Translations under genes and position numbers: made by a program
Source of the DNA: Edaphobacter sp. 4G125
Lineage (GTDB): Bacteria > Acidobacteriota > Terriglobia > Terriglobales > Acidobacteriaceae
DNA length: 64,000 nt
Assembly: GCF_014274685.1 (NCBI RefSeq)
Contig: NZ_CP060393.1
Location: 2,167,501 to 2,231,500 of the forward strand
Direction of reading: 5' to 3'
Notes under the pieces: generated by a model
Databases searched by the model: none
Seen by the model: the letters and a program-made list of their open reading frames with translations, nothing else
Told to the model about the DNA's origin: nothing
Part shown: positions 1 through 64,000 of the stretch, one piece after another
Layout: every line of letters begins with the position of its first letter
Numbering within the stretch: the first letter of the stretch is position 1

Positions 1-22
1 TTAACAAGGCTGCGGCAGATGG

Positions 23-1255
23 TCAAAGAGTTTGTGCGTGAGTTCGGATATGTTGGGGTTGAAGGCCCATTCCGATAAAACGCGCAGTGAGGTATTTGAA
101 ACCGGGGATACGGGTAAGAATTCGCAGCGACAATGGGAGCTTCATCGGACCGGAGTCTCGCAGGGCGTGGTCGAGGATGCCGTGGGCGAAGATCTGGAAG
201 CGCTGAGTGTAATGCACTGCCTTCTGGCGATACAACTGGACCTGCTGAAGATCATGCTGCGTGAGGGAATTGGATTGCAGCGCCTCAGTGAGGATGTTTG
301 CAGTGGCGACGGCATCCTGCAGGGCGATGTTGATGCCGATGCCTCCGACGGGAGACATGGCGTGTGCGGCGTCTCCAATGCAAAGCAGGCCTGGTGATGA
401 CCACTGTGCCAGATGATTTACCTGGACGGTCAGGAGTTTGACCTTGTCCCAGGAGTCGATCTCAGCGACGCGGTCGCTAAGGAAAGGAACGACTCGTGCG
501 ATGCGTTGCTGGAAGGCATCGAGTCCTTGTTGCTGGATCTCCGCAAAGCCGTTTTTCGGGATCAGGAAAGCCACCTGGAAATAATCCAACCGATTGATGA
601 GCACCATGAATGTCCCGTAGTTCGCATAACCAAGTCCGTTTTCAGGGTCGGAGGAGTGACGGGAGAGGCGGAGCCAGAGGACATCAATAGGGACTCCTTC
701 TTCGACGAGGGGGAGGTGTGCTGCCTGCCGTGAGATGGCATGCCGTCCATCGCAGCCGATGGTGAGGGTCGCGGGAATCTCGGCTGAGCCATTGGGCGTG
801 TTTGCCAGAACACCGGTCGTAACGCCATCGTTCTTCATCAGGCCCGTTGCCTCCCAGCCCATGCGGAGGGTGAAGGTAGGAAACTTTGAGGCCTCGTCAG
901 AGAGGAAGTTGAGGAAGTCCCATTGAGGCATCAGGGCGACGAATTTTGCATGGGTGGGCAGGTGGGCGAGGTCAGCAATGGTAACGATCTCATCTCCGAT
1001 ACTGGCCGAGGCCTGAGTGATCCTGGAGTGGCGGATCTTCAACAGATCTTCCAGAAGACCGAGTTCGTACATCAACTCGAGCGTCGAGGGATGGATGGTG
1101 TCACCGCGGAAGTCGCGAAAGAAGTCCTGGTGCTTTTCGAGCACGGTGACTTGAATGCCGGAGCGGGCGAACAGGTAACCGAGCATGATGCCGGCAGGGC
1201 CTCCACCGACGATGCAGCAGGTGGTCTTCAGCGGATTGTTAGAGGCAGTTTCCAT
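23..1255 (-). CDS. FAD-dependent monooxygenase (class A flavoprotein family)
   Basis: Probable flavoprotein hydroxylase of the UbiH/p-hydroxybenzoate hydroxylase type, 410 residues. The N-terminal Rossmann motif is VGGGPAG, followed by the conserved RGDTIHP segment. A CDGRHAISR segment matches the DG motif, and GDAAHAMSPVGGIGIN is the FAD ribose-binding GD motif. I start at METASNN because a longer reading would run into the divergent phosphatase gene and the Rossmann fold begins only about 12 residues after this methionine. The substrate cannot be told from sequence. It is a single gene divergent from the HAD phosphatase. The family call is secure; the pathway is unknown. Confidence 0.88.
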   Translation of the reverse strand: METASNNPLKTTCCIVGGGPAGIMLGYLFARSGIQVTVLEKHQDFFRDFRGDTIHPSTLELMYELGLLEDLLKIRHSRITQASASIGDEIVTIADLAHLPTHAKFVALMPQWDFLNFLSDEASKFPTFTLRMGWEATGLMKNDGVTTGVLANTPNGSAEIPATLTIGCDGRHAISRQAAHLPLVEEGVPIDVLWLRLSRHSSDPENGLGYANYGTFMVLINRLDYFQVAFLIPKNGFAEIQQQGLDAFQQRIARVVPFLSDRVAEIDSWDKVKLLTVQVNHLAQWSSPGLLCIGDAAHAMSPVGGIGINIALQDAVATANILTEALQSNSLTQHDLQQVQLYRQKAVHYTQRFQIFAHGILDHALRDSGPMKLPLSLRILTRIPGFKYLTARFIGMGLQPQHIRTHAQTL

Positions 1256-1264
1256 GGCTCGATG

Positions 1265-1293
1265 AGGGTAACAACGGGCTTTTCCAGGGTCAA
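1265..1293 (-). promoter_or_regulatory. Possible sigma-70 promoter of the monooxygenase gene
   Basis: On the - strand TTGACC is followed after 17 bases by TACCCT. The expected transcription start would lie within a few bases of the ATG at 1255, so the message would have almost no leader. The -10 match is only moderate. Confidence 0.3.
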
Positions 1294-1323
1294 AGCATTT
1301 GGGCTCCACGGTAAGCTGGATAT

Positions 1324-2034
1324 ATGACAACTGCGGTGCCTCGTTTAATTGTGTTCGACCTGGACGGAACCCTGATCGACTCACGAAAGGATCTTTGTAA
1401 CTCGGTGAATGCGATGCTGGTCCACCTGGGAAAACGAGCTCTTCCCGAGGAAGTGATTGCCAGCTATATCGGCGATGGCGCCTCGATGCTAGTGAGGCGG
1501 GCGCTGGGCGATCCCGAGGGCGATGCGCATGATGAGGAGTATGTCATCGAGGCTGTGAACTACTTCCTCGAGTATTACCGGATCCACAAGCTGGACTTTA
1601 CTTACGTCTACCCAGGCGCGATGGAGGCCCTGGCGGCGATTCGGGCTGCTCGGCCTGAGGTACTGATGGCAGTGTTGACGAACAAACCGGTTAATCCCTC
1701 AAGAGCGATCTGTGATCACTTTGGAATTTCGTCGTATATGTTCCAGAACTACGGGGGCAACAGCTTTCATACCAAAAAGCCTGATCCGCATGGATTGAAG
1801 ACACTGATCGCTGAAGCTTCAGCGATTGCCGGATCAGCGATCACTGCAACCGAGACCCTGATGATCGGGGACACGGATGTCGATGTTCTAACAGCGAGAG
1901 CCGTCGGCGCGGTTTCGGTAGGGTGCAGCTTTGGGCTGGCTCCAGAACGATTGGCAGCGGCTAAACCGGATTTTATGGCGAGCTCTGCGATGGCGTGGCT
2001 GGAGGCCGCCGGGGTCCCCCTCCCCCTATCTTAA
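1324..2034 (+). CDS. gph: HAD-superfamily phosphatase, phosphoglycolate phosphatase-like
   Basis: HAD hydrolase, 236 residues, close to the usual Gph size. Motif I is FDLDGTLIDS at residues 11-20, with nucleophile and acid/base aspartates. Motif II is VLTNKP (Thr near residue 119), the motif III lysine lies in HTKKPDP, and motif IV is MIGDTDVDV. The helical cap inserted after motif I is the C1 type found in Gph and beta-phosphoglucomutase relatives. It probably dephosphorylates 2-phosphoglycolate, but substrate assignment inside this family from sequence is unreliable. The start codon ATG at 1324 follows a weak CTGGA ribosome-binding site. It is divergent from the monooxygenase and is followed by a strong hairpin terminator. 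Confidence 0.82.
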   Translation: MTTAVPRLIVFDLDGTLIDSRKDLCNSVNAMLVHLGKRALPEEVIASYIGDGASMLVRRALGDPEGDAHDEEYVIEAVNYFLEYYRIHKLDFTYVYPGAMEALAAIRAARPEVLMAVLTNKPVNPSRAICDHFGISSYMFQNYGGNSFHTKKPDPHGLKTLIAEASAIAGSAITATETLMIGDTDVDVLTARAVGAVSVGCSFGLAPERLAAAKPDFMASSAMAWLEAAGVPLPLS

Positions 2035-2106
2035 TCGTGCAAAGTATTCGAAATATGTGGTTTAACCTCGTACCTCCTTGTACCTCACCCAAAGTTCTAA
2101 AAAGAA

Positions 2107-2138
2107 AAAGTGCCTCGAAGATCGAGGCACTTTATTTT
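2107..2138 (+). terminator. Rho-independent terminator, probably bidirectional
   Basis: A 12-bp perfect stem (2107-2118 with 2122-2133) with an AGA loop is followed by TATTTT. The A-rich stretch before the stem gives a T-tract on the other strand. It ends the HAD phosphatase transcript. Confidence 0.85.
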
Positions 2139-2237
2139 CAGACTAATTCAATTATAGAGGTTGGAAATGGTCGAATTTGCAGTGTGGATGTGGTTTGGTT
2201 TGAGTGAGTTGAGGGGTTTTGGGGCTTGACAGAGTTA

Positions 2238-2263
2238 ACCCCAGCGGCTGAAGCCGCTGGGGT
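2238..2263. repeat. REP-like palindrome with CGGCTGAAGCCG core
   Basis: Two perfect 12-base arms surround a GA dinucleotide; the centre reads CGGCTGAAGCCG. The same centre occurs in the hairpin at 56869-56886, between flgK and flgL, which suggests a genome-wide extragenic palindrome. Confidence 0.6.
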
Positions 2264-2350
2264 GATGTGCTTTTCGCGGCAGAGATGCCCTTAACAAGGC
2301 GGTTCGCGTTATCGGGCGTTGCCTGGTACTCCGTGGATGCGAACAAACGC

Positions 2351-2387
2351 AGATCCTTCGACTCGCTCTGCTCGCTCAGGATGACAC
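2351..2387 (-). repeat. Dispersed GTCAT-type intergenic repeat, copy 1
   Basis: Read on the - strand it starts GTGTCATCCTGAGCGAGCAG and continues into GAGTCGAAGGATC. It has the same plan as the copies at 4995-5033, 58958-59013, 59835-59900 and 59929-59980: GTCAT, then GAGCGAAG-like, then GAGTCGA-like. Confidence 0.55.
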
Positions 2388-2481
2388 TTTTCCTCTCTAT
2401 CCAGGAATAAAACCTTACATGGCTGTTCTTAGAATCGACGCGATCCTGTTCCTTCGCGCCGAAGGCGCTATCCGCGAAGGA

Positions 2482-3333
2482 CTAACGGATGGTGATGTCT
2501 CCAGAGCCGGTGTTGGCGCGGATGGTAGGCCCGCCGCCGTTGACCGAGCCGCTGATGTGGTGGCGATTGAGGCTACCCTGCATGGTGATAGGCTGTGCAA
2601 CGCTGACGCTTCCGGAGCCAGTGTCGGCCGAGAGATTAAAATGAGCTCCATTGCCGAGGGCAAGCTGGACGTTTCCAGAGCCGGTTGAAATCTTCCAGTC
2701 GGAGGTAGGCTGGCCGTCGATCTCGATATTTCCGGATCCGGTAGAGGATTTGAGCGCACCCGAGAGGCCACGGAGAACGATGTTTCCAGAGCCAGTCTCG
2801 GCACGGACATCACCAGGGGAAGTCTGTTGAAAGTCGATATCACCCGAACCGGTGCCAAGTGTGGATTGGCCGGCGATTCCTCGGGCGCGAATGTTTCCGG
2901 AGCCTGTCTGAGCTTTGAGAGTAGCACCGACATTCTGGATCTCCATATCGCCAGAGCCAGTGGTGGCGGCGATGTTGGTGGAACGAGGAAGGGAGATGTC
3001 GTAATCGATGGAGATGTTGCGGAAGAGGTCGTTGGAGTGCCGCTCGCCAATGGTGATGTCATTTCCGTTCTGAACGATGGGCGGGTTATCGACAATCTGC
3101 CGGACACGTGATTCAGCATCCGAGCCAAACCATCCGGAGTTGGAGTGGACGTGGCCGATAATGTGGACCTGCGTGTCGGAGCCGGGCTTGATGTGGATGT
3201 TGCCGGAGCCCGTGGCAACCGAGACGTTCGGGGAATTACTGACGTTCAGTGTCCGTTCAAAATTGCCTTCGGCGGCGTAGGCGGCGGTAGCGGCGATGAG
3301 GATTGTTGTTGCAAAGAGATGGCGGACGTTCAT
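2482..3333 (-). CDS. Secreted DUF4097/GIN-domain beta-repeat protein
   Basis: Secreted protein of 283 residues with a signal peptide (residues 1-20, ending AAYA). The rest is a run of about 20-25-residue beta-strand units, each carrying TGSGN or TGSGD. I count nine such motifs (for example ATGSGNI, TTGSGDM, QTGSGNI, NTGSGDI), the hallmark of the DUF4097/GIN adhesin-like beta-solenoid family. Residues GSDAESRVRQIVDNPPIV near 72-90 form the non-repeat insert typical of acidobacterial members. Function is unknown; family members are thought to sit in the periplasm or on the surface. It is a single gene, 0.2 kb downstream of the efflux adaptor on the same strand. Confidence 0.82.
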   Translation of the reverse strand: MNVRHLFATTILIAATAAYAAEGNFERTLNVSNSPNVSVATGSGNIHIKPGSDTQVHIIGHVHSNSGWFGSDAESRVRQIVDNPPIVQNGNDITIGERHSNDLFRNISIDYDISLPRSTNIAATTGSGDMEIQNVGATLKAQTGSGNIRARGIAGQSTLGTGSGDIDFQQTSPGDVRAETGSGNIVLRGLSGALKSSTGSGNIEIDGQPTSDWKISTGSGNVQLALGNGAHFNLSADTGSGSVSVAQPITMQGSLNRHHISGSVNGGGPTIRANTGSGDITIR

Positions 3334-3530
3334 GGATGGCCTCCGTTACGGGAGAGGTTACGCGGAAGGAGAAGGATTGGTTCCATGATTTTTAATTCCC
3401 TCACGCTTTTGTGCTGTACGCGATGTGTGTCCGTGTCGTGAGACACACGGCACCTGGCAAATGGGTATTCCTCGACTTCATGTTTCCGCGCTTCACGAGG
3501 AATGGCCCGCCAAATGAGACGTGCCGTTCG

Positions 3531-4739
3531 CTATTGCTGGAGGATAACGGTGTCGCCGGCGTTGAGTCCGGAGAGAATTTCGGTTCGGGTGCCATTGGAG
3601 ATACCCGGCTTGATCGCGACTTTGCGACGACCGTTTTTCATCTTTGAGTCCGGCACTTCGACGGATGCGTTGCGGTCCTTGTCATAGACAACAGCCTGTT
3701 CGGGGACGGTCAGAACGCCCTTATGTTCGTCGAGGAGGATCTCGGCGTTGGCAGTCATATTGGCCTTGAGCTCGCCACCGGGATTATCGATGGAGACTCG
3801 GACCTCGAAGGTCGTGACGTTGTCTTTTTCGACGCCGAGGGGAGCGATCTTGGTGACCTTACCGAGGAAGGTTTTGTCTTTGAAGGACTCGACCTTGATG
3901 CGCGCGGGCTGGCCCATGTAGACCTTGCCGATGTCGGACTCGTCGACTTTGCCCTGGACATAGACCTGGTTGGTGTCCCCAACGGTCATGACAAGGGTTG
4001 CAGTGGAGCCCATGACAAGGATGGAGCTGACGGCATCGCCAAGTTCGACGTCGCGGGAGAGCACGACTCCATCCATGGGGGAGACGATAGTGGTGTAGCT
4101 GAGCTGTTCCTCGAGTTGCTTGAGAGAGGCTTGCGACTGTTTGACCTGAGCTTCGGCCTGGTGAAGTTTAGAAGTGTCGACTGCAATCTGGGCGACAGCT
4201 TTATCGCGCATATTGGCTGCAGCAAGATATTTTTGCTGAGCGTCATCGAGGGCCTGCTGAGAAACGACGCCATCTTTGGACATCTCCAGGGCTCGCTCGT
4301 AGGTGTGCTTGAAGTTGGGAAGGTCGGGGGCTTCGGCATTGACTTTGTCGTACTCAATGGCTGCCTGGGCGGCGCGAGCGTTGGATTCGGCAGCGATAAG
4401 CTGGGCCTTCTGTGCGTTGACCTGAGCCAGGATCTCGACCTCATCGAGTTGGGCGAGATCCTGGCCTTGTTTTACGTGCTGGTTGATGTCGACGTAGAGC
4501 TTGGTGACGATACCGGATGCCTTGGATTTGACCGAGACCTTGGTGATGGGTTGGACTTTTCCGGTTGCAACGACGGAGCGGGCGATATCCCCTTTTTCGA
4601 CCTTGGCGAGCTGTGAGGGTTCGAGCTTAGCGCTATTTCCGCGAGCCGCGACCGCCACGCCGAGAATGACGGCGACTACCAGACCCGCCAAACCGGTCCA
4701 GAGCCAGATTTTGCGCTTTTGCTTTCGTTGTGTAGCCAA
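3531..4739 (-). CDS. RND/MacA-type periplasmic efflux adaptor (membrane fusion protein)
   Basis: Membrane-fusion protein of 402 residues. A short basic N-terminus (QRKQKRK) precedes one transmembrane anchor (about residues 10-32). Then come a first lipoyl half (VSVKSKASGIV), a long alpha-hairpin coiled coil (about 110-235), the second lipoyl half (SPMDGVVLSRDVELGD), a beta-barrel with GQPARIKVESF, and a membrane-proximal domain ending in GLNAGDTVILQQ. I choose a TTG start because GGGAG lies 8 bases upstream and the longer reading would overlap lexA. It resembles MacA, but no MacB ATPase or RND pump adjoins it here; a TolC-like gene lies 30 kb away. Confidence 0.85.
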   Translation of the reverse strand: MATQRKQKRKIWLWTGLAGLVVAVILGVAVAARGNSAKLEPSQLAKVEKGDIARSVVATGKVQPITKVSVKSKASGIVTKLYVDINQHVKQGQDLAQLDEVEILAQVNAQKAQLIAAESNARAAQAAIEYDKVNAEAPDLPNFKHTYERALEMSKDGVVSQQALDDAQQKYLAAANMRDKAVAQIAVDTSKLHQAEAQVKQSQASLKQLEEQLSYTTIVSPMDGVVLSRDVELGDAVSSILVMGSTATLVMTVGDTNQVYVQGKVDESDIGKVYMGQPARIKVESFKDKTFLGKVTKIAPLGVEKDNVTTFEVRVSIDNPGGELKANMTANAEILLDEHKGVLTVPEQAVVYDKDRNASVEVPDSKMKNGRRKVAIKPGISNGTRTEILSGLNAGDTVILQQ

Positions 4740-5055
4740 GGTCAATGCTCCCGGTGTTTCCAGTGATAGTCCTGCTCGGAGGTAAGTTACGCACGGAGTC
4801 ACGATCCGGTTCCGTGAGTTGAGGAAAAGTTCTGGGTCAGCTTGCCCTTTTAGACGTATGGAGTTACCGGCCGGGAGAGAAAAGATACGGACAGATGGTA
4901 AATAAACGAATGCATGGAAGACAAAAAATGGGTCATGAAAATTGGAGGTTTTTACGAAAGTTCGGGGCAGGGGTGAGAAGCAAAAGCAAATGTGGGAATT
5001 TCTCCACTTAGCTGCTGCATAGCTCAGAATGACTGGGGGAGGAGATGCGATTTCG
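4740..5055. other. Intergenic stretch between lexA and efflux adaptor
   Basis: A 316-base gap on the - strand between lexA and the adaptor gene. It contains one dispersed repeat (4995-5033) and otherwise nothing I can assign; a promoter for the adaptor gene is expected here. Confidence 0.6.
4995..5033 (-). repeat. Dispersed GTCAT-type intergenic repeat, copy 2
   Basis: On the - strand it begins GTCATTCTGAGCTATGCAGC and ends with GTGGAGAAATTCC, the same layout as the copies near 59 kb. Confidence 0.55.
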
Positions 5056-5661
5056 TCAGGCGTATTTGCGCAGGACGCCGAGGACCTTGCCCTGAATACT
5101 GACGCTGGCGGCGGGAGCAAAGATGGGGGCCATCTCGGTGTTGGAAGGTTGCAGACGGATCATGCTGCCTTCATGGTAGAAGCGCTTTAAGGTGGCGTCA
5201 GTGCCATCAACCAAAGCGACAACGATCTCGCCTTCGCGGGCGGTACGGGTTCGCTCGACCAGAACGTAGTCGCCGGAGACGATGTGCTCGTCACGCATGG
5301 AGTCGCCGCGGACTTCGAGAGCGAAGACCTCACGGTTGCCGATGATGTCGCCCAGGGAGATGCTCTCCGCAGTTTCAATGGCCTCAACGGGGCGGCCAGC
5401 GGCGATGCGTCCGAGGAGCGGAAGGCGATCGGCCGCTCGTCTGCTGCTGCGCGGTGGCAGGACATCGATGGAACGGCTGCGATTATGGGCGCGTTGCAGC
5501 AGTCCTTTATTTTGCAGGTTGGTCACGTGTTTATGAACTGTGGCCAAAGAACTAAGGCCGAGGCCGGAGGCGATCTCTTCGTAAGAGGGGGAGTATCCAT
5601 TCCTTTGCGTGAAGGAGGAGAGAAAGTCGAGAACCTCTTTTTGTCGCCGTGTGATAGCCAT
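5056..5661 (-). CDS. lexA: LexA, SOS-response repressor and autoprotease
   Basis: LexA of 201 residues, normal length. The N-terminal winged helix-turn-helix (residues 1-65) contains RRQKEVLDFL and the recognition helix LATVHKHVTNL. The self-cleavage site Ala88-Gly89 is in RIAAGRP. The catalytic serine is Ser121 (VRGDSMRD) and the lysine Lys159 (DATLKRF), so RecA-stimulated autocleavage should be intact. It represses DNA-damage genes and probably itself. The gene is divergent from the response-regulator operon; the shared 226-base gap carries its promoter. There is no Shine-Dalgarno sequence before the ATG, consistent with a leaderless message. Confidence 0.95.
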   Translation of the reverse strand: MAITRRQKEVLDFLSSFTQRNGYSPSYEEIASGLGLSSLATVHKHVTNLQNKGLLQRAHNRSRSIDVLPPRSSRRAADRLPLLGRIAAGRPVEAIETAESISLGDIIGNREVFALEVRGDSMRDEHIVSGDYVLVERTRTAREGEIVVALVDGTDATLKRFYHEGSMIRLQPSNTEMAPIFAPAASVSIQGKVLGVLRKYA

Positions 5662-5667
5662 GCCGGA

Positions 5668-5695
5668 ATTGTAGCGAATAAAAAGCGAATTGCAA
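5668..5695 (-). promoter_or_regulatory. lexA promoter (-35 TTGCAA, -10 TACAAT)
   Basis: On the - strand TTGCAA (5690-5695) and TACAAT (5668-5673) are separated by 16 bases. The -10 box ends 6 bases before the lexA ATG, so transcription should begin at or next to the start codon. The spacer holds two direct ATTCGC copies (GCGAAT on the + strand at 5674 and 5685), a possible repressor site. Confidence 0.5.
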
Positions 5696-5887
5696 GCTAC
5701 TTTCTTGATGCGGGCTGGCAGAGAGGTGTTTTAACAATTTTCCCGTTTTGAAAATCAAGATGCAAAAACATGCACATGAGACTTGAAAGCCTCGGGGAGA
5801 TACACCAAGGTAATAAAACACCGCAGGTGATCAAAGGCGAACGGCGAAGGTTTTCAGCCGGGGACTGGTCTGCGAAGGAGAACAGAG

Positions 5888-6646
5888 ATGCGGGTTTTGA
5901 TTGTGGATGATGATGCTGCCTTGGGGTTATTTCTGCAGAAAGGACTGAAGCTGGAAGGGCACGAGGTGGAGTGGGTGGGAGATGGTCAGGCTGGACTGGA
6001 GCAGATGCGCGAGTGTCGTCCGGACCTGGTGGTGCTGGACCTGAGTCTTCCGAAGCGGGATGGGATGGAGGTGCTGGAGGAAATGCAGGGGAGGCTCGAC
6101 GGCACAGCTGTGTTAGTGCTGACGGGGCGAAGCATGGTGGAGGAGCGAGTGAAGTGTTTGAACCTTGGAGCGGATGACTGCTTGCTGAAACCCTTCAGCT
6201 TTCATGAACTGACGGCTCGGTGTCGAGCGCTGTTGAGGAGAAAGGAACGGTTTGCCGATCCGGTGGTCCGCTGTGGAGAGGTCGAAGTAAACCGTATGGA
6301 ACGCCGGGTGATACGAAATGGCGTTGCGGTGGAGCTTACCGGGAAGGAGTTCAGTCTTCTTGAGTATCTGGTTCAGCGCCAGGGTCGTTGTTGCAGCCGA
6401 GCTGAGCTGTTGGAACGGGTTTGGCAGATGTCTCCGGATGCGGGGACGAATGTGGTGGATGTGTATGTGAATTATCTGCGTAAGAAGCTGAACGCCGCCG
6501 CGGGTTTGCGAGAAGGCGGTATCGACTCTGTGATCGAGACGGTTCGCGGAGAGGGATATCGCATATGCGCCAATCCCATGACGGAGAAGAAGCAGATGGC
6601 AAGGGCAGAAGTTTTGATGATGGGTGCAGCCTGGGCGGGGGCGTAA
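5888..6646 (+). CDS. OmpR/PhoB-type two-component response regulator
   Basis: Response regulator of 252 residues. The receiver domain (1-118) has the acidic triad VDDD at 7-9, phosphoacceptor Asp51 (VVLDLSLP), Thr79 and Lys101 (LLKPF), so it should be phosphorylatable. The C-terminal winged helix (about 125-225) has the EFSLLEYLV and GTNVVDVYVNYLRKKL segments of OmpR-type DNA binders. A tail of about 20 residues follows the usual domain end. It is first in an operon with a kinase-dimerisation-only protein (7-base gap) and a sigma-54 activator, just upstream of the flagellar cluster. No cognate full-length histidine kinase is in the window. Confidence 0.92.
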   Translation: MRVLIVDDDAALGLFLQKGLKLEGHEVEWVGDGQAGLEQMRECRPDLVVLDLSLPKRDGMEVLEEMQGRLDGTAVLVLTGRSMVEERVKCLNLGADDCLLKPFSFHELTARCRALLRRKERFADPVVRCGEVEVNRMERRVIRNGVAVELTGKEFSLLEYLVQRQGRCCSRAELLERVWQMSPDAGTNVVDVYVNYLRKKLNAAAGLREGGIDSVIETVRGEGYRICANPMTEKKQMARAEVLMMGAAWAGA

Positions 6647-6653
6647 GGAAGAG

Positions 6654-6881
6654 ATGCTTGCAGAGAAGATGCTGGAAGAGATGGATGATTTGCTTCATGC
6701 GCTGTGTCAGCCGTTGACTGTGTTGCAATGCAGGCTGGCGCTGGGAGAGTTGAGTGGCGAGCCTTCCGCGATGCGGGCTGCGATTGGAGCGGCCCTAGGA
6801 GAGTGTGTCCGGTTGAATGAGAGGGTGGGAGCGATGCGAGAGGTGTTGCAGGCCGCAGAAAGGCATGGGGGCCAAGGATGA
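6654..6881 (+). CDS. Stand-alone histidine-kinase dimerisation (DHp-like) protein
   Basis: Small protein of 75 residues. Residues 11-30 (DDLLHALCQPLTVLQ) match the H-box of HisKA helices of the HELNQPLT type, with His15 at the phosphoacceptor position. Residues 45-70 (IGAALGECVRLNERVGAM) fit the second helix of the dimerisation hairpin. There is no sensor domain before it and no ATP-binding domain after it. The ATG has a GGAAGAG ribosome-binding site, and the stop overlaps the next start (ATGA), so it is translated within the operon. It could be a phosphotransfer protein or an antagonist that docks to the neighbouring receiver. Assignment rests on the motif only. Confidence 0.6.
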   Translation: MLAEKMLEEMDDLLHALCQPLTVLQCRLALGELSGEPSAMRAAIGAALGECVRLNERVGAMREVLQAAERHGGQG

Positions 6882-8119
6882 TGGTTGAGGGAGCTGTGAT
6901 CGTAGATGCTGGGCGTTCGGCATCAGCATGGTTGGGGACGAAAGCCATCCGCAGGATCGTGCTGGCAAGCGCAGATGCAGGGCTTCGAGAGAGATTGAAG
7001 AGATCTCTAAGCGGGATGCGATGGGAAGTCTATGAGGCCACGGGCGGAGCAGAAGCGATGGCGAAGATGGATGTCGTACAGCCCGAGGCTCTGTTGGTCG
7101 ATAGCTGGTTGCCGGATCTGGAGGTGGGTGAATTTGCAGTGCAGGTTTCTGCGCTCTATCCGGAGGTCGACATGGTGCGGATCGATGGAAGCGCAGAGGG
7201 GCGGGCGAAGAGTCCTCGGCGGAATGAGCTGCTGCACGCATTGCGTGAGGCGCAGGATGTTTCGGGAGGAGATACGGCGGCGTGGAATGCGGCTCCTATG
7301 GTAGTGCCGAGTGGGTTTTGTCTGATGAGCGAACCTGTTCGCCGGGCCGAGCCGACTTTGGCATTGCCGGAGATGGTGGGCGAAAGTGCTGTGATGCGCG
7401 AACTGTCGAGATTGATACGGCTGGTGGCGCCGAGGTCGACGACAGTGTTGATTGAGGGAGAAACAGGTTCGGGTAAAGAAGTAGTCGCCAAAGCGATCCA
7501 TCGTTTGAGTGATCGTGCGAGTAAAGCTTTTGTGGTGTTGAACTGTGCTGCGATTCCAGAAGCTCTGTTGGAGGCAGAACTGTTTGGACATACGCGTGGC
7601 GCGTTCACCGGAGCTGTTCAGTCACGCACGGGGCGGATTGAAGCAGCACATGGAGGGACGCTCTTTCTGGACGAGATTGGGGAGATGCCGCCGGCGTTGC
7701 AGGCGAAGATGCTGCGCTTTTTGGAGTGCGGGGAATTGCAGCGAGTAGGAGACAATGAGTCGATCCGGGTGGACGTGCGCGTGATTGCGGCGACGCATCA
7801 ACCGCTGGAGAAGAGATCAGAAGAAGGAGCGTTTCGCCTGGATCTTTATCATCGCCTGGCAGTGTTTCCGATTGAGGTTCCTGCGCTGCGAGACCGCATG
7901 GAGGATCTTGAGTTGCTCGCAGAGCATATTCTTACGCAGATGGGACAGAAGATGCCGCGCAAGAAACTTTGCGGGGCGGCCATGTCGCGGCTGGGAGAGC
8001 ATCGATGGCCAGGAAATGTTCGTGAGCTGATGCATGTTCTGGAGCGGGCGACGATCCTGGCAGGCGATCTGCCGGAGATCAGTGCGGAGGAGATTCGCTT
8101 TCACAAGGCAACGAGGTAG
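6878..8119 (+). CDS. Sigma-54-dependent activator without DNA-binding domain (FlgR-like)
   Basis: Enhancer-binding-type protein of 413 residues. The N-terminal receiver-like domain (25-125) keeps an aspartate at the phosphorylation position (Asp75, LLVDSWLP). It lacks the acidic pair at the first strand (VLASAD instead of VVDDD). The AAA+ domain (about 165-395) is complete: Walker A GETGSGKE at 194-201, the sigma-54-contacting GAFTGA loop at 241-246, Walker B LFLDE at 262-266 and WPGNVREL near 377. The protein ends soon after, so the usual C-terminal Fis-type helix-turn-helix is missing, as in epsilonproteobacterial FlgR. Its place directly before flgB suggests it activates the flagellar promoter at 8255. 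Confidence 0.85.
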   Translation: MMVEGAVIVDAGRSASAWLGTKAIRRIVLASADAGLRERLKRSLSGMRWEVYEATGGAEAMAKMDVVQPEALLVDSWLPDLEVGEFAVQVSALYPEVDMVRIDGSAEGRAKSPRRNELLHALREAQDVSGGDTAAWNAAPMVVPSGFCLMSEPVRRAEPTLALPEMVGESAVMRELSRLIRLVAPRSTTVLIEGETGSGKEVVAKAIHRLSDRASKAFVVLNCAAIPEALLEAELFGHTRGAFTGAVQSRTGRIEAAHGGTLFLDEIGEMPPALQAKMLRFLECGELQRVGDNESIRVDVRVIAATHQPLEKRSEEGAFRLDLYHRLAVFPIEVPALRDRMEDLELLAEHILTQMGQKMPRKKLCGAAMSRLGEHRWPGNVRELMHVLERATILAGDLPEISAEEIRFHKATR

Positions 8120-8132
8120 TTGTTCGTTGGAG

Positions 8133-8150
8133 GGCTCTGCTCGCAGAGCC
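8133..8150. repeat. Short perfect palindrome GGCTCTGC-TC-GCAGAGCC
   Basis: Two 8-base arms around TC lie 13 bases after the activator gene. There is no T-tract, so it is more likely an extragenic palindrome than a terminator. Confidence 0.45.
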
Positions 8151-8228
8151 TACATCGACTACCCGTGTCAGTAGATACCTGAAACCGACAAACTGTAACT
8201 CCCAACTTTAAAAGTTCATTCACTTAGA

Positions 8229-8256
8229 GCGCTCTCATTCGAGAGCGCATTTTTTG
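8229..8256 (+). terminator. Rho-independent terminator of the regulator operon
   Basis: The stem GCGCTCTC/GAGAGCGC (8229-8236, 8241-8248) has an ATTC loop and is followed by ATTTTTT. It separates the regulatory operon from flgB. Confidence 0.85.
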
Positions 8257-8271
8257 GCGAGTGAGGTGCAT
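8255..8271 (+). promoter_or_regulatory. Candidate sigma-54 (-24/-12) promoter of the flgB operon
   Basis: TGGCGAGTGAGGTGCAT has GG and GC at the exact -24/-12 spacing of the consensus (TGGCACG, four bases, TTGCA). Transcription would start near 8281, just before the GGAGG of flgB. It abuts the terminator of an operon that encodes a sigma-54 activator. Confidence 0.6.
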
Positions 8272-8294
8272 AAGAAAAGTCGGAGGTTTTGCAA

Positions 8295-8654
8295 ATGCAG
8301 GTGACGACTCCTTTGAGTGATGCGCTGGCGCGCTATCTGGATCTGACCACGCAGCAGATGAAGTTTACGGCGGAGAATATCGCCAACGTCGATACGCCGG
8401 GATATAAGACGAAGGGCTTCGACTTTGAGCAGGAGTTTGCGCGGCAGTTGGATCTGTCCGAAGTATCGAAACAAGTTGGGGTGCAAGGTCAGGAGGTTGA
8501 CGGACTGGTATCGCGACCGGACGGAAACAATGTGTCGATGGACCGCGAGGGTGTGCAGATGGCGAAGGCGCAATTGCAGTTCAAGTTGGGAGTGCAGCTC
8601 CTGAAGAACGAGTATTCGACGGTAATGAGCGCGATTCATGCGGAGGCGAAGTAA
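8295..8654 (+). CDS. flgB: Flagellar proximal rod protein FlgB
   Basis: FlgB, 119 residues. The N-terminus carries the rod/hook-family motif ENIANVDTPGYK (about residues 30-41), followed by FDFEQEFA; the C-terminus ends in an amphipathic helix typical of axial proteins (QLLKNEYSTVMSAIHAEAK). The protein is exported by the flagellar type III system and forms the proximal rod near FliE. ATG at 8295 is preferred because GGAGG lies 8 bases upstream; a TTG six bases earlier is too close to it. It is the first gene of the flagellar operon. Confidence 0.93.
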   Translation: MQVTTPLSDALARYLDLTTQQMKFTAENIANVDTPGYKTKGFDFEQEFARQLDLSEVSKQVGVQGQEVDGLVSRPDGNNVSMDREGVQMAKAQLQFKLGVQLLKNEYSTVMSAIHAEAK

Positions 8655-8657
8655 GCG

Positions 8658-9152
8658 ATGAACCTGTTTGGCGTGATGGATGTGAGCTCTTCAGCGCTGA
8701 AGGCCGAAAGAGTACGAGCCGAAATCGTAGCTTCGAACATGGCGAATGCGGAGACGACGCGAACTTCGGAGGGCGGTCCATATCAACGGCATCATGTGGT
8801 CTTTGCAGCAGAGGAAGAAGGTGGATTTCAACATTCGCTGGTGAGCCGCTTAGTTGGAGATGGCTTGCCTTTGCATGGAGTTTCACTGTTTGGAGAAGGG
8901 CTTACGGAGGCAAAGAGTACGCCGGGAGGAGTTGCAGTCGCAAGCGTGATTGCTGACAACCGCGCGCCGTTGCGGAGGTATGACCCACAGCATCCGGATG
9001 CTGGACCGGATGGATATGTAGCGTACCCGGACATCAATCCGCTGACGGAGATGGTGGACCTGATGGGTGCGACGAGATCGTACGGGATGAACGCTTCGGC
9101 GGTGCAGGCAGAGAAGAACATGGTGTCATCCTCGCTGGAGATTTTGAAGTAA
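8658..9152 (+). CDS. flgC: Flagellar rod protein FlgC
   Basis: FlgC, 164 residues. The N-terminal flg_bb_rod segment is ALKAERVRAEIVASNMANAETT; the middle has GYVAYPDINPLTEMVDLM and the C-terminus AVQAEKNMVSSSLEILK, both strongly conserved in FlgC. It is an exported proximal-rod subunit. The start ATG lies 3 bases after the flgB stop, so the two are translationally close. It is slightly longer than enterobacterial FlgC because of extra residues around 55-80. Confidence 0.94.
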   Translation: MNLFGVMDVSSSALKAERVRAEIVASNMANAETTRTSEGGPYQRHHVVFAAEEEGGFQHSLVSRLVGDGLPLHGVSLFGEGLTEAKSTPGGVAVASVIADNRAPLRRYDPQHPDAGPDGYVAYPDINPLTEMVDLMGATRSYGMNASAVQAEKNMVSSSLEILK

Positions 9153-9211
9153 AGAAAATAAGCAAAACTTTGTCAGAGATGAAGTCAAACGAGGCTCTTG
9201 AAAGGTAGAAG

Positions 9212-9535
9212 ATGAGCATGGTGATGGGGAGTACAGTTGCAGCGGCAACAGAGATGAATTCTAAAGCGCAGGGGTGGAAGTCCAGCGGCGATACCGGCCA
9301 GAATGCATCAATGACGACGCCCTTTGCAGGATTGTTGAAGTCGATGGTTGAGCAAACATCCAGGCTGGAACAGCAGGCTTCGGCTGCTGTTACAGGGCTC
9401 CTCAATGGTGAGGGAGGTGATATTCATCAGGCGATGATTGCAACCCAGAAGGCGGATATGGCATTCGAGCTTGCATTGCAGGTGAGAAATAAGGCTGTGG
9501 GCGCGTATCAGCAAATGATGAATATGCAGTTTTAG
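9212..9535 (+). CDS. fliE: Flagellar hook-basal body protein FliE
   Basis: FliE, 107 residues. It links the MS ring to the rod and is exported early. The C-terminal half is diagnostic: GGDIHQAMIATQKADMAFELALQVRNKAVGAYQQMMNMQ. The N-terminal 40 residues are variable, as usual. It follows flgC after 59 bases and precedes fliF, the common flgB-flgC-fliE-fliF order. Confidence 0.93.
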   Translation: MSMVMGSTVAAATEMNSKAQGWKSSGDTGQNASMTTPFAGLLKSMVEQTSRLEQQASAAVTGLLNGEGGDIHQAMIATQKADMAFELALQVRNKAVGAYQQMMNMQF

Positions 9536-9617
9536 ACGGTGAGCCTCGGCGCGTCCAGCAAGAACGCTCGTGTCGCGCAAGTGCATTGAGGATTGCCAAA
9601 GATTCGAGAGCAGATAG

Positions 9618-11396
9618 ATGTCAGAAACGACACAGGAAGAAAGATCAGGGTTGCAGCGAGCAGCGGAACCAGCCATGAGCATTCCAGGGCACACTGCTGT
9701 TGATCGACTTACGTCGATAGCGGGAGAGTTGTGGAGTAAGGTGTCGGGTCTACCCACAGGAAAGCGTACATGGCTGATGGCCTCGATTACCTTCATTGCA
9801 GCCGTGGCGATTGCCATGGTGTGGTATGCGGGCCGCAAAGACTGGAGGATGTTGTTTACGGGATTGGATGGCAGGGATGCACAACAGGTCTCGCAGGAAT
9901 TGGCTTCAGCAGGGATTCCGTATCAGATGACACCGGATGGAGGAGGAATTCAAGTTCCGGCGGAGATGTTGGATAAGGCCCGGATGGAGGTTGCGGCGAG
10001 GGGAATGCCCCAGACCGGGAGGATGGGTTTCGAACTCTTCGACAAACCAAACTGGGTGGGCAGTGAGTTTGATGAGAGGGTGAACTATCAGCGTGCGTTG
10101 GAAGGGGAGTTGGAGCACACGATCAGTACTTTGGGAGTTGTGCGATCTGCGAGGGTGCACTTGGTTTTGCCGAAGCAGTCGCTGTTCACGAATGAGGAGA
10201 GAGCGGCAAAGGCCTCGGTCGTTTTGAAGTTGAAGCGTCCTACGTTGGGGGAGGAACAGGCGGACGCAATTCGAAGTCTGGTGGCGGGCGCTGTGGAGAA
10301 CCTGAGTCCAGATGATGTGAACCTGGTGGATGCCGATGGTCGAGCCAACCTGAAGCCTAGATCCAAAGGTGTAGTTGCGGCCGAGGTAGAACAGGGGATG
10401 GAGAGCAAGCTTGTGGCGATGCTGGAGCCGCTGGCAGGAAGAGACAACGTTCGCGCAACGGTGAATGTGAGCTATGAACAGGGAAGTGAAGAGCGAACGG
10501 ATGAGATCTATGACCCGACACAGTCAGCTGCGTTGAGTCTGCAGAAGAGCGAACAGGTTTCGCAGCAGGCGCAGAGAGCGATGGGAGTGCCGGGAACGGC
10601 GAGCAACTCTCCCGCGGGCGCTCCAGAAGGTGCTGTGCAGGGATCGCAGGCGGCAGCGGCACCGGGAACTCCTCCATTGCTGCAGAAGCAAGCATTACCC
10701 GTTTACCCACAACAGGGCGCGGGAGCAGGACAGAGTCTTCGTGAAGAGAACGGGACATATGGGGTGACAAAGCACACGCTCCATAGCGAGGAAGGTCCAG
10801 GAAGAGTACGCCGAATCACAGCGGCGATTGTGGTCAACGATCGAAACATGGTGGAGGGCTCTGGCAAGACACAACATGCCGTGTGGAAGCCGCGCAACGC
10901 GGAAGAGATGCGACGCCTGCAGGAGCTGGCGCAGGCCGCGGTCGGATTCGACGCGCGAAGAGGGGACCAGGTGGTGGTGGAGAATGTGAGCTTCAGTTCG
11001 AATGCACCCGAAATAAAGTCTCCTGTGATCGAGCAGGTGATGGAGCAGGCAAGATCGTTTGCGCGATCTCAGCCGAGCCTGGGCAGGACAGCGATCTTTG
11101 GACTGTGCGCGATTCTGCTCGTGCTTTGCGTGTTACGGCCGATGGCGAGACAAGTGGTTGCTACGCTGCGTGAGCCTGCGTTGCTTCCTGCGGGCAGTGA
11201 GAGGGGGATGAATGAGATTCATCCAGGGCTTCCAGCGGTGGATGAAGTGAATCCGTTTGCCCTGCCGAGTAAGACAAAAGAGCAGCTTCAGCATCAGGGA
11301 GTTTTTGAGAGGGTGGCAGATCACATCCGCCGGGAACCGGTGCAGAGTACGCGACTGTTGGAGGCTTGGATTGGATCAACGGAGGAGATGGATTGA
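9618..11396 (+). CDS. fliF: Flagellar MS-ring protein FliF
   Basis: FliF, 592 residues, usual size. It forms the inner-membrane MS ring, the platform for rod, export gate and C ring. The first transmembrane helix is at about 51-72 and the second at about 505-523 (AIFGLCAILLVLCVLRPM). The YscJ/FliF domain (about 75-250) includes LFTGLDGRDAQQV and SARVHLVLPK. A Pro/Gly/Ala-rich linker near 300-370 is the expected disordered region. The cytoplasmic tail after the second helix binds FliG. The stop shares a base with the fliG start. Confidence 0.95.
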   Translation: MSETTQEERSGLQRAAEPAMSIPGHTAVDRLTSIAGELWSKVSGLPTGKRTWLMASITFIAAVAIAMVWYAGRKDWRMLFTGLDGRDAQQVSQELASAGIPYQMTPDGGGIQVPAEMLDKARMEVAARGMPQTGRMGFELFDKPNWVGSEFDERVNYQRALEGELEHTISTLGVVRSARVHLVLPKQSLFTNEERAAKASVVLKLKRPTLGEEQADAIRSLVAGAVENLSPDDVNLVDADGRANLKPRSKGVVAAEVEQGMESKLVAMLEPLAGRDNVRATVNVSYEQGSEERTDEIYDPTQSAALSLQKSEQVSQQAQRAMGVPGTASNSPAGAPEGAVQGSQAAAAPGTPPLLQKQALPVYPQQGAGAGQSLREENGTYGVTKHTLHSEEGPGRVRRITAAIVVNDRNMVEGSGKTQHAVWKPRNAEEMRRLQELAQAAVGFDARRGDQVVVENVSFSSNAPEIKSPVIEQVMEQARSFARSQPSLGRTAIFGLCAILLVLCVLRPMARQVVATLREPALLPAGSERGMNEIHPGLPAVDEVNPFALPSKTKEQLQHQGVFERVADHIRREPVQSTRLLEAWIGSTEEMD

Positions 11397-12481
11397 TGGC
11401 AAATCGAGGAGCGGCAGTCCATACACAGATGGAGCAGCGCGCGCTGATGCTTCCAGAGTCTTCCGGGTTTGAACCACTGGATGCTCCTGGGTTGCGGAAG
11501 GCAGCCATCCTGATGGTGGCGTTGGGTGATGAACTGGCCAAGACGCTCTTTCAGAGCCTTTCAGAGAGCGATGTTCATCGTGTTACGGAAGAGATTACGC
11601 GGCTTGGAGAAATTCGTGCGCAACACCTTACGCAGGTACTGACGGAGTTCTACGGGTTGCTGGAGACGCAGCAGTACATGGTTCGAGGCGGACCGGAGTA
11701 CGCGTTGCGAGTATTGACGGAAGCGTTTGGTCCTTCGAAGGCTGAGGCGCTGTTGGCGCAAGTGAAACGCATTCGCGATCGCGCGAATGGAGATATGGCT
11801 GCCTTGCAGAAGATGGACCCACAGCAGCTGAGCAAGTTTCTTGAGAATGAGCATCCGCAGACGATCGCTTTGGTGCTTGCCCATGTAGATGCGAAGCGTG
11901 GTTCGACGATCCTGATGCAACTGCAACCCATAATGCGTGTGGACGTTGTGAAACGACTGGCGGAGATGAGACAGTTTTCGGCGGAGATGGCGCAAAAGGT
12001 GGCTCTGGTATTGCATCAGCGGATGGAAGGGATGGGGAATGGGGGGAGGAAGTCTTACTCCGGCGTGAAGGCCGTTGCCGAACTACTGAATCGCGTAGAC
12101 CAGACGGCGAGCAAGGTGATTTTGGAAGAGATCGAGCAGGAAGAACCAAAAATGGCGATCGGGATACGAAACCTGATGTTCACTTTTGAGGACCTGCTGA
12201 CGGTTCCTGCTGAAAGCATTCGCGAGTTTGTTGCGTCAGCCGACAAACGAGTTCTGGCGATGGCTCTTAAAGGCGGCCGGGAAAACCTGAAGGCTCATCT
12301 GTTCAAGGCGATGAGTTCGCGCGCTGTTGAGATGCTAAAGGAAGACATGGAGGTGATGGGGCCAGTGCGGATGAAAGAAGTCGCGCTGGCGCAGCAGGAA
12401 TTGTTGGCGCTGGCCCGTCAGTTGGAGAGCGAGGGAAGGATGATGCTGAAGATGGAGGCAGATGATGATCTTGCCGTCTGA
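11396..12481 (+). CDS. fliG: Flagellar motor switch protein FliG
   Basis: FliG, 361 residues. It is the rotor component that binds FliF and, through its C-terminal charged helix, faces the stator. Recognisable parts are the N-terminal segment LRKAAILMVALGDELAK, the central EHPQTIALVLAHVD and the C-terminal domain with ILEEIEQEEPKMAIGIRNLMF and the charged torque helix KRVLAMALKGG. ATG at 11396 overlaps the fliF stop by one base (TGATG), so translation is coupled. A start further upstream inside fliF is unlikely. Confidence 0.95.
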   Translation: MANRGAAVHTQMEQRALMLPESSGFEPLDAPGLRKAAILMVALGDELAKTLFQSLSESDVHRVTEEITRLGEIRAQHLTQVLTEFYGLLETQQYMVRGGPEYALRVLTEAFGPSKAEALLAQVKRIRDRANGDMAALQKMDPQQLSKFLENEHPQTIALVLAHVDAKRGSTILMQLQPIMRVDVVKRLAEMRQFSAEMAQKVALVLHQRMEGMGNGGRKSYSGVKAVAELLNRVDQTASKVILEEIEQEEPKMAIGIRNLMFTFEDLLTVPAESIREFVASADKRVLAMALKGGRENLKAHLFKAMSSRAVEMLKEDMEVMGPVRMKEVALAQQELLALARQLESEGRMMLKMEADDDLAV

Positions 12482-13157
12482 GCTTCTATCGGAACGTTTT
12501 GAAGTAGTTTCGCGAGAGATCGCTCCTCTCGAATTTAAAGATCTGCAAGCCGCGGGATTAGAGAGCGATCAGACGACGAGCAAAGATCTGGAATTGGAGT
12601 ATCCGGGGAAGAGCGCCTGTGAAGAACTTGAAGAAAAGTTGCACTTTGAGCAAGAGAGGAGAGAGCAGCTTGTTGAGCAGGTTAGACAAGAGACTCAGAA
12701 CCATACTGCATTGATGCAGGAGATGGAAGCCAAGGTAACTTCCATTCACGAAAAGGTAGAAGAGGTGTGCGGCCAGTTCTTTAAAGAGCGTGGGAAGTAC
12801 TTTGCAGACATAGAAGCCGAGGTTGTGCGACTGGCTTTGGCGGTTGCGTCCCGGATTCTTTATCGAGAGGTGCTGCTGGACCCTCTCTTACTGCGAGGCT
12901 CAGTTCGGGTGGCCCTGGAGAAATTAAAAGAGAACAGTGGCGTTTCACTGCGGGTTCCGAACACTCAAGAAGAGGATTGGCGGAGCTTGCTTGAGGGGAC
13001 AGCGGGAAGAGAGATTACGGTGGTTGCGGATTCCACCATGCAGGCGGGGGAGTGTTTGCTGGAGACGAGCGTAGGCCGGGTGGATCTTGGGATACAGGCA
13101 CAATTAGAAGAGATAGAGCGCGGTTTTTTTGATCTGTTGCAGCAGAGGCCGGCGTGA
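12462..13157 (+). CDS. fliH: Flagellar export ATPase regulator FliH
   Basis: FliH-like protein, 231 residues. It holds the ATPase FliI in check and tethers it to the C ring. Residues about 45-100 form a Glu/Gln/Arg-rich coiled coil. The C-terminal part matches the FliH/SctL domain (FFKERGKYFADIEAEVVRLALAVASRIL, then RVALEKLKE and VGRVDLGIQAQLEEIERGFF). The start overlaps fliG by 20 bases with GGAGG just upstream. Sequence conservation is low in this family, so the call rests partly on its position before fliI. Confidence 0.88.
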   Translation: MMILPSELLSERFEVVSREIAPLEFKDLQAAGLESDQTTSKDLELEYPGKSACEELEEKLHFEQERREQLVEQVRQETQNHTALMQEMEAKVTSIHEKVEEVCGQFFKERGKYFADIEAEVVRLALAVASRILYREVLLDPLLLRGSVRVALEKLKENSGVSLRVPNTQEEDWRSLLEGTAGREITVVADSTMQAGECLLETSVGRVDLGIQAQLEEIERGFFDLLQQRPA

Positions 13158-14485
13158 AGAGTGAACAGCAAAGAACAGAGAACGCGATTCTGTCGCCTTA
13201 TTTTGCGAGATTAGAGGCGAAATCTTCGTGGCGGTGGATGGGGCGCATCGTAGAGGCCACTGGACAGACTGTGGAGTCGGAGGGACCTCCGTGTTCTGTG
13301 GGTGAGTGTTGCGAGATCTTTGATACAGAAGGCAAGCTTCATCGAGCTGAGGTGATTGGTTTTCGAGAGCAGCATGTGCTGGCGATGCCATTGGAAGCCC
13401 CTCAAGGTATTCGGTATGGAGATACGGTAGTTGCGTTGGAAACGACACCACGGATCGGCGTGAGTGAAGGTATGGAGGGAAGAATTCTGGACGCGCTCGG
13501 CGCTCCATTGGATTCTCTTCCGCCTGTACGTGCCAGTAGGTTGTGGCCGTTGGACGGCACCATTCCTCATCCGATGAAACGTGTACCGATTCATGAGCCG
13601 ATGAGCACAGGGATTCGGGCGTTGGATGGGATGTTGACGATTGGGCGGGGTCAGAGGATCGGTATCTTTGGCGGCTCGGGAGTGGGAAAGAGCACGCTGA
13701 TTGGGATGATGACGCGGAACACGACCGCAGATTTGACCGTTGTAGGACTGGTGGGAGAGCGCGGACGGGAGGTTCGTGAGTTTGTCGATGATTCCCTGGG
13801 GCCGGAAGGAATGCGCCGTGCCGTAGTGGTGGTATCAAGCTCGGACCAGAGCCCGTTGTTGCGAATGCGCGCGGCGCTCACAGCAACATCGATTGCAGAG
13901 TTTTATGCATCCCAGGGCAAACATGTGCTCTTGGTGCTGGACTCGCTGACGCGATATGCCATGGCTGCTCGCGAGATTGGGTTGGCGGCAGGAGAGCCGC
14001 CTGCCACCAAAGGTTATACCCCATCGGTATTTACGCGGGTCGCGAGACTTGTGGAGCGCACCGGGAATTTTGAGCAGGGAAGCATTACTGCTTTTTATAC
14101 GGTGTTGATGGAAGGCGATGATCAGCAGGACCCAATCGTGGATGCTGTCCGATCCTTTGTGGATGGTCACGTCGTTTTGTCGAGATCCATGGCCTCAGCA
14201 GGATGGTATCCGCCCATCCATGTATTGGATTCACTGAGTCGTTTGATGCCTGAGGTCACGAGCCGTGAGCACAGGATGCGGGCAGGAGCGGTGCGGAGGC
14301 TATTGGCTGCGCATTCGCGGTCTGAAGACCTGATCCGGATTGGGGCATATAAGGCTGGAGCGGATGCAGAGTTAGACCAGGCCTTGCGGGCGATGCCATT
14401 GTTGCGTGAATTCCTGGAACAGGACATCGGGGAACGTTCCAACATGGAAGAAACGGTGCAGCGTCTGTTGGATATGGAGCTTTGA
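13154..14485 (+). CDS. fliI: Flagellum-specific ATPase FliI
   Basis: FliI, 443 residues. This F1-beta-like hexameric ATPase energises flagellar protein export. Walker A is GGSGVGKST near residues 173-181. The DELSD-like and Walker B regions are in VLLVLDSLTRYAMAAREI, and the substrate-chaperone loop follows in GEPPATKGYTPSVF. It begins with GTG overlapping the fliH stop by 4 bases (GTGA). No key residue is missing. Confidence 0.96.
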   Translation: MKSEQQRTENAILSPYFARLEAKSSWRWMGRIVEATGQTVESEGPPCSVGECCEIFDTEGKLHRAEVIGFREQHVLAMPLEAPQGIRYGDTVVALETTPRIGVSEGMEGRILDALGAPLDSLPPVRASRLWPLDGTIPHPMKRVPIHEPMSTGIRALDGMLTIGRGQRIGIFGGSGVGKSTLIGMMTRNTTADLTVVGLVGERGREVREFVDDSLGPEGMRRAVVVVSSSDQSPLLRMRAALTATSIAEFYASQGKHVLLVLDSLTRYAMAAREIGLAAGEPPATKGYTPSVFTRVARLVERTGNFEQGSITAFYTVLMEGDDQQDPIVDAVRSFVDGHVVLSRSMASAGWYPPIHVLDSLSRLMPEVTSREHRMRAGAVRRLLAAHSRSEDLIRIGAYKAGADAELDQALRAMPLLREFLEQDIGERSNMEETVQRLLDMEL

Positions 14486-14486
14486 G

Positions 14487-14942
14487 ATGAACCGCCTCGA
14501 GATCTTGCAGCGGCTTGGAACTGTCTACAAGTTAATGGAGGAGATTCACTCTGTCGAGGCACGAAGAGCGGCTGCTGAATTGGGACAGGTGGCCGTTACC
14601 CTTAGTGCAGAGGAGCGTCTTGTAGGGGCCGCACGAACTGGTGGGAGAGATGCAGTGCGCGATGAAGATCGGCTGAGGCGTATTGCGACGACGGCCCAGA
14701 GTCAGATGGCAAATCTCAGAAAGTACCAGCTCGAACCGATCTTCGATAGGCGACACGAAGCGAACGAGCAGGCTGGGCGGAGGTACCAGGAGAGCCGGTT
14801 GTGGAACGAGAGAATGAAGAACCTGATTGCGCGGGAGATGGAGAGGAGCGCTAAGAGTGAAGGCAGGAGAGAGCAAGCAGCTTCCGACGATCGGTCCTTA
14901 GCTTCGAGCAGAAGAGCGAAGAAAGGCAGCAGGAAGCGATGA
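14487..14942 (+). CDS. fliJ: FliJ-like flagellar export chaperone
   Basis: Protein of 151 residues predicted to be almost entirely helical and coiled-coil, rich in Arg, Glu and Ala (EARRAAAELGQ, then RRYQESRLWNERMKNL). FliJ forms the central stalk of the FliH-FliI complex and is poorly conserved. Assignment relies on size, coiled-coil character and position one base after the fliI stop. The C-terminal 25 residues are very basic (SSRRAKKGSRKR), an unusual ending. Confidence 0.75.
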   Translation: MNRLEILQRLGTVYKLMEEIHSVEARRAAAELGQVAVTLSAEERLVGAARTGGRDAVRDEDRLRRIATTAQSQMANLRKYQLEPIFDRRHEANEQAGRRYQESRLWNERMKNLIAREMERSAKSEGRREQAASDDRSLASSRRAKKGSRKR

Positions 14943-15013
14943 GATTTTCCTAAGAATTGGAACCCCACGTTTGGCCAGTGGAGTGCTTGATCGTAGTGGA
15001 GAGAACTGTGCAG

Positions 15014-16675
15014 ATGAAGATCGGAGCTATGAGCGCGAAGGATATTCAAGCTGTCTCCCTTGCACATGTTGCGGAGACGGACGTATCCCAGGCTACTTTT
15101 GCTGAGAATCTGAGCGAGAGTATTGGGGTTCCGGCATCAATGATTTTCAATTCGCCGGATGATCACAGCGAGGAGAAGCTTTCGAAGCGAAACGAAATAG
15201 CGAGTTCTCCGTTCAAGTGGAAAGAGAATCCCCCGACTCAGAAAGCTGTAGGAGAGCAGCTGCCGGTCGATGCATCTCGCGAGCCCGTTCTGACGTGGAC
15301 GATTCCTTTGCAGGCAAAGCCAATCGTTCTAAAGATTCACAGTGAACTAAAAAACTCAGATGAAATTAAGGGTCCAGATCTTACGAAGGAACCTGTCGGA
15401 GACAGAGGGCTCGCCTCAGGTGAGGTGGATTCAAAGAGGGGACCATCCATCCCTGTATTCCATGCGATGGAGAGCGGCAACGGAAACGTCCAGACGCCCG
15501 CCCCTCCTGTGGGAGATGCGACGACCTTGGGGAGCAAAGAGAGAGCCCCGGTCAGGGAGCAGCCTACCAAAAAAGATGATCGAGTAAAGGCTCTTGTATT
15601 GACAGAGCCTGACCCTGCGTTGAAGGATACAAGGTCCGTTGTGTTAACTGATACGCGGAAGAGTGAGGCGAAAGAGGTTCGTCCTGGAAAAGATGCTAAA
15701 GCAAAAGAGCTGAAAGATTCTATAGACTCAGCGGCTCTTGTACCGGTTCCTGCTGAAGGTATTGTGCCGGCCCTGGTTTCAATACTTGTGGTTGCTCCGG
15801 GTTCGTTGGAGCACCGAGATACGAAAATTGATCGCCTTCTTCCTGTTCCAGATGGTACTGCTCTCGTTAGCAGAGCAGTGGATTCGCGAAACGCAGGTAG
15901 TGTGAAAAATTCGCAGGCAATACCTGCGAAGAAAGATGTTGTGGCAGAAGCCCCTATATCTGCACCTAAGGACATCCAGGTTCAAGGTTCAGATCTTGTT
16001 GGAAAAACTACGATCAGGAAGGACGCGGCAGGGAGTCCAACGGCTTCACATTCTCAGGAAAGAGATTCTTTCTCTGCGATGACGACGAGTCCGTATGAGG
16101 GAGCGGCGGTTTCGCTGTGGGCGCAGGAAGAGCAGGGAACGGTAACGGGAAAAACGAACATTCTGCCGACTCACCTGCTCACCTCAACAGATGTGCCCGG
16201 ATCTGAGGTGCAGGCTTCGCCTATGCAGGAAAGGGAAAGGACTCTGGCTGTGACACCGACCTCGATCGAGGTCGGCATTCCTGGTGGGTCGCATGGATGG
16301 CTTAAGGTCCGTGCCGAGATGACAACGGACGGCGCAATTCAGGCCTCGATGTCGCCCAGTTCCTCGAACCACGCAGATGAATTACGACGTGAGCTACCTT
16401 CGTTGACGATGTATCTGCAACAGGAACAGGTTCCTGTAAGTTCGTTGGCCGTCCATGAGCCGGCCAGGGAGCACGGTTTTTCAGATGCGTCTGGAGGGAT
16501 GAATCCTAACTCCGGGATGGGAGGCGAGACTTACGACTCACAAAGTGCCGAGAGGAGGGCACAGGAGTTTCCTCGAGATGAATCTGTCGGGTTCCTTACC
16601 GAGGTGGAAGAGGAAACAGGTTGGCCCATGTTGTCAGGGGAAAGAGGAACAGGCTGGCTTAGTATTCGGGCGTAA
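15014..16675 (+). CDS. fliK: Flagellar hook-length control protein FliK
   Basis: Protein of about 553 residues. The first 430 are low-complexity, rich in Lys, Glu, Ala, Pro, Ser and Thr, as expected of the ruler part of FliK. The C-terminal FLG_hook domain is visible: GSHGWLKVRAEMTTDG, then ADELRRELPSLTMYLQQE and VPVSSLAVHEP. FliK measures hook length and switches export specificity through FlhB. I start at ATG 15014; a TTG at 14957 and an ATG at 15029 are alternatives. It lies between fliJ and flgD, the common position. Confidence 0.85.
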   Translation: MKIGAMSAKDIQAVSLAHVAETDVSQATFAENLSESIGVPASMIFNSPDDHSEEKLSKRNEIASSPFKWKENPPTQKAVGEQLPVDASREPVLTWTIPLQAKPIVLKIHSELKNSDEIKGPDLTKEPVGDRGLASGEVDSKRGPSIPVFHAMESGNGNVQTPAPPVGDATTLGSKERAPVREQPTKKDDRVKALVLTEPDPALKDTRSVVLTDTRKSEAKEVRPGKDAKAKELKDSIDSAALVPVPAEGIVPALVSILVVAPGSLEHRDTKIDRLLPVPDGTALVSRAVDSRNAGSVKNSQAIPAKKDVVAEAPISAPKDIQVQGSDLVGKTTIRKDAAGSPTASHSQERDSFSAMTTSPYEGAAVSLWAQEEQGTVTGKTNILPTHLLTSTDVPGSEVQASPMQERERTLAVTPTSIEVGIPGGSHGWLKVRAEMTTDGAIQASMSPSSSNHADELRRELPSLTMYLQQEQVPVSSLAVHEPAREHGFSDASGGMNPNSGMGGETYDSQSAERRAQEFPRDESVGFLTEVEEETGWPMLSGERGTGWLSIRA

Positions 16676-16701
16676 TAGCCAGGAGAGAAAGGGAGACAGA
16701 T

Positions 16702-17025
16702 ATGGATTTATCACAACTTAATTCGTTTACGGACCATGAGGGGGCGGCAAATCGCGTTGCTTCCGCGCTGGTTCCAAGGGCGCAAACAACGACTACGAAG
16801 GATACAACCGGCAATGGAATCGGGAGTCCTTCGACGGATAACTCAACCATTACGGCGAATGATTTTCTGACGCTTCTTGTTACCGAGCTGAAGAACCAGG
16901 ACCCGACACAGCCGACTGATCCGAATGCTTATATCCAGCAGCTTGTTGGAGTGAATAGTCTGCAACAGCTGATTGAGATCAATAAGGGAATTGGATCGCT
17001 GAATAGCACTGTAACCGGCGAATAA
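16702..17025 (+). CDS. flgD: Flagellar hook cap FlgD (short form)
   Basis: FlgD N-terminal domain protein, 107 residues. The diagnostic stretch is NDFLTLLVTELKNQDPTQPTDPNAYIQQL, followed by VGVNSLQQLIEINKG. FlgD caps the growing hook and scaffolds FlgE assembly. The protein stops right after this domain, whereas enterobacterial FlgD has about 230 residues with Tudor and FNIII-like domains. The stop is followed by a normal gap and flgE, so I see no frameshift; the short form seems native. Confidence 0.9.
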   Translation: MDLSQLNSFTDHEGAANRVASALVPRAQTTTTKDTTGNGIGSPSTDNSTITANDFLTLLVTELKNQDPTQPTDPNAYIQQLVGVNSLQQLIEINKGIGSLNSTVTGE

Positions 17026-17109
17026 TCTGCCATTTGTTTCGCTTCGCCCCAGATGAAGTGCCTATGCGCCTTGCAAATGGGATAAATTTTGCCTTCAAAA
17101 GGAGAGAAT

Positions 17110-18336
17110 ATGGGTTCGTTTTCTATTGCACTGAGTGGTTTGCAGGCCGATACAGTTTCGTTGAACACGATCGGAAACAATCTGGCTAACCTCAATACAA
17201 CGGCATACAAAAATCAGGGCACCACATTTGAGGACTTGTTTTATCAGCAGATTGGAACTTCTGGTTCCAATAATCCTCTCCAGGTCGGTGTGGGGACGAG
17301 AGTCTCTGGAACTGCAACAGACTTTACGCAGGGGACCTTACTGCCGACAGGACAGCCCAACGACATGGCGTTGAGTGGGAATGGCTTTTTTGTAGTGCAG
17401 CAGAACGGAGTACCGCAACTGACGCGCGCTGGAAACTTTCAATTGAACCAGCAGGGTTCCCTGATCACGGTGAATGGAGCAAATGTAATGGGGTATCCCG
17501 CGCAAAATGGCGTGGTGAATGTGAATGCGGGACTTGTTCCGATCGTTCTTCCGGTAGGTGTAACGCAGGCTGCGCAGGCAACACAGAGTGTTTCGATTAC
17601 GGCGAATCTGAATGCGGGGGCGACGGTAGGAACGGCATTTACAACACCGGTGACGATTTATGACTCTCTGGGAAAGAGTCACGCCCTCACTGTGACCTAC
17701 ACGAAAACTGGGCTGAACACATGGGACTACAGCGTGCAAATGCCTGCAGGCGAAGCGACGGGAGCTCCATTGAATAACATCGGTACGCTGACCTTCGATT
17801 CGAATGGGAACCTCACCTCACCAACAGGAACAATCAGCAATATTACGTTTCCTGGGCTCGCGGATGGTGCAAGTGACCTCAGCTTTAATTGGAACCTGGC
17901 CAGCGGCGGGAATCCGACAATCACGCAAACTACGGCTCCATCGACGACTGGCGCAGCCCTGCAGGATGGATATGCCAGCGGAAACTATTCTGGCTTTACG
18001 GTAGACCAGAATGGTGTGGTTACGGCGAAGTTTGATAACAACCATACCCAGGTTGTCGGCCAGGTGGCTGTGGCTACAGTAACCAACACGCAGGGCCTGG
18101 TGATGATGGGACATAACAACTTTGCGACTACGGCAGCATCAGGAGCAGCCGTGGTTGGAGTTGCAGGGACCGGAGGGCGCGGTACGATCGAGGATTCGAC
18201 GTTGGAGCAATCCAATGTGGATATTTCTACGGAATTTGCAAACCTGATTGTCGCGCAACGGTCATTCGAGGCGAATTCAAAGACGATTACAACCTTTGAT
18301 GCCGTGACACAGGCGACGCTGGGAATGATCCGATAA
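17110..18336 (+). CDS. flgE: Flagellar hook protein FlgE
   Basis: FlgE, 408 residues. It has the axial-protein N-terminus FSIALSGLQADTVSLNTIGNNLANLNTTAYK, a FlgE/F/G central region (NGFFVVQQNGVPQLTRAGNF), a hook-specific D2 domain (TPVTIYDSLGKSHALTVTY) and the C-terminal FANLIVAQRSFEANSKTI helix. It is the exported hook subunit. ATG at 17110 has AAAGGAG upstream; a TTG 21 bases earlier has none. A hairpin terminator follows. Confidence 0.94.
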   Translation: MGSFSIALSGLQADTVSLNTIGNNLANLNTTAYKNQGTTFEDLFYQQIGTSGSNNPLQVGVGTRVSGTATDFTQGTLLPTGQPNDMALSGNGFFVVQQNGVPQLTRAGNFQLNQQGSLITVNGANVMGYPAQNGVVNVNAGLVPIVLPVGVTQAAQATQSVSITANLNAGATVGTAFTTPVTIYDSLGKSHALTVTYTKTGLNTWDYSVQMPAGEATGAPLNNIGTLTFDSNGNLTSPTGTISNITFPGLADGASDLSFNWNLASGGNPTITQTTAPSTTGAALQDGYASGNYSGFTVDQNGVVTAKFDNNHTQVVGQVAVATVTNTQGLVMMGHNNFATTAASGAAVVGVAGTGGRGTIEDSTLEQSNVDISTEFANLIVAQRSFEANSKTITTFDAVTQATLGMIR

Positions 18337-18353
18337 GAAGAGATCAAGAAAAG

Positions 18354-18389
18354 CGGCTGGAGGCACTGAGCCTCCAGCCGTTTCCATTT
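18354..18389 (+). terminator. Hairpin terminator after flgE
   Basis: An 11-bp stem CGGCTGGAGGC/GCCTCCAGCCG has an ACTGA loop followed by TTTCCATTT. The T-tract is interrupted, so read-through into fliL is possible. Confidence 0.7.
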
Positions 18390-18454
18390 AAATCTAAAGC
18401 TGGGCTAATGGGGACTATCTACAGGATGGTCGTGCAATTGCATTTGGTGAAGGC

Positions 18455-18988
18455 ATGGCGACAACACCTCCTGTTATTCAAGCAAAGATCACCTCCGATC
18501 CTGTAAAGATTCCATTTTTCCCATTGCTCATCACCGTTGTGATTGGTGTGGCGGTGGCAACTGCCTCGGTCGGAGGGGTGGTTTATTACTTGCTCCGTTC
18601 AGGGAAGCTATCGCTCCAGAGGGAAATTGCAGTTACGCAGGGAGCGGACAAGGCAAAAAGCCACTTGGTCGTTCTCGAACCTTTGCTGGTGAACTTGGCA
18701 GACAGCTCAGGAACCGCATATCTGAGGGCGGGAATCACGCTACAGGTGGCCGATAGCGAACCTGGAACGGGATCAAAGAAAGCCGGAATTGCGGGCACGG
18801 AGAAAGAAGCGGATGTTGCAATCCGAGATACGGCATTAACGGTTCTAGGAAAGCAGACATCGGACCAACTCCTAGCGGTCGGGGGAAAAGAGCGTTTGAA
18901 AAACGATCTCAAGACTGCTCTGGCGGAGCGCAATACGGGCCTCAAGGTTGTGGATCTCTTTTTTACGGAGTTCCTGGTGCAGCGTTAA
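18455..18988 (+). CDS. fliL: Flagellar basal-body-associated protein FliL
   Basis: FliL, 177 residues. A single transmembrane helix (about 23-47, PLLITVVIGVAVATASVGGVVYYL) is followed by a periplasmic domain with LVVLEPLLVNLADSSGTAYLRAGITL and the C-terminal segment VVDLFFTEFLVQR. FliL surrounds the stator units and supports torque; no stator genes are in this window. It starts a second block of flagellar genes after a terminator-like hairpin. Confidence 0.9.
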   Translation: MATTPPVIQAKITSDPVKIPFFPLLITVVIGVAVATASVGGVVYYLLRSGKLSLQREIAVTQGADKAKSHLVVLEPLLVNLADSSGTAYLRAGITLQVADSEPGTGSKKAGIAGTEKEADVAIRDTALTVLGKQTSDQLLAVGGKERLKNDLKTALAERNTGLKVVDLFFTEFLVQR

Positions 18989-19005
18989 AGAAAAGTGAGA
19001 AGGGC

Positions 19006-19350
19006 ATGCAGACGGAGTTGGTCAAGACAGATGCTGTGGGACTGGAATCGCAACCACTACCCGAAAACGATACGCAGAAGGGGGATGTTTCTCGCATACC
19101 CCTCGAGCGGATGGAAGAGCACCCATTATGGGCGTTGTTATCGCGAATGACAGTTGTTGCGATGGCAGGGATTCCATTGAGCGAGTTCAAAATTGGCGAT
19201 TTGTTGCGCTTGAAGCCAGGAGAGTTGATCGAGAGCGACTGGCAACACACCGAAGATGTCCCGGTTAGGGCTGGTCGTGTTCAGGTGGCCTGGAGCGAGT
19301 TTGAAGTTGCGGACCAGCGCTTGATGGTGCGGCTGACGAGATTGACGTAG
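19006..19350 (+). CDS. FliN-like motor switch protein (SpoA domain), first copy
   Basis: Small protein, 114 residues, with a C-terminal SpoA/FliN-type domain (about 40-112): VVAMAGIPLSEFKIGDLLRLKPGELI, then VRAGRVQVAWSEFEVADQRLMVRLTRL. It sits in the fliL-fliM-fliN-fliO slot but is more divergent than the canonical FliN at 26781. It may form a C-ring FliN ring with the second copy or substitute for a FliM C-terminal domain. The N-terminal 40 residues are unique. Confidence 0.78.
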   Translation: MQTELVKTDAVGLESQPLPENDTQKGDVSRIPLERMEEHPLWALLSRMTVVAMAGIPLSEFKIGDLLRLKPGELIESDWQHTEDVPVRAGRVQVAWSEFEVADQRLMVRLTRLT

Positions 19351-19363
19351 AGGCGGAGGAACG

Positions 19364-19639
19364 ATGCAGAACGCATTTTGGCGCACGGATTGGAATCGCC
19401 AACAGCGCAACGGACTGGCAGGAATGCTGATGGCATTTTGGGCCAATCGCCGGTCCCTCAAAGCCGGCGTGCTAAGCCAGATGGAGTTGATTGAGACGCT
19501 CCCGCTTGGAGGGAAGCGTGAACTGATGCTGGTGCAATGCGCAGGTAAACGATTTGTCGTAGGAAGTGGATCGGATTCGATCGATAGCATCGTTCTACTT
19601 GATTCTGAGAGTACATCTGCCACACAGGACAATTTATGA
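19364..19639 (+). CDS. fliO: FliO-like flagellar biosynthesis protein
   Basis: Protein of 91 residues with the FliO core ELIETLPLGGKRELMLVQCAGKRFVVGSGSDSIDSIVLL. FliO is a scaffold that helps assemble FliP. Typical FliO begins with a transmembrane helix; here only a short hydrophobic patch (GLAGMLMAFW, about 17-26) is present, too short to span a membrane with confidence. The stop overlaps the fliP start (ATGA). Call supported by motif and position. Confidence 0.75.
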   Translation: MQNAFWRTDWNRQQRNGLAGMLMAFWANRRSLKAGVLSQMELIETLPLGGKRELMLVQCAGKRFVVGSGSDSIDSIVLLDSESTSATQDNL

Positions 19640-20526
19640 GGCCAGGTAAATGCTCCTGGATGCTCGGAGTCACGGTACTTTGCTTTAGCGTCAGCCTCTC
19701 TGCGCAGACACTAGAGGCAGCTAATCGACCTGAGTCCTTCCGGGTGAAGAGAGAGCCGGCGGCTTTGCTTACACTTCATCGCGAAGCGAAACGGTCTTCC
19801 GGAAGCTCTGCGGTTCGGAAAACAGTCAATGGAGTTGAAAGAAATAAGGTACTGCAGCCTACGGTGATAGCGAAGCAGTCGATCGAAAATGCGCTCGAAG
19901 CGAATCACAGTGTGCCCTGGTCGATTGTCTTAGGGCTCACGCTTCTGACATTGATCCCGGCCCTTCTGCTGTCGATTACACCGATGGTGCGGTTGCTTGT
20001 GGTGTTTCACTTCCTGCGTCAGGCTTTAGGAACCCAAACAGCACCCTCCAATCAAATCCTGATGGGACTTGCGCTTATGATGACATGGTTTCTGATGCAG
20101 CCTGTGCTTCTGGAGGTGGAGCAGCAGGCGATTGTTCCGTATCGTTCCGGTGTCGTTTCGGGCGAAGAAGCGTTGAGGCGGGGAGTAGAGCCAGTCAAAA
20201 AATACATGCTGCGATATGCACGGGAAAAAGATCTCGCCGTTTTCGCTTCTGCAGCAATGCCCACCCGACCTCAGAGCAAGGACGATCTTCCCGTTCAGGT
20301 TGTTATTCCCGCTTACATGTTGAGTGAGTTGAAAGCCGGCTTTCAGATCGGGGCTGTACTGTTTCTGCCCTTTTTGCTGGTTGATTTGGTCGTCGCAAGC
20401 GTCACGACGTCTATCGGCATGATGCAACTACCGCCGGTTGTCATTTCGACGCCATTGAAGATCCTTCTATTCGTCATGGTAGACGGCTGGAGTTTGTTGA
20501 CGGACCACCTTATTAAAAGTTTCTGA
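19636..20526 (+). CDS. fliP: Flagellar export-gate protein FliP
   Basis: FliP, 296 residues. A cleavable-type signal peptide (1-24, ending SLSAQ) is followed by about 60 extra residues before the conserved core. The core includes PALLLSITPMVRLLVVFHFLRQALGTQTAPSNQILMGLALMMTWFLM and the C-terminal VVISTPLKILLFVMVDGWSLL. It forms the FliP5-FliQ4-FliR1 export gate. The stretch between signal and first core helix (RVKREPAALLTLHREAKRSS) is basic and longer than in enterobacterial FliP. Confidence 0.95.
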   Translation: MRPGKCSWMLGVTVLCFSVSLSAQTLEAANRPESFRVKREPAALLTLHREAKRSSGSSAVRKTVNGVERNKVLQPTVIAKQSIENALEANHSVPWSIVLGLTLLTLIPALLLSITPMVRLLVVFHFLRQALGTQTAPSNQILMGLALMMTWFLMQPVLLEVEQQAIVPYRSGVVSGEEALRRGVEPVKKYMLRYAREKDLAVFASAAMPTRPQSKDDLPVQVVIPAYMLSELKAGFQIGAVLFLPFLLVDLVVASVTTSIGMMQLPPVVISTPLKILLFVMVDGWSLLTDHLIKSF

Positions 20527-20541
20527 TTTAGGAGTGAATGG

Positions 20542-20811
20542 ATGAGCCCAGATCAGACCGTAGAAATGATGAGGCGTCTGCTCATCGAAGCGATGCTTCT
20601 TAGCGCGCCCTTGCTGGTCAGTGCCTGCCTTGTGAGCCTGCTGGTTAGCTTGGCTCAGACGCTAACCGGCATACAGGAACAAACACTTACTGCTGTTCCA
20701 AGATTGGTGGTGGTCTCTCTGGTGGCGATGTTGACACTGCCATGGACGATTCATCGGCTGGTGAACTTTACCGCTCATTTGTTTCAAGATTTTCACCGGT
20801 ATTTGGGATAG
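20542..20811 (+). CDS. fliQ: Flagellar export-gate protein FliQ
   Basis: FliQ, 89 residues, standard size. Two transmembrane helices (about 14-36 and 52-74). Conserved segments are EAMLLSAPLLVSACLVSLLVSLAQTLTGIQEQTL and VPRLVVVSLVAML. Part of the export-gate helical assembly with FliP and FliR. Located 15 bases after fliP. Confidence 0.95.
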   Translation: MSPDQTVEMMRRLLIEAMLLSAPLLVSACLVSLLVSLAQTLTGIQEQTLTAVPRLVVVSLVAMLTLPWTIHRLVNFTAHLFQDFHRYLG

Positions 20812-20827
20812 GGGAGATGTAACCGAC

Positions 20828-21595
20828 ATGGAATTGAGTTCATTTGGATGGCCACAACTTCTTGTTACCGGTTTGCTGGTGATGATTCGGGTCAGCGGTC
20901 TGCTGATCTTTGCTCCATTCTTTTCGTCAATTGCGATCACTCCAAGGATCAAGGCGGGATTCATATTTGCATTGACAGTTCTTTTGACTCCTGCGGTTGC
21001 AGTTATTCCAGACGCAAAGGCTGAGCTGGATGTGATGGCAGTGCTGGGCGAGCTTGGTGTGGGATTTGTCTTTGGGCTAACGCTGATGATGCTGAATGAG
21101 GCTCTGATGTTCGCCGGAACTCTTCTGGGGATGCAGTTCAGCTTTTCGCTGGTAAACCTAATGGATCCAAATTCAAAGATCGAAACTCCGGTGCTGGGCC
21201 AGATGCTGAGTTGGTTTGGATTGCTGGTCTTGATTGGCGTAGGGCTCGATCGGACGTTATTAGCGGCGATGGTACGCAGCTTCAGAGATGTTCCGGTTGG
21301 GCACGCACTGATGAAGATAAAAACGGGGACAGCGCTAGCGGCGATGGCTGGAGAGATCTTTCTTTCTGGATTGCAGCTCGCTGCACCAGTGATTGCAGCC
21401 GCCATGATTGTGGAAGTCACGGTTGCGTTGATCGGAAAGATTGCTCCGCAACTACCTGCCATGGTGCTAGGAATTCCATTGAAAACACTGATCTCATTTG
21501 GAGTGTTAGTGGGTAGCTTGGCGTTGTGGCCAGGTTGGATTGAGCATTACTTCTCGCGGCTTCTGGATGCAGCGGAACGGTTGATTGCGGTATGA
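20828..21595 (+). CDS. fliR: Flagellar export-gate protein FliR
   Basis: FliR, 255 residues, with six predicted transmembrane helices. Conserved parts are PFFSSIAITPRIKAGFIFALTVLL and GELGVGFVFGLTLMMLNEALMFAGTLLGMQFSFSLVNLMDPNS. One copy joins FliP5-FliQ4 and contacts FlhB. The stop overlaps the flhB start by 4 bases (ATGA). Confidence 0.95.
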   Translation: MELSSFGWPQLLVTGLLVMIRVSGLLIFAPFFSSIAITPRIKAGFIFALTVLLTPAVAVIPDAKAELDVMAVLGELGVGFVFGLTLMMLNEALMFAGTLLGMQFSFSLVNLMDPNSKIETPVLGQMLSWFGLLVLIGVGLDRTLLAAMVRSFRDVPVGHALMKIKTGTALAAMAGEIFLSGLQLAAPVIAAAMIVEVTVALIGKIAPQLPAMVLGIPLKTLISFGVLVGSLALWPGWIEHYFSRLLDAAERLIAV

Positions 21596-22731
21596 GCGGG
21601 CAGGCAACCGAACAGGCAACCCCGCAGAAGAAGAAAAAGGCAAGAGACAAAGGCGACATTGTCCGAAGCCGTGAGCTGCTTTCTGCGATGGCGATGCTGG
21701 GCGGCGTCGTGATGCTCGGAACGATTGCCCATGGATTTTCAGGTACGTGGCAAACGATCTATTTTGAGAGCTTACGTTCGGCCGGTATAGGTAGCACGGA
21801 GGGAGATCAGGCGTGGAGCGAGACCGTTCGTCATATGATTCAGCCGATGTTGCTGCCTGTAGGGCTTGTGCTGATTGCGAGCTTCGGCTGTTCTCTGTTG
21901 GCAGGTGTAGTCCAAAGCGGTGGAGTGCAGGTTCACCCCAATGCGATGGCGTTGAAGCTGGAGCGGTTGAATCCGGTCACTAATCTGAAAAACCTTTTTA
22001 GCCTCCGCCAAACAACGCGGCTGATGAAATCGATGATTCCAGCAGGAATCATGGTGATCCTTGGGTGGGGAGCGTTGAAGGGAGTTGTTCTGTCATCTCC
22101 GGTGATGAGCATGACGCGTTTGCCTGCGACATTTACAAGTGCTTATCACCTTGCACTCGATGCATCGTGGCTGATGCTTCTGTGGTCAGCGCTCGACTAT
22201 GCAGTCGAGTGGAAGAGCTGGAATCAGCGATTGAAGATGAGCAAGCAAGAGGTCCGTGAAGAGATGAAAGAGTCGATGGGAAATCCAGAAATCAAGGGGA
22301 AGATCCGTCGGATTCAAAATGCAATGAGAAGACGTAAGGTCAAGGCGGATCTCTCGCGCGCAAGCGTAGTGATTACAAATCCTACGCACTATGCAGTTGC
22401 GCTGGAGTTCAGTTTTGAGACGATGCAGGCACCGGTTGTTCTGGCGAAGGGGCGTGATCTGCTCGCGGCCGAGATCCGGGAGGAGGCGCAATGGACAGGA
22501 ATCCCCCTGGTTGAAAATCCTCCTTTGGCCCGCAGTCTTTATCGAATGGTTGAGCCGGGGCAGTCCATTCCGTTTGAACTATATGCGGCTGTAGCCGGGA
22601 TTCTGGCCTATCTCTATCGGCAAAGAATGGAAGAACGAATGCGAAGACAACAGCAGACCCAGCGAGCCCCGGCGTGGGGTGCGTATCCCGTTATGGGGGC
22701 TGGCATGCGCGGTGTTGGAGGTGGAATGTGA
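21592..22731 (+). CDS. flhB: Flagellar export switch protein FlhB
   Basis: FlhB, 379 residues. The N-terminus KKKKARDKGDIVRSRE is typical, followed by four transmembrane helices and a cytoplasmic domain. The autocleavage motif NPTH is at about residue 263 (VVITNPTHYAVAL), so the substrate-specificity switch read by FliK should work. The C-terminal tail (RQQQTQRAPAWGAYPVMGAG) is longer and Gly-rich. The stop overlaps the GTG start of flhA. Confidence 0.96.
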   Translation: MSGQATEQATPQKKKKARDKGDIVRSRELLSAMAMLGGVVMLGTIAHGFSGTWQTIYFESLRSAGIGSTEGDQAWSETVRHMIQPMLLPVGLVLIASFGCSLLAGVVQSGGVQVHPNAMALKLERLNPVTNLKNLFSLRQTTRLMKSMIPAGIMVILGWGALKGVVLSSPVMSMTRLPATFTSAYHLALDASWLMLLWSALDYAVEWKSWNQRLKMSKQEVREEMKESMGNPEIKGKIRRIQNAMRRRKVKADLSRASVVITNPTHYAVALEFSFETMQAPVVLAKGRDLLAAEIREEAQWTGIPLVENPPLARSLYRMVEPGQSIPFELYAAVAGILAYLYRQRMEERMRRQQQTQRAPAWGAYPVMGAGMRGVGGGM

Positions 22732-24830
22732 AGATCGAAAGGGCGCAGGGATGGTCCCCGGCCAAATTGCAGGCATTGCTTCTGCCAATTACGACGATTG
22801 GCGTCGTGTTTGTGATGCTGATCCCAATCCCTGGTTTCGTACTGGATCTATTGCTTGCGACTTCGATTACAGCTTCGGTGATCGTGTTTCTCACAGCGGT
22901 TCAAGTTCGACGCGCTGTCGACTTTTCAGTCTTTCCTACGCTGCTTTTATTACTCACCCTATTTCGGCTGTCTCTCAACCTTGCCTCCAGTCGACGGATT
23001 CTGCTGCATGGGCATGAGGGAACGGCTGCAGCCGGTTCAGTAATCGAGGCTTTTGGACAGTTTGTCGTCGGTGGAAATTATGTTGTTGGATTCGTGCTCT
23101 TCCTCACCCTTATCGCAATTCAATTTTTGGTTGTTAGCCATGGAGCAGTGCGAACGGCTGAGGTGACTGCGCGCTTTACGTTGGATGCTCTGCCTGGCAA
23201 GCAGATGGCGATCGATGCGGACATGAATGCTGGTTTGATTGACGAACAGCAAGCGCGGAGACGCCGTCAGGCAATTGCGCGAGAAGCCGAGTTCTATGGA
23301 GCCATGGATGGTGCGGCTCGCTTCAACCAGCGGGATTCAATGGCAACCATTCTGATCACCGTGATCAATATCGTTGCCGGCCTGTTGATTGGGGTGATTC
23401 AACAGGGTGCGGATCTTGCGACGGCTGTAAAGACCTACACCATTCTTACGGTGGGCGATGGCCTGGTAACAATGATTCCTAGTCTTCTGGTTTCCGTTGC
23501 AGGCGGCATTGTGCTGACGAGAGCTTCTTCTGCAGGAGCGCTCGATCAGGAACTGGGGTCACAGCTTCTGAAGGGAAGGACGACGTTATGGATCTCCTGT
23601 GGTGTCCTGATTGTGCTGGCGCTAATTCCAGGACTGCCCAAGATGGCTTTCATTTTGTTGGCGGCCGGAGTAGCGCTCATTGCGCGCACTCTTCCTGAGG
23701 GACAAGCAGTGATCGCAGTCGCAGAAGTAGAAGCCGCTCCTGCAAAGGCAAAGTCTAACGAGATCGCTGCGGGGGAGAATCTTGCTTCATTGCTGAAGAT
23801 TGATGAACTGACTCTGGAGATCGGCTTCCAGCTGATCCCTCTTGTTGATGAGAAGCAAGGTGGCCAGATGCTCAACCGGGTACGGGCGCTTCGCAGGCAC
23901 CTTGCAACAGAGTTGGGGTTCATCGTGCCCCCGATTCATATTACAGACAACCTCCGATTGAAGCCTCGTGAGTATGTCATGAACCTTCGGGGAATTGAGA
24001 TCGCACGATGGCAGACAGAACAGAACTGTCTGCTGGCGGTGAATGCTGATCCTAAGGCAAGAAGCCTTCCGGGAGTCGAGACCACGGAGCCTGCATTTGG
24101 TGTTGCAGCTCGTTGGATTCAACCGGGGCTGGAAGAACAGGCTCTAGCTGCAGGATATTCGGTTGTCGATCAGACGGCTGTCATTGGCACTCACCTGGGA
24201 GAGTTAATCCGGCGTCATGCTCATGAGTTGTTGGGACGGCAGGAGGTCAAACGTCTGCTGGACAACATGAACGAGAGCCACCCGAAGTTGGTGGAAGAAC
24301 TAGTTCCGAAGCTGATGTCGTTGGGCGAGGTGCAGCGCGTTTTGCAACAGCTGTTGCGGGAGCAGGTTTCCATCCGCGATCTAGGAGCCATTCTTGAGGT
24401 GCTAGTTGAGGCGGCGCAGCAATCCAAAGCTGTGGTTCACCTGGTAGAAAGCGTGCGGCAAACGCTGGGCCGCGGTCTCATCCATCCACTTTTGGATGAA
24501 GATGGAGGGCTCAAGGTGCTGATGCTTGATCAGGGCATCGAAAATGAGCTGATTCGTACATTCGATCCGCAGGGGGCGAGCGCGCTTCTCGCGGATGGAT
24601 CGCGTTCTGGGAATATCCCCTCAGATTTCCTGCGACGCGTAGTGAATTCTGTTAAGCACCTAACGGAAACAGGGGTAACATCGGCCCTTCCCGTGCTTCT
24701 ATGTTCGAGTCCGGGGCGCTATTACATGCGTCGCTGGTTGGAGCCGTTTCTTCCAAAGCTAACCGTGCTCTCTCCTGTTGAAATTCCACCGGAGATCAGG
24801 GTAAGGAGCATCGGCACGGTCGGTTCTTGA
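22728..24830 (+). CDS. flhA: Flagellar export-gate protein FlhA
   Basis: FlhA, 700 residues, usual length. The N-terminal half has about eight transmembrane helices. It includes the FHIPEP region (LLLLTLFRLSLNLASSRRILL, GNYVVGFVLFLTLIAIQFLVVSHGAVRTAEVTARFTLDALPGKQMAIDAD). The C-terminal half is the cytoplasmic ring that docks chaperone-substrate complexes. The GTG at 22728 has GGAGGTG upstream and overlaps the flhB stop by 4 bases. Confidence 0.95.
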   Translation: MKIERAQGWSPAKLQALLLPITTIGVVFVMLIPIPGFVLDLLLATSITASVIVFLTAVQVRRAVDFSVFPTLLLLLTLFRLSLNLASSRRILLHGHEGTAAAGSVIEAFGQFVVGGNYVVGFVLFLTLIAIQFLVVSHGAVRTAEVTARFTLDALPGKQMAIDADMNAGLIDEQQARRRRQAIAREAEFYGAMDGAARFNQRDSMATILITVINIVAGLLIGVIQQGADLATAVKTYTILTVGDGLVTMIPSLLVSVAGGIVLTRASSAGALDQELGSQLLKGRTTLWISCGVLIVLALIPGLPKMAFILLAAGVALIARTLPEGQAVIAVAEVEAAPAKAKSNEIAAGENLASLLKIDELTLEIGFQLIPLVDEKQGGQMLNRVRALRRHLATELGFIVPPIHITDNLRLKPREYVMNLRGIEIARWQTEQNCLLAVNADPKARSLPGVETTEPAFGVAARWIQPGLEEQALAAGYSVVDQTAVIGTHLGELIRRHAHELLGRQEVKRLLDNMNESHPKLVEELVPKLMSLGEVQRVLQQLLREQVSIRDLGAILEVLVEAAQQSKAVVHLVESVRQTLGRGLIHPLLDEDGGLKVLMLDQGIENELIRTFDPQGASALLADGSRSGNIPSDFLRRVVNSVKHLTETGVTSALPVLLCSSPGRYYMRRWLEPFLPKLTVLSPVEIPPEIRVRSIGTVGS

Positions 24831-24861
24831 TCAGTAGAAGGGTTGCTGAGGAGGCAAAGAA

Positions 24862-25743
24862 ATGAATACGGGAAGATCGGTATCGCTGACAAATAGTGCG
24901 ACACCTCAGTGGTTGGGAGAGATAAGCGAGGAGGCTGGAGGAATGCTCGCGGGAAGATCACTCAGGAAAGAAGGGAATGAAGCGGGTATCGGAGTTGCAG
25001 ACACGGGCGAAAGGGACAAGCTGCTGTTGGAGCATCTGCCGATAGTTCGATACATTGCGCGTCGCATCCATGAGCGCCTGCCGCAACATGTCGATCTGGA
25101 AGACTTGGTTTCAGCAGGTATCGTGGGTTTGATCGATGCATTTTCGAAGTTTGATCACACGAAGAAAGTTCAATTCAAAAGCTACGCTCAGTTTCGGGTT
25201 CGAGGAGCCATCCTCGACTCACTGCGTACGTTGGACTGGAGCCCTCGTGAACTTCGACGGAAGGGGAGAGCTGTTGAAGAGGCCATTCGTGCAGTGACCC
25301 AACGGATAAGTCGTGCTCCTTCGGAGCAGGAGATTGCCACTGAGCTGAAGCTGTCACTTGCCGAATATCAACAGCTGCTTGGGGACCTGAAAGGACTCGA
25401 GATTGGAAGCCTGCACATGGAGCGCTCAGAGGATTCGGGTGATGAGGAGCTGGCTTACATTCCGGGGTCTCCGGAAGAAGACCCCTTATTTCGCTGCCTG
25501 AAAGGAGAGATGAAGCAGAGACTGGCTGATGCGATTGATACCTTACCCGAAAAGGAGCGGATGGTTCTTACTTTGTACTACTACGAGGAGCTGACGATGA
25601 AGGAGATCGGACTGACTCTTGGAGTGGTGGAGTCGCGTGTCTCCCAGATTCATTCTTCTGCGGTTCTGCGTCTGCGAAGTGCTCTCGCGACTCCGGGCGC
25701 TACAGGCGTCAGTAAAGAGGCGGAAGGGAGACGCAGAACATAA
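24862..25743 (+). CDS. fliA: Flagellar sigma factor FliA (sigma-28)
   Basis: Sigma factor of the FliA/WhiG group, 293 residues. The region-2 segment LPIVRYIARRIHERLPQHVDLEDLVSAGIVGLIDAFSKFD and FKSYAQFRVRGAILDSLRTLDW are diagnostic. Region 3 (EEAIRAVTQRISRAPSEQEIATEL) and region 4 (LPEKERMVLTLYYYEELTMKEIGLTLGVVESRVSQIHSSAVLRLR) are intact. The 50-residue N-terminal extension is longer than in enterobacteria. It should recognise the TAAAGTTT/GCCGATGA promoter before flgM at 58.9 kb and be inhibited by that FlgM. flhF and flhG, which usually lie between flhA and fliA, are absent. Confidence 0.94.
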   Translation: MNTGRSVSLTNSATPQWLGEISEEAGGMLAGRSLRKEGNEAGIGVADTGERDKLLLEHLPIVRYIARRIHERLPQHVDLEDLVSAGIVGLIDAFSKFDHTKKVQFKSYAQFRVRGAILDSLRTLDWSPRELRRKGRAVEEAIRAVTQRISRAPSEQEIATELKLSLAEYQQLLGDLKGLEIGSLHMERSEDSGDEELAYIPGSPEEDPLFRCLKGEMKQRLADAIDTLPEKERMVLTLYYYEELTMKEIGLTLGVVESRVSQIHSSAVLRLRSALATPGATGVSKEAEGRRRT

Positions 25744-25775
25744 TGCACGGTTTCAAAGAGATAGTGGAGTAAGAG

Positions 25776-26768
25776 ATGGAAAAGAAACTTGGGCAGGAAG
25801 ACATCGACGCACTGTTTGCCGCTGCAAATGCTTCAGCAAAGGCCAAAACGACAGAGGTGGATAAGGGGCCGGAAAAGTATGTTTTTAGCCGGGCCGGACA
25901 GATCAGTAATGACCAGATGAGAGCTATTACGACGGTGAACGATCTCTTCGCCAGAAACCTAATGCACTCTTTGGGCGGATGGTTGCGGACGCCGTTTCGC
26001 GTCAAGCTGGTTGCGGGTGAACAGCTTCCGTTCAGTGAGTTTCTGGAGAGATTGTCGCCCATGACTTATATCTGCTCGGTGAGGCTGGAGCCCCTGGGTG
26101 CAGTTGGTTTGCTGGAACTGGACCTGGGGCTGGTCGCTCCCATTGTGGATGTGCTGCTTGGCGGTATCGGTCGATCGAGTACGGTTCGTGAGCTTACAGA
26201 TATTGAAGAGACGATCATGCGGTCGGTAGTCGAAATGGTTGGGCAGGAGCTTACGTTGGCCTGGCAGCCGGTTGGTCTCGAGTTCGTGCTGGAAAAGCGA
26301 GAGACGGAAGCCCAGGCAGCCCGAATGATGACTCTCGGAGAGAAGACGCTCTGCGTGAGCTTTGAAGTGAGGATGCCTGAGATTCAGGGCGGGCTAAATC
26401 TTTGTCTACCTGCGGTCGTTTTGAACGCAATCCTTCGACGGCTGATTTCGGAAGGAGACAGACCGCGACGAAGATCGAAGGAGTCAGCAACGCGCATGCG
26501 AGAGTCTGTGAAAGATGCAAGTGTGGAGGTCGTGCTACAACTTCCTGCGATCAAATTGCGCGCCTCAGAGATTGCGGAGTTGGAGCCGGGGTCTATCCTG
26601 CGTTTTGCCGTGCCGAAGCATCAAAGATCTGACCTGATCATTGGAGGATTATTCATGGGAAAGGCCCTCCCTGTGCGAAGCGGGGAACACAGGGCAGCAA
26701 GGTTGGAGGAGATGGTTCATGTGACCGAGCAGGTTATCCAAAATTCACCAGAGATGACGATCCATTGA
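25776..26768 (+). CDS. fliM: Flagellar motor switch protein FliM
   Basis: FliM, 330 residues. The N-terminal EKKLGQEDIDALFAAA is the CheY-P-binding LSQxEIDALL-like peptide. The middle CheC-like domain has NDLFARNLMHSLGGWLRTPFRVKLVAGEQLPFSEFLERLSPMTYICSV. The C-terminal SpoA domain begins near 245 (ASVEVVLQLPAIKLRASEIAELEPGSILRF). It forms the C ring between FliG and FliN. Placed after fliA rather than between fliL and fliN, an unusual order. Confidence 0.94.
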   Translation: MEKKLGQEDIDALFAAANASAKAKTTEVDKGPEKYVFSRAGQISNDQMRAITTVNDLFARNLMHSLGGWLRTPFRVKLVAGEQLPFSEFLERLSPMTYICSVRLEPLGAVGLLELDLGLVAPIVDVLLGGIGRSSTVRELTDIEETIMRSVVEMVGQELTLAWQPVGLEFVLEKRETEAQAARMMTLGEKTLCVSFEVRMPEIQGGLNLCLPAVVLNAILRRLISEGDRPRRRSKESATRMRESVKDASVEVVLQLPAIKLRASEIAELEPGSILRFAVPKHQRSDLIIGGLFMGKALPVRSGEHRAARLEEMVHVTEQVIQNSPEMTIH

Positions 26769-26780
26769 AAAGGGGATGAG

Positions 26781-27089
26781 ATGGAACAGGAGATTACAGC
26801 TAACGAACAAGCGTCGTTGGACATGAAGATGGACATTCTTTGCGATATCGAACTTGATGCCACTCTGCGGTTTGGGTCACGCGAGATGACGTTACAAGAA
26901 GTGCTTGAGCTCGGTCCTGGAAGTGTTCTGGAGTTGGATAGGCATGTGAGCGAGCCGATGGACCTGGTGGTTGGAGACAGGATTGTTGCTCGGGGAGAGG
27001 TTGTTGTCTCGAATGGAAATTTTGCGCTTCGGGTGATTGAGGTAGCGACACCGCAACTGCGACTGGAGAGTATTCGATGCTTTTTCTAG
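26781..27089 (+). CDS. fliN: Flagellar motor switch protein FliN, second copy
   Basis: Canonical FliN, 102 residues. The SpoA domain covers residues 18-95: DILCDIELDATLRFGSREMTLQEVLELGPGSVLELDRHVSEPMDLVVGDRIVARGEVVVSNGNFALRV. It forms the base of the C ring and docks FliH. Directly after fliM (12-base gap) and overlapping the possible earliest start of the next gene. A second, divergent FliN-like gene is at 19006. Confidence 0.93.
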   Translation: MEQEITANEQASLDMKMDILCDIELDATLRFGSREMTLQEVLELGPGSVLELDRHVSEPMDLVVGDRIVARGEVVVSNGNFALRVIEVATPQLRLESIRCFF

Positions 27090-27112
27090 GGAAGAAGATG
27101 GAGGAGCATGGC

Positions 27113-28048
27113 ATGGACGTTTCGATGGTGGATTCGCCTGAGGTTGCTTCTTCGATATGGAAGGACGATTTCTATTCTTCGTCGGTCATTCCACATGTCC
27201 CTGCACTTTCGAATTCGGGCCGAAGGGTTTGCGGAAATATTCAGTGTACAGGCTCATGGTCTGCGCCCTGGCGAAACCGTAAGCGGCCGGTTTTCGAAAC
27301 ACAGTGGGGATGCAGTGGCCGGTGTGTTCTAGAGCTTGTCCGCGCCGCACTCAGACGGGAGTCTGGAGAAAAAGCGGTCGATGAAGATGTTTCTCAACAC
27401 CAACACCGTATGCCTTTGGGGCTGTTGCTTCTATCGCAGGGGTGGATTACACATTCGCAACTACAGAATGCGCTGAGAATCCAGAGAGGGCAGGGCGGCC
27501 GTATAGGGGAGATCCTGATTGCGGAGTGCGGCGTGAATGCTGATTATGTTGCTCGTGGGTTGAGCCTGCAATGGAATCGGCCGGTGCTTGGTGCCCACGG
27601 ATTTTCCCCACGATCAATGGCTTTGGTCATGCCGAAGGTATTTGTGGAGCAGTTCGGAATGCTACCCCTTCGAGTGGCAGGGTCTCGCATCCTCTATGTT
27701 GGTTTTGAAGATCGTCCGGATGCCTCTGTACTTTTCGGCTTAGAGCGGATGTCGGAACTTCGCGTCGAAAGTGGTTTGGTCAAAACGGAAGAGTACCACG
27801 CAGCTCTTAGATCTCTTCTGGAAGATAAAGTCGTAGAGACGCGGGAGGAATTCTGTGGTGAAGTCGATGCACTAGCCGTGAGAATCACAGCAGTGCTGGA
27901 GCAGAAACAGCCCGTGGCCTCCAGGCTTGTACGAATGCGCCAGTTTTACTGGTTGCGGCTTTGGCTCGAAACCAGGTCTTTGAGAGGATTCGGCAACTTG
28001 CCGCAAAGTAGCGAAGACATGATGGACTATGTTTTCCGAATGAGCTGA
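27113..28048 (+). CDS. Zinc-ribbon plus MshEN-like protein, unknown flagellar role
   Basis: Protein of about 311 residues, last in the flagellar operon. Residues 40-71 have four cysteines (CGNIQC and CSGRC), spaced like a zinc ribbon. Residues about 101-240 resemble the MshEN/GspE N-terminal domain, known in some proteins to bind cyclic di-GMP: PLGLLLLSQGWITHSQLQNALRIQ, then GRIGEILIAECGVNADYV. The second RxGxxL repeat keeps its Arg; in the first repeat Pro replaces it. A C-terminal helical tail follows. There is no ATPase domain. I start at ATG 27113 because GGAGGA lies 6 bases upstream; 27077 and 27098 are alternatives. Confidence 0.65.
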   Translation: MDVSMVDSPEVASSIWKDDFYSSSVIPHVPALSNSGRRVCGNIQCTGSWSAPWRNRKRPVFETQWGCSGRCVLELVRAALRRESGEKAVDEDVSQHQHRMPLGLLLLSQGWITHSQLQNALRIQRGQGGRIGEILIAECGVNADYVARGLSLQWNRPVLGAHGFSPRSMALVMPKVFVEQFGMLPLRVAGSRILYVGFEDRPDASVLFGLERMSELRVESGLVKTEEYHAALRSLLEDKVVETREEFCGEVDALAVRITAVLEQKQPVASRLVRMRQFYWLRLWLETRSLRGFGNLPQSSEDMMDYVFRMS

Positions 28049-28059
28049 CCTCCAAAGAT

Positions 28060-28090
28060 CAAGGGCAGAGAACTACGTTCTCTGCCCTTG
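28060..28090. terminator. Strong hairpin between converging transcripts
   Basis: A perfect 14-bp stem (28060-28073 with 28077-28090) with a TAC loop. T-tracts are poor on both sides, but the position between the last flagellar gene and a converging gene fits a bidirectional terminator. Confidence 0.7.
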
Positions 28091-28107
28091 TCGTAAAAGA
28101 ATAAATT

Positions 28108-28539
28108 TTAGCGTTGCGAGATATTGAGATCAGATGAAGTCTGAGGGCTGGTTTGAACCGCAGCCATTGTGCTTGCTACCGATCCCGTGTCGTTGCGTGG
28201 CCCAAGACCTAGTTTGATAATGGCTCTCGAATCGGGCATGATCTTCGTTTGCCAGCCATTATCGGATTGGTATTTTTGCATAGCTGTTTCTGTTGCAGTA
28301 TCCCAGTGCCCACTAGGCTCGGTCATATAACCTGAGCGTACTAAAGCTGCTTGAATCTGGCTCGCTCGATCATCATCGATGGAACGCTGTCCTGTGTGTT
28401 TTGCAACAGGTTTCGTCGAGGCGCGTTTAGTGGAACGTTTGGGGGAGGTCGGGCCGCGACGAGGGTGAGTCTTCGCGAAGCAGGGGGTGAACATCGTTGC
28501 AAGAACTAGAGCGGAACTGAGAAGTCGGCGTGACCGCAT
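28108..28539 (-). CDS. Secreted peptidoglycan-binding-domain protein
   Basis: Exported protein of 143 residues. The signal peptide is at 1-22 (RSRRLLSSALVLATMFTPCFA). A Lys/Arg/Pro-rich linker (25-55, PRRGPTSPKRSTKRASTK) follows. A PG_binding_1-like fold covers about 58-108: RASQIQAALVRSGYMTEPSGHWDTATETAMQKYQSDNGW. The tail is short and Ser/Thr-rich. It probably attaches to peptidoglycan; there is no catalytic domain. It lies downstream of htrA, 217 bases away on the same strand, so both may be envelope-related. Confidence 0.75.
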   Translation of the reverse strand: MRSRRLLSSALVLATMFTPCFAKTHPRRGPTSPKRSTKRASTKPVAKHTGQRSIDDDRASQIQAALVRSGYMTEPSGHWDTATETAMQKYQSDNGWQTKIMPDSRAIIKLGLGPRNDTGSVASTMAAVQTSPQTSSDLNISQR

Positions 28540-28756
28540 GAAGACAAAAAACCTCGAGAATACAGTATTGCGACAGAAGGCCGATCAATTCTGCCAAGTT
28601 AAGGGTATCCCGAGAAGTGCCAGGATGCAATCAAAGGATACTCAGGAGGGTAACCTTCTTAAATCAGGATGGTCCAGATTAAATGCAGATAGAGGGGGAG
28701 ATCTGGAGGAGAGAGCTGCTAACCCTCTCCCCTCCCAGATTTAGAGGAATTGCCGA

Positions 28757-30400
28757 CTATGGCAGAGTGCCTCCAACATAGTTATTGCCACCCCCCTTTT
28801 GATTCGGGGAATGGATGACAAAAACTACGTCGTCCTTCGATTTCAGGCTATTTACGATCGCTCTGTAGGAGGCTTCATCGGTCACAGGTTTGCGATTAAT
28901 CTCTGTGATGATGGCACCCTTGCTCAGACCATTTTCATCTGCAAACGAGCCAGGACGGACAGCCGTAACGATTACGCCGCGGCTGATTCCGGTTTTTTGT
29001 GCGACGGGAGACGGAATGGCGGATACCGTAATCCCGAGTTTCGTTTGGCCAGCATCGGATTCCTGCGGAGTGTTGTCGTCGTTGTCATTGTCGCCAGCGA
29101 TGTCAGCATAGGTCTTAGCGCGATCTCCGATTGTGACATCGGCGGTATTCTGCTTGCCGTCACGAAGATAGCCGAGCTTCACGGTGCTGCCAACTTTTCT
29201 TGCAGAGATATCGTTTACAAGATCGTCGCCGTCCTTGATCTGGCGGCCATCGATAGAGACGATCACATCACCAGGCTTGATCCCCGCCTTTGCCGCGCCG
29301 CCACTAGGTGTGACAGTAGAGACGATGATGCCATTCTTGAATCCATAGACACGACCGACTGCCGAACTGGTGGCGGATTGGAAGCTGATCCCGATCGAGC
29401 CACGAACCACTTTATGCTCGGGGCCGATCAGCATGTTGTATACATTGACAATCGTATTAGCAGGCATGGCGAAACCTACGCCCATCGATCCCATAGAACT
29501 GGTGTAGATTGCGGTGTTCATGCCAATGACTTGTCCTGCCATATCGACCAGTGGTCCACCGGAGTTGCCCGGGTTGATGGCGGCATCCGTTTGGATAAAA
29601 CGCTGGAACTGAGACTGGGATACGCCCGACGGGGAAGGCTCATCAATAGACCGGTTTTTAGCGGAGACGATTCCGGCGGATACAGTCTGGGAGAGACCGA
29701 AGGGGCTTCCAATCGCGAGGACCCAGTCTCCTACCTGAGCGCTATCGGAGTTGCCAAGCTTGATGGTCGGCAACGGCTTGTCAGTCTCGATTTTGATAAC
29801 AGCAATATCGGTCTCTTTGTCGGTCCCAATAACCTTCGCGGCACGACCAGGATCGGTTGGATTATCGGGGTCAGACGAGAGGCGGACATAGATCTTATCG
29901 GCCTTATCGACGACGTGATTATTGGTGATGATGTAGCCGCGGGGGTCGACGATGAAGCCTGAACCAAGGGCGCGGCGTTCTCCGCCCATCGGCCCTCCAT
30001 CGCTATCGTCATCTCCACCGCCAGGATTACCAAAGAAACGGTTGAAGAAGTCCTGCATGTCGCCTTGGCCGTCATAACCCTGGGGTGGCTGGCCAGGGCG
30101 ACGGTTGCGCTTGGTTTGCGATTGTTTAGGAAGGGATTCCGTGTTGATGTTTACAACGGCAGGCCCTACTTGCTTCACAATCTGTGAAAAGCCATTTGAA
30201 AGCGTCGTTGGAGAGGGGATGACCAGTTGTTTGGCATCGGAAGAATCTGGCGCCTGCTCTTTTCCGCTCACACCATGCGTGATGACAGAACCAACCAGAA
30301 TGCCGGTCGATAACGTCGCCAGCAGGGCAAAGGTTGTGGTGAGCCGATGATTTTTTGCGCGCTCGAACCAACTGGTGAACTTGCTTGTCGATATATCCAT
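28757..30400 (-). CDS. htrA: HtrA/DegP-type periplasmic serine protease
   Basis: Envelope protease and chaperone of 547 residues from this start. A membrane anchor or uncleaved signal lies at about 20-42. The trypsin-like domain holds the catalytic triad His162 (NNHVVD), Asp198 (TDIAVIK) and Ser280 (NPGNSGGPLV). Two PDZ domains follow (about 355-440 and 455-540, the first with GIKPGDVIVSIDG). The region around 100-135 is Gly/Asp-rich (NPGGGDDDSDGGP) where DegP has its LA loop. The start MDISTS is chosen because the anchor follows directly; the longer reading has a non-signal-like N-terminus. Confidence 0.94.
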   Translation of the reverse strand: MDISTSKFTSWFERAKNHRLTTTFALLATLSTGILVGSVITHGVSGKEQAPDSSDAKQLVIPSPTTLSNGFSQIVKQVGPAVVNINTESLPKQSQTKRNRRPGQPPQGYDGQGDMQDFFNRFFGNPGGGDDDSDGGPMGGERRALGSGFIVDPRGYIITNNHVVDKADKIYVRLSSDPDNPTDPGRAAKVIGTDKETDIAVIKIETDKPLPTIKLGNSDSAQVGDWVLAIGSPFGLSQTVSAGIVSAKNRSIDEPSPSGVSQSQFQRFIQTDAAINPGNSGGPLVDMAGQVIGMNTAIYTSSMGSMGVGFAMPANTIVNVYNMLIGPEHKVVRGSIGISFQSATSSAVGRVYGFKNGIIVSTVTPSGGAAKAGIKPGDVIVSIDGRQIKDGDDLVNDISARKVGSTVKLGYLRDGKQNTADVTIGDRAKTYADIAGDNDNDDNTPQESDAGQTKLGITVSAIPSPVAQKTGISRGVIVTAVRPGSFADENGLSKGAIITEINRKPVTDEASYRAIVNSLKSKDDVVFVIHSPNQKGGGNNYVGGTLP

Positions 30401-30589
30401 TGAATCGATCAAACCTCTTTCATTTGCTTCCTGTTCGCACTGTGAAGACCACAGAAACGAAGGTTTAAGTATAGTCCTGCGACCGGAACCATTGCGTGTT
30501 AGAGATATTCCTCGCTCTTTCGGTTTGTTAGACGCGAAAAAAAAACAAAGGTGGCTCACCAGAGGGGCCCTTTGGTTGAATTTCTGAAG

Positions 30590-31513
30590 TTAAAGGGGAT
30601 GGTCGGGAAGTGGCGATCGCGAAGGGAGCAGTTCGATCAACAGAATGGCACCAAGAATGAAGAGAGCTCCGATCAGCGAGCGTGGCCCAAGCCGCTCACC
30701 GAAAAAGAGAAATGAAGTGAGCCATGCGAAAACAGGTTCCAGGGTGAGCAGAAGAGCGGTATGGGTAGGCGGAAGGTGCTGTTGTGCCCAGCTTTGGATC
30801 GTGAACGCGGCGGCCGTGGCTAGCAAACTGGTAATGGCAAGCGCGACAACGAGGCGAGGTGTAAGGGTGAGATAAAGCTTACCTCCGAACGGAAGTGTTA
30901 TCGCCATGGTCAGGGTGGCAAAGGCGATTTGGAGCGTGGCCAGTTGCGGAATCGGAATACGCAGGGAGGTATGGGCCAGTGCAAGTAGATGGCCTGCAAA
31001 AGCTATGGCACAGAACAAGGTCAGGATGTCTCCTGTACCCATGGAACGGAGGATTTCTGTCGGATTTGTTCCAACAGGTGTCGTAAGTAGAACAAGCCCT
31101 GTAAAGGCGAGCAAAGCTCCAAAAATGACTGAGAGGCCGGGGGCAGGCGTAGACGCAGGGCGTACTGAGGGGATTATGGTCAAGAGAGGAACAAAGACCA
31201 CGACCAGGCCGGTAATAAATGCTGATTTTGTAGGAGTAGTGTGGGCAAGTCCCAGGGTTTGCAATTGGTAACCCGTGGCAAGGAAAAAGCCTACGACGGC
31301 TCCGGCAACGATGGTTGGGCGTGAGAGCTGACGAAGATGACGTCGATTGATGAGAAATAGCGCCACTGCCGCCAGGGCCATGCGGAACAGGTTGAATAGT
31401 AGAGGAGATGCATCCTGAAGAGCATCTTTTACTAGCGTGAAGGTAATTCCCCATAGGGCAACTACAGCGAGAAGAAGCAGGTGGGCAAGCGTCGATGGCG
31501 TAAATCTATGCAA
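30590..31513 (-). CDS. DMT-superfamily transporter (EamA family)
   Basis: Membrane protein of 307 residues with ten predicted transmembrane helices in two EamA repeats. Repeat 1 begins LLLLAVVALWGITFTLVKDAL, repeat 2 near ILTLFCAIAFAGHLLALAHT. The end GERLGPRSLIGALFILGAILLIELLP is typical of EamA exporters. The substrate is unknown; relatives export metabolites or amino acids. A TTG start is used, with GGAG about 5 bases upstream. The gene is followed by htrA on the same strand. Confidence 0.88.
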   Translation of the reverse strand: MHRFTPSTLAHLLLLAVVALWGITFTLVKDALQDASPLLFNLFRMALAAVALFLINRRHLRQLSRPTIVAGAVVGFFLATGYQLQTLGLAHTTPTKSAFITGLVVVFVPLLTIIPSVRPASTPAPGLSVIFGALLAFTGLVLLTTPVGTNPTEILRSMGTGDILTLFCAIAFAGHLLALAHTSLRIPIPQLATLQIAFATLTMAITLPFGGKLYLTLTPRLVVALAITSLLATAAAFTIQSWAQQHLPPTHTALLLTLEPVFAWLTSFLFFGERLGPRSLIGALFILGAILLIELLPSRSPLPDHPL

Positions 31514-31564
31514 AAACGCTCCATAGGAGGAACAAACGGGAAGGTGGCGTACGTTCGGTTTGAA

Positions 31565-32824
31565 TCATGGTCTCGAAGTTGCCGGAGATGTGGGGTCAGG
31601 GGCAATCTGGGAGGCAATCTGCGTCATGGACAGCAGTAATAAAACGATACGGCGTAAAGCCATCTCGCGGCCCGCAGGATCGTACCACTCGTCGAGCGTA
31701 TGGATGCCTCCTCCTGCACCTCCGGTTCCGATCGCAAGAGCCGGAATTCCGAGCGAAAGGGGAAGGTTGGCATCGGTCGATCCCAGCCGTAGCTCTGTCT
31801 TCAGACTCAGATGTCGATCTACGGAACGTAAAGAGCTGAGGAGAACAGAGTCAGCAGGAAGCGAAGCCGCAGGGCGATCGCCGATCGTTTCGAGACGCAG
31901 TGAAGGAGCCTGATGAGTGGTTTCGAGATCCTGAAACATCTCTCGAAGGAGATGGCGGAGATCCAGAGCGGCCTTTCGCAACGCATAAAACTCACTGGAA
32001 CGGATCTCCACCAGTGCGGTTGCCGAAGAGGGGATGGAGTTGACGGAGGTTCCACCCGAAATATGTCCTACATTCAGGGTTGTCAATGGAGAGGAGGGCA
32101 GAGGGAGTTCGGAGATTGCGGTCAGGGCTCGGCTTAGTAAAAGAATCGGATTCGGCGTACCCGCATCGGACCAGGAATGTCCGCCTTGTCCGCTGATCGT
32201 GATGCGAAAGCGAAGACTGCCAAGGGCCCGCGTTACGACAGCTGTTCCGCTACCTTCGAGGGCTATGGCAGTTGCGATGCGATCTCGATACGGGCCACGT
32301 TCAAGCAGGTGGCGCATTCCGCGAAGATCTCCCTCCCCTTCTTCCCCTACATTGGCAGCAAAGAGAATGGTTGCGGGTGGATTGATATGAGAGTAGCGAA
32401 GCGCTGCAGCGATCGATAACAGCGCAGACAAACCGGCTGCGTTGTCGCAAATCCCAGGGGCATAGATGCGCGAGGTACCCGGCTCCTCTCGAGGTTCACA
32501 GGTAATATCAGCAGGAAATACCGTATCCAGGTGAGCGGAGAGAAGGATGACGGGAGAGGGATGTGCTTCCGCGCTCTCTGGGGCAAGTTCCGCCAGGGCA
32601 TTGCCCTCTTCATCCAGATGGACATTGTGGAGACCTAGCGAGAGAAAGCGGTCGAGAAACCATTGCGCCCGGGCCTGTTCTCCAAAGGGCGGAGCGGGAA
32701 TGCGTACCATCTCGAGCAACCAATTTCGAATCTGCGGCTGATGCAGATGGAGCCAATGGAAGGCACGATGAACTGCCGTCAGGCTGGCGAGTCGGGTGAT
32801 GCGTTGATGGGAGGTTGCAGACAT
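31565..32824 (-). CDS. M20-family zinc metallopeptidase (PepT/carboxypeptidase-like)
   Basis: Peptidase of 419 residues. Metal ligands are recognisable: HxD in LLSAHLDTVF, Asp in GICDNAAGLSA, the catalytic Glu-Glu in NVGEEGEGDLRG, a Glu in ALEGSGT and the last His in GGIHTLDEW. The bacterial exopeptidase dimerisation domain is between (RFRITISGQGGHSW). It probably works in the cytoplasm on short peptides; no signal peptide is seen. It ends 51 bases before the DMT gene and follows truA, so truA, this gene and the exporter may form one transcript. Confidence 0.88.
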   Translation of the reverse strand: MSATSHQRITRLASLTAVHRAFHWLHLHQPQIRNWLLEMVRIPAPPFGEQARAQWFLDRFLSLGLHNVHLDEEGNALAELAPESAEAHPSPVILLSAHLDTVFPADITCEPREEPGTSRIYAPGICDNAAGLSALLSIAAALRYSHINPPATILFAANVGEEGEGDLRGMRHLLERGPYRDRIATAIALEGSGTAVVTRALGSLRFRITISGQGGHSWSDAGTPNPILLLSRALTAISELPLPSSPLTTLNVGHISGGTSVNSIPSSATALVEIRSSEFYALRKAALDLRHLLREMFQDLETTHQAPSLRLETIGDRPAASLPADSVLLSSLRSVDRHLSLKTELRLGSTDANLPLSLGIPALAIGTGGAGGGIHTLDEWYDPAGREMALRRIVLLLLSMTQIASQIAPDPTSPATSRP

Positions 32825-32839
32825 GCCGTTCCTGAGAGT

Positions 32840-33658
32840 TTAGTGCGATTCATCCCGTGACTCGTAATCCACATGCAGTAGAAAAAGGCCATGCGGAGGA
32901 GCGGTTGGGCCGGCGGCAGAACGAGCGCGAGCGGCAAGAATCTTGGAAATGGACCCAACTGGGGTGCGTCCGCGCCCTACATCGACAAGTGTGCCGACAA
33001 GGTTGCGGACCATGTGATGGAGGAATCCGGAGCCGGTGACACGGTAGACCAGGAGATCGGATTCGCGATACCAGTTGGAGGCAAAGATTGTGCGAATAGC
33101 AGTCTTCTCTCTCTGTTTTTCATGATCTGGTTCGCCAGAGCCGTCCTGACTGTTTTCATTGCGGACTGCAAGGTCTGGATCGGTTGCAGCGAAGGAGGTA
33201 AAGTCATGGGTTCCGACAACGTATTGAGCGGCTTGGTCCATCGCTTCCAGATTTAGCGGCCAGGTGCAGTTCCAGACGAAGGGGGCAAGCATAGGGAGGC
33301 AAACGGGCTGGGGTGCGATGCGGTATTCGTAGGTTTTGCGGCGAGCGCTGTGGCGGGCGTGGAAGTTGTGTGAAGTGGCATCTATAGAGCGGATCCGAAT
33401 ACTGGCAGGAAGAAGATGGTTCAAGGCACGTTGCAGGTTTGGACCCGGAATGGGAGACTGAAGTGATACGGAAGCGACCTGCCCCAGGGCATGAACTCCG
33501 GTATCGGTGCGCCCTGAACCCTGGGGTAGGACCTCTTCTCCCGTGATATGGCGCAACACTTCTGCCAGCGTCCCCTGGACCGTGGACAGGCTGGGTTGAA
33601 TCTGCCAGCCGTGGTACGGTGTGCCATCATAGGCAATGGTTATCTTCCAATAATGCAT
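32840..33658 (-). CDS. truA: tRNA pseudouridine(38-40) synthase TruA
   Basis: TruA, 272 residues from MHYWKI. The catalytic aspartate is in GSGRTDTGVHALGQ (about residue 51), with the N-terminal AYDGTPYHGWQIQP and the C-terminal GSGFLHHMVRNLVGTLVDVGRG both strongly conserved. It makes pseudouridine in the anticodon arm of tRNAs. A hydrophilic insert of about 20 residues (RNENSQDGSGEPDHEK) near residue 175 is unusual. A GTG 24 bases upstream is an alternative start. Confidence 0.94.
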   Translation of the reverse strand: MHYWKITIAYDGTPYHGWQIQPSLSTVQGTLAEVLRHITGEEVLPQGSGRTDTGVHALGQVASVSLQSPIPGPNLQRALNHLLPASIRIRSIDATSHNFHARHSARRKTYEYRIAPQPVCLPMLAPFVWNCTWPLNLEAMDQAAQYVVGTHDFTSFAATDPDLAVRNENSQDGSGEPDHEKQREKTAIRTIFASNWYRESDLLVYRVTGSGFLHHMVRNLVGTLVDVGRGRTPVGSISKILAARARSAAGPTAPPHGLFLLHVDYESRDESH

Positions 33659-34050
33659 AGGGATCAATCTGGACAGTAACACGTCAGTGGCGGGGATGAA
33701 TGGAATGATGCCTACCGAAGAGAATAAGGGGCAGAGGTTGATATACTTAGCCGGTTACGAGTCGCCAGAAATTCTGAGGGGATCCGGAACGAATCGCCGG
33801 CTTTCTGCGTATTAGTGCCCAGTTGCAAGCCAGATCTACGGACAGGAATGGCAGTAATCCACTGGATCGTCATCATTTAAAGAGTCCTTAGGGCGGTCTT
33901 GTGCGTCATAAAAAAGCACTGGAGAAAATCAGTCCACGATCTGTGGGAATGCAGGACAGGTCCGGCAAAAGGTAGTACCCGGTGAATCTTCCCCGAGCAC
34001 GGGGAAACTCCCGGCCAGAACGATTACAGAGAAGGTTTGGAGATCGCATC
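33659..34050. other. Divergent intergenic region before the TolC-like gene
   Basis: A 392-base gap between truA and the TolC-like gene. No gene is seen. It contains a short hairpin at 33989-34006 (TTCCCCG/CGGGGAA, loop AGCA) within the expected 5-prime leader. Promoters for both genes are expected here but no clear -35/-10 pair stands out. Confidence 0.6.
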
Positions 34051-36183
34051 GTGAGATTAAGGGATATGCAGGCGGCAGCAACAGTTGGACTGCTGCTGAT
34101 GAGCGTGAGTACAGAACCTGTAATGGCACAGCAGGCAAATCCGCAGCCACAGACGCAAACCCAGACCAATCCAACTGCTCCGGCGGCACAGCAGTCGGTG
34201 GTAACGGATACGACTGGTACCCCAGGACTTCCACAGGCACCGCAGCCTAAGCCGACGGAACCGCTCTTCCTGCGAGACACCGCGGTGGACTACACCAAAC
34301 CGAAGAGCCATTTTCGGAATCCGATTGCACCATACACTTCCATCAATGTTCCGCAGGTGCGACTTGGAAATACACCGCAGCTTGATCAGCTACTGCGCGA
34401 CGGCAAGATTTATCTGAGCCTTGCCGATGCCGTTACTCTCGCCCTAACGAATAACTACGATATCGAAATCGCTCGGATCAATCTGGATATTGCCGATACT
34501 GATCTTCTGCGAGCTAAGGCAGGCGGTTCCCTGCGAGGTGTTTCGACTGGTTTGGTGCAGAACACGTTGGGCGGAAGTACGTCCACCATTACGGGAGGTG
34601 GCGGTCCTGGCGCAACGTCGAGCGGAATTGGTGGGGTTGGAGCAGGTGCTTCAGGTATCGTCCTTAGCACAAACGGCGGCGGCCCCGCTCCGGCGAGTCT
34701 GGATCCGGTTTTTACTGGAAACCTGCAGTATGAGAATTTAAGTCAGCAGCAAACCACAACGTTTATTACCGGTACGGATACCCTGAAGCAGAATACAGGG
34801 ACCTACAACTTCGGCTACCAGCAGGGATTTATGACTGGTACGCAGTTTAACTTCACCTTCAACAACAACCGCACGACGACCAATAGCATTCGTTCTAACT
34901 ACAGCCCGCAGTTGAACTCGCAGTTCCAGGCGAAGGTAACGCAGCATTTACTCCAGGGGTTCGGTTTGGGGGTCAATCGGCGGTTTATTCTTCAGGCAAA
35001 GAATGATCGTCGCATTACTGACTCGGCTTTCCGGCAGCAACTGCTTTCCACCATTACTCAGATAGAGAACATTTACTGGGGACTGGTAAGCGCCTATGAA
35101 GATGAACAAGCCAAGGAGCGCGCTCTTGCGCAGTCTACTCAACTGGCCGCGGATAACCGTCGCCAGCTTGAGATTGGAACGTTGGCCCCACTGGATATCG
35201 TGAACTCAGATGCTGCTGTAGCTACTGATAAGCAAGCTCTGGTGGCTTCGCAGACGAACCTTGAGTATCAGCAGCTCCTGATGAAGCAAGCTATTGCTCG
35301 CAATCTGAACGATCCTCAGCTATCGAGTGCTCCGGTAATCCCTACGGATCGTGTTGCTTTAGATCGTTTGCCTGAAGAAGATACACCGACGGAAGATCTG
35401 GTTCGTCAGGCCTATGCCAATAATCCGCAGATTGAACAAGCTGCGTTGAACATGAAAAACAATGAAATAACCATCAAGGCATTCAAGAACGGGTTGTTGC
35501 CTACGGTTGATGCATATGCCTTCTACGGCGGATCGGCATTGGGCGGTGCTCAGAACCCGGTTCTGCAATGCGACTTTACAACGGGAGCCCCATGCCCTCC
35601 AGGGACTGTCGCTAATACTGGTTTGAATGATGTGTTTGGCAATACATTCAACGGTAAATATCCAGATAAGGGTGTTGGCGTCAACATTTCGATCCCGCTG
35701 CGCAATCGTATTGCACAGGCTGACCAGGCTCGTTCGCAGATGGAATATCGTCAGTCGCAGATGCGCTTGCAGCAGCTGTACACACAGGTTCGCATTCAGG
35801 TCATCAACCAGCAGTACGCTCTGACCAATGATCGTGCCCAGGTACAGGCGGCGCAGGCTTCGCACGATTATGCGGCGCAGAGCCTTGATGCAGAACAGAA
35901 GAAGTATCGGTTGGGTGCTTCGACCACGGCTCTGGTCCTGCAACAACAGAGAAACCTGGCTGCAGCAGACAACACTCTTATCTCGGCAACTGCAGCCTAC
36001 GCAAAGGACCGTGTCCTACTGGGGCAGCTGCTCTCTAACCTGCTGGATAAGTACGATATCAATATCGTCGATGCAGCGACGGGTAGCGTCTCCCATCCGC
36101 CAACGATTCCCGGTCTTACGGCTCCAAAGGCCCCTGAGCCACCGAAGCCGATCTCGGCCGGCCCAACAACACCGCAACAGTAG
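34051..36183 (+). CDS. TolC-like outer-membrane efflux protein
   Basis: Outer-membrane efflux protein of about 710 residues. The signal peptide ends near PVMA, followed by a Gln/Pro/Thr-rich stretch (about 27-60). Two OEP halves are recognisable: SLADAVTLALTNNYDIEIARINLDIADTDLLRAKA, and later TEDLVRQAYANNPQIEQAALNMK with GVGVNISIPLRNRIAQADQARSQMEYRQ. A Gly/Ser/Thr-rich insert of about 60 residues near 155-217 is unusual for TolC. The C-terminal tail is Pro-rich. I use GTG 34051 with GGAG 8 bases upstream; ATG 34066 is an alternative. It may partner the orphan adaptor at 3531, which is distant. Confidence 0.85.
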   Translation: MRLRDMQAAATVGLLLMSVSTEPVMAQQANPQPQTQTQTNPTAPAAQQSVVTDTTGTPGLPQAPQPKPTEPLFLRDTAVDYTKPKSHFRNPIAPYTSINVPQVRLGNTPQLDQLLRDGKIYLSLADAVTLALTNNYDIEIARINLDIADTDLLRAKAGGSLRGVSTGLVQNTLGGSTSTITGGGGPGATSSGIGGVGAGASGIVLSTNGGGPAPASLDPVFTGNLQYENLSQQQTTTFITGTDTLKQNTGTYNFGYQQGFMTGTQFNFTFNNNRTTTNSIRSNYSPQLNSQFQAKVTQHLLQGFGLGVNRRFILQAKNDRRITDSAFRQQLLSTITQIENIYWGLVSAYEDEQAKERALAQSTQLAADNRRQLEIGTLAPLDIVNSDAAVATDKQALVASQTNLEYQQLLMKQAIARNLNDPQLSSAPVIPTDRVALDRLPEEDTPTEDLVRQAYANNPQIEQAALNMKNNEITIKAFKNGLLPTVDAYAFYGGSALGGAQNPVLQCDFTTGAPCPPGTVANTGLNDVFGNTFNGKYPDKGVGVNISIPLRNRIAQADQARSQMEYRQSQMRLQQLYTQVRIQVINQQYALTNDRAQVQAAQASHDYAAQSLDAEQKKYRLGASTTALVLQQQRNLAAADNTLISATAAYAKDRVLLGQLLSNLLDKYDINIVDAATGSVSHPPTIPGLTAPKAPEPPKPISAGPTTPQQ

Positions 36184-36201
36184 TTGAGACTTTACCGAAA
36201 A

Positions 36202-36233
36202 CAAAAGGCCCGGGAACTCCCGGGCCTTTTGTT
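36202..36233 (+). terminator. Rho-independent terminator after the TolC-like gene
   Basis: A 12-bp stem (36203-36214 with 36219-36230), arms AAAAGGCCCGGG/CCCGGGCCTTTT, loop AACT. The arm ends in TTTT followed by GTTC. Confidence 0.9.
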
Positions 36234-36289
36234 CATTATCGCTAGATGTGCATAACGCCTAGCCAACATAGCTGCACTACACTGAGAGA

Positions 36290-38446
36290 ATGACTGAAGG
36301 ACAATCAACACAGCATGAAAACGCTCTTCGCAACGCGGCTTCGGCATATTTGCGATCCGCAAAGCATCAGCCAGTGAATTGGAATGAATGGGGTGAAGAG
36401 GCGTTTGCACGAGCCCGAGTCGAGGGCAAGCCCGTCCTCTTGGATATCGGCGCCGTGTGGTGCCACTGGTGTCATGTCATGGATCGGGAATCCTATGAAA
36501 ACGCCGAGACGGCGAAGCTGATCAATGAGCATTTCATTGCCGTGAAGGTCGATCGTGACGAGAGGCCGGATGTAGATGCGCGTTATCAGGCTGCTGTATC
36601 GGCCATCAGTGGACAGGGAGGCTGGCCGCTGACCGCGTTTCTCACTCCCGACGGAAAGCCATATTTTGGTGGGACCTATTTCCCACCGGAAGACCGGCAT
36701 GGACGCCCCGGGCTACCGCGCGTTCTGCTCACGATGGCCGAGGCATTCAACACTCGCCGTGATGAGGTCGATGACTCTGCGAGCAGTGTGATCGCAGCTA
36801 TTGAACATAACGAATCTTTTCTGGGGCGAGGCGGAAACCCAGGACGAGAGCTCGTGGAAAAGATTATCGGTGCCATTCTGAAACAGTTCGATTCGCGATC
36901 TGGCGGCTTCGGGTCACAGCCCAAGTTTCCTCACTCCGGGGCAATCGATCTGCTTTTGGATGCCGCCTCCCGTAGTTCCTCTTTTGCCGATGCAGATCTG
37001 CCCGCACAGGCTCGGAATGCGGCGCTCGTCACTCTCGATAAGATGTCCCGCGGCGGAATCTACGATCATCTCGCGGGAGGGTTCCATCGTTACTCGGTCG
37101 ACGAATACTGGATTGTGCCGCACTTTGAAAAAATGGCATATGACAACAGCGAACTGTTGAAGAACTATGTTCATGCCTTCCAGAGCTTTGTAGAGCCACA
37201 GTGCGCTCGTGTCGCAAGAGAGATTATCCAGTGGATGGATACATGGCTGAGTGATCGCGAGCGTGGCGGATTCTATTCCTCGCAGGATGCCGATTTGTCT
37301 CTCGACGATGACGGGGATTACTTCACCTGGACTGTAGACGAAGCGCATGCCGTTTTGACGACGCAAGAGTTCGCAGTTGCTAGTGCGTTTTACGACATCG
37401 GCGAGATGGGGGATATGCATCACAATCCCGCGAAGAATGTTCTGCATGTTCGCGTTGGTCTTGAGACCATCGCAAAGGCGAATGCTCTTACGCTCGATCA
37501 GACGAAGGAATTCCTGGCTTCGGCCAAGGCAAAGCTATACGCTGCACGTCTGAAGCGTCCCACACCTTACGTCGATAAGACGGCCTATACCGGTTGGAAT
37601 GGCATGTGTATCTCGGCATATCTTGCAGCCGGGCGTGTGCTCGATTTGTCGGAGACCCGCGACTTTGCGCTTAAATCTCTCGACCGGGTTCTTGAGTCTG
37701 CCTGGGATGCTGAGCAGGGGCTGTCGCATGTGATTGCCTATGGAGAAGGGGGGTCTGCAAAGCGGATTGCGGGAACTCTAGAAGACTATGCGTTTACAGG
37801 GAACGCAGCGCTGGACGCATGGGAGGCCACTGGCGAGCTTCGTTATTTTCAAGCCGCAGATCGCATTGCCGAGCGGCTCGTTGAGCGGTTCTACGATTCT
37901 GTGGGAGGAGGTTTCTTCGATACCGAAGCTCCATCGGATGGTGAGCAGCGCCTAGGAGCGCTCGCGGTGCGCCGAAAGCCTTTACAAGACTCTCCCACGC
38001 CGGCAGGGAATTCGGTCGCGGCGACATTGCTGCTGCGGCTGGCGTCGCTCAACGACCGCGAGGACTATGCCGCGAAGGCTCTCGAAACCCTCGAAACCTT
38101 TGCGGGGATCGTGGAGCACTTCGGCTTGTACGCTTCCAGCTATGGTCTGGCCTTGCAACGTATGGTTCACGGAACGGTCCAGGTCTGCATCGTTGGCGAG
38201 GATGCTGCAGCTCACGAACTGGAAGCTGCGGCGCTAGCACGCTATGTCGTCAATAAGAGCGTTGTCCGTTTGAAGAGGGAACAACTTGACACGCTTCCAC
38301 CAGTCTTGGCTGAGACGTTGCCGCACCTCCCCGGGCTCAAGGACACTCCTGCTGTCAGCGTCGCCGTTATCTGCACAGGCAGAGGATGTCTACCTCCTGT
38401 GAAGAACGCGGAAGAATTAGTTGAGACGTTGAATCAGGCTTTATAG
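36290..38446 (+). CDS. DUF255 thioredoxin-domain protein (YyaL/spermatogenesis-associated 20 family)
   Basis: Protein of 718 residues. The N-terminal DUF255 thioredoxin-like domain (about 1-165) has the CxxC pair Cys58-Cys61 in VWCHWCHVMDRESYEN. It is followed by a (alpha/alpha)6 barrel-like region (about 175-690) with GGFGSQPKFPHSGAIDLLL, GGIYDHLAGGFHRYSVD and VPHFEKMAYDNSELL, all family landmarks. Function is unsettled; it may act in redox or carbohydrate metabolism. The downstream AAA gene starts 2 bases after its stop, so both are probably co-transcribed. Confidence 0.93.
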   Translation: MTEGQSTQHENALRNAASAYLRSAKHQPVNWNEWGEEAFARARVEGKPVLLDIGAVWCHWCHVMDRESYENAETAKLINEHFIAVKVDRDERPDVDARYQAAVSAISGQGGWPLTAFLTPDGKPYFGGTYFPPEDRHGRPGLPRVLLTMAEAFNTRRDEVDDSASSVIAAIEHNESFLGRGGNPGRELVEKIIGAILKQFDSRSGGFGSQPKFPHSGAIDLLLDAASRSSSFADADLPAQARNAALVTLDKMSRGGIYDHLAGGFHRYSVDEYWIVPHFEKMAYDNSELLKNYVHAFQSFVEPQCARVAREIIQWMDTWLSDRERGGFYSSQDADLSLDDDGDYFTWTVDEAHAVLTTQEFAVASAFYDIGEMGDMHHNPAKNVLHVRVGLETIAKANALTLDQTKEFLASAKAKLYAARLKRPTPYVDKTAYTGWNGMCISAYLAAGRVLDLSETRDFALKSLDRVLESAWDAEQGLSHVIAYGEGGSAKRIAGTLEDYAFTGNAALDAWEATGELRYFQAADRIAERLVERFYDSVGGGFFDTEAPSDGEQRLGALAVRRKPLQDSPTPAGNSVAATLLLRLASLNDREDYAAKALETLETFAGIVEHFGLYASSYGLALQRMVHGTVQVCIVGEDAAAHELEAAALARYVVNKSVVRLKREQLDTLPPVLAETLPHLPGLKDTPAVSVAVICTGRGCLPPVKNAEELVETLNQAL

Positions 38447-38448
38447 GA

Positions 38449-39021
38449 ATGAGCAGCCCAAAACGAATCGTGATCTCCGGTGGCCCCGGAGCAGGGAAGA
38501 CCACGTTGCTGGAAGAACTTCGCAGACGCGGCTATGCCTGTTCGCCGGAGGTCGCCCGTCAGATCATCCAGGAGCAGGTCCATATAGGTGGAAATGCTCT
38601 ACCCTGGGGTGATCGCGAAGCGTACAGCCGGCTGATGCTGGCTCGCTCCGTCGCTTCATGGGAGTCAAGTGTTGGGGATTCCCGCATCATCTTCTTTGAT
38701 CGCGGAATCCCCGATACCCTCTGCTATGTGCGTCTGGTCGGACTCTCTTCTTCCGTGGAAGAAGAGGCACTTCAAATGTGTCAGCAGTATCGTTACTGGT
38801 CGCGCGTCTTTCTCGCCCCTCCGTGGCGGGAGATCTATGAGAATGATACCGAACGAAAACAGGACTTCGATGAAGCGATAAGAACGTACGAACTCATGGC
38901 ACAGACTTATCGGGAGTGCGGTTATGAAGTTGTAATTCTCCCGCAGGTTTCCGCAGCGGAGCGCGCAGAAGTTGTCCTTCGTCAGATAGAAGACGCGAGC
39001 TTAGGCGCCGATGCTGGTTGA
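38449..39021 (+). CDS. AAA family ATPase (NadR/Ttd14-like P-loop protein)
   Basis: P-loop protein of 190 residues. Walker A is GGPGAGKTT at 11-19. The following SPEVARQIIQEQ, FFDRGIPDTLCYVRL and APPWREIYENDTERKQDFDEAI are typical of the AAA_28/Ttd14-like kinase-fold family. The final segment YRECGYEVVILPQVSAAERAEVVL is the last Rossmann strand. The nucleotide or small-molecule substrate is unknown. It overlaps the converging mscS gene by 21 bases. Confidence 0.82.
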   Translation: MSSPKRIVISGGPGAGKTTLLEELRRRGYACSPEVARQIIQEQVHIGGNALPWGDREAYSRLMLARSVASWESSVGDSRIIFFDRGIPDTLCYVRLVGLSSSVEEEALQMCQQYRYWSRVFLAPPWREIYENDTERKQDFDEAIRTYELMAQTYRECGYEVVILPQVSAAERAEVVLRQIEDASLGADAG

Positions 39022-39942
39022 AGCCGGTGGAGTCGTAGGATCAGCCTTTTGCTGCATGATTAGCATATTTCCAGAGATGCCGAGGGGGATTCCTTCTTTT
39101 TCGAAGGTCAGGATAATGCGTCGACGCAGCTCGCGCAGAACACCATCCCGTTGGTTAGCTCGAACCCGGATGTGGACCGGATAGATGATCTCGCGGCCGC
39201 GGATTTCATTAACTCCCAAAATATCGGGCGCAGAGATGATGATGTCTTTAAAAGCTGAATCGTTCCGGACGTCATTGGCAAGTTTGCGAAGAACCTCCAT
39301 CACACGATCAGGGTTGGCGCTGGCATCGACAGAGACCGGAAGCTGCGCGATCGAAAAGTCTCGGGATTGATTTGAAACTGTGGCGATCTGGCTGTTCGGG
39401 ATGACGTATAGAGCGCCGTCGCCATCGCGAAGCCTTGTGCTGCGAAGAGAAAGGTCTTCGACCGTGCCCTTCAAGCCGGCGATGGTGACGACCTCTCCAA
39501 CGTTGTACTGATCTTCCAGCAGGATGAAAATTCCGTTGATCATGTCCTTGAAGATCGATTGCGCTCCCAAACCGATTCCCACGCCGAGGATACCGGCTGA
39601 TGCGAGAAGCGGCTGATAGGGGATATCAAAGATCGTTAGGACCTGAAGAAAAGCGAGAAATCCAATGACTCCATAGGATGTGGCGCGGAGAATGGAGGCC
39701 ATGGTCCGGAGCTGGGCTGCACGGTGAAAGTTTCCAACCTGTTGTTCAGCCCTCTTCCGCAATCGCTTTACAAAAAACTGCACGATCCGCAGCAATATGA
39801 AGGTGATGATAAGAACTCCCAGTAATTTGGGGGCTTTATCTCGAACAAAGATCAGAATGTCCTGGTGCCACCCGTGGGAGAGAACATAGGAGAGGCGCTC
39901 TTCTTCTGGGATTCCTTGCAGGGCTATGGCCAAGTGGAGCAT
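39001..39942 (-). CDS. mscS: Small-conductance mechanosensitive channel (MscS family)
   Basis: MscS-family channel, 313 residues. Transmembrane helices lie at about 33-52, 72-95 and the pore helix around 100-125 (GILGVGIGLGAQSIFKDMINGIFILLEDQYNVGEVV). The MscS beta domain follows with IAGLKGTVEDLSLRSTRLRDGDGALYVIPNSQI, the signature of the family. The cytoplasmic vestibule domain ends near 290. It opens on membrane tension after osmotic downshock. The tail after 290 is low-complexity (QQKADPTTPPAST). Confidence 0.92.
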   Translation of the reverse strand: MLHLAIALQGIPEEERLSYVLSHGWHQDILIFVRDKAPKLLGVLIITFILLRIVQFFVKRLRKRAEQQVGNFHRAAQLRTMASILRATSYGVIGFLAFLQVLTIFDIPYQPLLASAGILGVGIGLGAQSIFKDMINGIFILLEDQYNVGEVVTIAGLKGTVEDLSLRSTRLRDGDGALYVIPNSQIATVSNQSRDFSIAQLPVSVDASANPDRVMEVLRKLANDVRNDSAFKDIIISAPDILGVNEIRGREIIYPVHIRVRANQRDGVLRELRRRIILTFEKEGIPLGISGNMLIMQQKADPTTPPASTSIGA

Positions 39943-40040
39943 GATACTGGCATCTCGCTTTCGCGCTAAAGTTATTTCTCTTCAGGATGCAGGAACTCTG
40001 AACGGGGATGCAATCGCGGCGAAGAGGAAAGGAGAGCCTG

Positions 40041-40433
40041 ATGATCGGACATCGTTTTACCGGCATGTGGGTTTTCCTTGTGATGAGCAGTATGGTTGGT
40101 TTTGCTCAGGGGCAAAGCGGATCGCTTCCGCCAATCCAGACATCGCCCACACGGTCAAACTATCCTCCTCCTGGAGGGATAAACCCTATGGGCAGCGATC
40201 CTTCGGCGGCACCCGATGCTCTAAGTGCCCGGATTGTAGAACAACAGGCACGAACTCGAAATGCGGAAAGACAAAAGCGGCTCGAAGCGGATACCGATAA
40301 GCTGGTCGGCCTGGTTACGGACTTTAAGCAGCAGGTACAGAGTGAAAGAAAACTGTCTCCCGACGATGTCGGGAAACGAGCCGAAGAGATCGAAAAGCTT
40401 GCCCGGAGCGTCAAGGATCGAATGAAGGGCTGA
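40041..40433 (+). CDS. Secreted hypothetical protein with coiled coil
   Basis: Unrecognised protein of 130 residues. A signal peptide covers 1-22 (cleavage near GFAQG), then a Pro/Ser/Gly-rich stretch. A charged helical part (about 66-128, ARIVEQQARTRNAERQKRLEADTDKL, then FKQQVQSERKLSPDDVGKRAEEIEKLARSVKDR) is likely coiled coil. No domain is recognised. ATG at 40041 has AAGGAGAG about 6 bases upstream. It is divergent from mscS. Confidence 0.6.
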   Translation: MIGHRFTGMWVFLVMSSMVGFAQGQSGSLPPIQTSPTRSNYPPPGGINPMGSDPSAAPDALSARIVEQQARTRNAERQKRLEADTDKLVGLVTDFKQQVQSERKLSPDDVGKRAEEIEKLARSVKDRMKG

Positions 40434-40589
40434 CTGAACCTGTGGGAGGATCTCTGCGCCAGCAAACCGTTTTCACCGTCACTCCCTTGAATGCGCATAG
40501 AGGGCGAAGTCTCCAAGGAAAATCAGCCCTGTGCAATTCTCTGGTTTATCAGGCAGGCTCAGGGCAAAAAAAATGCATTGTCCCCCTCA

Positions 40590-40619
40590 TTGACCCTGTT
40601 TATCGCTACATGCTCTAAT
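40590..40619 (+). promoter_or_regulatory. Candidate promoter of the pyrophosphatase gene
   Basis: TTGACC (40590-40595) and TCTAAT (40614-40619) are separated by 18 bases, about 70 bases before the hppA start. No other pair in the 257-base gap is as good. Confidence 0.35.
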
Positions 40620-40690
40620 TGGCCGCTCTGCGGAGCCAACCCTGGAAAGACCGCTGAAGTGGAAGTTGCTGATTCAAGGAGACCTTTTGC

Positions 40691-43000
40691 ATGTATGGAT
40701 TGAGCCTTTTGGCTATGTCGCTTCAAGAGCAGGTTCCTTTAACCCCTGCAACAGGAGACGGAAGTAACGGACAGATTTGGCTATGGATTGCGCTTGCAGT
40801 GGGAATACTCGCTCTGGTTGCAGCCGTTCTATTGGCACGCATGGTGATTGCTGCCGACACAGGAACCCCGGATATGCAGGTCATCTCGAATGCGATCCGT
40901 GAGGGAGCCGAAGCGTTTCTCCGTAGACAGTATCGTACGATCGGGATCATCGCGGTTGTTCTCGCCGTAATTCTTTTCATCGGATATCACATGTCGGAGC
41001 GCACGGCTCCGTATGCCTGGAAGATGGTTGTGAGCTTCCTGGTGGGAGCAATCTGTTCGGCAGTCGCTGGCTATACAGGGATGTACTGTTCGATTCGGGC
41101 CAATATCCGGACGGCATCCGCTGCCCGAACCAGCCTCAATCGGGCGCTGCAGATGGCACTTCGAGGAGGCGCTGTCACCGGCTTGGTGGTTGTAGCGCTC
41201 TCGTTAGTCGGGATTGGGCTGTTGTTCCTCCTCTTTGGAGGGTTGGAAAATCCCAGGGCTGTACCTTACCAATTGGTGGGTTTTGGGTTCGGAGCTTCTC
41301 TGGTCGCTCTCTTTGCCCAGCTTGGTGGCGGTATCTACACCAAGGCCGCCGATGTGGGAGCTGATCTTGTCGGAAAGGTTGAAGCCGGAATCCCTGAAGA
41401 TGATCCACGCAATCCTGCGGTGATCGCTGATCTGGTTGGGGACAACGTGGGAGACTGTGCTGGTCGTGGCGCGGATATCTTCGAATCGACCGCTGCGGAA
41501 AATGTTGGCGCAATGGTCCTTGGAGCGGCGCTCTACCCGGTCTTCGGGATTAAGGGAATTTTGTTTCCCCTCGTCGTCCATGCCATCAACCTGATCGCAA
41601 GTATCGTGGGAGTTTTCGTCGTGAAGTCGAGCGAGCAGGAAGATCCCATGCACGCTCTCAACCGCGGCTTTTACCTTACATCGACCTTGGCGCTGCTCGG
41701 CTTCGCCGGAGCAGTGTATGGCATGCTCAATGGTCCGGCAGTCGAACCGATCTGGCTGCTCGGATGCGGTGTCATTGGTCTGGCGACTGCGTTTCTGTTT
41801 GTCTGGATCACCGAGTACTACACCGAGTCGGTCTACCGCCCGGTCAAGTCCATCGCGGAAGCCTCATTGACTGGACCGGCGACAAACATTATCAGCGGAC
41901 TGGCCGTTGGCATGGAGACTCCTGCGTTGCCCGTCATCGTCATCTCGGCGGCTCTCCTGTTGAGCTATTACTTCGGCGTTCGTGGCCTGGCTGGCGTGGT
42001 GGGCATCAGTGAGTACGAGAAAGGCATTTATGGAACAGCCATTGCCACGATGGGAATGTTGAGCTGCGCAGCGTACATTCTGGCCATGGATACCTTCGGG
42101 CCGATCACCGATAACGCTGGCGGCATCATTGAAATGTCGCACCAGCCGCACGAGATCCGCGAACGGACAGACAAGCTGGATTCGGCTGGCAACACGACCA
42201 AGGCCCTGACCAAGGGATATGCCATCGGTTCGGCATCTCTCGCGGCATTCCTCCTCTTTTCTGCTTACCTGGAGGAGATTAAGACCATCGTGATCGACAA
42301 GGTAACAAACGCTGGCGGTTATATGCCCGCCGGTTGGAGCTTCACCAATATCAATCTTGCTCAGGTTCCCGTCTTTGTAGGAGCTTTGCTCGGAGCGATG
42401 TTGACTTACCTGTTCAGCTCGCTTGCAATCAAAGCGGTAGGCCGAACCGCACAGATGGTCGTTCAGGATGTGAGGGCGCAGTTCCGTGAGAACCCAGGCA
42501 TTATGGAGGGTACATCCAAGCCCGACTATGGTCGCTGCGTCCACATCGTAACCGGGGCTGCTCTACGCGAGATGGTTGTGCCCGGGCTGCTCGCGGTCGG
42601 GCTTCCTGTTGTTGTGGGGCTCATCTTCCGTCATTTCAGCTCGAGCTACCACGCCAGCACCGCTGCTTATGCCCCAGGAACCGTTCTTCCGGTTCCTGCG
42701 ATTGCAGGACACGCCGTAAACCTTGGCGGCGCAGAAGCGGTCGCAGGTTTGCTGATGGTTGGAACTATCTCAGGCATTCTGCTTGCCATGCTGATGAACA
42801 ATGGTGGCGGTGCGTGGGACAACGCCAAGAAGTTTATTGAGACCGGACAATACGGTGGGAAGAAGAGTGAGGCCCACAAAGCCGCTGTGGTTGGTGATAC
42901 TGTTGGTGACCCCTTCAAGGACACTGCTGGACCCAGCCTTCACGTCCTCATCAAACTTCTGGCTACCATTACGTTGGTTCTTGCGCCGCTCTTTGTGTAA
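40691..43000 (+). CDS. hppA: Membrane-bound proton-translocating pyrophosphatase (K+-independent)
   Basis: H+-PPase, 769 residues, about 16 transmembrane helices. The catalytic signature GGGIYTKAADVGADLVGKVEAGIPEDDPRNPAVIADLVGDNVGDCAGRGAD is complete, as are EYYTESVYRPVKSIAE and GDTVGDPFKDTAGPSLH. The segment GNTTKALTKGYAIGSASL carries the Lys that marks the K+-independent subfamily (K+-dependent enzymes have Ala there). It couples pyrophosphate hydrolysis to proton pumping. Single gene with its own terminator. Confidence 0.95.
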   Translation: MYGLSLLAMSLQEQVPLTPATGDGSNGQIWLWIALAVGILALVAAVLLARMVIAADTGTPDMQVISNAIREGAEAFLRRQYRTIGIIAVVLAVILFIGYHMSERTAPYAWKMVVSFLVGAICSAVAGYTGMYCSIRANIRTASAARTSLNRALQMALRGGAVTGLVVVALSLVGIGLLFLLFGGLENPRAVPYQLVGFGFGASLVALFAQLGGGIYTKAADVGADLVGKVEAGIPEDDPRNPAVIADLVGDNVGDCAGRGADIFESTAAENVGAMVLGAALYPVFGIKGILFPLVVHAINLIASIVGVFVVKSSEQEDPMHALNRGFYLTSTLALLGFAGAVYGMLNGPAVEPIWLLGCGVIGLATAFLFVWITEYYTESVYRPVKSIAEASLTGPATNIISGLAVGMETPALPVIVISAALLLSYYFGVRGLAGVVGISEYEKGIYGTAIATMGMLSCAAYILAMDTFGPITDNAGGIIEMSHQPHEIRERTDKLDSAGNTTKALTKGYAIGSASLAAFLLFSAYLEEIKTIVIDKVTNAGGYMPAGWSFTNINLAQVPVFVGALLGAMLTYLFSSLAIKAVGRTAQMVVQDVRAQFRENPGIMEGTSKPDYGRCVHIVTGAALREMVVPGLLAVGLPVVVGLIFRHFSSSYHASTAAYAPGTVLPVPAIAGHAVNLGGAEAVAGLLMVGTISGILLAMLMNNGGGAWDNAKKFIETGQYGGKKSEAHKAAVVGDTVGDPFKDTAGPSLHVLIKLLATITLVLAPLFV

Positions 43001-43030
43001 GAGTTGTTGCGTACACTCAATCTTCTATTC

Positions 43031-43064
43031 CAGAGCGCGACATTTTGTCGCGCTCTGTCTTTAA
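43031..43064 (+). terminator. Rho-independent terminator of hppA
   Basis: A perfect 12-bp stem CAGAGCGCGACA/TGTCGCGCTCTG with a TTT loop, followed by TCTTTAAAA. Confidence 0.88.
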
Positions 43065-43259
43065 AAACAACTTGACTGCATTCGTAGAACCGGATCGATG
43101 AATTCGTATACTGAATCCTTTTTCTTGAATGCAGAACGCGGTTGACAATTATGCCCTCGATTCGTTAGTCCCGATATTTGCCTGGCACGTCAAATCGGCT
43201 CCGTAACCGGTACAATCTTCTACGGTAGTGCAGAATTTTGCCTGCCAGGGATAAGATCT

Positions 43260-45446
43260 ATGGCTCGTCAATCAGGTGTTGGAGTAATGGAGAAGAAGAA
43301 GGCTGCTGAGGCTGTAAGCGGAACCACGCTTACGCGCGAGCAGCTGGTCCGGTTCTATCGACTCATGTATCTGTCGCGACGGACGGATGATCGCGAAATC
43401 GTTCTCAAGCGGCAACAAAAAATCTTCTTCCAAATCTCCTGTGCAGGCCATGAAGCCTTGTTGGTTGCAGCCGGAATGGCGATGCGGCCGGGATACGATT
43501 GGTTCTTTCCGTACTATCGAGATCGCGCAATCTGCCTTACGCTGGGACAGACCGTAGAGGACCAATTACTTCAGGCAGTGGGCGCAGCGGACGATCCTTC
43601 CAGTGGTGGCCGTCAGATGCCGTCTCACTGGTCTAGTCCACAGCTGCATATTGTCAGCCCATCATCTTCCACGGCGACACAATGCTTGCACGCGGTGGGT
43701 TGCTCAGAAGCAGGACGATACTTCTCGAAACATCCTGAAGCTGCGGCAAAGCATGATGGGGATTATCGCGCATTTAAGGATGTTGCATTTCATGGCGACG
43801 AAGTGGTTTACACCTCTATCGGGGAAGGAGCGACCAGCCAGGGAGAGTTCTGGGAGGCGTTAAATACCGCCAGCAATGAAAAACTACCAGTGCTATTCGT
43901 TATCGAAGACAATGGCTATGCCATCTCAACTCCTGTAGAGACCAATACTCCTGGTGGAAACATCTCGCGATTGGTGGCGAATTTTCCCAACTTCCATTTC
44001 GCCGAGGTCGATGGCACCGACCCGATTGCCAGCTACAACGCAATGGTCGAAGCGGTGGCTTGGTGCCGCTCCGGGAAAGGACCGGCGTTCGTTCACGGAC
44101 ATGTCATCCGTCCTTACTCCCACTCGCTGAGCGACGATGAACGACTTTATCGTCCAGCGTCAGAGCTTGAAGCCGATGCTTTGCGCGACCCCATCTCGCG
44201 GATGCAGATGTGGCTCCTCCGTGAAGGAATCCTCGATGCGGACGCTATCAATCGGTTGGAACGTCAGGTGGACGAAGAGGTGCAGCGCGCTGCTGATAAG
44301 GCGGTCATCGCGCCTTTCCCAACCCCAGACACCATCCTGAAGCACGTCTACTCCGAACACCTCACTCCAATGGATTCCTCCTTTGATCGCAAGCCCGAGA
44401 TCACGGCCGACCGGAGTGAACGGACGATGGCCGACCTGATTAATCTCTGCCTCAAAGACGAGATGCGGCGTGACGATAGGATCGTCGTGTTTGGAGAAGA
44501 TGTTGCTGATGCCACTCGCGATCAGCCTCTGCGGGAAGGCAAGTTGAAGGGCAAAGGCGGAGTCTTCAAACTGACCTCTGGATTGCAGTTGGAATTTGGA
44601 AACGACCGCGTCTGGAACTCACCGCTTGCTGAAGCCAATATCGTTGGCCGAGCGATCGGAATGGCAGTTCGTGGTTTGAAACCTGTCGTCGAAATTCAGT
44701 TCTTCGATTACATCTGGCCTGCCATGCACCAAATGCGGAACGAGATGTCTGTACTGCGCTGGCGCTCGAATGATGGCTTTAGCTGCCCTATGGTGATGCG
44801 TGTTCCGATCGGTGGCTATCTGACGGGTGGTTCGATCTATCACTCTCAGTCCGGGGAGAGCATCTTTACCCACACCCCTGGTGTGAGAGTTGTCATGCCG
44901 TCGAATGCGCTCGATGCTCTGGGGCTTCTCCGTACCGCGATTCGTTGCGATGATCCTGTGCTCTTTCTAGAGCACAAGCGCTTGTATCGCGAGACCTTTG
45001 GCAGGGGAATCTATCCTGGTCCGGACTATACGATTCCGTTCGGCAAAGCGAGTATCGTCCGTCCGGGCAAAGATCTCACCTTGGTCACCTATGGTGCTGT
45101 GGTTCCCAGAGCGCTGCAGGCAGCGCAGAAGATCCATCGCGAAAAGGGAATCGACGTTGAGTTGATCGACCTTCGCAGTTTGTCTCCCTATGACTGGGAG
45201 ACGATCGCCGAAAGTGTCCGGAAGACCAATCGCGTCATTGTCGCCCATGAAGACATGATGAGTTGGGGGTATGGAGCGGAGATCGCTGCGCGGATCGCAG
45301 ACGAACTCTTCCACGATCTTGATGCGCCAGTCCGACGTGTGGCCGCTATGGATACCTTCGTCGCCTATCAACCTCTGCTGGAAGACGTTATCCTTCCTCA
45401 ATCCCAGGATTTATATGAGGCGATTGAAAAACTCGCTGCCTTTTAG
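43260..45446 (+). CDS. Fused alpha-beta E1 of a 2-oxoacid (2-oxoisovalerate-type) dehydrogenase
   Basis: Thiamine diphosphate enzyme of 728 residues that joins E1 alpha (about 1-345) and E1 beta (about 380-728) in one chain. The alpha half has [36 protein letters not shown], the ThDP/Mg-binding motif. The beta half has [33 protein letters not shown] and the Rossmann-like C-terminal domain with [11 protein letters not shown] and [17 protein letters not shown]. It oxidatively decarboxylates a 2-oxoacid, probably a branched-chain one. No E2 or E3 gene is near. Fusions of this kind are known in several phyla. Confidence 0.9.
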
Positions 45447-45558
45447 CACCTTAAATTGCAGTTAGAGAGATTTACGGCGAAACTTCTCACCTCGGATGAC
45501 GTTGGTATTGATCAAAGGAGCCCTTGGAGGCTTCCAGACGGCATCTCAGGAGAGAGGC

Positions 45559-46815
45559 ATGGCTCAGTTCTCCATTACACGGCGAGGCTTCATGAAGGGC
45601 GGCGCTTTGGCGCTGGTTGGAACCTCAACGATCCCCAGTTTCCTTACTCGTTCTGTCCTGGCCGAAGCGACCACCGCAGCCGCAAACCATAAAAAGCTGG
45701 TCGTACTGTTCCAACGCGGAGCCGCCGATGGCCTGAATATCGTCGTGCCCTATCGTGAAAAAAATTACTACGCCATGCGGCCGTCGATTGCCATTCGCGA
45801 GAATGAGGTTCTGGATCTGAATGGCTTCTTTGGCCTGCATCCATCGATGGCCTCTCTTAAGCCACTGTATGACCAGGGACACCTCGCTATTGTGCACGCA
45901 GCGGGTTCTCCCGATATGACCCGTTCACATTTCGATGCGCAGGATTACATGGAAAGCGGAACGCCGGGGGTAAAGATTACATCCGATGGTTGGCTCAATC
46001 GCGCTCTCCAGGCCGAGAGGTCGACCGAAGCCCTCTCACCCTTCCGTGCCGTCGCTCTTGGCGCTCAAGTGCCTCGGACCCTTGAAGGAAAGGTTCCAGC
46101 TATAGCCGTCAACAATCTAAGAGATTTCTCCGTCGCCGGACGCGGTCCACAGGCATCGCCCATCAGCAATGCGTTTCAGGCGATGTACGATTCCAGCTCA
46201 GATGTGATGTTGCACAGCACTGGGCAGGAGACCTTTGAAGCCGTAAAGATGCTTCGCGCAGCCAATCCTGCGAAGTACACGCCTGCCTCCGGCGTTATTT
46301 ACCCCAATACCCAATTTGGTAATAGTCTCAAGCAGATAGCACAGCTTTTGAAAGCAAACCTTGGAGTTGAAGCGGCCTTTGCTGACATTGGTGGATGGGA
46401 TACGCATCAAAACCAGGGAAATAGTCGCGGACAGCTTGCTAACCGTTTGCAGGAGTTCTCCGACAGTATCTCTGGCTTCTGGAAGGACATGGGTGACGAA
46501 GCAGAAAATATCACGTTGGTGACCATGTCCGAATTCGGGCGCACAGCCCGGCAGAACGGAACTGGGGGAACGGATCATGGGCACGCCAATGTGATGTTTG
46601 TTCTTGGTGGCCAGGTCAAAGGCGGAAAGATCTACGGTAGATGGCCCGGACTATCAAATGAACAGTTGAATGAAGGGCGAGATCTCACTGTTACCACAGA
46701 TTTTAGGCGTGTTTTAGGAGAGGCCGCATATCGTTCTCTTGGAGCCGGAAATCTCGATGTTGTCTTCCCAGGGGGGGCCGTCTCTCCGTCAGGCTTTCTA
46801 GGAATCCTCGGTTAG
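45559..46815 (+). CDS. DUF1501 protein with Tat signal
   Basis: Exported protein of 418 residues. The N-terminus MAQFSITRRGFMKGGALALVG is a twin-arginine signal, so it is exported folded. The DUF1501 body has KLVVLFQRGAADGLNIVVPY at the start, then GLHPSMASLKPLYDQGHLAIVHAAGSPDMTRSHFDAQDYME and, toward the C-terminus, TMSEFGRTARQNGTGGTDHGHANVMFVLGG. It has sulfatase/alkaline-phosphatase-like character. Usually paired with a DUF1800 gene, which is not here. ATG 45559 has GAGAGAGG before it; an earlier ATG would put the Tat motif too far in. Confidence 0.88.
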   Translation: MAQFSITRRGFMKGGALALVGTSTIPSFLTRSVLAEATTAAANHKKLVVLFQRGAADGLNIVVPYREKNYYAMRPSIAIRENEVLDLNGFFGLHPSMASLKPLYDQGHLAIVHAAGSPDMTRSHFDAQDYMESGTPGVKITSDGWLNRALQAERSTEALSPFRAVALGAQVPRTLEGKVPAIAVNNLRDFSVAGRGPQASPISNAFQAMYDSSSDVMLHSTGQETFEAVKMLRAANPAKYTPASGVIYPNTQFGNSLKQIAQLLKANLGVEAAFADIGGWDTHQNQGNSRGQLANRLQEFSDSISGFWKDMGDEAENITLVTMSEFGRTARQNGTGGTDHGHANVMFVLGGQVKGGKIYGRWPGLSNEQLNEGRDLTVTTDFRRVLGEAAYRSLGAGNLDVVFPGGAVSPSGFLGILG

Positions 46816-47065
46816 AAAAGACTTTCTGAATATTCCTTCATAATTCTGTTTTTGGAAAATTGATGAGACGAACCTTCAGAAAAATGAATAATCCACACAA
46901 CTTTCCGTCACAGCTGGCGTCTTATTGGATGTAACACATAAATTGCTGGAGTTCGCTGTTCCCACAACTTCGGCTTCCTATATCCGCAATACCAGATCCC
47001 TCCCAATAATAGGGCCTCCAAAGCATCGGAGGTCCTTCTCGCCTTTCAGGATCAATGCTTTGTGT

Positions 47066-47482
47066 TTACGAAAATCCCAGCTTACGATCCAGAGCGCAGG
47101 CTCCAGAGCCATAAAAGAAGAGCATCAGGGCAATCGCCAGCAGAGCCAGAGCATACTCCGAGCCTGCGTATCCATGATGGCGATCGACCATGATCAAAGC
47201 GACCAGCATGTTGATCGTGATCAGAAAAGCTGTAAAGCGGGTAAAAAGCCCTAAAAGGATCAGTATCCCGCCTATAAACTCCGTCAGAGCTGAAACGATT
47301 CCCAGCCATGCAGGGAGTCCCAGAGAGGCTACTAGCCTGCTGTGGTGCTCAAGAGCTGCAAAAGTATCGCCGCCATGAGAGGGAACAACCTTGGCGTAGC
47401 CATGGTGCACCATCGCGACACCCAGCACGAGCCGGAGAAAGAACGCACCCCAGGGTTGCAGAGAATTGAGTGAACTGATCAT
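47066..47482 (-). CDS. DoxX family membrane protein
   Basis: Small membrane protein of 138 residues with four transmembrane helices. The start WGAFFLRLVLGVAMVHHGYAKV is the DoxX signature, followed by ALTEFIGGILILLGLFTRFTAFLITINMLVALI. DoxX proteins are linked to quinone or thiol redox in membranes, but the exact role of this one is unknown. It is 35 bases downstream of the alpha/beta hydrolase gene on the same strand. Confidence 0.85.
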   Translation of the reverse strand: MISSLNSLQPWGAFFLRLVLGVAMVHHGYAKVVPSHGGDTFAALEHHSRLVASLGLPAWLGIVSALTEFIGGILILLGLFTRFTAFLITINMLVALIMVDRHHGYAGSEYALALLAIALMLFFYGSGACALDRKLGFS

Positions 47483-47517
47483 TGCGGTTAATCCAGCCTA
47501 TCGCAGATCTCCGTTGG

Positions 47518-48420
47518 CTACGGAGCCTTGATGCCTGAGAGTGCCGGAGTAGATATCACCAGATACTGATCCAGAAAACGGCGAATGGCATCGTCGAAAA
47601 GCTCCCCCTTATTGGATGGAAGCGCAATCGTAATCTTTGGAGTTGCTGCCGTTTGAAATGCCTTTGGTTCTTCTCGTTCGCCACTGATCAACAACTTGGG
47701 CTTGCTGAGATTGGACAAAGGTTCAGCAAGAGGAAAATCCTCATGGAAGAGCATTCCCACAGGCAACAGCCTCCAGCGTGTATCGTGGCGCACGATCTCG
47801 CGAAGGTCTGCATGGGGGGAGTCCAGAATTACTCCCGGAATCTCCGGATGGATCTCCGCCAAACGAACCGCCAGAGAAGCCCCTACGCCTACGCCGTATG
47901 GAAGGATGGAACTGGCCGCGATTTTATGAATTCCTGTGAGATAGTCCCAGGCCGCTTCGCTGTCTTCTTCCATCAGTTGTTGGCTCGGATGGGCCTGTTT
48001 GCTTTGACCATAGCCGCGGTAATCGAAGATAAAAACATTCAGACCAAGATCATGTAGTGCTTTCTGAGTGCCGAAAAAACTGGCTCGGTTTCCATCTCCG
48101 CCAGGCAGAAAAAGGATCGTGATCTGTCCGTAGCGACTCCCCGCCGCCGCAGGCAGCCACTCTCCGACCAGCTGCGGTTGTGCAGAGGAGTCAGGGGCGA
48201 AACGAATGAGATGATCCTGATCGGTAGTAAGAGGCTTTTCCTGTACGGGATGAAGCACAATCTGCCATTGACCGTGGTAGAACAGCAGGCAAAGTGTTAG
48301 GTAAGTGCAGAAAGCCGCGGCAAGAACGACGACAAGAGTGGCCTTCAGCAGCCAGGCACCCTGGACATTCTCCGTACGGGGTTGCGTCTGTCGAGTAGTC
48401 TTTGGAGTGCGGCGGGACAT
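47518..48420 (-). CDS. Alpha/beta-hydrolase-fold protein, catalytic residues lost
   Basis: Membrane-anchored protein of 300 residues (transmembrane helix about 24-48). The fold matches the ABHD13/Bem46-type family: LPGGDGNRAS (oxyanion region), FIFDYRGYGQSKQ, then YGVGVGASLAVRLAEIHPEIPGVILDSPHADL. The nucleophile elbow reads Gly-Val-Gly-Val-Gly, so the catalytic serine position (178) is glycine. The usual C-terminal histidine is also not seen (ALPSNKGELFDDA). It is therefore probably a non-catalytic binding or structural protein. It is divergent from the Rieske gene. Confidence 0.8.
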   Translation of the reverse strand: MSRRTPKTTRQTQPRTENVQGAWLLKATLVVVLAAAFCTYLTLCLLFYHGQWQIVLHPVQEKPLTTDQDHLIRFAPDSSAQPQLVGEWLPAAAGSRYGQITILFLPGGDGNRASFFGTQKALHDLGLNVFIFDYRGYGQSKQAHPSQQLMEEDSEAAWDYLTGIHKIAASSILPYGVGVGASLAVRLAEIHPEIPGVILDSPHADLREIVRHDTRWRLLPVGMLFHEDFPLAEPLSNLSKPKLLISGEREEPKAFQTAATPKITIALPSNKGELFDDAIRRFLDQYLVISTPALSGIKAP

Positions 48421-48496
48421 CGAAAGGGTCTACTACGACTCTAGCATCTCTCTCAAGTGGAACTCCGAACGATAGCATAGAGAGGGAGGAGTTGAA

Positions 48497-48808
48497 TTGT
48501 CGAAGTGGGTGAAGTTGTGCAGTCTCTCTGAGGCTCCCGCTCTCGGGGTCGTTGCAGAGTTGGAGGTTGAAGGGGTAGGAGTTTGTCTGGCAAATATCGA
48601 CGGGGAGTTTTCGGCGCTCGATAACTGGTGCCCTCATCGTCGCGGCCCATTGGGGCAGGGATGGATCGAACGCGACTGCGTCGTTTGCCCATGGCACTCC
48701 TGGACGTTTCATACAAAGACCGGCGAAGCTGAGTTTCCTCCAAACGAACGGGTCGATGTATTTCCTCTCCGGATAGAAGGCGAAGACATCCTGATCGATA
48801 TCGAATAG
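48497..48808 (+). CDS. Rieske [2Fe-2S] protein, NirD/ferredoxin-like
   Basis: Small Rieske protein of 103 residues. The cluster ligands are Cys45 and His47 (CPHRRG) and Cys64 and His67 (CPWHSW). The surrounding LCSLSEAP and [26 protein letters not shown] resemble the small subunit of nitrite reductase and Rieske ferredoxins. There is no signal peptide, so it acts in the cytoplasm. The start is TTG with GGGAGGAG about 5 bases upstream. No oxygenase or nitrite reductase partner adjoins it. Confidence 0.88.
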
Positions 48809-48857
48809 CTGCGTCTTTCGTTTTCTCCTACAAAGTCTTGTTATCCTTGCTTCAGCA

Positions 48858-50468
48858 ATGGCTCATCAACCGATCGTCCTTACTATTCTTGACGGCTGGG
48901 GTTATCGGCCGGATACGCATGGAAACGCAATTGCGTTGGCTCGCAAACCCAACTACGACCGTCTTCTGGCCAGTTTCCCCAATACGCTCCTTCATGCCAG
49001 CGACCACTTTGTCGGCCTTCCCGACGGGCAGATGGGCAATTCCGAAGTAGGCCATCTGAACCTTGGTGCAGGTCGTGTCGTACGGATGGATATCACACGG
49101 ATCGATGCTGCAATTGCCGATGGAAGTTTCTTCGTCGACCCCACGCTTGTAGCCGCAGTGACTTTGGCTGCGCAGGAGAATCGTGCGCTACATCTGCTTG
49201 GGCTCGTATCGGACGGTGGTGTCCATTCGCATCAGCAGCATCTCTATGCTCTTTTACGTCTCGCAGCTCGGCACAGGCTGACGCGTGTCTTCGTCCATGC
49301 CTTTATGGACGGGCGCGATACCATGCCGACCAGCGGTCTGGGGTATCTCGAAGCCCTTGAGCAGCAGATTCGTGAGATCGGTGTTGGCCAGATCGCTTCC
49401 GTTTCAGGCCGCTACTATGCTATGGATCGCGATCTGCGTTGGGAGAAGGAGCGCCAGGCCTTCGATGCCATGGTTACCGGGCATCCGCAAGGAGGGACAT
49501 ATACAGATCCTCTGGCTCGTGTTCGAGAACTCTACAACAACGAGATCACCGACGAATTTATTCCGCCTTTTACTGTCATCGATCAGCACGGCTCTCCTCT
49601 TGGGCTGATTCGTTCCAACGATGTCTGTATCTGTTTTAACTATCGCGCTGATCGCGTCCGTCAAATCACCCGTGTTTTGGCACGCAATATTTCTGGCGGA
49701 CTCACCGCGAACAACGCACACGATCTGCCTAAGGCGGCAGAACTGGACCTCGAGATTCCGCGCGCAGAAGCCCCCTCCGATATCCATTATGTTGCGATGA
49801 CGCGGTACGACAAGAACTTTATGGTTCCCGTCGTTGTTCCGCCAGAGTCGATGGATAATCTTCTTGCCAATGTGATGGCCGATGCCAACCTGCGCAATTT
49901 GCGTGTGGCTGAGACAGAGAAGTATGCTCACGTCACCTACTTCTTCAACGGAGGAATCGAAAAGCCATTTCCTGGCGAAGATCGCGTTCTGATTCCATCT
50001 CAAAAGGTGGCGACCTACGATCTTGCTCCGGAGATGTCTGCTGCCGGAATCGCGGACGCCGTGATCAAGGCGGTCAGCGATACAGCATTCGACGTGATCA
50101 TTGTTAACTTTGCCAACGCGGATATGGTCGGCCACTCTGGAAAGCTGGAGCCCACAGTACGTGCGGTGGAGACGGTCGATGCTCAGTTGGGACGAATCTA
50201 TCAGGCCATCAAACAGCATGGCGGGGCTCTTCTGGTAACAGCCGATCACGGAAACGCTGAGCTTCTCATTGACCCTATAACCGGAGGCCCGCATACGGCC
50301 CATACCACCAATCCGGTACCGTTCATTCTCGTGACGGATGAGCGTGATACGAGTCACCACTCGATCCTTCGTCCTGGAGGAAGTCTGCGCGATATCTCGC
50401 CGACAGTCCTTAAGCTGCTCGGTGTGCACAAGCCCCAGGAGATGACCGGCGAAGGATTGCAAGGATAA
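48858..50468 (+). CDS. gpmI: 2,3-bisphosphoglycerate-independent phosphoglycerate mutase
   Basis: GpmI, 536 residues, usual length. This manganese-dependent enzyme interconverts 3- and 2-phosphoglycerate in glycolysis. The N-terminal DGWG (12-15) and the phosphoserine Ser62 in [15 protein letters not shown] are conserved. The phosphotransferase-domain metal ligands are in [12 protein letters not shown] and TADHGNAE. Its terminator lies just downstream. Confidence 0.96.
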
Positions 50469-50485
50469 AAACGCCATTCTGAGGA

Positions 50486-50528
50486 TGGAGTCTTCAGATG
50501 CAGGATGAAGACTCCTTTATTTCTATCT
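50486..50528 (+). terminator. Terminator after gpmI
   Basis: A 10-bp stem GGAGTCTTCA/TGAAGACTCC (50486-50495, 50505-50514) with a 9-base loop, followed by TTTATTTC. It lies 17 bases after the gpmI stop and also faces the end of the converging metallophosphatase gene. Confidence 0.8.
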
Positions 50529-50537
50529 CTTTTGTGT

Positions 50538-51539
50538 TTAGCCCAAAATACTGACCGCGCCCTGTGGTGTTTTGGTAAATCCGTGGATCGTTCGTCCTGT
50601 CTCATCGAAGTGCAATAACGTCAGTTTGTCAGGCGCGATCTGAAGATGACTGAAGCCATACACCTTGGCGGCATAAGGGCCGCGCTGGGCTTCGTCGATC
50701 TTCAAGGTATAAAGGTCAGCTCCGCCGCCGCCAGACAGGACAAACGAGGTTGGATGACCGTCAAACTCCAGATGCTGCATGTCGTGGTCATGTCCTGCTA
50801 GATAAAGATGGACTTTGTGTTCGCGGAGCAACGGCTCCCAGTCGGCAATCAGGACAGGATGATCTCCATGCGGTCCATTGGAGTAGACAGGGTGATGCGC
50901 CATCACAATGAGGTAAGGAGCGGTGCGCGGCTTTTCCAGCTCTGCCTTAAGCCAGCGAAGCTGTTCGGCCTGTTCTTCGGGAGTCAGCGTAAAATTCTTG
51001 CCTTTGACGGAGTGCGGCATATTACTGTCGAGTGCGATCACTTTTACCAGTGGCTTCACGGCAGGGAACTCGAAGCTATACCAGCGAGAAGGCATCGTCC
51101 AACGGGTCCCGCCTTTCTTCGCATAGGCAAGCTCGGCATCTACCTTGCTCTCGGGCATGCGCTGATAGTCGTGGTTGCCAAGAACAGCATATGCCGTACA
51201 GTCGAACGCCGAGCGCGGATACATCTCCTCAAACTGTGTCTTCCAGCGTGGCGAATCTACTCCCCCGACAAGATCCCCATACCAGTTATCACCGAGCATC
51301 AACAAAGCATCGGGCTTCAACCGTTGTTGGTGAACGTAATTCTGCATCGCATCCGCCACCCGCTTCTGAGCAGTGAAGTTCTCGTATCCCCAGTCGCCCA
51401 CCATGAGCCATTGCAGCCCTTTCGCATTCTTCTCCTGCAGTTTGGCAAGTGCAGGCAGGGAACCAAGGCCAAGACCAGCTACTGCGCTGAAGGCAAAGCT
51501 CTGACGAAGAAATCCACGACGGCTAAGATGTTCGCTCAT
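50538..51539 (-). CDS. Secreted metallophosphoesterase (type-5 acid phosphatase-like)
   Basis: Exported phosphoesterase of 333 residues. The N-terminus SRRGFLRQSFAFSAVAGLGLG is a twin-arginine signal. Calcineurin-type metal motifs are all present: GDWG, LGDNWY, GNHDY, HHPVYSN and AGHDHDMQHL. The spacing fits the purple acid phosphatase/ACP5 group. It likely hydrolyses phosphomonoesters in the periplasm. It converges with gpmI and is upstream-adjacent to recR on the same strand. Confidence 0.9.
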   Translation of the reverse strand: MSEHLSRRGFLRQSFAFSAVAGLGLGSLPALAKLQEKNAKGLQWLMVGDWGYENFTAQKRVADAMQNYVHQQRLKPDALLMLGDNWYGDLVGGVDSPRWKTQFEEMYPRSAFDCTAYAVLGNHDYQRMPESKVDAELAYAKKGGTRWTMPSRWYSFEFPAVKPLVKVIALDSNMPHSVKGKNFTLTPEEQAEQLRWLKAELEKPRTAPYLIVMAHHPVYSNGPHGDHPVLIADWEPLLREHKVHLYLAGHDHDMQHLEFDGHPTSFVLSGGGGADLYTLKIDEAQRGPYAAKVYGFSHLQIAPDKLTLLHFDETGRTIHGFTKTPQGAVSILG

Positions 51540-51581
51540 AGAGCGCTTTATAACATGCTCGGATGAACTTTTGTTGAATCT

Positions 51582-52181
51582 CTAGAGCTCACGCCGGCCT
51601 TCAAGTGCGCGCGACATCGTGATCTCGTCGGCGTACTCGATATCGCTCCCTGCGGGAACCCCCGTTGCAATCCGCGTGGTCTTTACATGAGGGGCTACGT
51701 GGCGAATCTCATCGGCAAGATAGCGTGCCGTTGCCTCACCTTCGGTTGTCGGTGAAGTTGCAAGAATTACCTCCTCGACCTCCGGTAGTCGCGTCATTAG
51801 ATTGGCAATCCGTAGCTGCTCCGGCCCGACTCCTCCAATGGGGGAGAGTGTTCCATGCAGCACGTGATAGACACCGGCAAAGCTACGGGTCTTTTCAATC
51901 GTGGCAATATTGGTTGGCTCTTCGACCACGCAAATCAGGCGATGGTCACGAACTGCATTACTGCAATAGCTGCACGGATCGATGTCGGTGATGTTGTTAC
52001 ATACCGAGCATAGTCGAAGGCTTGCCTTCACCTCGCGAATCGCGCCGACGAGCTTCTCCGCATCTTCCGCAGAAGAGCGCAGCACATGAAACGCCAACCG
52101 TTGTGCGCTTTTTGTCCCGATACCAGGCAGCTTGCGCAGCTCATCGATAAGACGCGTCATCGGCTCTGCGAATCGTGCCAC
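51582..52181 (-). CDS. recR: Recombination protein RecR
   Basis: RecR, 199 residues. It has an N-terminal helix-hairpin-helix ([24 protein letters not shown]), a zinc-finger motif with [16 protein letters not shown], and the Toprim domain [17 protein letters not shown]. It loads RecA on gapped DNA together with RecF and RecO. It begins with GTG and overlaps the ybaB stop by one base, in the common dnaX-ybaB-recR order. Confidence 0.97.
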
Positions 52182-52504
52182 TAGCTCAACCCCGGCAGGT
52201 TAAGGCCACCCATCATGCCGGCAACGCTGGTTTTGATTGTCTCGTCAGCGCGTCGGCCTGCCTCGTTGATTGCAGCCACAATCAGGTCTTCCAGCAGCTC
52301 CAAATCGCTTCCTTCACTGCCAACCGCAGTGGGTTCGATCTTCAGCCGCAAAACCTCTTTCTTTCCGTTCATCCGAACCGTAACCATGCCGCCTCCAGTA
52401 GAGGCTTCCACGATCGTTTCGGTTAGCTTGCGCTCCATCTGCTCCTGCATTTGGCGCGCCTGCCCCATCATCTCTTTCATTTTTGCGAGATCAGAAAAAT
52501 CCAT
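52181..52504 (-). CDS. YbaB/EbfC family nucleoid-associated protein
   Basis: YbaB-family protein, 107 residues. The N-terminal helix [29 protein letters not shown] and the [22 protein letters not shown] stretch are diagnostic. The homodimer binds DNA as a nucleoid-associated protein. ATG 52504 is preferred over a TTG 6 bases upstream because of its AAGGA site. Between dnaX and recR. Confidence 0.94.
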
Positions 52505-52523
52505 ACTCAAATCCTTCGAAAAG

Positions 52524-54485
52524 CTAATCGTTGTCGCGCAGGTCGATCACATTACGAATTTCAGCATTGAACAAACGCTGCGCCTGTTGCACCACAGGAT
52601 GCTCCATTGCCTTGGCCTGGACGCTTCCACTCTTTACAGGTTTTGGCTTTTTAGCGGCTGAGGTATTTGCTGTTCCGGGTAGCAGAACCAGCTTAAGATG
52701 GCCCGCGCCCGCGCCTCGCAAGGCTGCCCGGACGATGCGGTCGGCGTCGGTGTTGATCACCATCGGCAGCATCGTCTTCGAAAGCTCAGTCTGTACACGA
52801 AGCTCGTCGCCGGCAATCATCCATTCCGCGTCGCCAAGCGCATCCGCCGCGGAACCCTGGCTCTTGGCTCCAGAGAGCGCCTCAATCGAACATCTCTGCA
52901 AATCCTCCGCAGAACCGGAAGATTGAGTTTGCGAATTTACCTTTGCCGATGGTGCGCCCTCTGGTTCCAGCGCTGCTGCGGGAGAGGGCTTCTTGGAGAG
53001 AAGATCCGCTGCGACTTCAACTGCCGTAATTTCCGCGATGGGATCGGCCTCCATAATGGAAACCGCAGGCGCGGGAGCAGGTGGCAGATGAGGCTGTAGC
53101 AGAGTCTCCGTTGGAGCGATCGCCCGAGGAGGCGTGGAGATTGGCTCGCTGGTAGTCTTTTTGCTATTGTCCGCCGCAAATGGCGAAAACGCTGGCTTCG
53201 AAGGGGCCGTAGCTACCGGTGTGGAGACTGGCTGCGGCGTCGGTCTTGTAGCAGGTGGAGTTGGTTGACGAAGTCGCTCTGCGCCTCCTCCCGAGCCCGG
53301 GCCTCCCGATGTTGGAAATTTGCTTAGCAACTCCTCAACCGGCAGCAAGCGTTGTAGATGGACCAGCTTCATCAGTCCCAGCTCGAAGTGGAATCTTTGC
53401 TCCTGCCGGTATCCCAATTCGTCGAACGTGCGCAGCATCACCTGCAAAAAACGTGTCAGTTCCTCTTCTGAGAAGAGCGCTGCCGACCGCGCCGCGCGCC
53501 GCTGCTCATCGGAAGAGATCTGCAATAGCTCAGTCGAGCCATTGTCCGGTTCAAGCCCGGCAATTTTTGCAATCAGGCAATTCCGCAGGTAGCGCACAAA
53601 TTGCCGAGCCAACTGCGCTGGGCTGTTGCCGGCGTCCAGCAGTTCATTGGCGACGGTAATGACCTCGGCGCTGCGATTACCGTTTACCCCCTCCAGAACG
53701 CGTTCAAACACCGCGTTCGGCACTGTCCCCATCAGATCGCGAATCTGCAGAACATCCAGCCTCGGCCGTCCATCTTCAAGCGGAGCGCTGGCAATCGCCT
53801 GGTCCATGATCGAAAGCGCATCGCGCATGGAACCATCGCCTGCTTCAGCCAGCAGAGCTAAAGCCGCTTCATCGGCTACTACACCTTCTTTTTCTGCAAT
53901 GCCGCGAAGCTGTGCCAGAATATCGACCAGTTTTACCGCATGAAAGCTGAAGTGCTGACACCTCGAACGAACTGTCTGAGGAATGTCCTCCGGCTGCGTA
54001 GTAGCCATCATGAAGACGATGTGATCCGGTGGCTCCTCCAAAGTCTTCAATAGGGCATTGAAGGCGGCATCCGTAATCTGGTGCGCCTCGTCGAGGATGT
54101 AGATTTTGTAGCGGTCGCGTGCCGGGCGATACCTTGCCGCGTCCCGCAGTTCGCGAATCTCATCGATACCGCGGTTCGTGGCCGCGTCGATCTCAATTAC
54201 ATCTACCGCATTTCCTGCGCGGATCTCCACGCAGGACTCGCATACCTCACACGGTTCTGCCGTAGGACGTTCCGGGCTGCCGATCGCATTCCGGCAATTC
54301 AGGGCCATCGCCAGAATGCGGGCAATAGTGGTCTTTCCGATTCCTCGGTGTCCGCTGAAGATATACCCGTGCGCAATCCGGCCCTGGGTGAGGGCGTTCA
54401 TCAGTGTCACGGTTACGTGGTCCTGCCCCGCGACATCGGCAAAACGCTGCGGACGGTACTTTCTCGCTAAAACCTGATAGGCCAT
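52524..54485 (-). CDS. dnaX: DNA polymerase III subunits gamma/tau
   Basis: DnaX, 653 residues. The AAA+ clamp-loader domain has Walker A GHRGIGKTT (about 45-53), a zinc module with cysteines in CRNAIG and CEVCESC, Walker B LDEAHQIT and sensor-1 SRCQHFSF. The following DNA pol III delta-like domain is normal. The tau-like C-terminal part (about 380-653) is rich in Pro, Ala and Ser and variable. It is the motor of the clamp loader. I saw no obvious slippery stretch for a programmed frameshift. Confidence 0.95.
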   Translation of the reverse strand: MAYQVLARKYRPQRFADVAGQDHVTVTLMNALTQGRIAHGYIFSGHRGIGKTTIARILAMALNCRNAIGSPERPTAEPCEVCESCVEIRAGNAVDVIEIDAATNRGIDEIRELRDAARYRPARDRYKIYILDEAHQITDAAFNALLKTLEEPPDHIVFMMATTQPEDIPQTVRSRCQHFSFHAVKLVDILAQLRGIAEKEGVVADEAALALLAEAGDGSMRDALSIMDQAIASAPLEDGRPRLDVLQIRDLMGTVPNAVFERVLEGVNGNRSAEVITVANELLDAGNSPAQLARQFVRYLRNCLIAKIAGLEPDNGSTELLQISSDEQRRAARSAALFSEEELTRFLQVMLRTFDELGYRQEQRFHFELGLMKLVHLQRLLPVEELLSKFPTSGGPGSGGGAERLRQPTPPATRPTPQPVSTPVATAPSKPAFSPFAADNSKKTTSEPISTPPRAIAPTETLLQPHLPPAPAPAVSIMEADPIAEITAVEVAADLLSKKPSPAAALEPEGAPSAKVNSQTQSSGSAEDLQRCSIEALSGAKSQGSAADALGDAEWMIAGDELRVQTELSKTMLPMVINTDADRIVRAALRGAGAGHLKLVLLPGTANTSAAKKPKPVKSGSVQAKAMEHPVVQQAQRLFNAEIRNVIDLRDND

Positions 54486-54540
54486 AATTCAGAGGCGACA
54501 CAAAGCCGCATCTCGTTATTGTAGCGTTCCATTCTCCGGC

Positions 54541-54999
54541 TTAGGAGCGAGCCGCTCCAGCCTTCCGCCGAGCCTTTCTGGTGCGCCGTTTCACCTCATC
54601 CTCGCTGAACATCGTTCCACGGCACTTTCCTGCCCCACAATAGCAGTCGGCATCATCATCGTCGCTGTCGTGCAGGTTGTACTCGTAGGTCAGCTCTTCG
54701 CCGGGTTCGATATTGCGGGTGGCGACAATCCAGATTTCATCGCCAATCTGCTCGGTCTCGCAGTTCGGATCGCACGAATGATTGACAAACATCGCCGTCC
54801 CGAAACCATCGATCACATCCCCATTGCCCGTGCTGAACAAATAGGTGATGAATCGGTCTTTATACCTCTCATCGGCTTCGTCTTTCGTAAAACGAGGGCC
54901 GTCATATTGAACAACACGGGTTCCTTTGCGGATTCGTCGCGCCGTATAGCAGCCGGCGGCATGGATGGACGAAGAGCGAATCATCAAACCGGGGATCAT
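54541..54999 (-). CDS. SET-domain protein lysine methyltransferase-like
   Basis: SET-domain protein of 152 residues from this start. It contains RSSSIHAAGCYTARRIRKGT, the NHSCDPNC signature (73-80) and GEELTYEYNL (the SAM/catalytic tyrosine region). The post-SET motif CYCGAGKC (CxCx4C) could bind zinc together with the first Cys of NHSC. The C-terminus is strongly basic (KRRTRKARRKAGAARS). In eukaryotes this fold methylates histone lysines; in bacteria the substrate is usually unknown. The start is uncertain: TTG 55035 and ATG 54984 are alternatives. Confidence 0.85.
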   Translation of the reverse strand: MIPGLMIRSSSIHAAGCYTARRIRKGTRVVQYDGPRFTKDEADERYKDRFITYLFSTGNGDVIDGFGTAMFVNHSCDPNCETEQIGDEIWIVATRNIEPGEELTYEYNLHDSDDDDADCYCGAGKCRGTMFSEDEVKRRTRKARRKAGAARS

Positions 55000-55133
55000 C
55001 GAAAACTCATTGAAAAATGGATAGGATCGGGCCAAAAAGTATTCTCTTTGCCCGCTTGTGCTGACTATAACAAACTCTCGCCCTTCAGCGTCAAAGTCAC
55101 TAAGGATAAGTCGTATTGGGTAGCATAAAGAGG

Positions 55134-55916
55134 ATGAGCCGTACTTCCAACTCTCTTTCGCTCATGGCCATCCTGATGATGGCTGGGCTGGCGTACGCGC
55201 AAACAAGCACCCCTCCACCCTGTCAGCCGGATGCGTCCACAGCAAAGCAGGGAAGCAGTAAGTCATCTGATAAGAGCGGCCATACGAAAGATCAGAGCTC
55301 CCCCTGTACTCCTGACTCTGACAAGGAGCCATCTGTTGGAGAGCGCTTCCCGTTCCCTGGCGAATCTACCCCGCAGAAACCTACGACGCAGCCCAACTCA
55401 CCCGACGCTCCCGCACCAAGCGGCAAACAGCCCTCCGCCGCTGACAAATTCCCTTTTCCCAGTTCGGCTCCGCCTATGCCCGGCTCAGAGCCCAACAGCA
55501 GTTCCAGTTCATCGAGCAGTTCATCTTCCAGTGCCGACGATCCCAACGCTCCTTCACCCGATGCAGACAAGCCTCCTTTGGACGACAAAGGAGACAATCC
55601 GAAGGCTGCTGTGCGCCGACGTCTGCCGAAGGTGGAAAAACTCCAGAGCGACGAAGAACGCGCCGCAGAGGACCTGAAGGTTTCTAAATTTTACGAAAAC
55701 GCAGGCAATCTGAACGCCGCTTATCTTCGCGCGCAAGATGCGGTGAAGTATCAACCTGACGATCCTTACACCCATTTTGCATTGGCGCATGTCGCGGAAA
55801 AGCTCAACAAACGTGATCAGGCTATCGCGGAGTACAACGAGTATCTAAAACTTGACCCCGACGGTTTGAAGATCAAACAGGCTCGCAAGGCGCTCGAGCA
55901 ATTACAGCCCAAGTAA
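55134..55916 (+). CDS. Secreted TPR protein with poly-serine linker
   Basis: Exported protein of about 260 residues. The signal peptide ends near LAYAQ. A long disordered region (about 25-150) is rich in Pro, Ser, Asp and Lys, and includes a run of about 12 serines encoded by mixed codons. Two or more TPR-like repeats follow at about 175-255: KFYENAGNLNAAYLRAQDAVKYQPDDPYTHFALAHVAEKLNKRDQAIAEYNEYLKLDPDG. Its partners are unknown. A TTG at 55116 with an AGGATAAG site upstream is an equally possible start. Its stop abuts the end of the converging flgL gene. Confidence 0.78.
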   Translation: MSRTSNSLSLMAILMMAGLAYAQTSTPPPCQPDASTAKQGSSKSSDKSGHTKDQSSPCTPDSDKEPSVGERFPFPGESTPQKPTTQPNSPDAPAPSGKQPSAADKFPFPSSAPPMPGSEPNSSSSSSSSSSSSADDPNAPSPDADKPPLDDKGDNPKAAVRRRLPKVEKLQSDEERAAEDLKVSKFYENAGNLNAAYLRAQDAVKYQPDDPYTHFALAHVAEKLNKRDQAIAEYNEYLKLDPDGLKIKQARKALEQLQPK

Positions 55917-55917
55917 T

Positions 55918-56817
55918 CTACTTCAGATAATCAAACAGATTGGTCTGTTGCAGGACGGTCACCACGCTCAGGAGTGCCTGATACTGTGTCTGATTCGCCT
56001 TTAGATCCGTCGCGATCTTCGCCGGATCGGATGCAACCAGCGCACTCTGCTGTACCTTGATCTGCGCCTCCTGAGTCTGTGCATAGGTACTCGTCGACTG
56101 GACTGTGTTCAGCGAGTTATTCAAAAAGCTCCGTTGGGTCGAAACATTGGCGAGTGCATCCGTCAAAGCAGAACTGTCCGCTGAAATGTTTGCTGTTGGA
56201 GCGCCGCTTGTCAGGTCTGCGATCAGCTGATTCATCACTGCCAGAATCCCTGTGCTCCCCGATCCGAAGACTGTTGTTCCCGGCAGGCTAATTTGAATCT
56301 GTTGCCCCCCGGGCGTAACGATCGTCTGTACCTTGCCATCGCCAGAGTAGTTCACTGCCGCGGGAGTCGTTGTCGCGTCCATACTAAAGGGCGTTGTCTT
56401 TCCCTGGCTTCCAGCGAAGAGGTAGGTTCCCTGATAGCTGCTGTTCGCCAACGAGAGAACATTATCGCGAATCGAGGTGACCTGCTGTGCGATCGCCTGA
56501 AGATTCGAACCGTTCAGTGTCCCATTCGCAGCTCCAATCGCCAGTGTGATCGCCGAAGTTACCTTTGAGACTACCTCGCCCAGTGCTGAATCCATCGCCT
56601 GCATTCGTGACGCGACACCCGATGCCGTCTGAACATAGGTATCGATCCGGCTGATGTGACTGCCGAGTTGCAAGCTCTGCGTGACCGCTGTCGGATCATC
56701 GGCCAGCGATCCGACGCGCAGTCCGCTGGAAAGTTGTGCCGCAAGATTGTTCGAGTTGCCCATGGCTGTATTCAGTGCCTGCACAACTGTGTTGTAGTAC
56801 GTCGGATCTGCTCTCAT
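55918..56817 (-). CDS. flgL: Flagellar hook-filament junction protein FlgL
   Basis: FlgL, 299 residues. The flagellin-like N-terminus (ALNTAMGNSNNLAAQLSSGLRVGSLADDPTAVTQ) and C-terminus (QAQIKV-like, then KIATDLKANQTQYQALLSVVTVLQQTNLFDYL) are recognisable; the middle contains a D2-like insert. It forms the second ring between hook and filament and is exported. Last gene of the late operon. An SD is weak (GGGG about 10 bases before the ATG). Confidence 0.92.
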   Translation of the reverse strand: MRADPTYYNTVVQALNTAMGNSNNLAAQLSSGLRVGSLADDPTAVTQSLQLGSHISRIDTYVQTASGVASRMQAMDSALGEVVSKVTSAITLAIGAANGTLNGSNLQAIAQQVTSIRDNVLSLANSSYQGTYLFAGSQGKTTPFSMDATTTPAAVNYSGDGKVQTIVTPGGQQIQISLPGTTVFGSGSTGILAVMNQLIADLTSGAPTANISADSSALTDALANVSTQRSFLNNSLNTVQSTSTYAQTQEAQIKVQQSALVASDPAKIATDLKANQTQYQALLSVVTVLQQTNLFDYLK

Positions 56818-56868
56818 AGCGGTTGCCCCAGTTCCTTCTTTGATCTTGATTCGGGTTTTTGTTTAAGA

Positions 56869-56886
56869 GCACGGCTGAAGCCGTGC
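56869..56886. repeat. REP-like palindrome between flgK and flgL
   Basis: GCACGGCT/AGCCGTGC arms with GA in the centre. The core is the same CGGCTGAAGCCG as at 2238-2263. On the - strand a weak CTCTTAAAC follows, so partial termination after flgK is possible. Confidence 0.55.
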
Positions 56887-56899
56887 CGCAAAACCCTGC

Positions 56900-58306
56900 C
56901 TATGAGAACGCCGTCGTCACCCCAAGATTCAGCGCGCTGGTCATCAACTGGTCTGTAATTGAAAAGACCTTGGCAGCCGCCTGGTAAGCCCGCTGATACT
57001 TCGTCAGGTTGGCCGCTTCCTCATCCAGCGATACTCCCGACAAGGCATTGCGCTGGCTGGTCAGCTGAGAGAGCATCGCCTGTTGCGCCGTGTTACTGGT
57101 GGCTGCTGCCGAAGCCGCATTTCCAATCTGTCCTAACAGATCAGCTAGAAATCCCGAAGGACTCTCTCCTGAAAAGCTCGCTCCCGTGGCCAGTCCGGCC
57201 AGCAGCAGAGCGTTTCCGCTCCCCGTGACTCCTTCGCTAACAGCGGCTGCGGCGATTGCCTTGGGATCGTTTGTTGCCATCGCCAGAAGGCCTGCGGCTC
57301 CGTTCGCTCCGGAGAGAACCTGGAAGATCGCTTGGCCGGGATTGCCATCGGCATCCAGCCCTTGCGTATTGATCTGATTCACCTGTGCGCCGATCTGATA
57401 GGCCAGCGTATCGAGAGCACTCTGGTACTGCGGAATCAGTTGGTCTCGGGCCTGTAATACTCCTCCCAGCGCTCCTCCTGTCAGGCTGGTCGTCACATCC
57501 GCTGAGGGAACGCCGGCCATCACATGCGTGGTTCCGGATACCAGCGTCGTGCTCATCTTATAGGCTTGGCCGCCACTGACCAGCACCGCGCCATTTGTAG
57601 TGGTCAGGGTGATCTGATTGTTCTCGTTCTTGATCTGATTCAGGCCAACGTACTGCGAGAGCTGGGCAATTGCCTGCTGCCGCTGATCTTCAAGAGCCCC
57701 GGCATCACCGTTCGGACTCATGGTTGTAATCTTCTGATTCAGAGAGGCGATAGTGGTCAGCAGGCCATTGATACTGTTCACATTCCCCGAGACCTGCTGG
57801 TCCAGGCTCGAAGAGACACCCGCCATCTGGCTTGCCGCTGAATTGAAGGCGCTCACCAGGTTCGTAGCCGCCGATAGTACTTTCTGGCGGGTCGGTATGT
57901 CCGCGGGGTTCGCCGTCAGCGACGAGACGGCGTTGAAAAACGAGTCCAGCGCCGAACCCAGCTGAGTTGAGCTGGCCGAGGTTGTGGTCGAGCTCAACCC
58001 AAAGATGTTCTGCACTTGGTTGAGTGCATTCTGTAAGGCCTGGCTTTGGGCCTGCACCTGGGTCTGTTGTTGTACGCGCTGCTCCAGTATCCGGTCGCGT
58101 TGCGAGACTGCCTGTCCTGCGCTGACTCCGCCGCCGACATTACGATTCCCAATCGTAACGCTATCATTTTGTTGCAGGTTGACGACTTGCCGCGTGTAGC
58201 CAGGCGTGTTCTGGTTGGCGACGTTGTTTGAGATGACGTTCAGCGCCGCCTGGTTTGCCATCAATGCTTGTTGCGCCAGTCCCATCAACGATGTCAGAGT
58301 TCCCAT
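56900..58306 (-). CDS. flgK: Flagellar hook-associated protein FlgK
   Basis: FlgK, 468 residues. N-terminus GTLTSLMGLAQQALMANQAALNVISNNVANQNTPGYTRQ and C-terminus (SGVSLDEEAANLTKYQRAYQAAAKVFSITDQLMTSAL) are the classic HAP1 ends. The middle is Gly/Ser/Thr-rich. It forms the first hook-filament junction ring. The start overlaps flgN by 13 bases, so translation is coupled. Confidence 0.95.
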   Translation of the reverse strand: MGTLTSLMGLAQQALMANQAALNVISNNVANQNTPGYTRQVVNLQQNDSVTIGNRNVGGGVSAGQAVSQRDRILEQRVQQQTQVQAQSQALQNALNQVQNIFGLSSTTTSASSTQLGSALDSFFNAVSSLTANPADIPTRQKVLSAATNLVSAFNSAASQMAGVSSSLDQQVSGNVNSINGLLTTIASLNQKITTMSPNGDAGALEDQRQQAIAQLSQYVGLNQIKNENNQITLTTTNGAVLVSGGQAYKMSTTLVSGTTHVMAGVPSADVTTSLTGGALGGVLQARDQLIPQYQSALDTLAYQIGAQVNQINTQGLDADGNPGQAIFQVLSGANGAAGLLAMATNDPKAIAAAAVSEGVTGSGNALLLAGLATGASFSGESPSGFLADLLGQIGNAASAAATSNTAQQAMLSQLTSQRNALSGVSLDEEAANLTKYQRAYQAAAKVFSITDQLMTSALNLGVTTAFS

Positions 58307-58551
58307 CTCTCTTGTTCCTTTCCTGAACGCAGTCGTTCCAGCGCATCAAGGTTTGTGCGCGTCTCTTCCAGGGTGTATTTCAGCACCGCCCGCTTCTCCA
58401 GAAGGGAGAAGGTAGGATGAATCTCAGCTCCTGAGGCCACAAGTTGAAGCGTCCGCTCTTCGAGCAAAATAAGTCGCTCAAGATCGAGGCTGGTAAGTGC
58501 TTCGATGGTTTCTTCTAGAACACCTGCGATTGCCTCTTCTGCGGTTGCCAT
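58294..58551 (-). CDS. flgN: FlgN-like export chaperone
   Basis: Small helical protein of 85 residues with no cysteine. Two long helices (ATAEEAIAGVLEETIEALTSLDLERLILLEERT and KRAVLKYTLEETRTNLDALERL) fit FlgN, the chaperone for FlgK and FlgL. It is shorter than enterobacterial FlgN (about 140). Its ATG shares a base with the flgM stop (TAATG), and its end overlaps flgK. Assignment rests on size, helical pattern and position. Confidence 0.72.
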   Translation of the reverse strand: MATAEEAIAGVLEETIEALTSLDLERLILLEERTLQLVASGAEIHPTFSLLEKRAVLKYTLEETRTNLDALERLRSGKEQERWEL

Positions 58552-58853
58552 TACGAACCCAGCAGCGATTGAATGATCTTGTCGGCGACATCCCCAGAGG
58601 AGACCTTATAGCTTCCATCGGCAATCGCCTTCTGCAGAGCTTCTACTTTTGAGCCCCGTACATCCGATCCCTCCACTCCATTTGCCAGCAGCTCGCTGGC
58701 AGGGCTCAGTTGAGCCTTATCCGTGTGGGGCGAAGCTATCTTCTGCGACTCTGCTGCTTTGGCCGGATTGCCCTTCTGGACCTCTGTGGTGGATGCGGGA
58801 GCGATCGGATTCTGAATCTGTTTCCAATCGCCAATTCCATTGGTGTAGCTCAT
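58551..58853 (-). CDS. flgM: Anti-sigma-28 factor FlgM
   Basis: FlgM, 100 residues. The C-terminal sigma-binding part is SSGDVADKIIQSLL preceded by VRGSKVEALQKAIADGSYKV, the classic FlgM signature. It should bind FliA (24862) and be exported after hook completion. The start ATG at 58853 has CAGGAG at about 6 bases; an upstream ATG at 58880 lies at or before the expected transcription start of the sigma-28 promoter, which supports the shorter protein. First gene of flgM-flgN-flgK-flgL. Confidence 0.93.
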   Translation of the reverse strand: MSYTNGIGDWKQIQNPIAPASTTEVQKGNPAKAAESQKIASPHTDKAQLSPASELLANGVEGSDVRGSKVEALQKAIADGSYKVSSGDVADKIIQSLLGS

Positions 58854-58876
58854 CTTGTTCTCCTGACTCATGGGAT

Positions 58877-58904
58877 TCATCGGCGGCTTTGCGCCAAAAC
58901 TTTA
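58877..58904 (-). promoter_or_regulatory. Sigma-28 promoter of the flgM operon
   Basis: On the - strand TAAAGTTT (58897-58904, a perfect -35) and GCCGATGA (58877-58884, 7 of 8) are 12 bases apart; the consensus spacing is 11. Transcription should begin about 58870, upstream of the CAGGAG of flgM. Confidence 0.8.
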
Positions 58905-58957
58905 GTACCTATTTCTTCTCAAAAGGAAGAATTCGTGCTCGGATTATCCGCCTTGGA

Positions 58958-59013
58958 GTGTCATTTCGAGCGAAGCTGCGGAGCGGCGAAGTCGAGAAAT
59001 CCCCGCATTTTCA
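58958..59013 (+). repeat. Dispersed GTCAT-type intergenic repeat, copy 3
   Basis: It starts GTGTCATTTCGAGCGAAGC and goes on with GAAGTCGAGAAATCCCC. Together with the 59835 copy it flanks the urocanase-like gene in the same orientation. Confidence 0.6.
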
Positions 59014-59029
59014 GTAGGCATCTGGGATG

Positions 59030-59056
59030 CCCCATACATGCGAAGCATGTGTGGGG
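59030..59056. repeat. Hairpin of the dispersed repeat tail
   Basis: CCCCATACATGC/GCATGTGTGGGG arms (one G-U pair) with a GAA loop, 17 bases after the repeat above and before the urocanase-like gene. Confidence 0.55.
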
Positions 59057-59115
59057 TTGCAGGATGTCACATCGAAAGACACCTCAGCCCCATCCTGCGG
59101 TACGATCTTCTTCGA

Positions 59116-59820
59116 GTGACCGATCCCGTTCAGCCCCGTATCCTCCACATCTACACAGCCCTTGCCCAGATCCGTTCCGACTGGGGAGGCTCTTTCATTC
59201 TCTCCCTCGGACTCGACTCCTGGGGGGCTGCACTCTCCATTGCGGCCGATATCGCGGGAGCCGTCTCTCTCTCAGTCGACAACAACCCTAATCATCTTCG
59301 GGAGATTGTTCGCAGTGGAGCAGCCGACTTCGTCGTCACCACTCTGGACGAGGCCATCCGTGCCATGAAGAACGAGGTGCGTAAACAAGCTCCGCTCTCT
59401 GTCGCCCTCAATGCCGATCCGTTTGCTGTACTCGAGGAAAGCGTCGCCCGCGGCCTTGCTCCTCAGCTTTTTTCTTCGTCGCTTCCTGAAGATCCCAGAA
59501 TCATGCAAAGCGCACAGCACTTTCAGGCTCTCGGGGCCAAACTGCTCCACTTTCGCGAGGATCAATCTGCGCCTTCAGGATTTCTCCACAGCGAAACCAT
59601 CCTTGACCCCTTTCTGCGTCAGAATGACTGGCAATCCCACACCTTTCGTTTTGATACTCCGTTGGCCTTGCGAGAGTTCGACACCAGGGCGCTCTCGCTT
59701 CTTCCGGAAGAGGATGCACTGCGCTATCGCTGGCTGACCTCCGTTCCGCGCTTCCTTCAGCGACAGCGACCACCGCAACGAACCCTCTGGCTAACGGAAC
59801 AAGAAGCGAAGGCACTATAA
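59116..59820 (+). CDS. Stand-alone NAD-domain-like protein related to urocanase
   Basis: Protein of about 234 residues from GTG 59116. The first 100 residues (SLGLDSWGAALSIAADIAGAVSLSVDNNPNHLREIVRSG, then PLSVALNADPFAVLEESVARGLAPQLFSSS) follow the NAD-binding domain of urocanate hydratase (TAGLGGMGGAQPLA..., [28 protein letters not shown]). The flanking catalytic domains of the 550-residue enzyme are missing and the Gly-rich NAD loop is altered, so it is unlikely to have urocanase activity. An in-frame ATG at 59038 would add 26 residues encoded by the repeat hairpin, so I prefer the later start. It is bracketed by two dispersed repeats. Confidence 0.55.
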   Translation: MTDPVQPRILHIYTALAQIRSDWGGSFILSLGLDSWGAALSIAADIAGAVSLSVDNNPNHLREIVRSGAADFVVTTLDEAIRAMKNEVRKQAPLSVALNADPFAVLEESVARGLAPQLFSSSLPEDPRIMQSAQHFQALGAKLLHFREDQSAPSGFLHSETILDPFLRQNDWQSHTFRFDTPLALREFDTRALSLLPEEDALRYRWLTSVPRFLQRQRPPQRTLWLTEQEAKAL

Positions 59821-59834
59821 GACCTTTCACAGAA

Positions 59835-59900
59835 GTGTCATTTCGACCGAAGCTGACGCTATCAAGCATCAGCGGAGTGGAGAGATCTCCGAATTTGGGT
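59835..59900 (+). repeat. Dispersed GTCAT-type intergenic repeat, copy 4
   Basis: It starts GTGTCATTTCGACCGAAGC and continues to CGGAGTGGAGAGATCTCCG. It is the closest relative of copy 3. Confidence 0.6.
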
Positions 59901-59928
59901 TTTGCATCACGGTAGCCCTTCCATCGTT

Positions 59929-59980
59929 GTCATTCTGAGAATTGAGACATTAGGCGAAGGACGAAGAAGCCCTGTATTTG
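59929..59980 (+). repeat. Dispersed GTCAT-type intergenic repeat, copy 5
   Basis: It starts GTCATTCTGAGAATTGAGAC and continues GGCGAAGGACGAAGAAGCC; shares the plan of the others but less exactly. Confidence 0.5.
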
Positions 59981-60216
59981 CTTTCCGAACACTTCCAATC
60001 TCTGTCAAGCCCCGAAAGAACATAAGCCTATGAAAAACAAATAGATACCAATTGCAGATATTCCCCTGCCTATCGCTTAAAATAGAAAACAGAGAGAGAT
60101 TTGTATGAGTTCTACGACAAAGCTCCATATGGGCTTGCGAAGCTCTTTGTAAACGTTGAAGTACGAGACTAAGCCACGTATTTGGAATACTTTGTGCAAA
60201 TATGGCGGGGGAGGGG

Positions 60217-60828
60217 TTACTCGAGAACTCCCTGGATCGATTGCCACAGAGCTGGGATTCCATTGCTCGTCTTCGACGAAACCGGAAGGATATCTTCGAT
60301 CCCATGCTCCCGCTTTAGAGCCGCGATGTTTTTTCCGAGCACATTATTCGAAAGCCTGTCAGCCTTCGTTCCCACCACCAGGAACGGCCTCTGAATCTGT
60401 TTCAGGTAGGTGATCAGTTGGTGATCGCTCTCCTGAGGGGGGATATTGGTGTCCACCAGGCAGATGCAGAGCGCCAGGGTCTCCCGCTCCGCCAGATAAG
60501 GCTCAATAAACTGCGGCCACTCCGCCGAGATGGATTTTGAGATCTTTGCATAGCCGTAGCCGGGAAGGTCAGCAAAGATCAGGGCCGGTGCGGCCTTCTG
60601 GCGTCCTCCGTGGACCTCATGCAGAGCGAAAAAGTTGATCGCCCGCGTTCTGCCGGGGGTCGAAGAGACACGCGCCTCTTTGGATCCGAGCAGCGCATTT
60701 ATCAAGGACGATTTGCCTACATTCGAGCGTCCCAGGAAGGCGACCTCAGGAGCGCCATACGTCTTCGCCTCGGTAGGGAAGTGAGAGGCATCGGTCGCAG
60801 AGAGCAGAAAGACAGGATTCAGGCGCAT
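60217..60828 (-). CDS. engB: Ribosome biogenesis GTPase EngB (YihA/YsxC)
   Basis: EngB, 203 residues. GTPase motifs are G1 GRSNVGKSS (33-41), G2 in SSTPGRTRAINFF, G3 DLPGYGYA, G4 GTKADRLS and G5 in VSSKTSNG. It acts in 50S subunit assembly. The gap to the upstream lipoprotein gene (same strand) holds a terminator, so it has its own promoter or relies on read-through. Confidence 0.96.
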   Translation of the reverse strand: MRLNPVFLLSATDASHFPTEAKTYGAPEVAFLGRSNVGKSSLINALLGSKEARVSSTPGRTRAINFFALHEVHGGRQKAAPALIFADLPGYGYAKISKSISAEWPQFIEPYLAERETLALCICLVDTNIPPQESDHQLITYLKQIQRPFLVVGTKADRLSNNVLGKNIAALKREHGIEDILPVSSKTSNGIPALWQSIQGVLE

Positions 60829-60850
60829 GAATTCAGTTTACGGGACAAGA

Positions 60851-60880
60851 AAAGAGGCGTCCGCGACGGGACGCCTCTTT
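60851..60880 (-). terminator. Terminator of the glycine-zipper lipoprotein gene
   Basis: The arms AAAGAGGCGTCC/GGACGCCTCTTT (60851-60862, 60869-60880) form a 12-bp stem; on the - strand it is followed by TTCTTGT. It lies 15 bases after the stop of the gene at 60896. Confidence 0.85.
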
Positions 60881-60895
60881 GGAGAAGTAGAGAAG

Positions 60896-61678
60896 TTACT
60901 TCGTTACGGTAATGGGAGTCTGGAGCGTAAAGGAGACGACAGACTCAGCAGGGATTACGATGTCCTTGTTGCCGGTCAGGCCTGCGCCTGCCGTACCCGC
61001 GCCACCACCAGCCAACGCTCCGATGGCCGCGCCCTTGCCGCCACCCGCAAGCCCACCAATCAAGGCACCCAGGCCGGCTCCGCCGCCAATCATACCGGCT
61101 GTCCGTTTACCCTTGCCTTTTTCTTGGCGAAGGTACGCGCTGGTCGTTACAGAGTGGCCGCCGATTGAGGTGAGCTGAATGGCCAGGTCGCCCTCACCCT
61201 TGAAGCGTCCACGCCCCTTCGCGGCAACCACGGTCCCTTCTACCTGGGTTCCACGGGGGAAGACCACCGTGCCGCCGGAGGTGGACAGGGCCGAAGACAA
61301 TTCTCCACTAAAGGCATCTCCAACATTGGCAGTCTTTGCGCTCAGAGTCTGAGACAAAACAGCGGAGACTCTGGCTCCACTGGGGACTGTCAGCTTGACA
61401 GGTTCAGGAACTGGAGCCGGTGCCGGAGCTGCTGCAGGAGCAGGTCTACGCGCCGGAGCTGCTGCAACTGGAGCTGGAGCCGGTGCAGGCGCTGTAGCAG
61501 GAGCGGCTGCTGGAGGCGTAGCCGCCGCTGATTGGTCCGCTGGAGGTGGAGCAGCGGGTGCTGCCTGCGAAGTCGCTTCATTCGCTGGGGCTGCCGGGGT
61601 GGAACTTTTGCAGCCACCGAGAATCAGGACAGTCGTCAGCGCGAAAGTTGTTGCCAGGTTTCGTTGTACGTTATGCAT
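60896..61678 (-). CDS. Lipoprotein with Ala/Pro-rich linker and glycine zipper
   Basis: Lipoprotein of 260 residues. The lipobox LILGGC places the lipidated cysteine at 23. Residues about 28-90 are an Ala/Pro linker (many APAPAP units). The middle (95-190) is a beta-type domain with VPSGARVSAVLSQTLSAKTANVGDAFSGELSSAL. A Gly-rich glycine-zipper segment follows (about 195-235, MIGGGAGLGALIGGLAGGGKGAAIGALAGGGAG). It resembles membrane-inserting glycine-zipper outer-membrane proteins; the function is unknown. Palindromic sites lie upstream at 61719-61778. Confidence 0.78.
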   Translation of the reverse strand: MHNVQRNLATTFALTTVLILGGCKSSTPAAPANEATSQAAPAAPPPADQSAAATPPAAAPATAPAPAPAPVAAAPARRPAPAAAPAPAPVPEPVKLTVPSGARVSAVLSQTLSAKTANVGDAFSGELSSALSTSGGTVVFPRGTQVEGTVVAAKGRGRFKGEGDLAIQLTSIGGHSVTTSAYLRQEKGKGKRTAGMIGGGAGLGALIGGLAGGGKGAAIGALAGGGAGTAGAGLTGNKDIVIPAESVVSFTLQTPITVTK

Positions 61679-61718
61679 GAGTCATTCTCCCCTGGTGCAG
61701 TTCAGATTTGGTGAGCAA

Positions 61719-61740
61719 CTATACTCCCGATAGAGTATAG
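61719..61740. promoter_or_regulatory. Inverted repeat CTATACTC-N6-GAGTATAG
   Basis: Perfect 8-base arms, 40 bases upstream of the lipoprotein start. A -10-like TATACT is part of the repeat, so a repressor bound here could overlap the promoter. Confidence 0.4.
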
Positions 61741-61762
61741 ATCGTGCGTTGAAGGTTGTATG

Positions 61763-61778
61763 TACTTGTTTACAAGTA
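61763..61778. promoter_or_regulatory. 16-bp perfect palindrome TACTTGTTTACAAGTA
   Basis: Seven-base arms around TT. It has the look of a GntR- or TetR/PadR-type operator and lies about 85-100 bases upstream of the lipoprotein gene and 16 bases after the end of the MFS gene. Confidence 0.4.
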
Positions 61779-61794
61779 GTTTTCAGCTTCCTGG

Positions 61795-63603
61795 TTAAGC
61801 TCGTTCACCTTCGAAGTAACGTTCAATCTCTTCCAGAGTCTTTCCTTTTGTCTCCGGCAAGAAGAAGGTGACGACCGTAAAGTAAATCACTGTAAAACCG
61901 GCGAAGAGGAAAAACATCGACGAATATCCATACTTGCTGACCATTGGAAGAAAGATACCCGCCAGTGTTGTCGAAACCATCTGGTTGATGACAAGCGCGA
62001 TACTCATTCCATTCGAGCGGATGCGTGTCGGCATCAACTCCGAAAGTGCTAGCCAGACACCAACCCCTGGGCCGATCGCGAAGAAGGACATAAAGACATA
62101 TAGCCCGATCGCAACCATCCAACCGTGACCTGAACTCGGAACTCCACCTACAAGCGCACGCTCAATTTTGAGTGGGGCCGTGCGTGCCGCATCCAGATTC
62201 CCGAAAGGATTTTTAAAGAAAGCTTCAACTTTGTTGGAAGGAACTGCACTTTCCCGGGAGATCTGAATGGGAGCGGCACTCGGATCATCGGATCGAACAA
62301 AACTGGTTTCTGCCGTATAGTCACCATAAGAATAGATGACGGCTAAAGAAGCACGTTTGCTATCGATGGCGTTATCCGAAGCCTCACTTGTTTCAAGCAG
62401 GTGTTTTGCCTCTTGTGGGGTAAAAGAGAGATGGAGAGTTTGATCTGGTGCCACCATCGCTTGTACGACACCGCGGCAATCCCGGTTCAGTTTTTCGGTG
62501 CTCCGAAAGAGCAGGCCAATACCGATCAGGGAAACGATAATTCCTGAGGTTCCGACAATAAACAGGAATTTTCGACCTTTGCGGTCGATCAGAGTCATGC
62601 CCACGATCGTCATCAAAAAGTTGACGATCGTGAAGATAACATAGCCCCAGTGAGCGTGCAGGTCAGACAATCCGCTCTGCAGCAGGATGGCGGTGTTGTA
62701 GCCGATGATGGAGTTCACGCCAGTCGCTGTGTTGCAGAACAGAATGATGCATGCCAGCAGAAAAGGAATAACGTATTTTCTGCGTAGAAGCGAATCCTTG
62801 AAAGTTTCCCCTGAACCGGTTGCTTTTGAAGCAGCAGCGATCCGTTCCATTTCCTCTAATTCGATCCCTGCCTGATGAGATTCGCGGGAGCGCTGTAAGG
62901 AAGTAAGAGCCTTCTCGCGACGGCCCCGCAGTAAGAGCCAGCGAGGGGATTCGGCGACAAACAGGCTGCCGATGACAAAAAGGATTCCTGGAGGAAGCGA
63001 GACCCAGAAGATATGGCGCCATGCCTGATCTTTGAATGCAAAGATCGTAGCAGCGTCTGAAACTTTGCTGATGGCTTCAACCCGATAGCTGTAATAGATC
63101 CCGATAAGAGCCGCCGAGACGATGCCAAGCGTCAATAACCATTGAAAGACAGCTGTACCTTTTCCGCGATTCGAAGCAGGTAAACATTCGGCTAGATACA
63201 GCGGAACCACCACACCGATGAAGCCTCCACTGATCCCCTGTAATAGCCGGCCAAAAAAGAGCGGGCCATAACCATTGGATAAGGCAATGATCGGGATACT
63301 TACGACGAAGGCCAATCCACTGATCATCATGAGAGGCTTTCGCCCCATCCAGTCGGCAAGCAATCCGGCAAATAAGGTCGAAAAGACGCTGCCCAGAAGC
63401 ACTGCCGCTACGATGACGGAAAGTTGCCCAGCATTGAGATGCGAGGTGGCTTCGAGATAAGGGAGTGCTCCGCCAATAATTCCGATATCTACGCCGTAGA
63501 GCAGGCCGCCAAGTCCTGCAACGAGGAGAAGAAAGCGGTTATAGCTGGATTTCGTATCGGCAGAGCCTGCCGCAGAGGTGGAGCTCGGTGCTTGATAGGT
63601 CAT
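61795..63603 (-). CDS. MFS sugar porter with large periplasmic insertion
   Basis: MFS transporter of 602 residues, sugar-porter family. Motifs are the TM2-3 loop segment DWMGRKPLM, DRKGRKF after TM8 and PETKGKTLEEIERYFEG at the C-terminus. Sugar porters are about 450-500 residues. Here an extra segment of roughly 110 residues (about 370-480, STEKLNRDCRGVVQAMV to PSSGHG) sits between TM9 and TM10, on the periplasmic side. The N-terminus (SSTSAAGSADTKSS) is hydrophilic. It probably imports a sugar by proton symport. Divergent from nothing clear; the upstream region at 63604-64000 holds its promoter. Confidence 0.9.
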   Translation of the reverse strand: MTYQAPSSTSAAGSADTKSSYNRFLLLVAGLGGLLYGVDIGIIGGALPYLEATSHLNAGQLSVIVAAVLLGSVFSTLFAGLLADWMGRKPLMMISGLAFVVSIPIIALSNGYGPLFFGRLLQGISGGFIGVVVPLYLAECLPASNRGKGTAVFQWLLTLGIVSAALIGIYYSYRVEAISKVSDAATIFAFKDQAWRHIFWVSLPPGILFVIGSLFVAESPRWLLLRGRREKALTSLQRSRESHQAGIELEEMERIAAASKATGSGETFKDSLLRRKYVIPFLLACIILFCNTATGVNSIIGYNTAILLQSGLSDLHAHWGYVIFTIVNFLMTIVGMTLIDRKGRKFLFIVGTSGIIVSLIGIGLLFRSTEKLNRDCRGVVQAMVAPDQTLHLSFTPQEAKHLLETSEASDNAIDSKRASLAVIYSYGDYTAETSFVRSDDPSAAPIQISRESAVPSNKVEAFFKNPFGNLDAARTAPLKIERALVGGVPSSGHGWMVAIGLYVFMSFFAIGPGVGVWLALSELMPTRIRSNGMSIALVINQMVSTTLAGIFLPMVSKYGYSSMFFLFAGFTVIYFTVVTFFLPETKGKTLEEIERYFEGERA

Positions 63604-64000
63604 AGAAGTCTAACTTGGGCTTATAGAAATGTTCGCTATACATCGGTCCACGAAGAAAAATATAGCAATGCAGCAAGAATTCGAGTCCTGCCCAATCTGA
63701 GGAGTGTTCTGCATCACAGGTCCCTGTGTTCCCTCTGTGGGGTTATCTCATTTGCAGAACACAATATCAGTCCGCGCTACAATCACCAACTTTAACTTGG
63801 TTGAATGTAAGTTTATGGTATTTCATCGGCTTGCGGTTCAGAACGGAAGACTGAGGGAAAACATCTTATCTTCGGGGTGCGAGTCCACCCGCTTGCTTAC
63901 TAGAGAAGTCGAAAGAAGGTTTTCCCCCTCCAAAATGTGAAAAACGAGGTATGCTTTTGGAGAGGACTTGGTTTCAATATATGAGTGATTCCTTTCACCT
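63604..64000. other. Upstream region of the MFS gene, window edge
   Basis: No gene is supported in this 397-base stretch. At 63981 an ATG opens MSDSFHL and runs off the window; with only 20 bases it cannot be called. A GGAGAG lies about 20 bases before it. The MFS promoter should be here but I see no good -35/-10 pair. Confidence 0.5.

Follow-up and report, generated by a model that had tools for sequence, protein, structure and literature searches.

The genome of Edaphobacter sp. 4G125 gives 13 GGDEF matches, whereas PilZ is matched by just two short frames, of 127 and 172 aa, and no long YcgR-like PilZ frame is seen, which raises the question of how c-di-GMP would reach the flagellum. Flagellin is matched twice in this genome and MotB once. 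The phylum concerned, the Acidobacteriota, consists of abundant soil bacteria. The accessible part of a paper on soil motility (PMC11095265) contains no passage on the genera concerned. The window analysed here, a stretch of 64 000 nucleotides, holds a flagellar gene cluster whose last plus-strand gene encodes a protein with a four-Cys ribbon and an MshEN domain (the ribbon–MshEN protein). The original prediction was that this protein may be a c-di-GMP-responsive motor brake, resembling YcgR but of another family. Does it bind the nucleotide, and what might it do at the flagellum?

Sequence sets and searches

Column counts for the window's own group were made on 65 sequences, namely the window protein and 64 of 65 named loci, with L094 left out as a non-member. 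Alignment A2 (60 sequences; the window protein and 59 of the 65 named loci) omits, besides L094, three near repeats (L038, L042 and L075) and two short sequences (L089 and L090). Alignment A3 consists of 33 diverse members: the window protein, 14 named loci and 18 of 20 fetched loci, these 18 belonging to other classes according to kinship labels. L146 and L163 were left out of A3 as incomplete and the non-flagellar L161 was kept. The start codon was analysed at 30 same-genus loci, which rank highest among 52 matches in 62 genus genomes. The distribution of the family was followed in genomes of Acidobacteriota, using a phylum sample of 396 genomes, each at least 80% complete, that form part of a larger collection. 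With a second profile, members (E ≤ 6.7e-53) stood apart from PilB-like frames (E ≥ 1.2e-39). Since the phylum profile searches scored only a few top candidates in each genome, absences in this sample are not certain. All linkage counts derive from related genomes and are not independent events.

Gene structure

The features of the locus are collected in Table 1. Of the interval first proposed for the gene, 27113–28048, the end was confirmed and the start was not. The Met at 27113 is internal and was dropped as a start because an in-frame ATG lies upstream at 27077, at an offset inside the end of fliN that all 30 loci examined in the genus share (30/30), that of the window being one of them. 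Together with the GGAGAG upstream, this common offset favours 27077, which on sequence grounds is almost certainly the true start. The N-terminal tail is short or absent in distant members. Within the genus it carries a near-constant D-x-Y (27167–27175; D31 and Y33 each in 28 of 30 loci), possibly a docking motif.

Table 1. Features of the ribbon–MshEN gene and its surroundings, in window coordinates.
Feature	Position	Strand	Basis and remarks
flhA	22674–24830	+	PF00771, E 3.6e-242
Sigma-70-family factor, probably fliA	24862–25743	+	Sigma70_r2, r3 and r4 matches; named by context
fliM	25776–26768	+	PF02154, E 2e-38
fliN	26781–27089	+	PF01052, E 1.8e-23
GGAGAG, likely ribosome-binding site	27065–27070	+	Sequence; inside fliN
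Ribbon–MshEN gene, whole	27077–28048	+	ORF list, ATG offset; 323 aa and stop; ribbon, MshEN and C-terminal domain
Overlap with fliN end, 13 nt	27077–27089	+	Suggests translational coupling
Variable N-terminal tail, aa 1–46	27077–27214	+	Low model confidence
Four-Cys ribbon, C52-x4-C57 ... C79-x3-C83	27230–27325	+	Cys conservation
MshEN motif I, aa 113–136	27413–27484	+	NF053729, column counts; Pro113 replaces first Arg
MshEN motif II, aa 142–165	27500–27571	+	NF053729, column counts
MshEN C-terminal subdomain, aa 170–250	27584–27826	+	AlphaFold model; VIA Z 11.9–12.4 over aa 110–250
C-terminal beta-alpha-beta-beta-beta domain, aa 253–323	27833–28045	+	AlphaFold model, A3; invariant W292
Inverted repeat, 14-bp perfect stem	28057–28092	.	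Fold −26.1 kcal/mol, z −6.6; between convergent genes

MshEN domain

The presence of an MshEN domain, as originally proposed, was borne out by HMM search, by phmmer and by the predicted fold. The NCBIfam model NF053729 (MshE-related c-di-GMP domain) matches aa 113–164 with 47.6 bits (cut-off 38, E 1e-12) and reaches E ≤ 0.01 in all 33 members of A3. A phmmer search against the PDB returned PilF, PilB and MshE. A Pfam search of the window protein returned no match up to E 10, so the cut-off of PF05157 was not reached; this family matches 23 of the 33 diverse members at E ≤ 0.1, and Pfam as the sole test for MshEN was rejected on account of the missed window protein. Both 24-residue motifs and the 5-residue linker are present, with departures at positions I-1, II-10 and II-17.

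The AlphaFold model computed from the 60-sequence alignment (pLDDT 85.5, pTM 0.80) is poorly predicted in the N-terminal tail and includes both the MshEN_N four-helix bundle and the MshEN_C subdomain. All 20 Foldseek matches at E ≤ 0.001 are N-terminal domains of PilF, PilB, MshE and XpsE; the best of them is c-di-GMP-bound PilF-GSPIIB (E 1.4e-9), and MshE 5htl_B scores E 1.3e-7. In VIA, aa 110–250 superpose on PilF-GSPIIB and on MshE: PDB entry 9glg_A gave Z 12.4 and an r.m.s.d. of 2.9 over 135 residues, and 5htl_B gave Z 11.9 and an r.m.s.d. of 2.9 over 134 residues. The modelled protein thus contains a complete predicted MshEN fold. As foreseen, an ATPase is absent: in this 323-aa protein no RecA-type ATPase was matched by Pfam, and no Walker A motif (G-x4-GK[ST]) was found when the translation was read by eye.

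Ligand-site residues

The original prediction that one RxGxxL repeat has lost its Arg proved correct, motif I having Pro113 where motif II keeps R142. All 65 sequences of the window's own group have Pro at position 1 of motif I, and H110, R111, L114 and G115 are likewise kept in every one (65/65 each). In A3 this position is Pro in 15/15 sequences of the window group, and in the 18 others it is Arg (nine), Lys (six), Leu (two) or Thr (one). Eight columns of A3 are invariant: C52, C79, C83, G115, Q136, G144, Q165 and W292. G115 and G144 occupy position 3, and Q136 and Q165 position 24, of motifs I and II, respectively; Gly-3 and Gln-24 of both motifs contact c-di-GMP in MshE (PMC5013675, PMC11731258).

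Reading the lost Arg as lost binding was considered and found not to be compelling, given the Pro of PilF GSPII-C, the relaxed motif and the Arg or Lys of 15 of the 18 other-class members. Pro335 of PilF GSPII-C was aligned with Pro113 by phmmer, and the affinity of this domain for c-di-GMP is about equal to that of MshE (PMC11731258); it has three motifs, and the accessible text of that paper does not state which pair holds the ligand. The relaxed MshEN motif permits Pro at position 1 (PMC5013675). Because a domain with Pro335 binds and the relaxed motif allows Pro, the residue at position 1 of motif I can be regarded as compatible with c-di-GMP binding. R111 corresponds by numbering to MshE Arg7, part of a positive patch (PMC5013675), and is Arg in nine of the 18 other-class members.

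Other positions are less canonical and count against binding. Two of them, in motif II, go beyond the original prediction: position 10 is Cys151 in 28 of 31 close relatives, and at position 17 (residue 158) Val or Ile replaces Leu in 59 of 60 sequences of A2 and in 15 of the 18 other-class members. For the Asp that contacts guanine in MshE and PilF the alignment offers no firm counterpart in the family; the aligned residue 212 is Asp in 8/15 sequences of the window group and 1/18 of the others. XpsE and X. citri PilB are described, in the source text available, as having the same fold with the motif lost or lacking. Weighing sequence and fold together, we consider that the ribbon–MshEN protein very probably binds c-di-GMP.

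Ribbon and C-terminal domain

Both Cys pairs of the CxxxxC/CxxxC ribbon named in the original prediction are present and conserved. The window protein and the 64 named loci all keep C52, C79 and C83 (65/65), as do the members of A3 (33/33); C57 is found in 62/65 of the former. The Pfam ribbon families gave no match to the window protein, and the Foldseek and VIA lists for the full model are filled by the MshEN and C-terminal parts. The ribbon is predicted from its cysteines to bind metal.

A fold search with the C-terminal domain gave no clear match (the highest Z, 5.9, is of a common size), and PilB and GspE were absent among the 50 matches listed. A remnant of the PilB N2 domain was considered as a possible explanation: against N2 the profile probability was 11% for the 33 members, 0.1% for the window group (15 sequences) and 43% for the 18 other-class members (E 2.5e-4), the last a weak match in register with the 'SDIH' region, and alignment to whole PilB gave 0.1% and hence no support; N2 alone is suggestive only for the 18. 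Weak Pfam matches among the 33 members were to DUF4388 in five (best E 0.0025) and DUF2949 in three. Profile comparison of the MshEN part with PilB-like ATPases of the phylum gave E 9.8e-23 over 147 columns. A truncated ATPase can tentatively be suggested as the ancestor of the protein. Across the organism's own genome, the sole PF05157 match is a PilB-like 550-aa frame with a Walker-type motif.

Flagellar cluster in the window

The position directly after fliM and fliN, as first described, is upheld by the gene order (flhA, the sigma factor gene, fliM, fliN and then the ribbon–MshEN gene) and by Pfam matches. The ORF preceding flhA was taken by eye for flhB. The cluster also contains flgC, fliF, fliG, fliI, flgE, fliL and fliP, together with a weaker fliH match below the cut-off, and may form one operon. 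The cluster encodes a second FliN-like protein (19006–19350; PF01052, E 4.5e-9), the gene of which lies upstream of fliP. Beyond the inverted repeat that follows the ribbon–MshEN gene, the convergent gene carries a peptidoglycan-binding domain. The repeat is possibly a terminator for both strands; despite its strong folding it is absent from the list returned by a simple scan for T-tract terminators.

Distribution and linkage

A fliN stop lies no more than 200 nt upstream of the ribbon–MshEN gene at 62 of the 65 named loci. At the remaining three, fliN lies at 295 nt (L095), the gene is 216 bases from a contig end with no fliN match (L091) or the locus is the non-member L094. Within the genus, 50 of 62 genomes give a strong match to the ribbon–MshEN protein, and 45 of 45 fliM genes of the window type (E ≤ 1e-32) have the gene within 3 kb. 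Nine genomes lack both genes, three (G059, G060 and G061) have a diverged fliM only and one (G025) has the ribbon–MshEN gene with no PF02154 match.

The gene was found in 58 of the 396 phylum genomes and fliM above the cut-off in 108. All 58 member genomes have fliM (Fisher p about 8e-40, computed over related genomes), and in 51 of them fliM lies within 5 kb. The other seven are G289 and G253, where the gene is at contig ends, G020, G281, G320 and G252, where fliN is adjacent and fliM is elsewhere, and G288. With G021, G033 and G051 added to G020, G281, G320 and G252, seven genomes keep the gene beside fliN while fliM sits elsewhere. In G288 (L161:6249–7070) the gene has secF and tatD, not flagellar genes, as its neighbours; apart from this one exception among the 58, the counts for fliN and fliM agree with the flagellar linkage that the original prediction expected of homologues. 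Among members outside the window's family (20 of 21 examined), a fliN match occurs on 17 loci and a flgE/F/G-like match on 18, and many members have the gene between fliN and flgE/F/G-like rod genes.

No member was found in 50 of the 108 fliM genomes, although such absences are not certain; examination of flagellar matches at 11 loci from these 50 revealed none there. In G430 the order of the cluster is similar, with about 113 nt between the fliN match and the next rod-gene match, and the ribbon–MshEN gene is missing. Since the gene stays with fliN in the seven genomes with fliM elsewhere and is missing from one similar cluster, it seems to be flagellar yet accessory and dispensable. Seven diverged second flagellar clusters found in some genomes of the genus (L102, L104, L105, L107, L109, L110 and L111) contained no member when searched with a wider profile.

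Several loci show further arrangements. Seven clusters without fliM have the order sigma gene, fliN, ribbon–MshEN gene (L096, L097, L098, L100, L164, L166 and L167), one in each of seven genomes with a fliM elsewhere; in five of these genomes that other place was fetched (L099, L106, L108, L113 and L165), and fliM lies there near fliN-like matches. In L104, one of the second clusters, fliN is followed by an HDOD gene (PF08668, E 4e-14) ahead of the next rod gene, similar frames being seen by eye in others; in another class, an HDOD gene (L144:5314–6276, E 1.2e-61) separates fliN from the ribbon–MshEN gene. At L101:6963–8303 in G061, a frame that by eye resembles a sigma-54 activator continues into the last ~55 aa of a ribbon–MshEN gene, as though a deletion had taken out what lies between the two ends of the flagellar cluster; G061 retains a diverged second flagellar set (L102). 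In L041 / L112 (G025, a MAG) flhA and the sigma gene are missing, and the start of FlhB directly adjoins the FliM terminus; this is either a real deletion or an assembly fault.

Comparison with known systems

The nearest known relatives are the N-terminal MshEN (GSPII) domains of MshE, PilF and PilB. These share with the ribbon–MshEN protein the predicted fold (Z 11.9–12.4), the 53-residue tandem motif and the Gly and Gln residues that contact the ligand. In contrast to them, the ribbon–MshEN protein has no ATPase, a ribbon in front and a small domain behind, and its gene lies in flagellar clusters rather than in pilus or secretion operons. NfrB, a c-di-GMP-activated glycosyltransferase of E. 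coli, likewise carries MshEN on a non-ATPase; it is described as serving exopolysaccharide synthesis, whereas the ribbon–MshEN protein has no glycosyltransferase. In its MshEN part the window protein matches the NfrB model with E 1.3e-9, a score well short of the cut-off that the model sets for the whole protein. M. xanthus FrgA and P. aeruginosa PA3740 are MshEN proteins outside the ATPases that are linked to motility or chemotaxis, and MshEN is also joined with CheA, CheX, REC and other domains (PMC5013675); the accessible text on FrgA, PA3740 and the CheA and CheX proteins, compared here by description only, mentions no ribbon or C-ring linkage.

Among PilZ proteins, MotI and FlgZ are motor brakes of the YcgR type. 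Such brakes, which respond to c-di-GMP by acting on the motor through FliG, FliM or MotA, would resemble the ribbon–MshEN protein in being c-di-GMP receptors at the motor if our best reading is right. Their receptor fold is unrelated, and the ribbon–MshEN gene differs in lying inside the structural cluster after fliN. YcgR itself is a known flagellar c-di-GMP effector (PMC12713396). Pfam gave no PilZ match to the window protein at E 10. Among the openly readable papers listed on MshEN, flagella, zinc, FliN and Acidobacteriota, none was seen to describe a ribbon–MshEN flagellar protein. MshEN outside ATPases is thus already known, and the flagellar ribbon–MshEN family seems to be undescribed.

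Function of the ribbon–MshEN protein

Our best explanation, to which we give an even chance, is that the ribbon–MshEN protein is a flagellar c-di-GMP receptor, probably at the C-ring near FliN, that lowers or biases motor output. It would be co-produced with FliN from the overlapping genes and would most likely reside at the cytoplasmic C-ring close to FliN. One molecule of c-di-GMP is most likely bound by MshEN, between its two 24-residue motifs; the ribbon may be a structural zinc module or a docking surface, and the C-terminal domain is a likely partner-binding or output part. Binding of the ligand would change the contact with the C-ring and so lower or bias motor output. FliN or the edge of the C-ring is suggested as the partner by the 13-nt overlap and by the gene staying with fliN in seven genomes. 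The parts of this explanation differ in strength: we are confident that the function is flagellar, whether it acts at the C-ring or motor, and not on export or expression, is finely balanced, and a braking direction of the effect is a reasonable guess. The proposal of a c-di-GMP-responsive protein outside the YcgR family is sustained as far as sequence and predicted fold can carry it.

c-di-GMP might instead govern flagellar export or assembly, through the FliN–FliH–FliI docking site or the export gate, rather than rotation. FliN docks FliH, and the place of many members between fliN and rod genes would suit such a role. MshE and PA14_29490, both MshEN ATPases, power machinery for secretion or pili, and FliI, the ATPase of flagellar export, is reportedly inhibited by c-di-GMP (PMC5013675); the ND1 subdomain of GspE and EpsE is described as binding the platform protein. 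The ribbon–MshEN protein, however, has no ATPase, and its link to export genes consists of the shared cluster; we regard this reading, the main rival to our best explanation, as possible but rather unlikely. The chance that the protein is a flagellar structural or assembly factor in which MshEN no longer binds c-di-GMP appears small. Pro113, Cys151 and Val158 deviate from the strict motif and homologous folds without the motif have been described, but every member of A3 keeps Gly-3 and Gln-24 in each motif (33/33), most other-class members (15 of 18) have Arg or Lys at position 1 of motif I, and an essential structural part is unlikely in view of the G430 cluster, which does without the gene.

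Small four-Cys ribbons often bind nucleic acid, and a sigma factor gene lies close by, so a regulator of flagellar gene expression can be envisaged, with the ribbon as its contact to nucleic acid, a sigma factor or an anti-sigma factor. The 33 members gave single weak matches to DNA-binding families (NgoFVII_C, E 0.013; HcaR, E 0.0036), whereas the window protein gave none at E 10 and its immediate neighbour is fliN; we consider a role of this kind very unlikely. Least probable of all is a non-flagellar function with the gene only carried along in the cluster, as the isolated member in G288 might suggest, since fliM is present in every member genome and the linkage to fliN is kept where fliM sits elsewhere.

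Because the gene lies mostly beside fliN in several classes, the ribbon–MshEN protein is a good candidate for a new form of flagellar control. More tentatively, and with some doubt, it may be a pilus or secretion regulatory module that was freed from its ATPase and became a standing accessory subunit of the C-ring in Acidobacteriota, reading c-di-GMP directly at FliN. On this tentative reading the effector family would be independent of PilZ and perhaps older than the classes of the phylum, and in the window's class a fixed change to Pro would have retuned the ligand pocket. A receptor domain encoded beside fliN would offer, for several classes, a concrete answer to how c-di-GMP reaches the flagellum. 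If our best explanation holds, flagellar c-di-GMP effectors would gain an MshEN-based class beside their best-known representatives, the PilZ proteins YcgR and its kin, and one receptor fold would link pilus and flagellar control. The family also has a bearing on the MshEN code, with Pro fixed at position 1 of motif I in one group and mostly Arg or Lys in the other classes.
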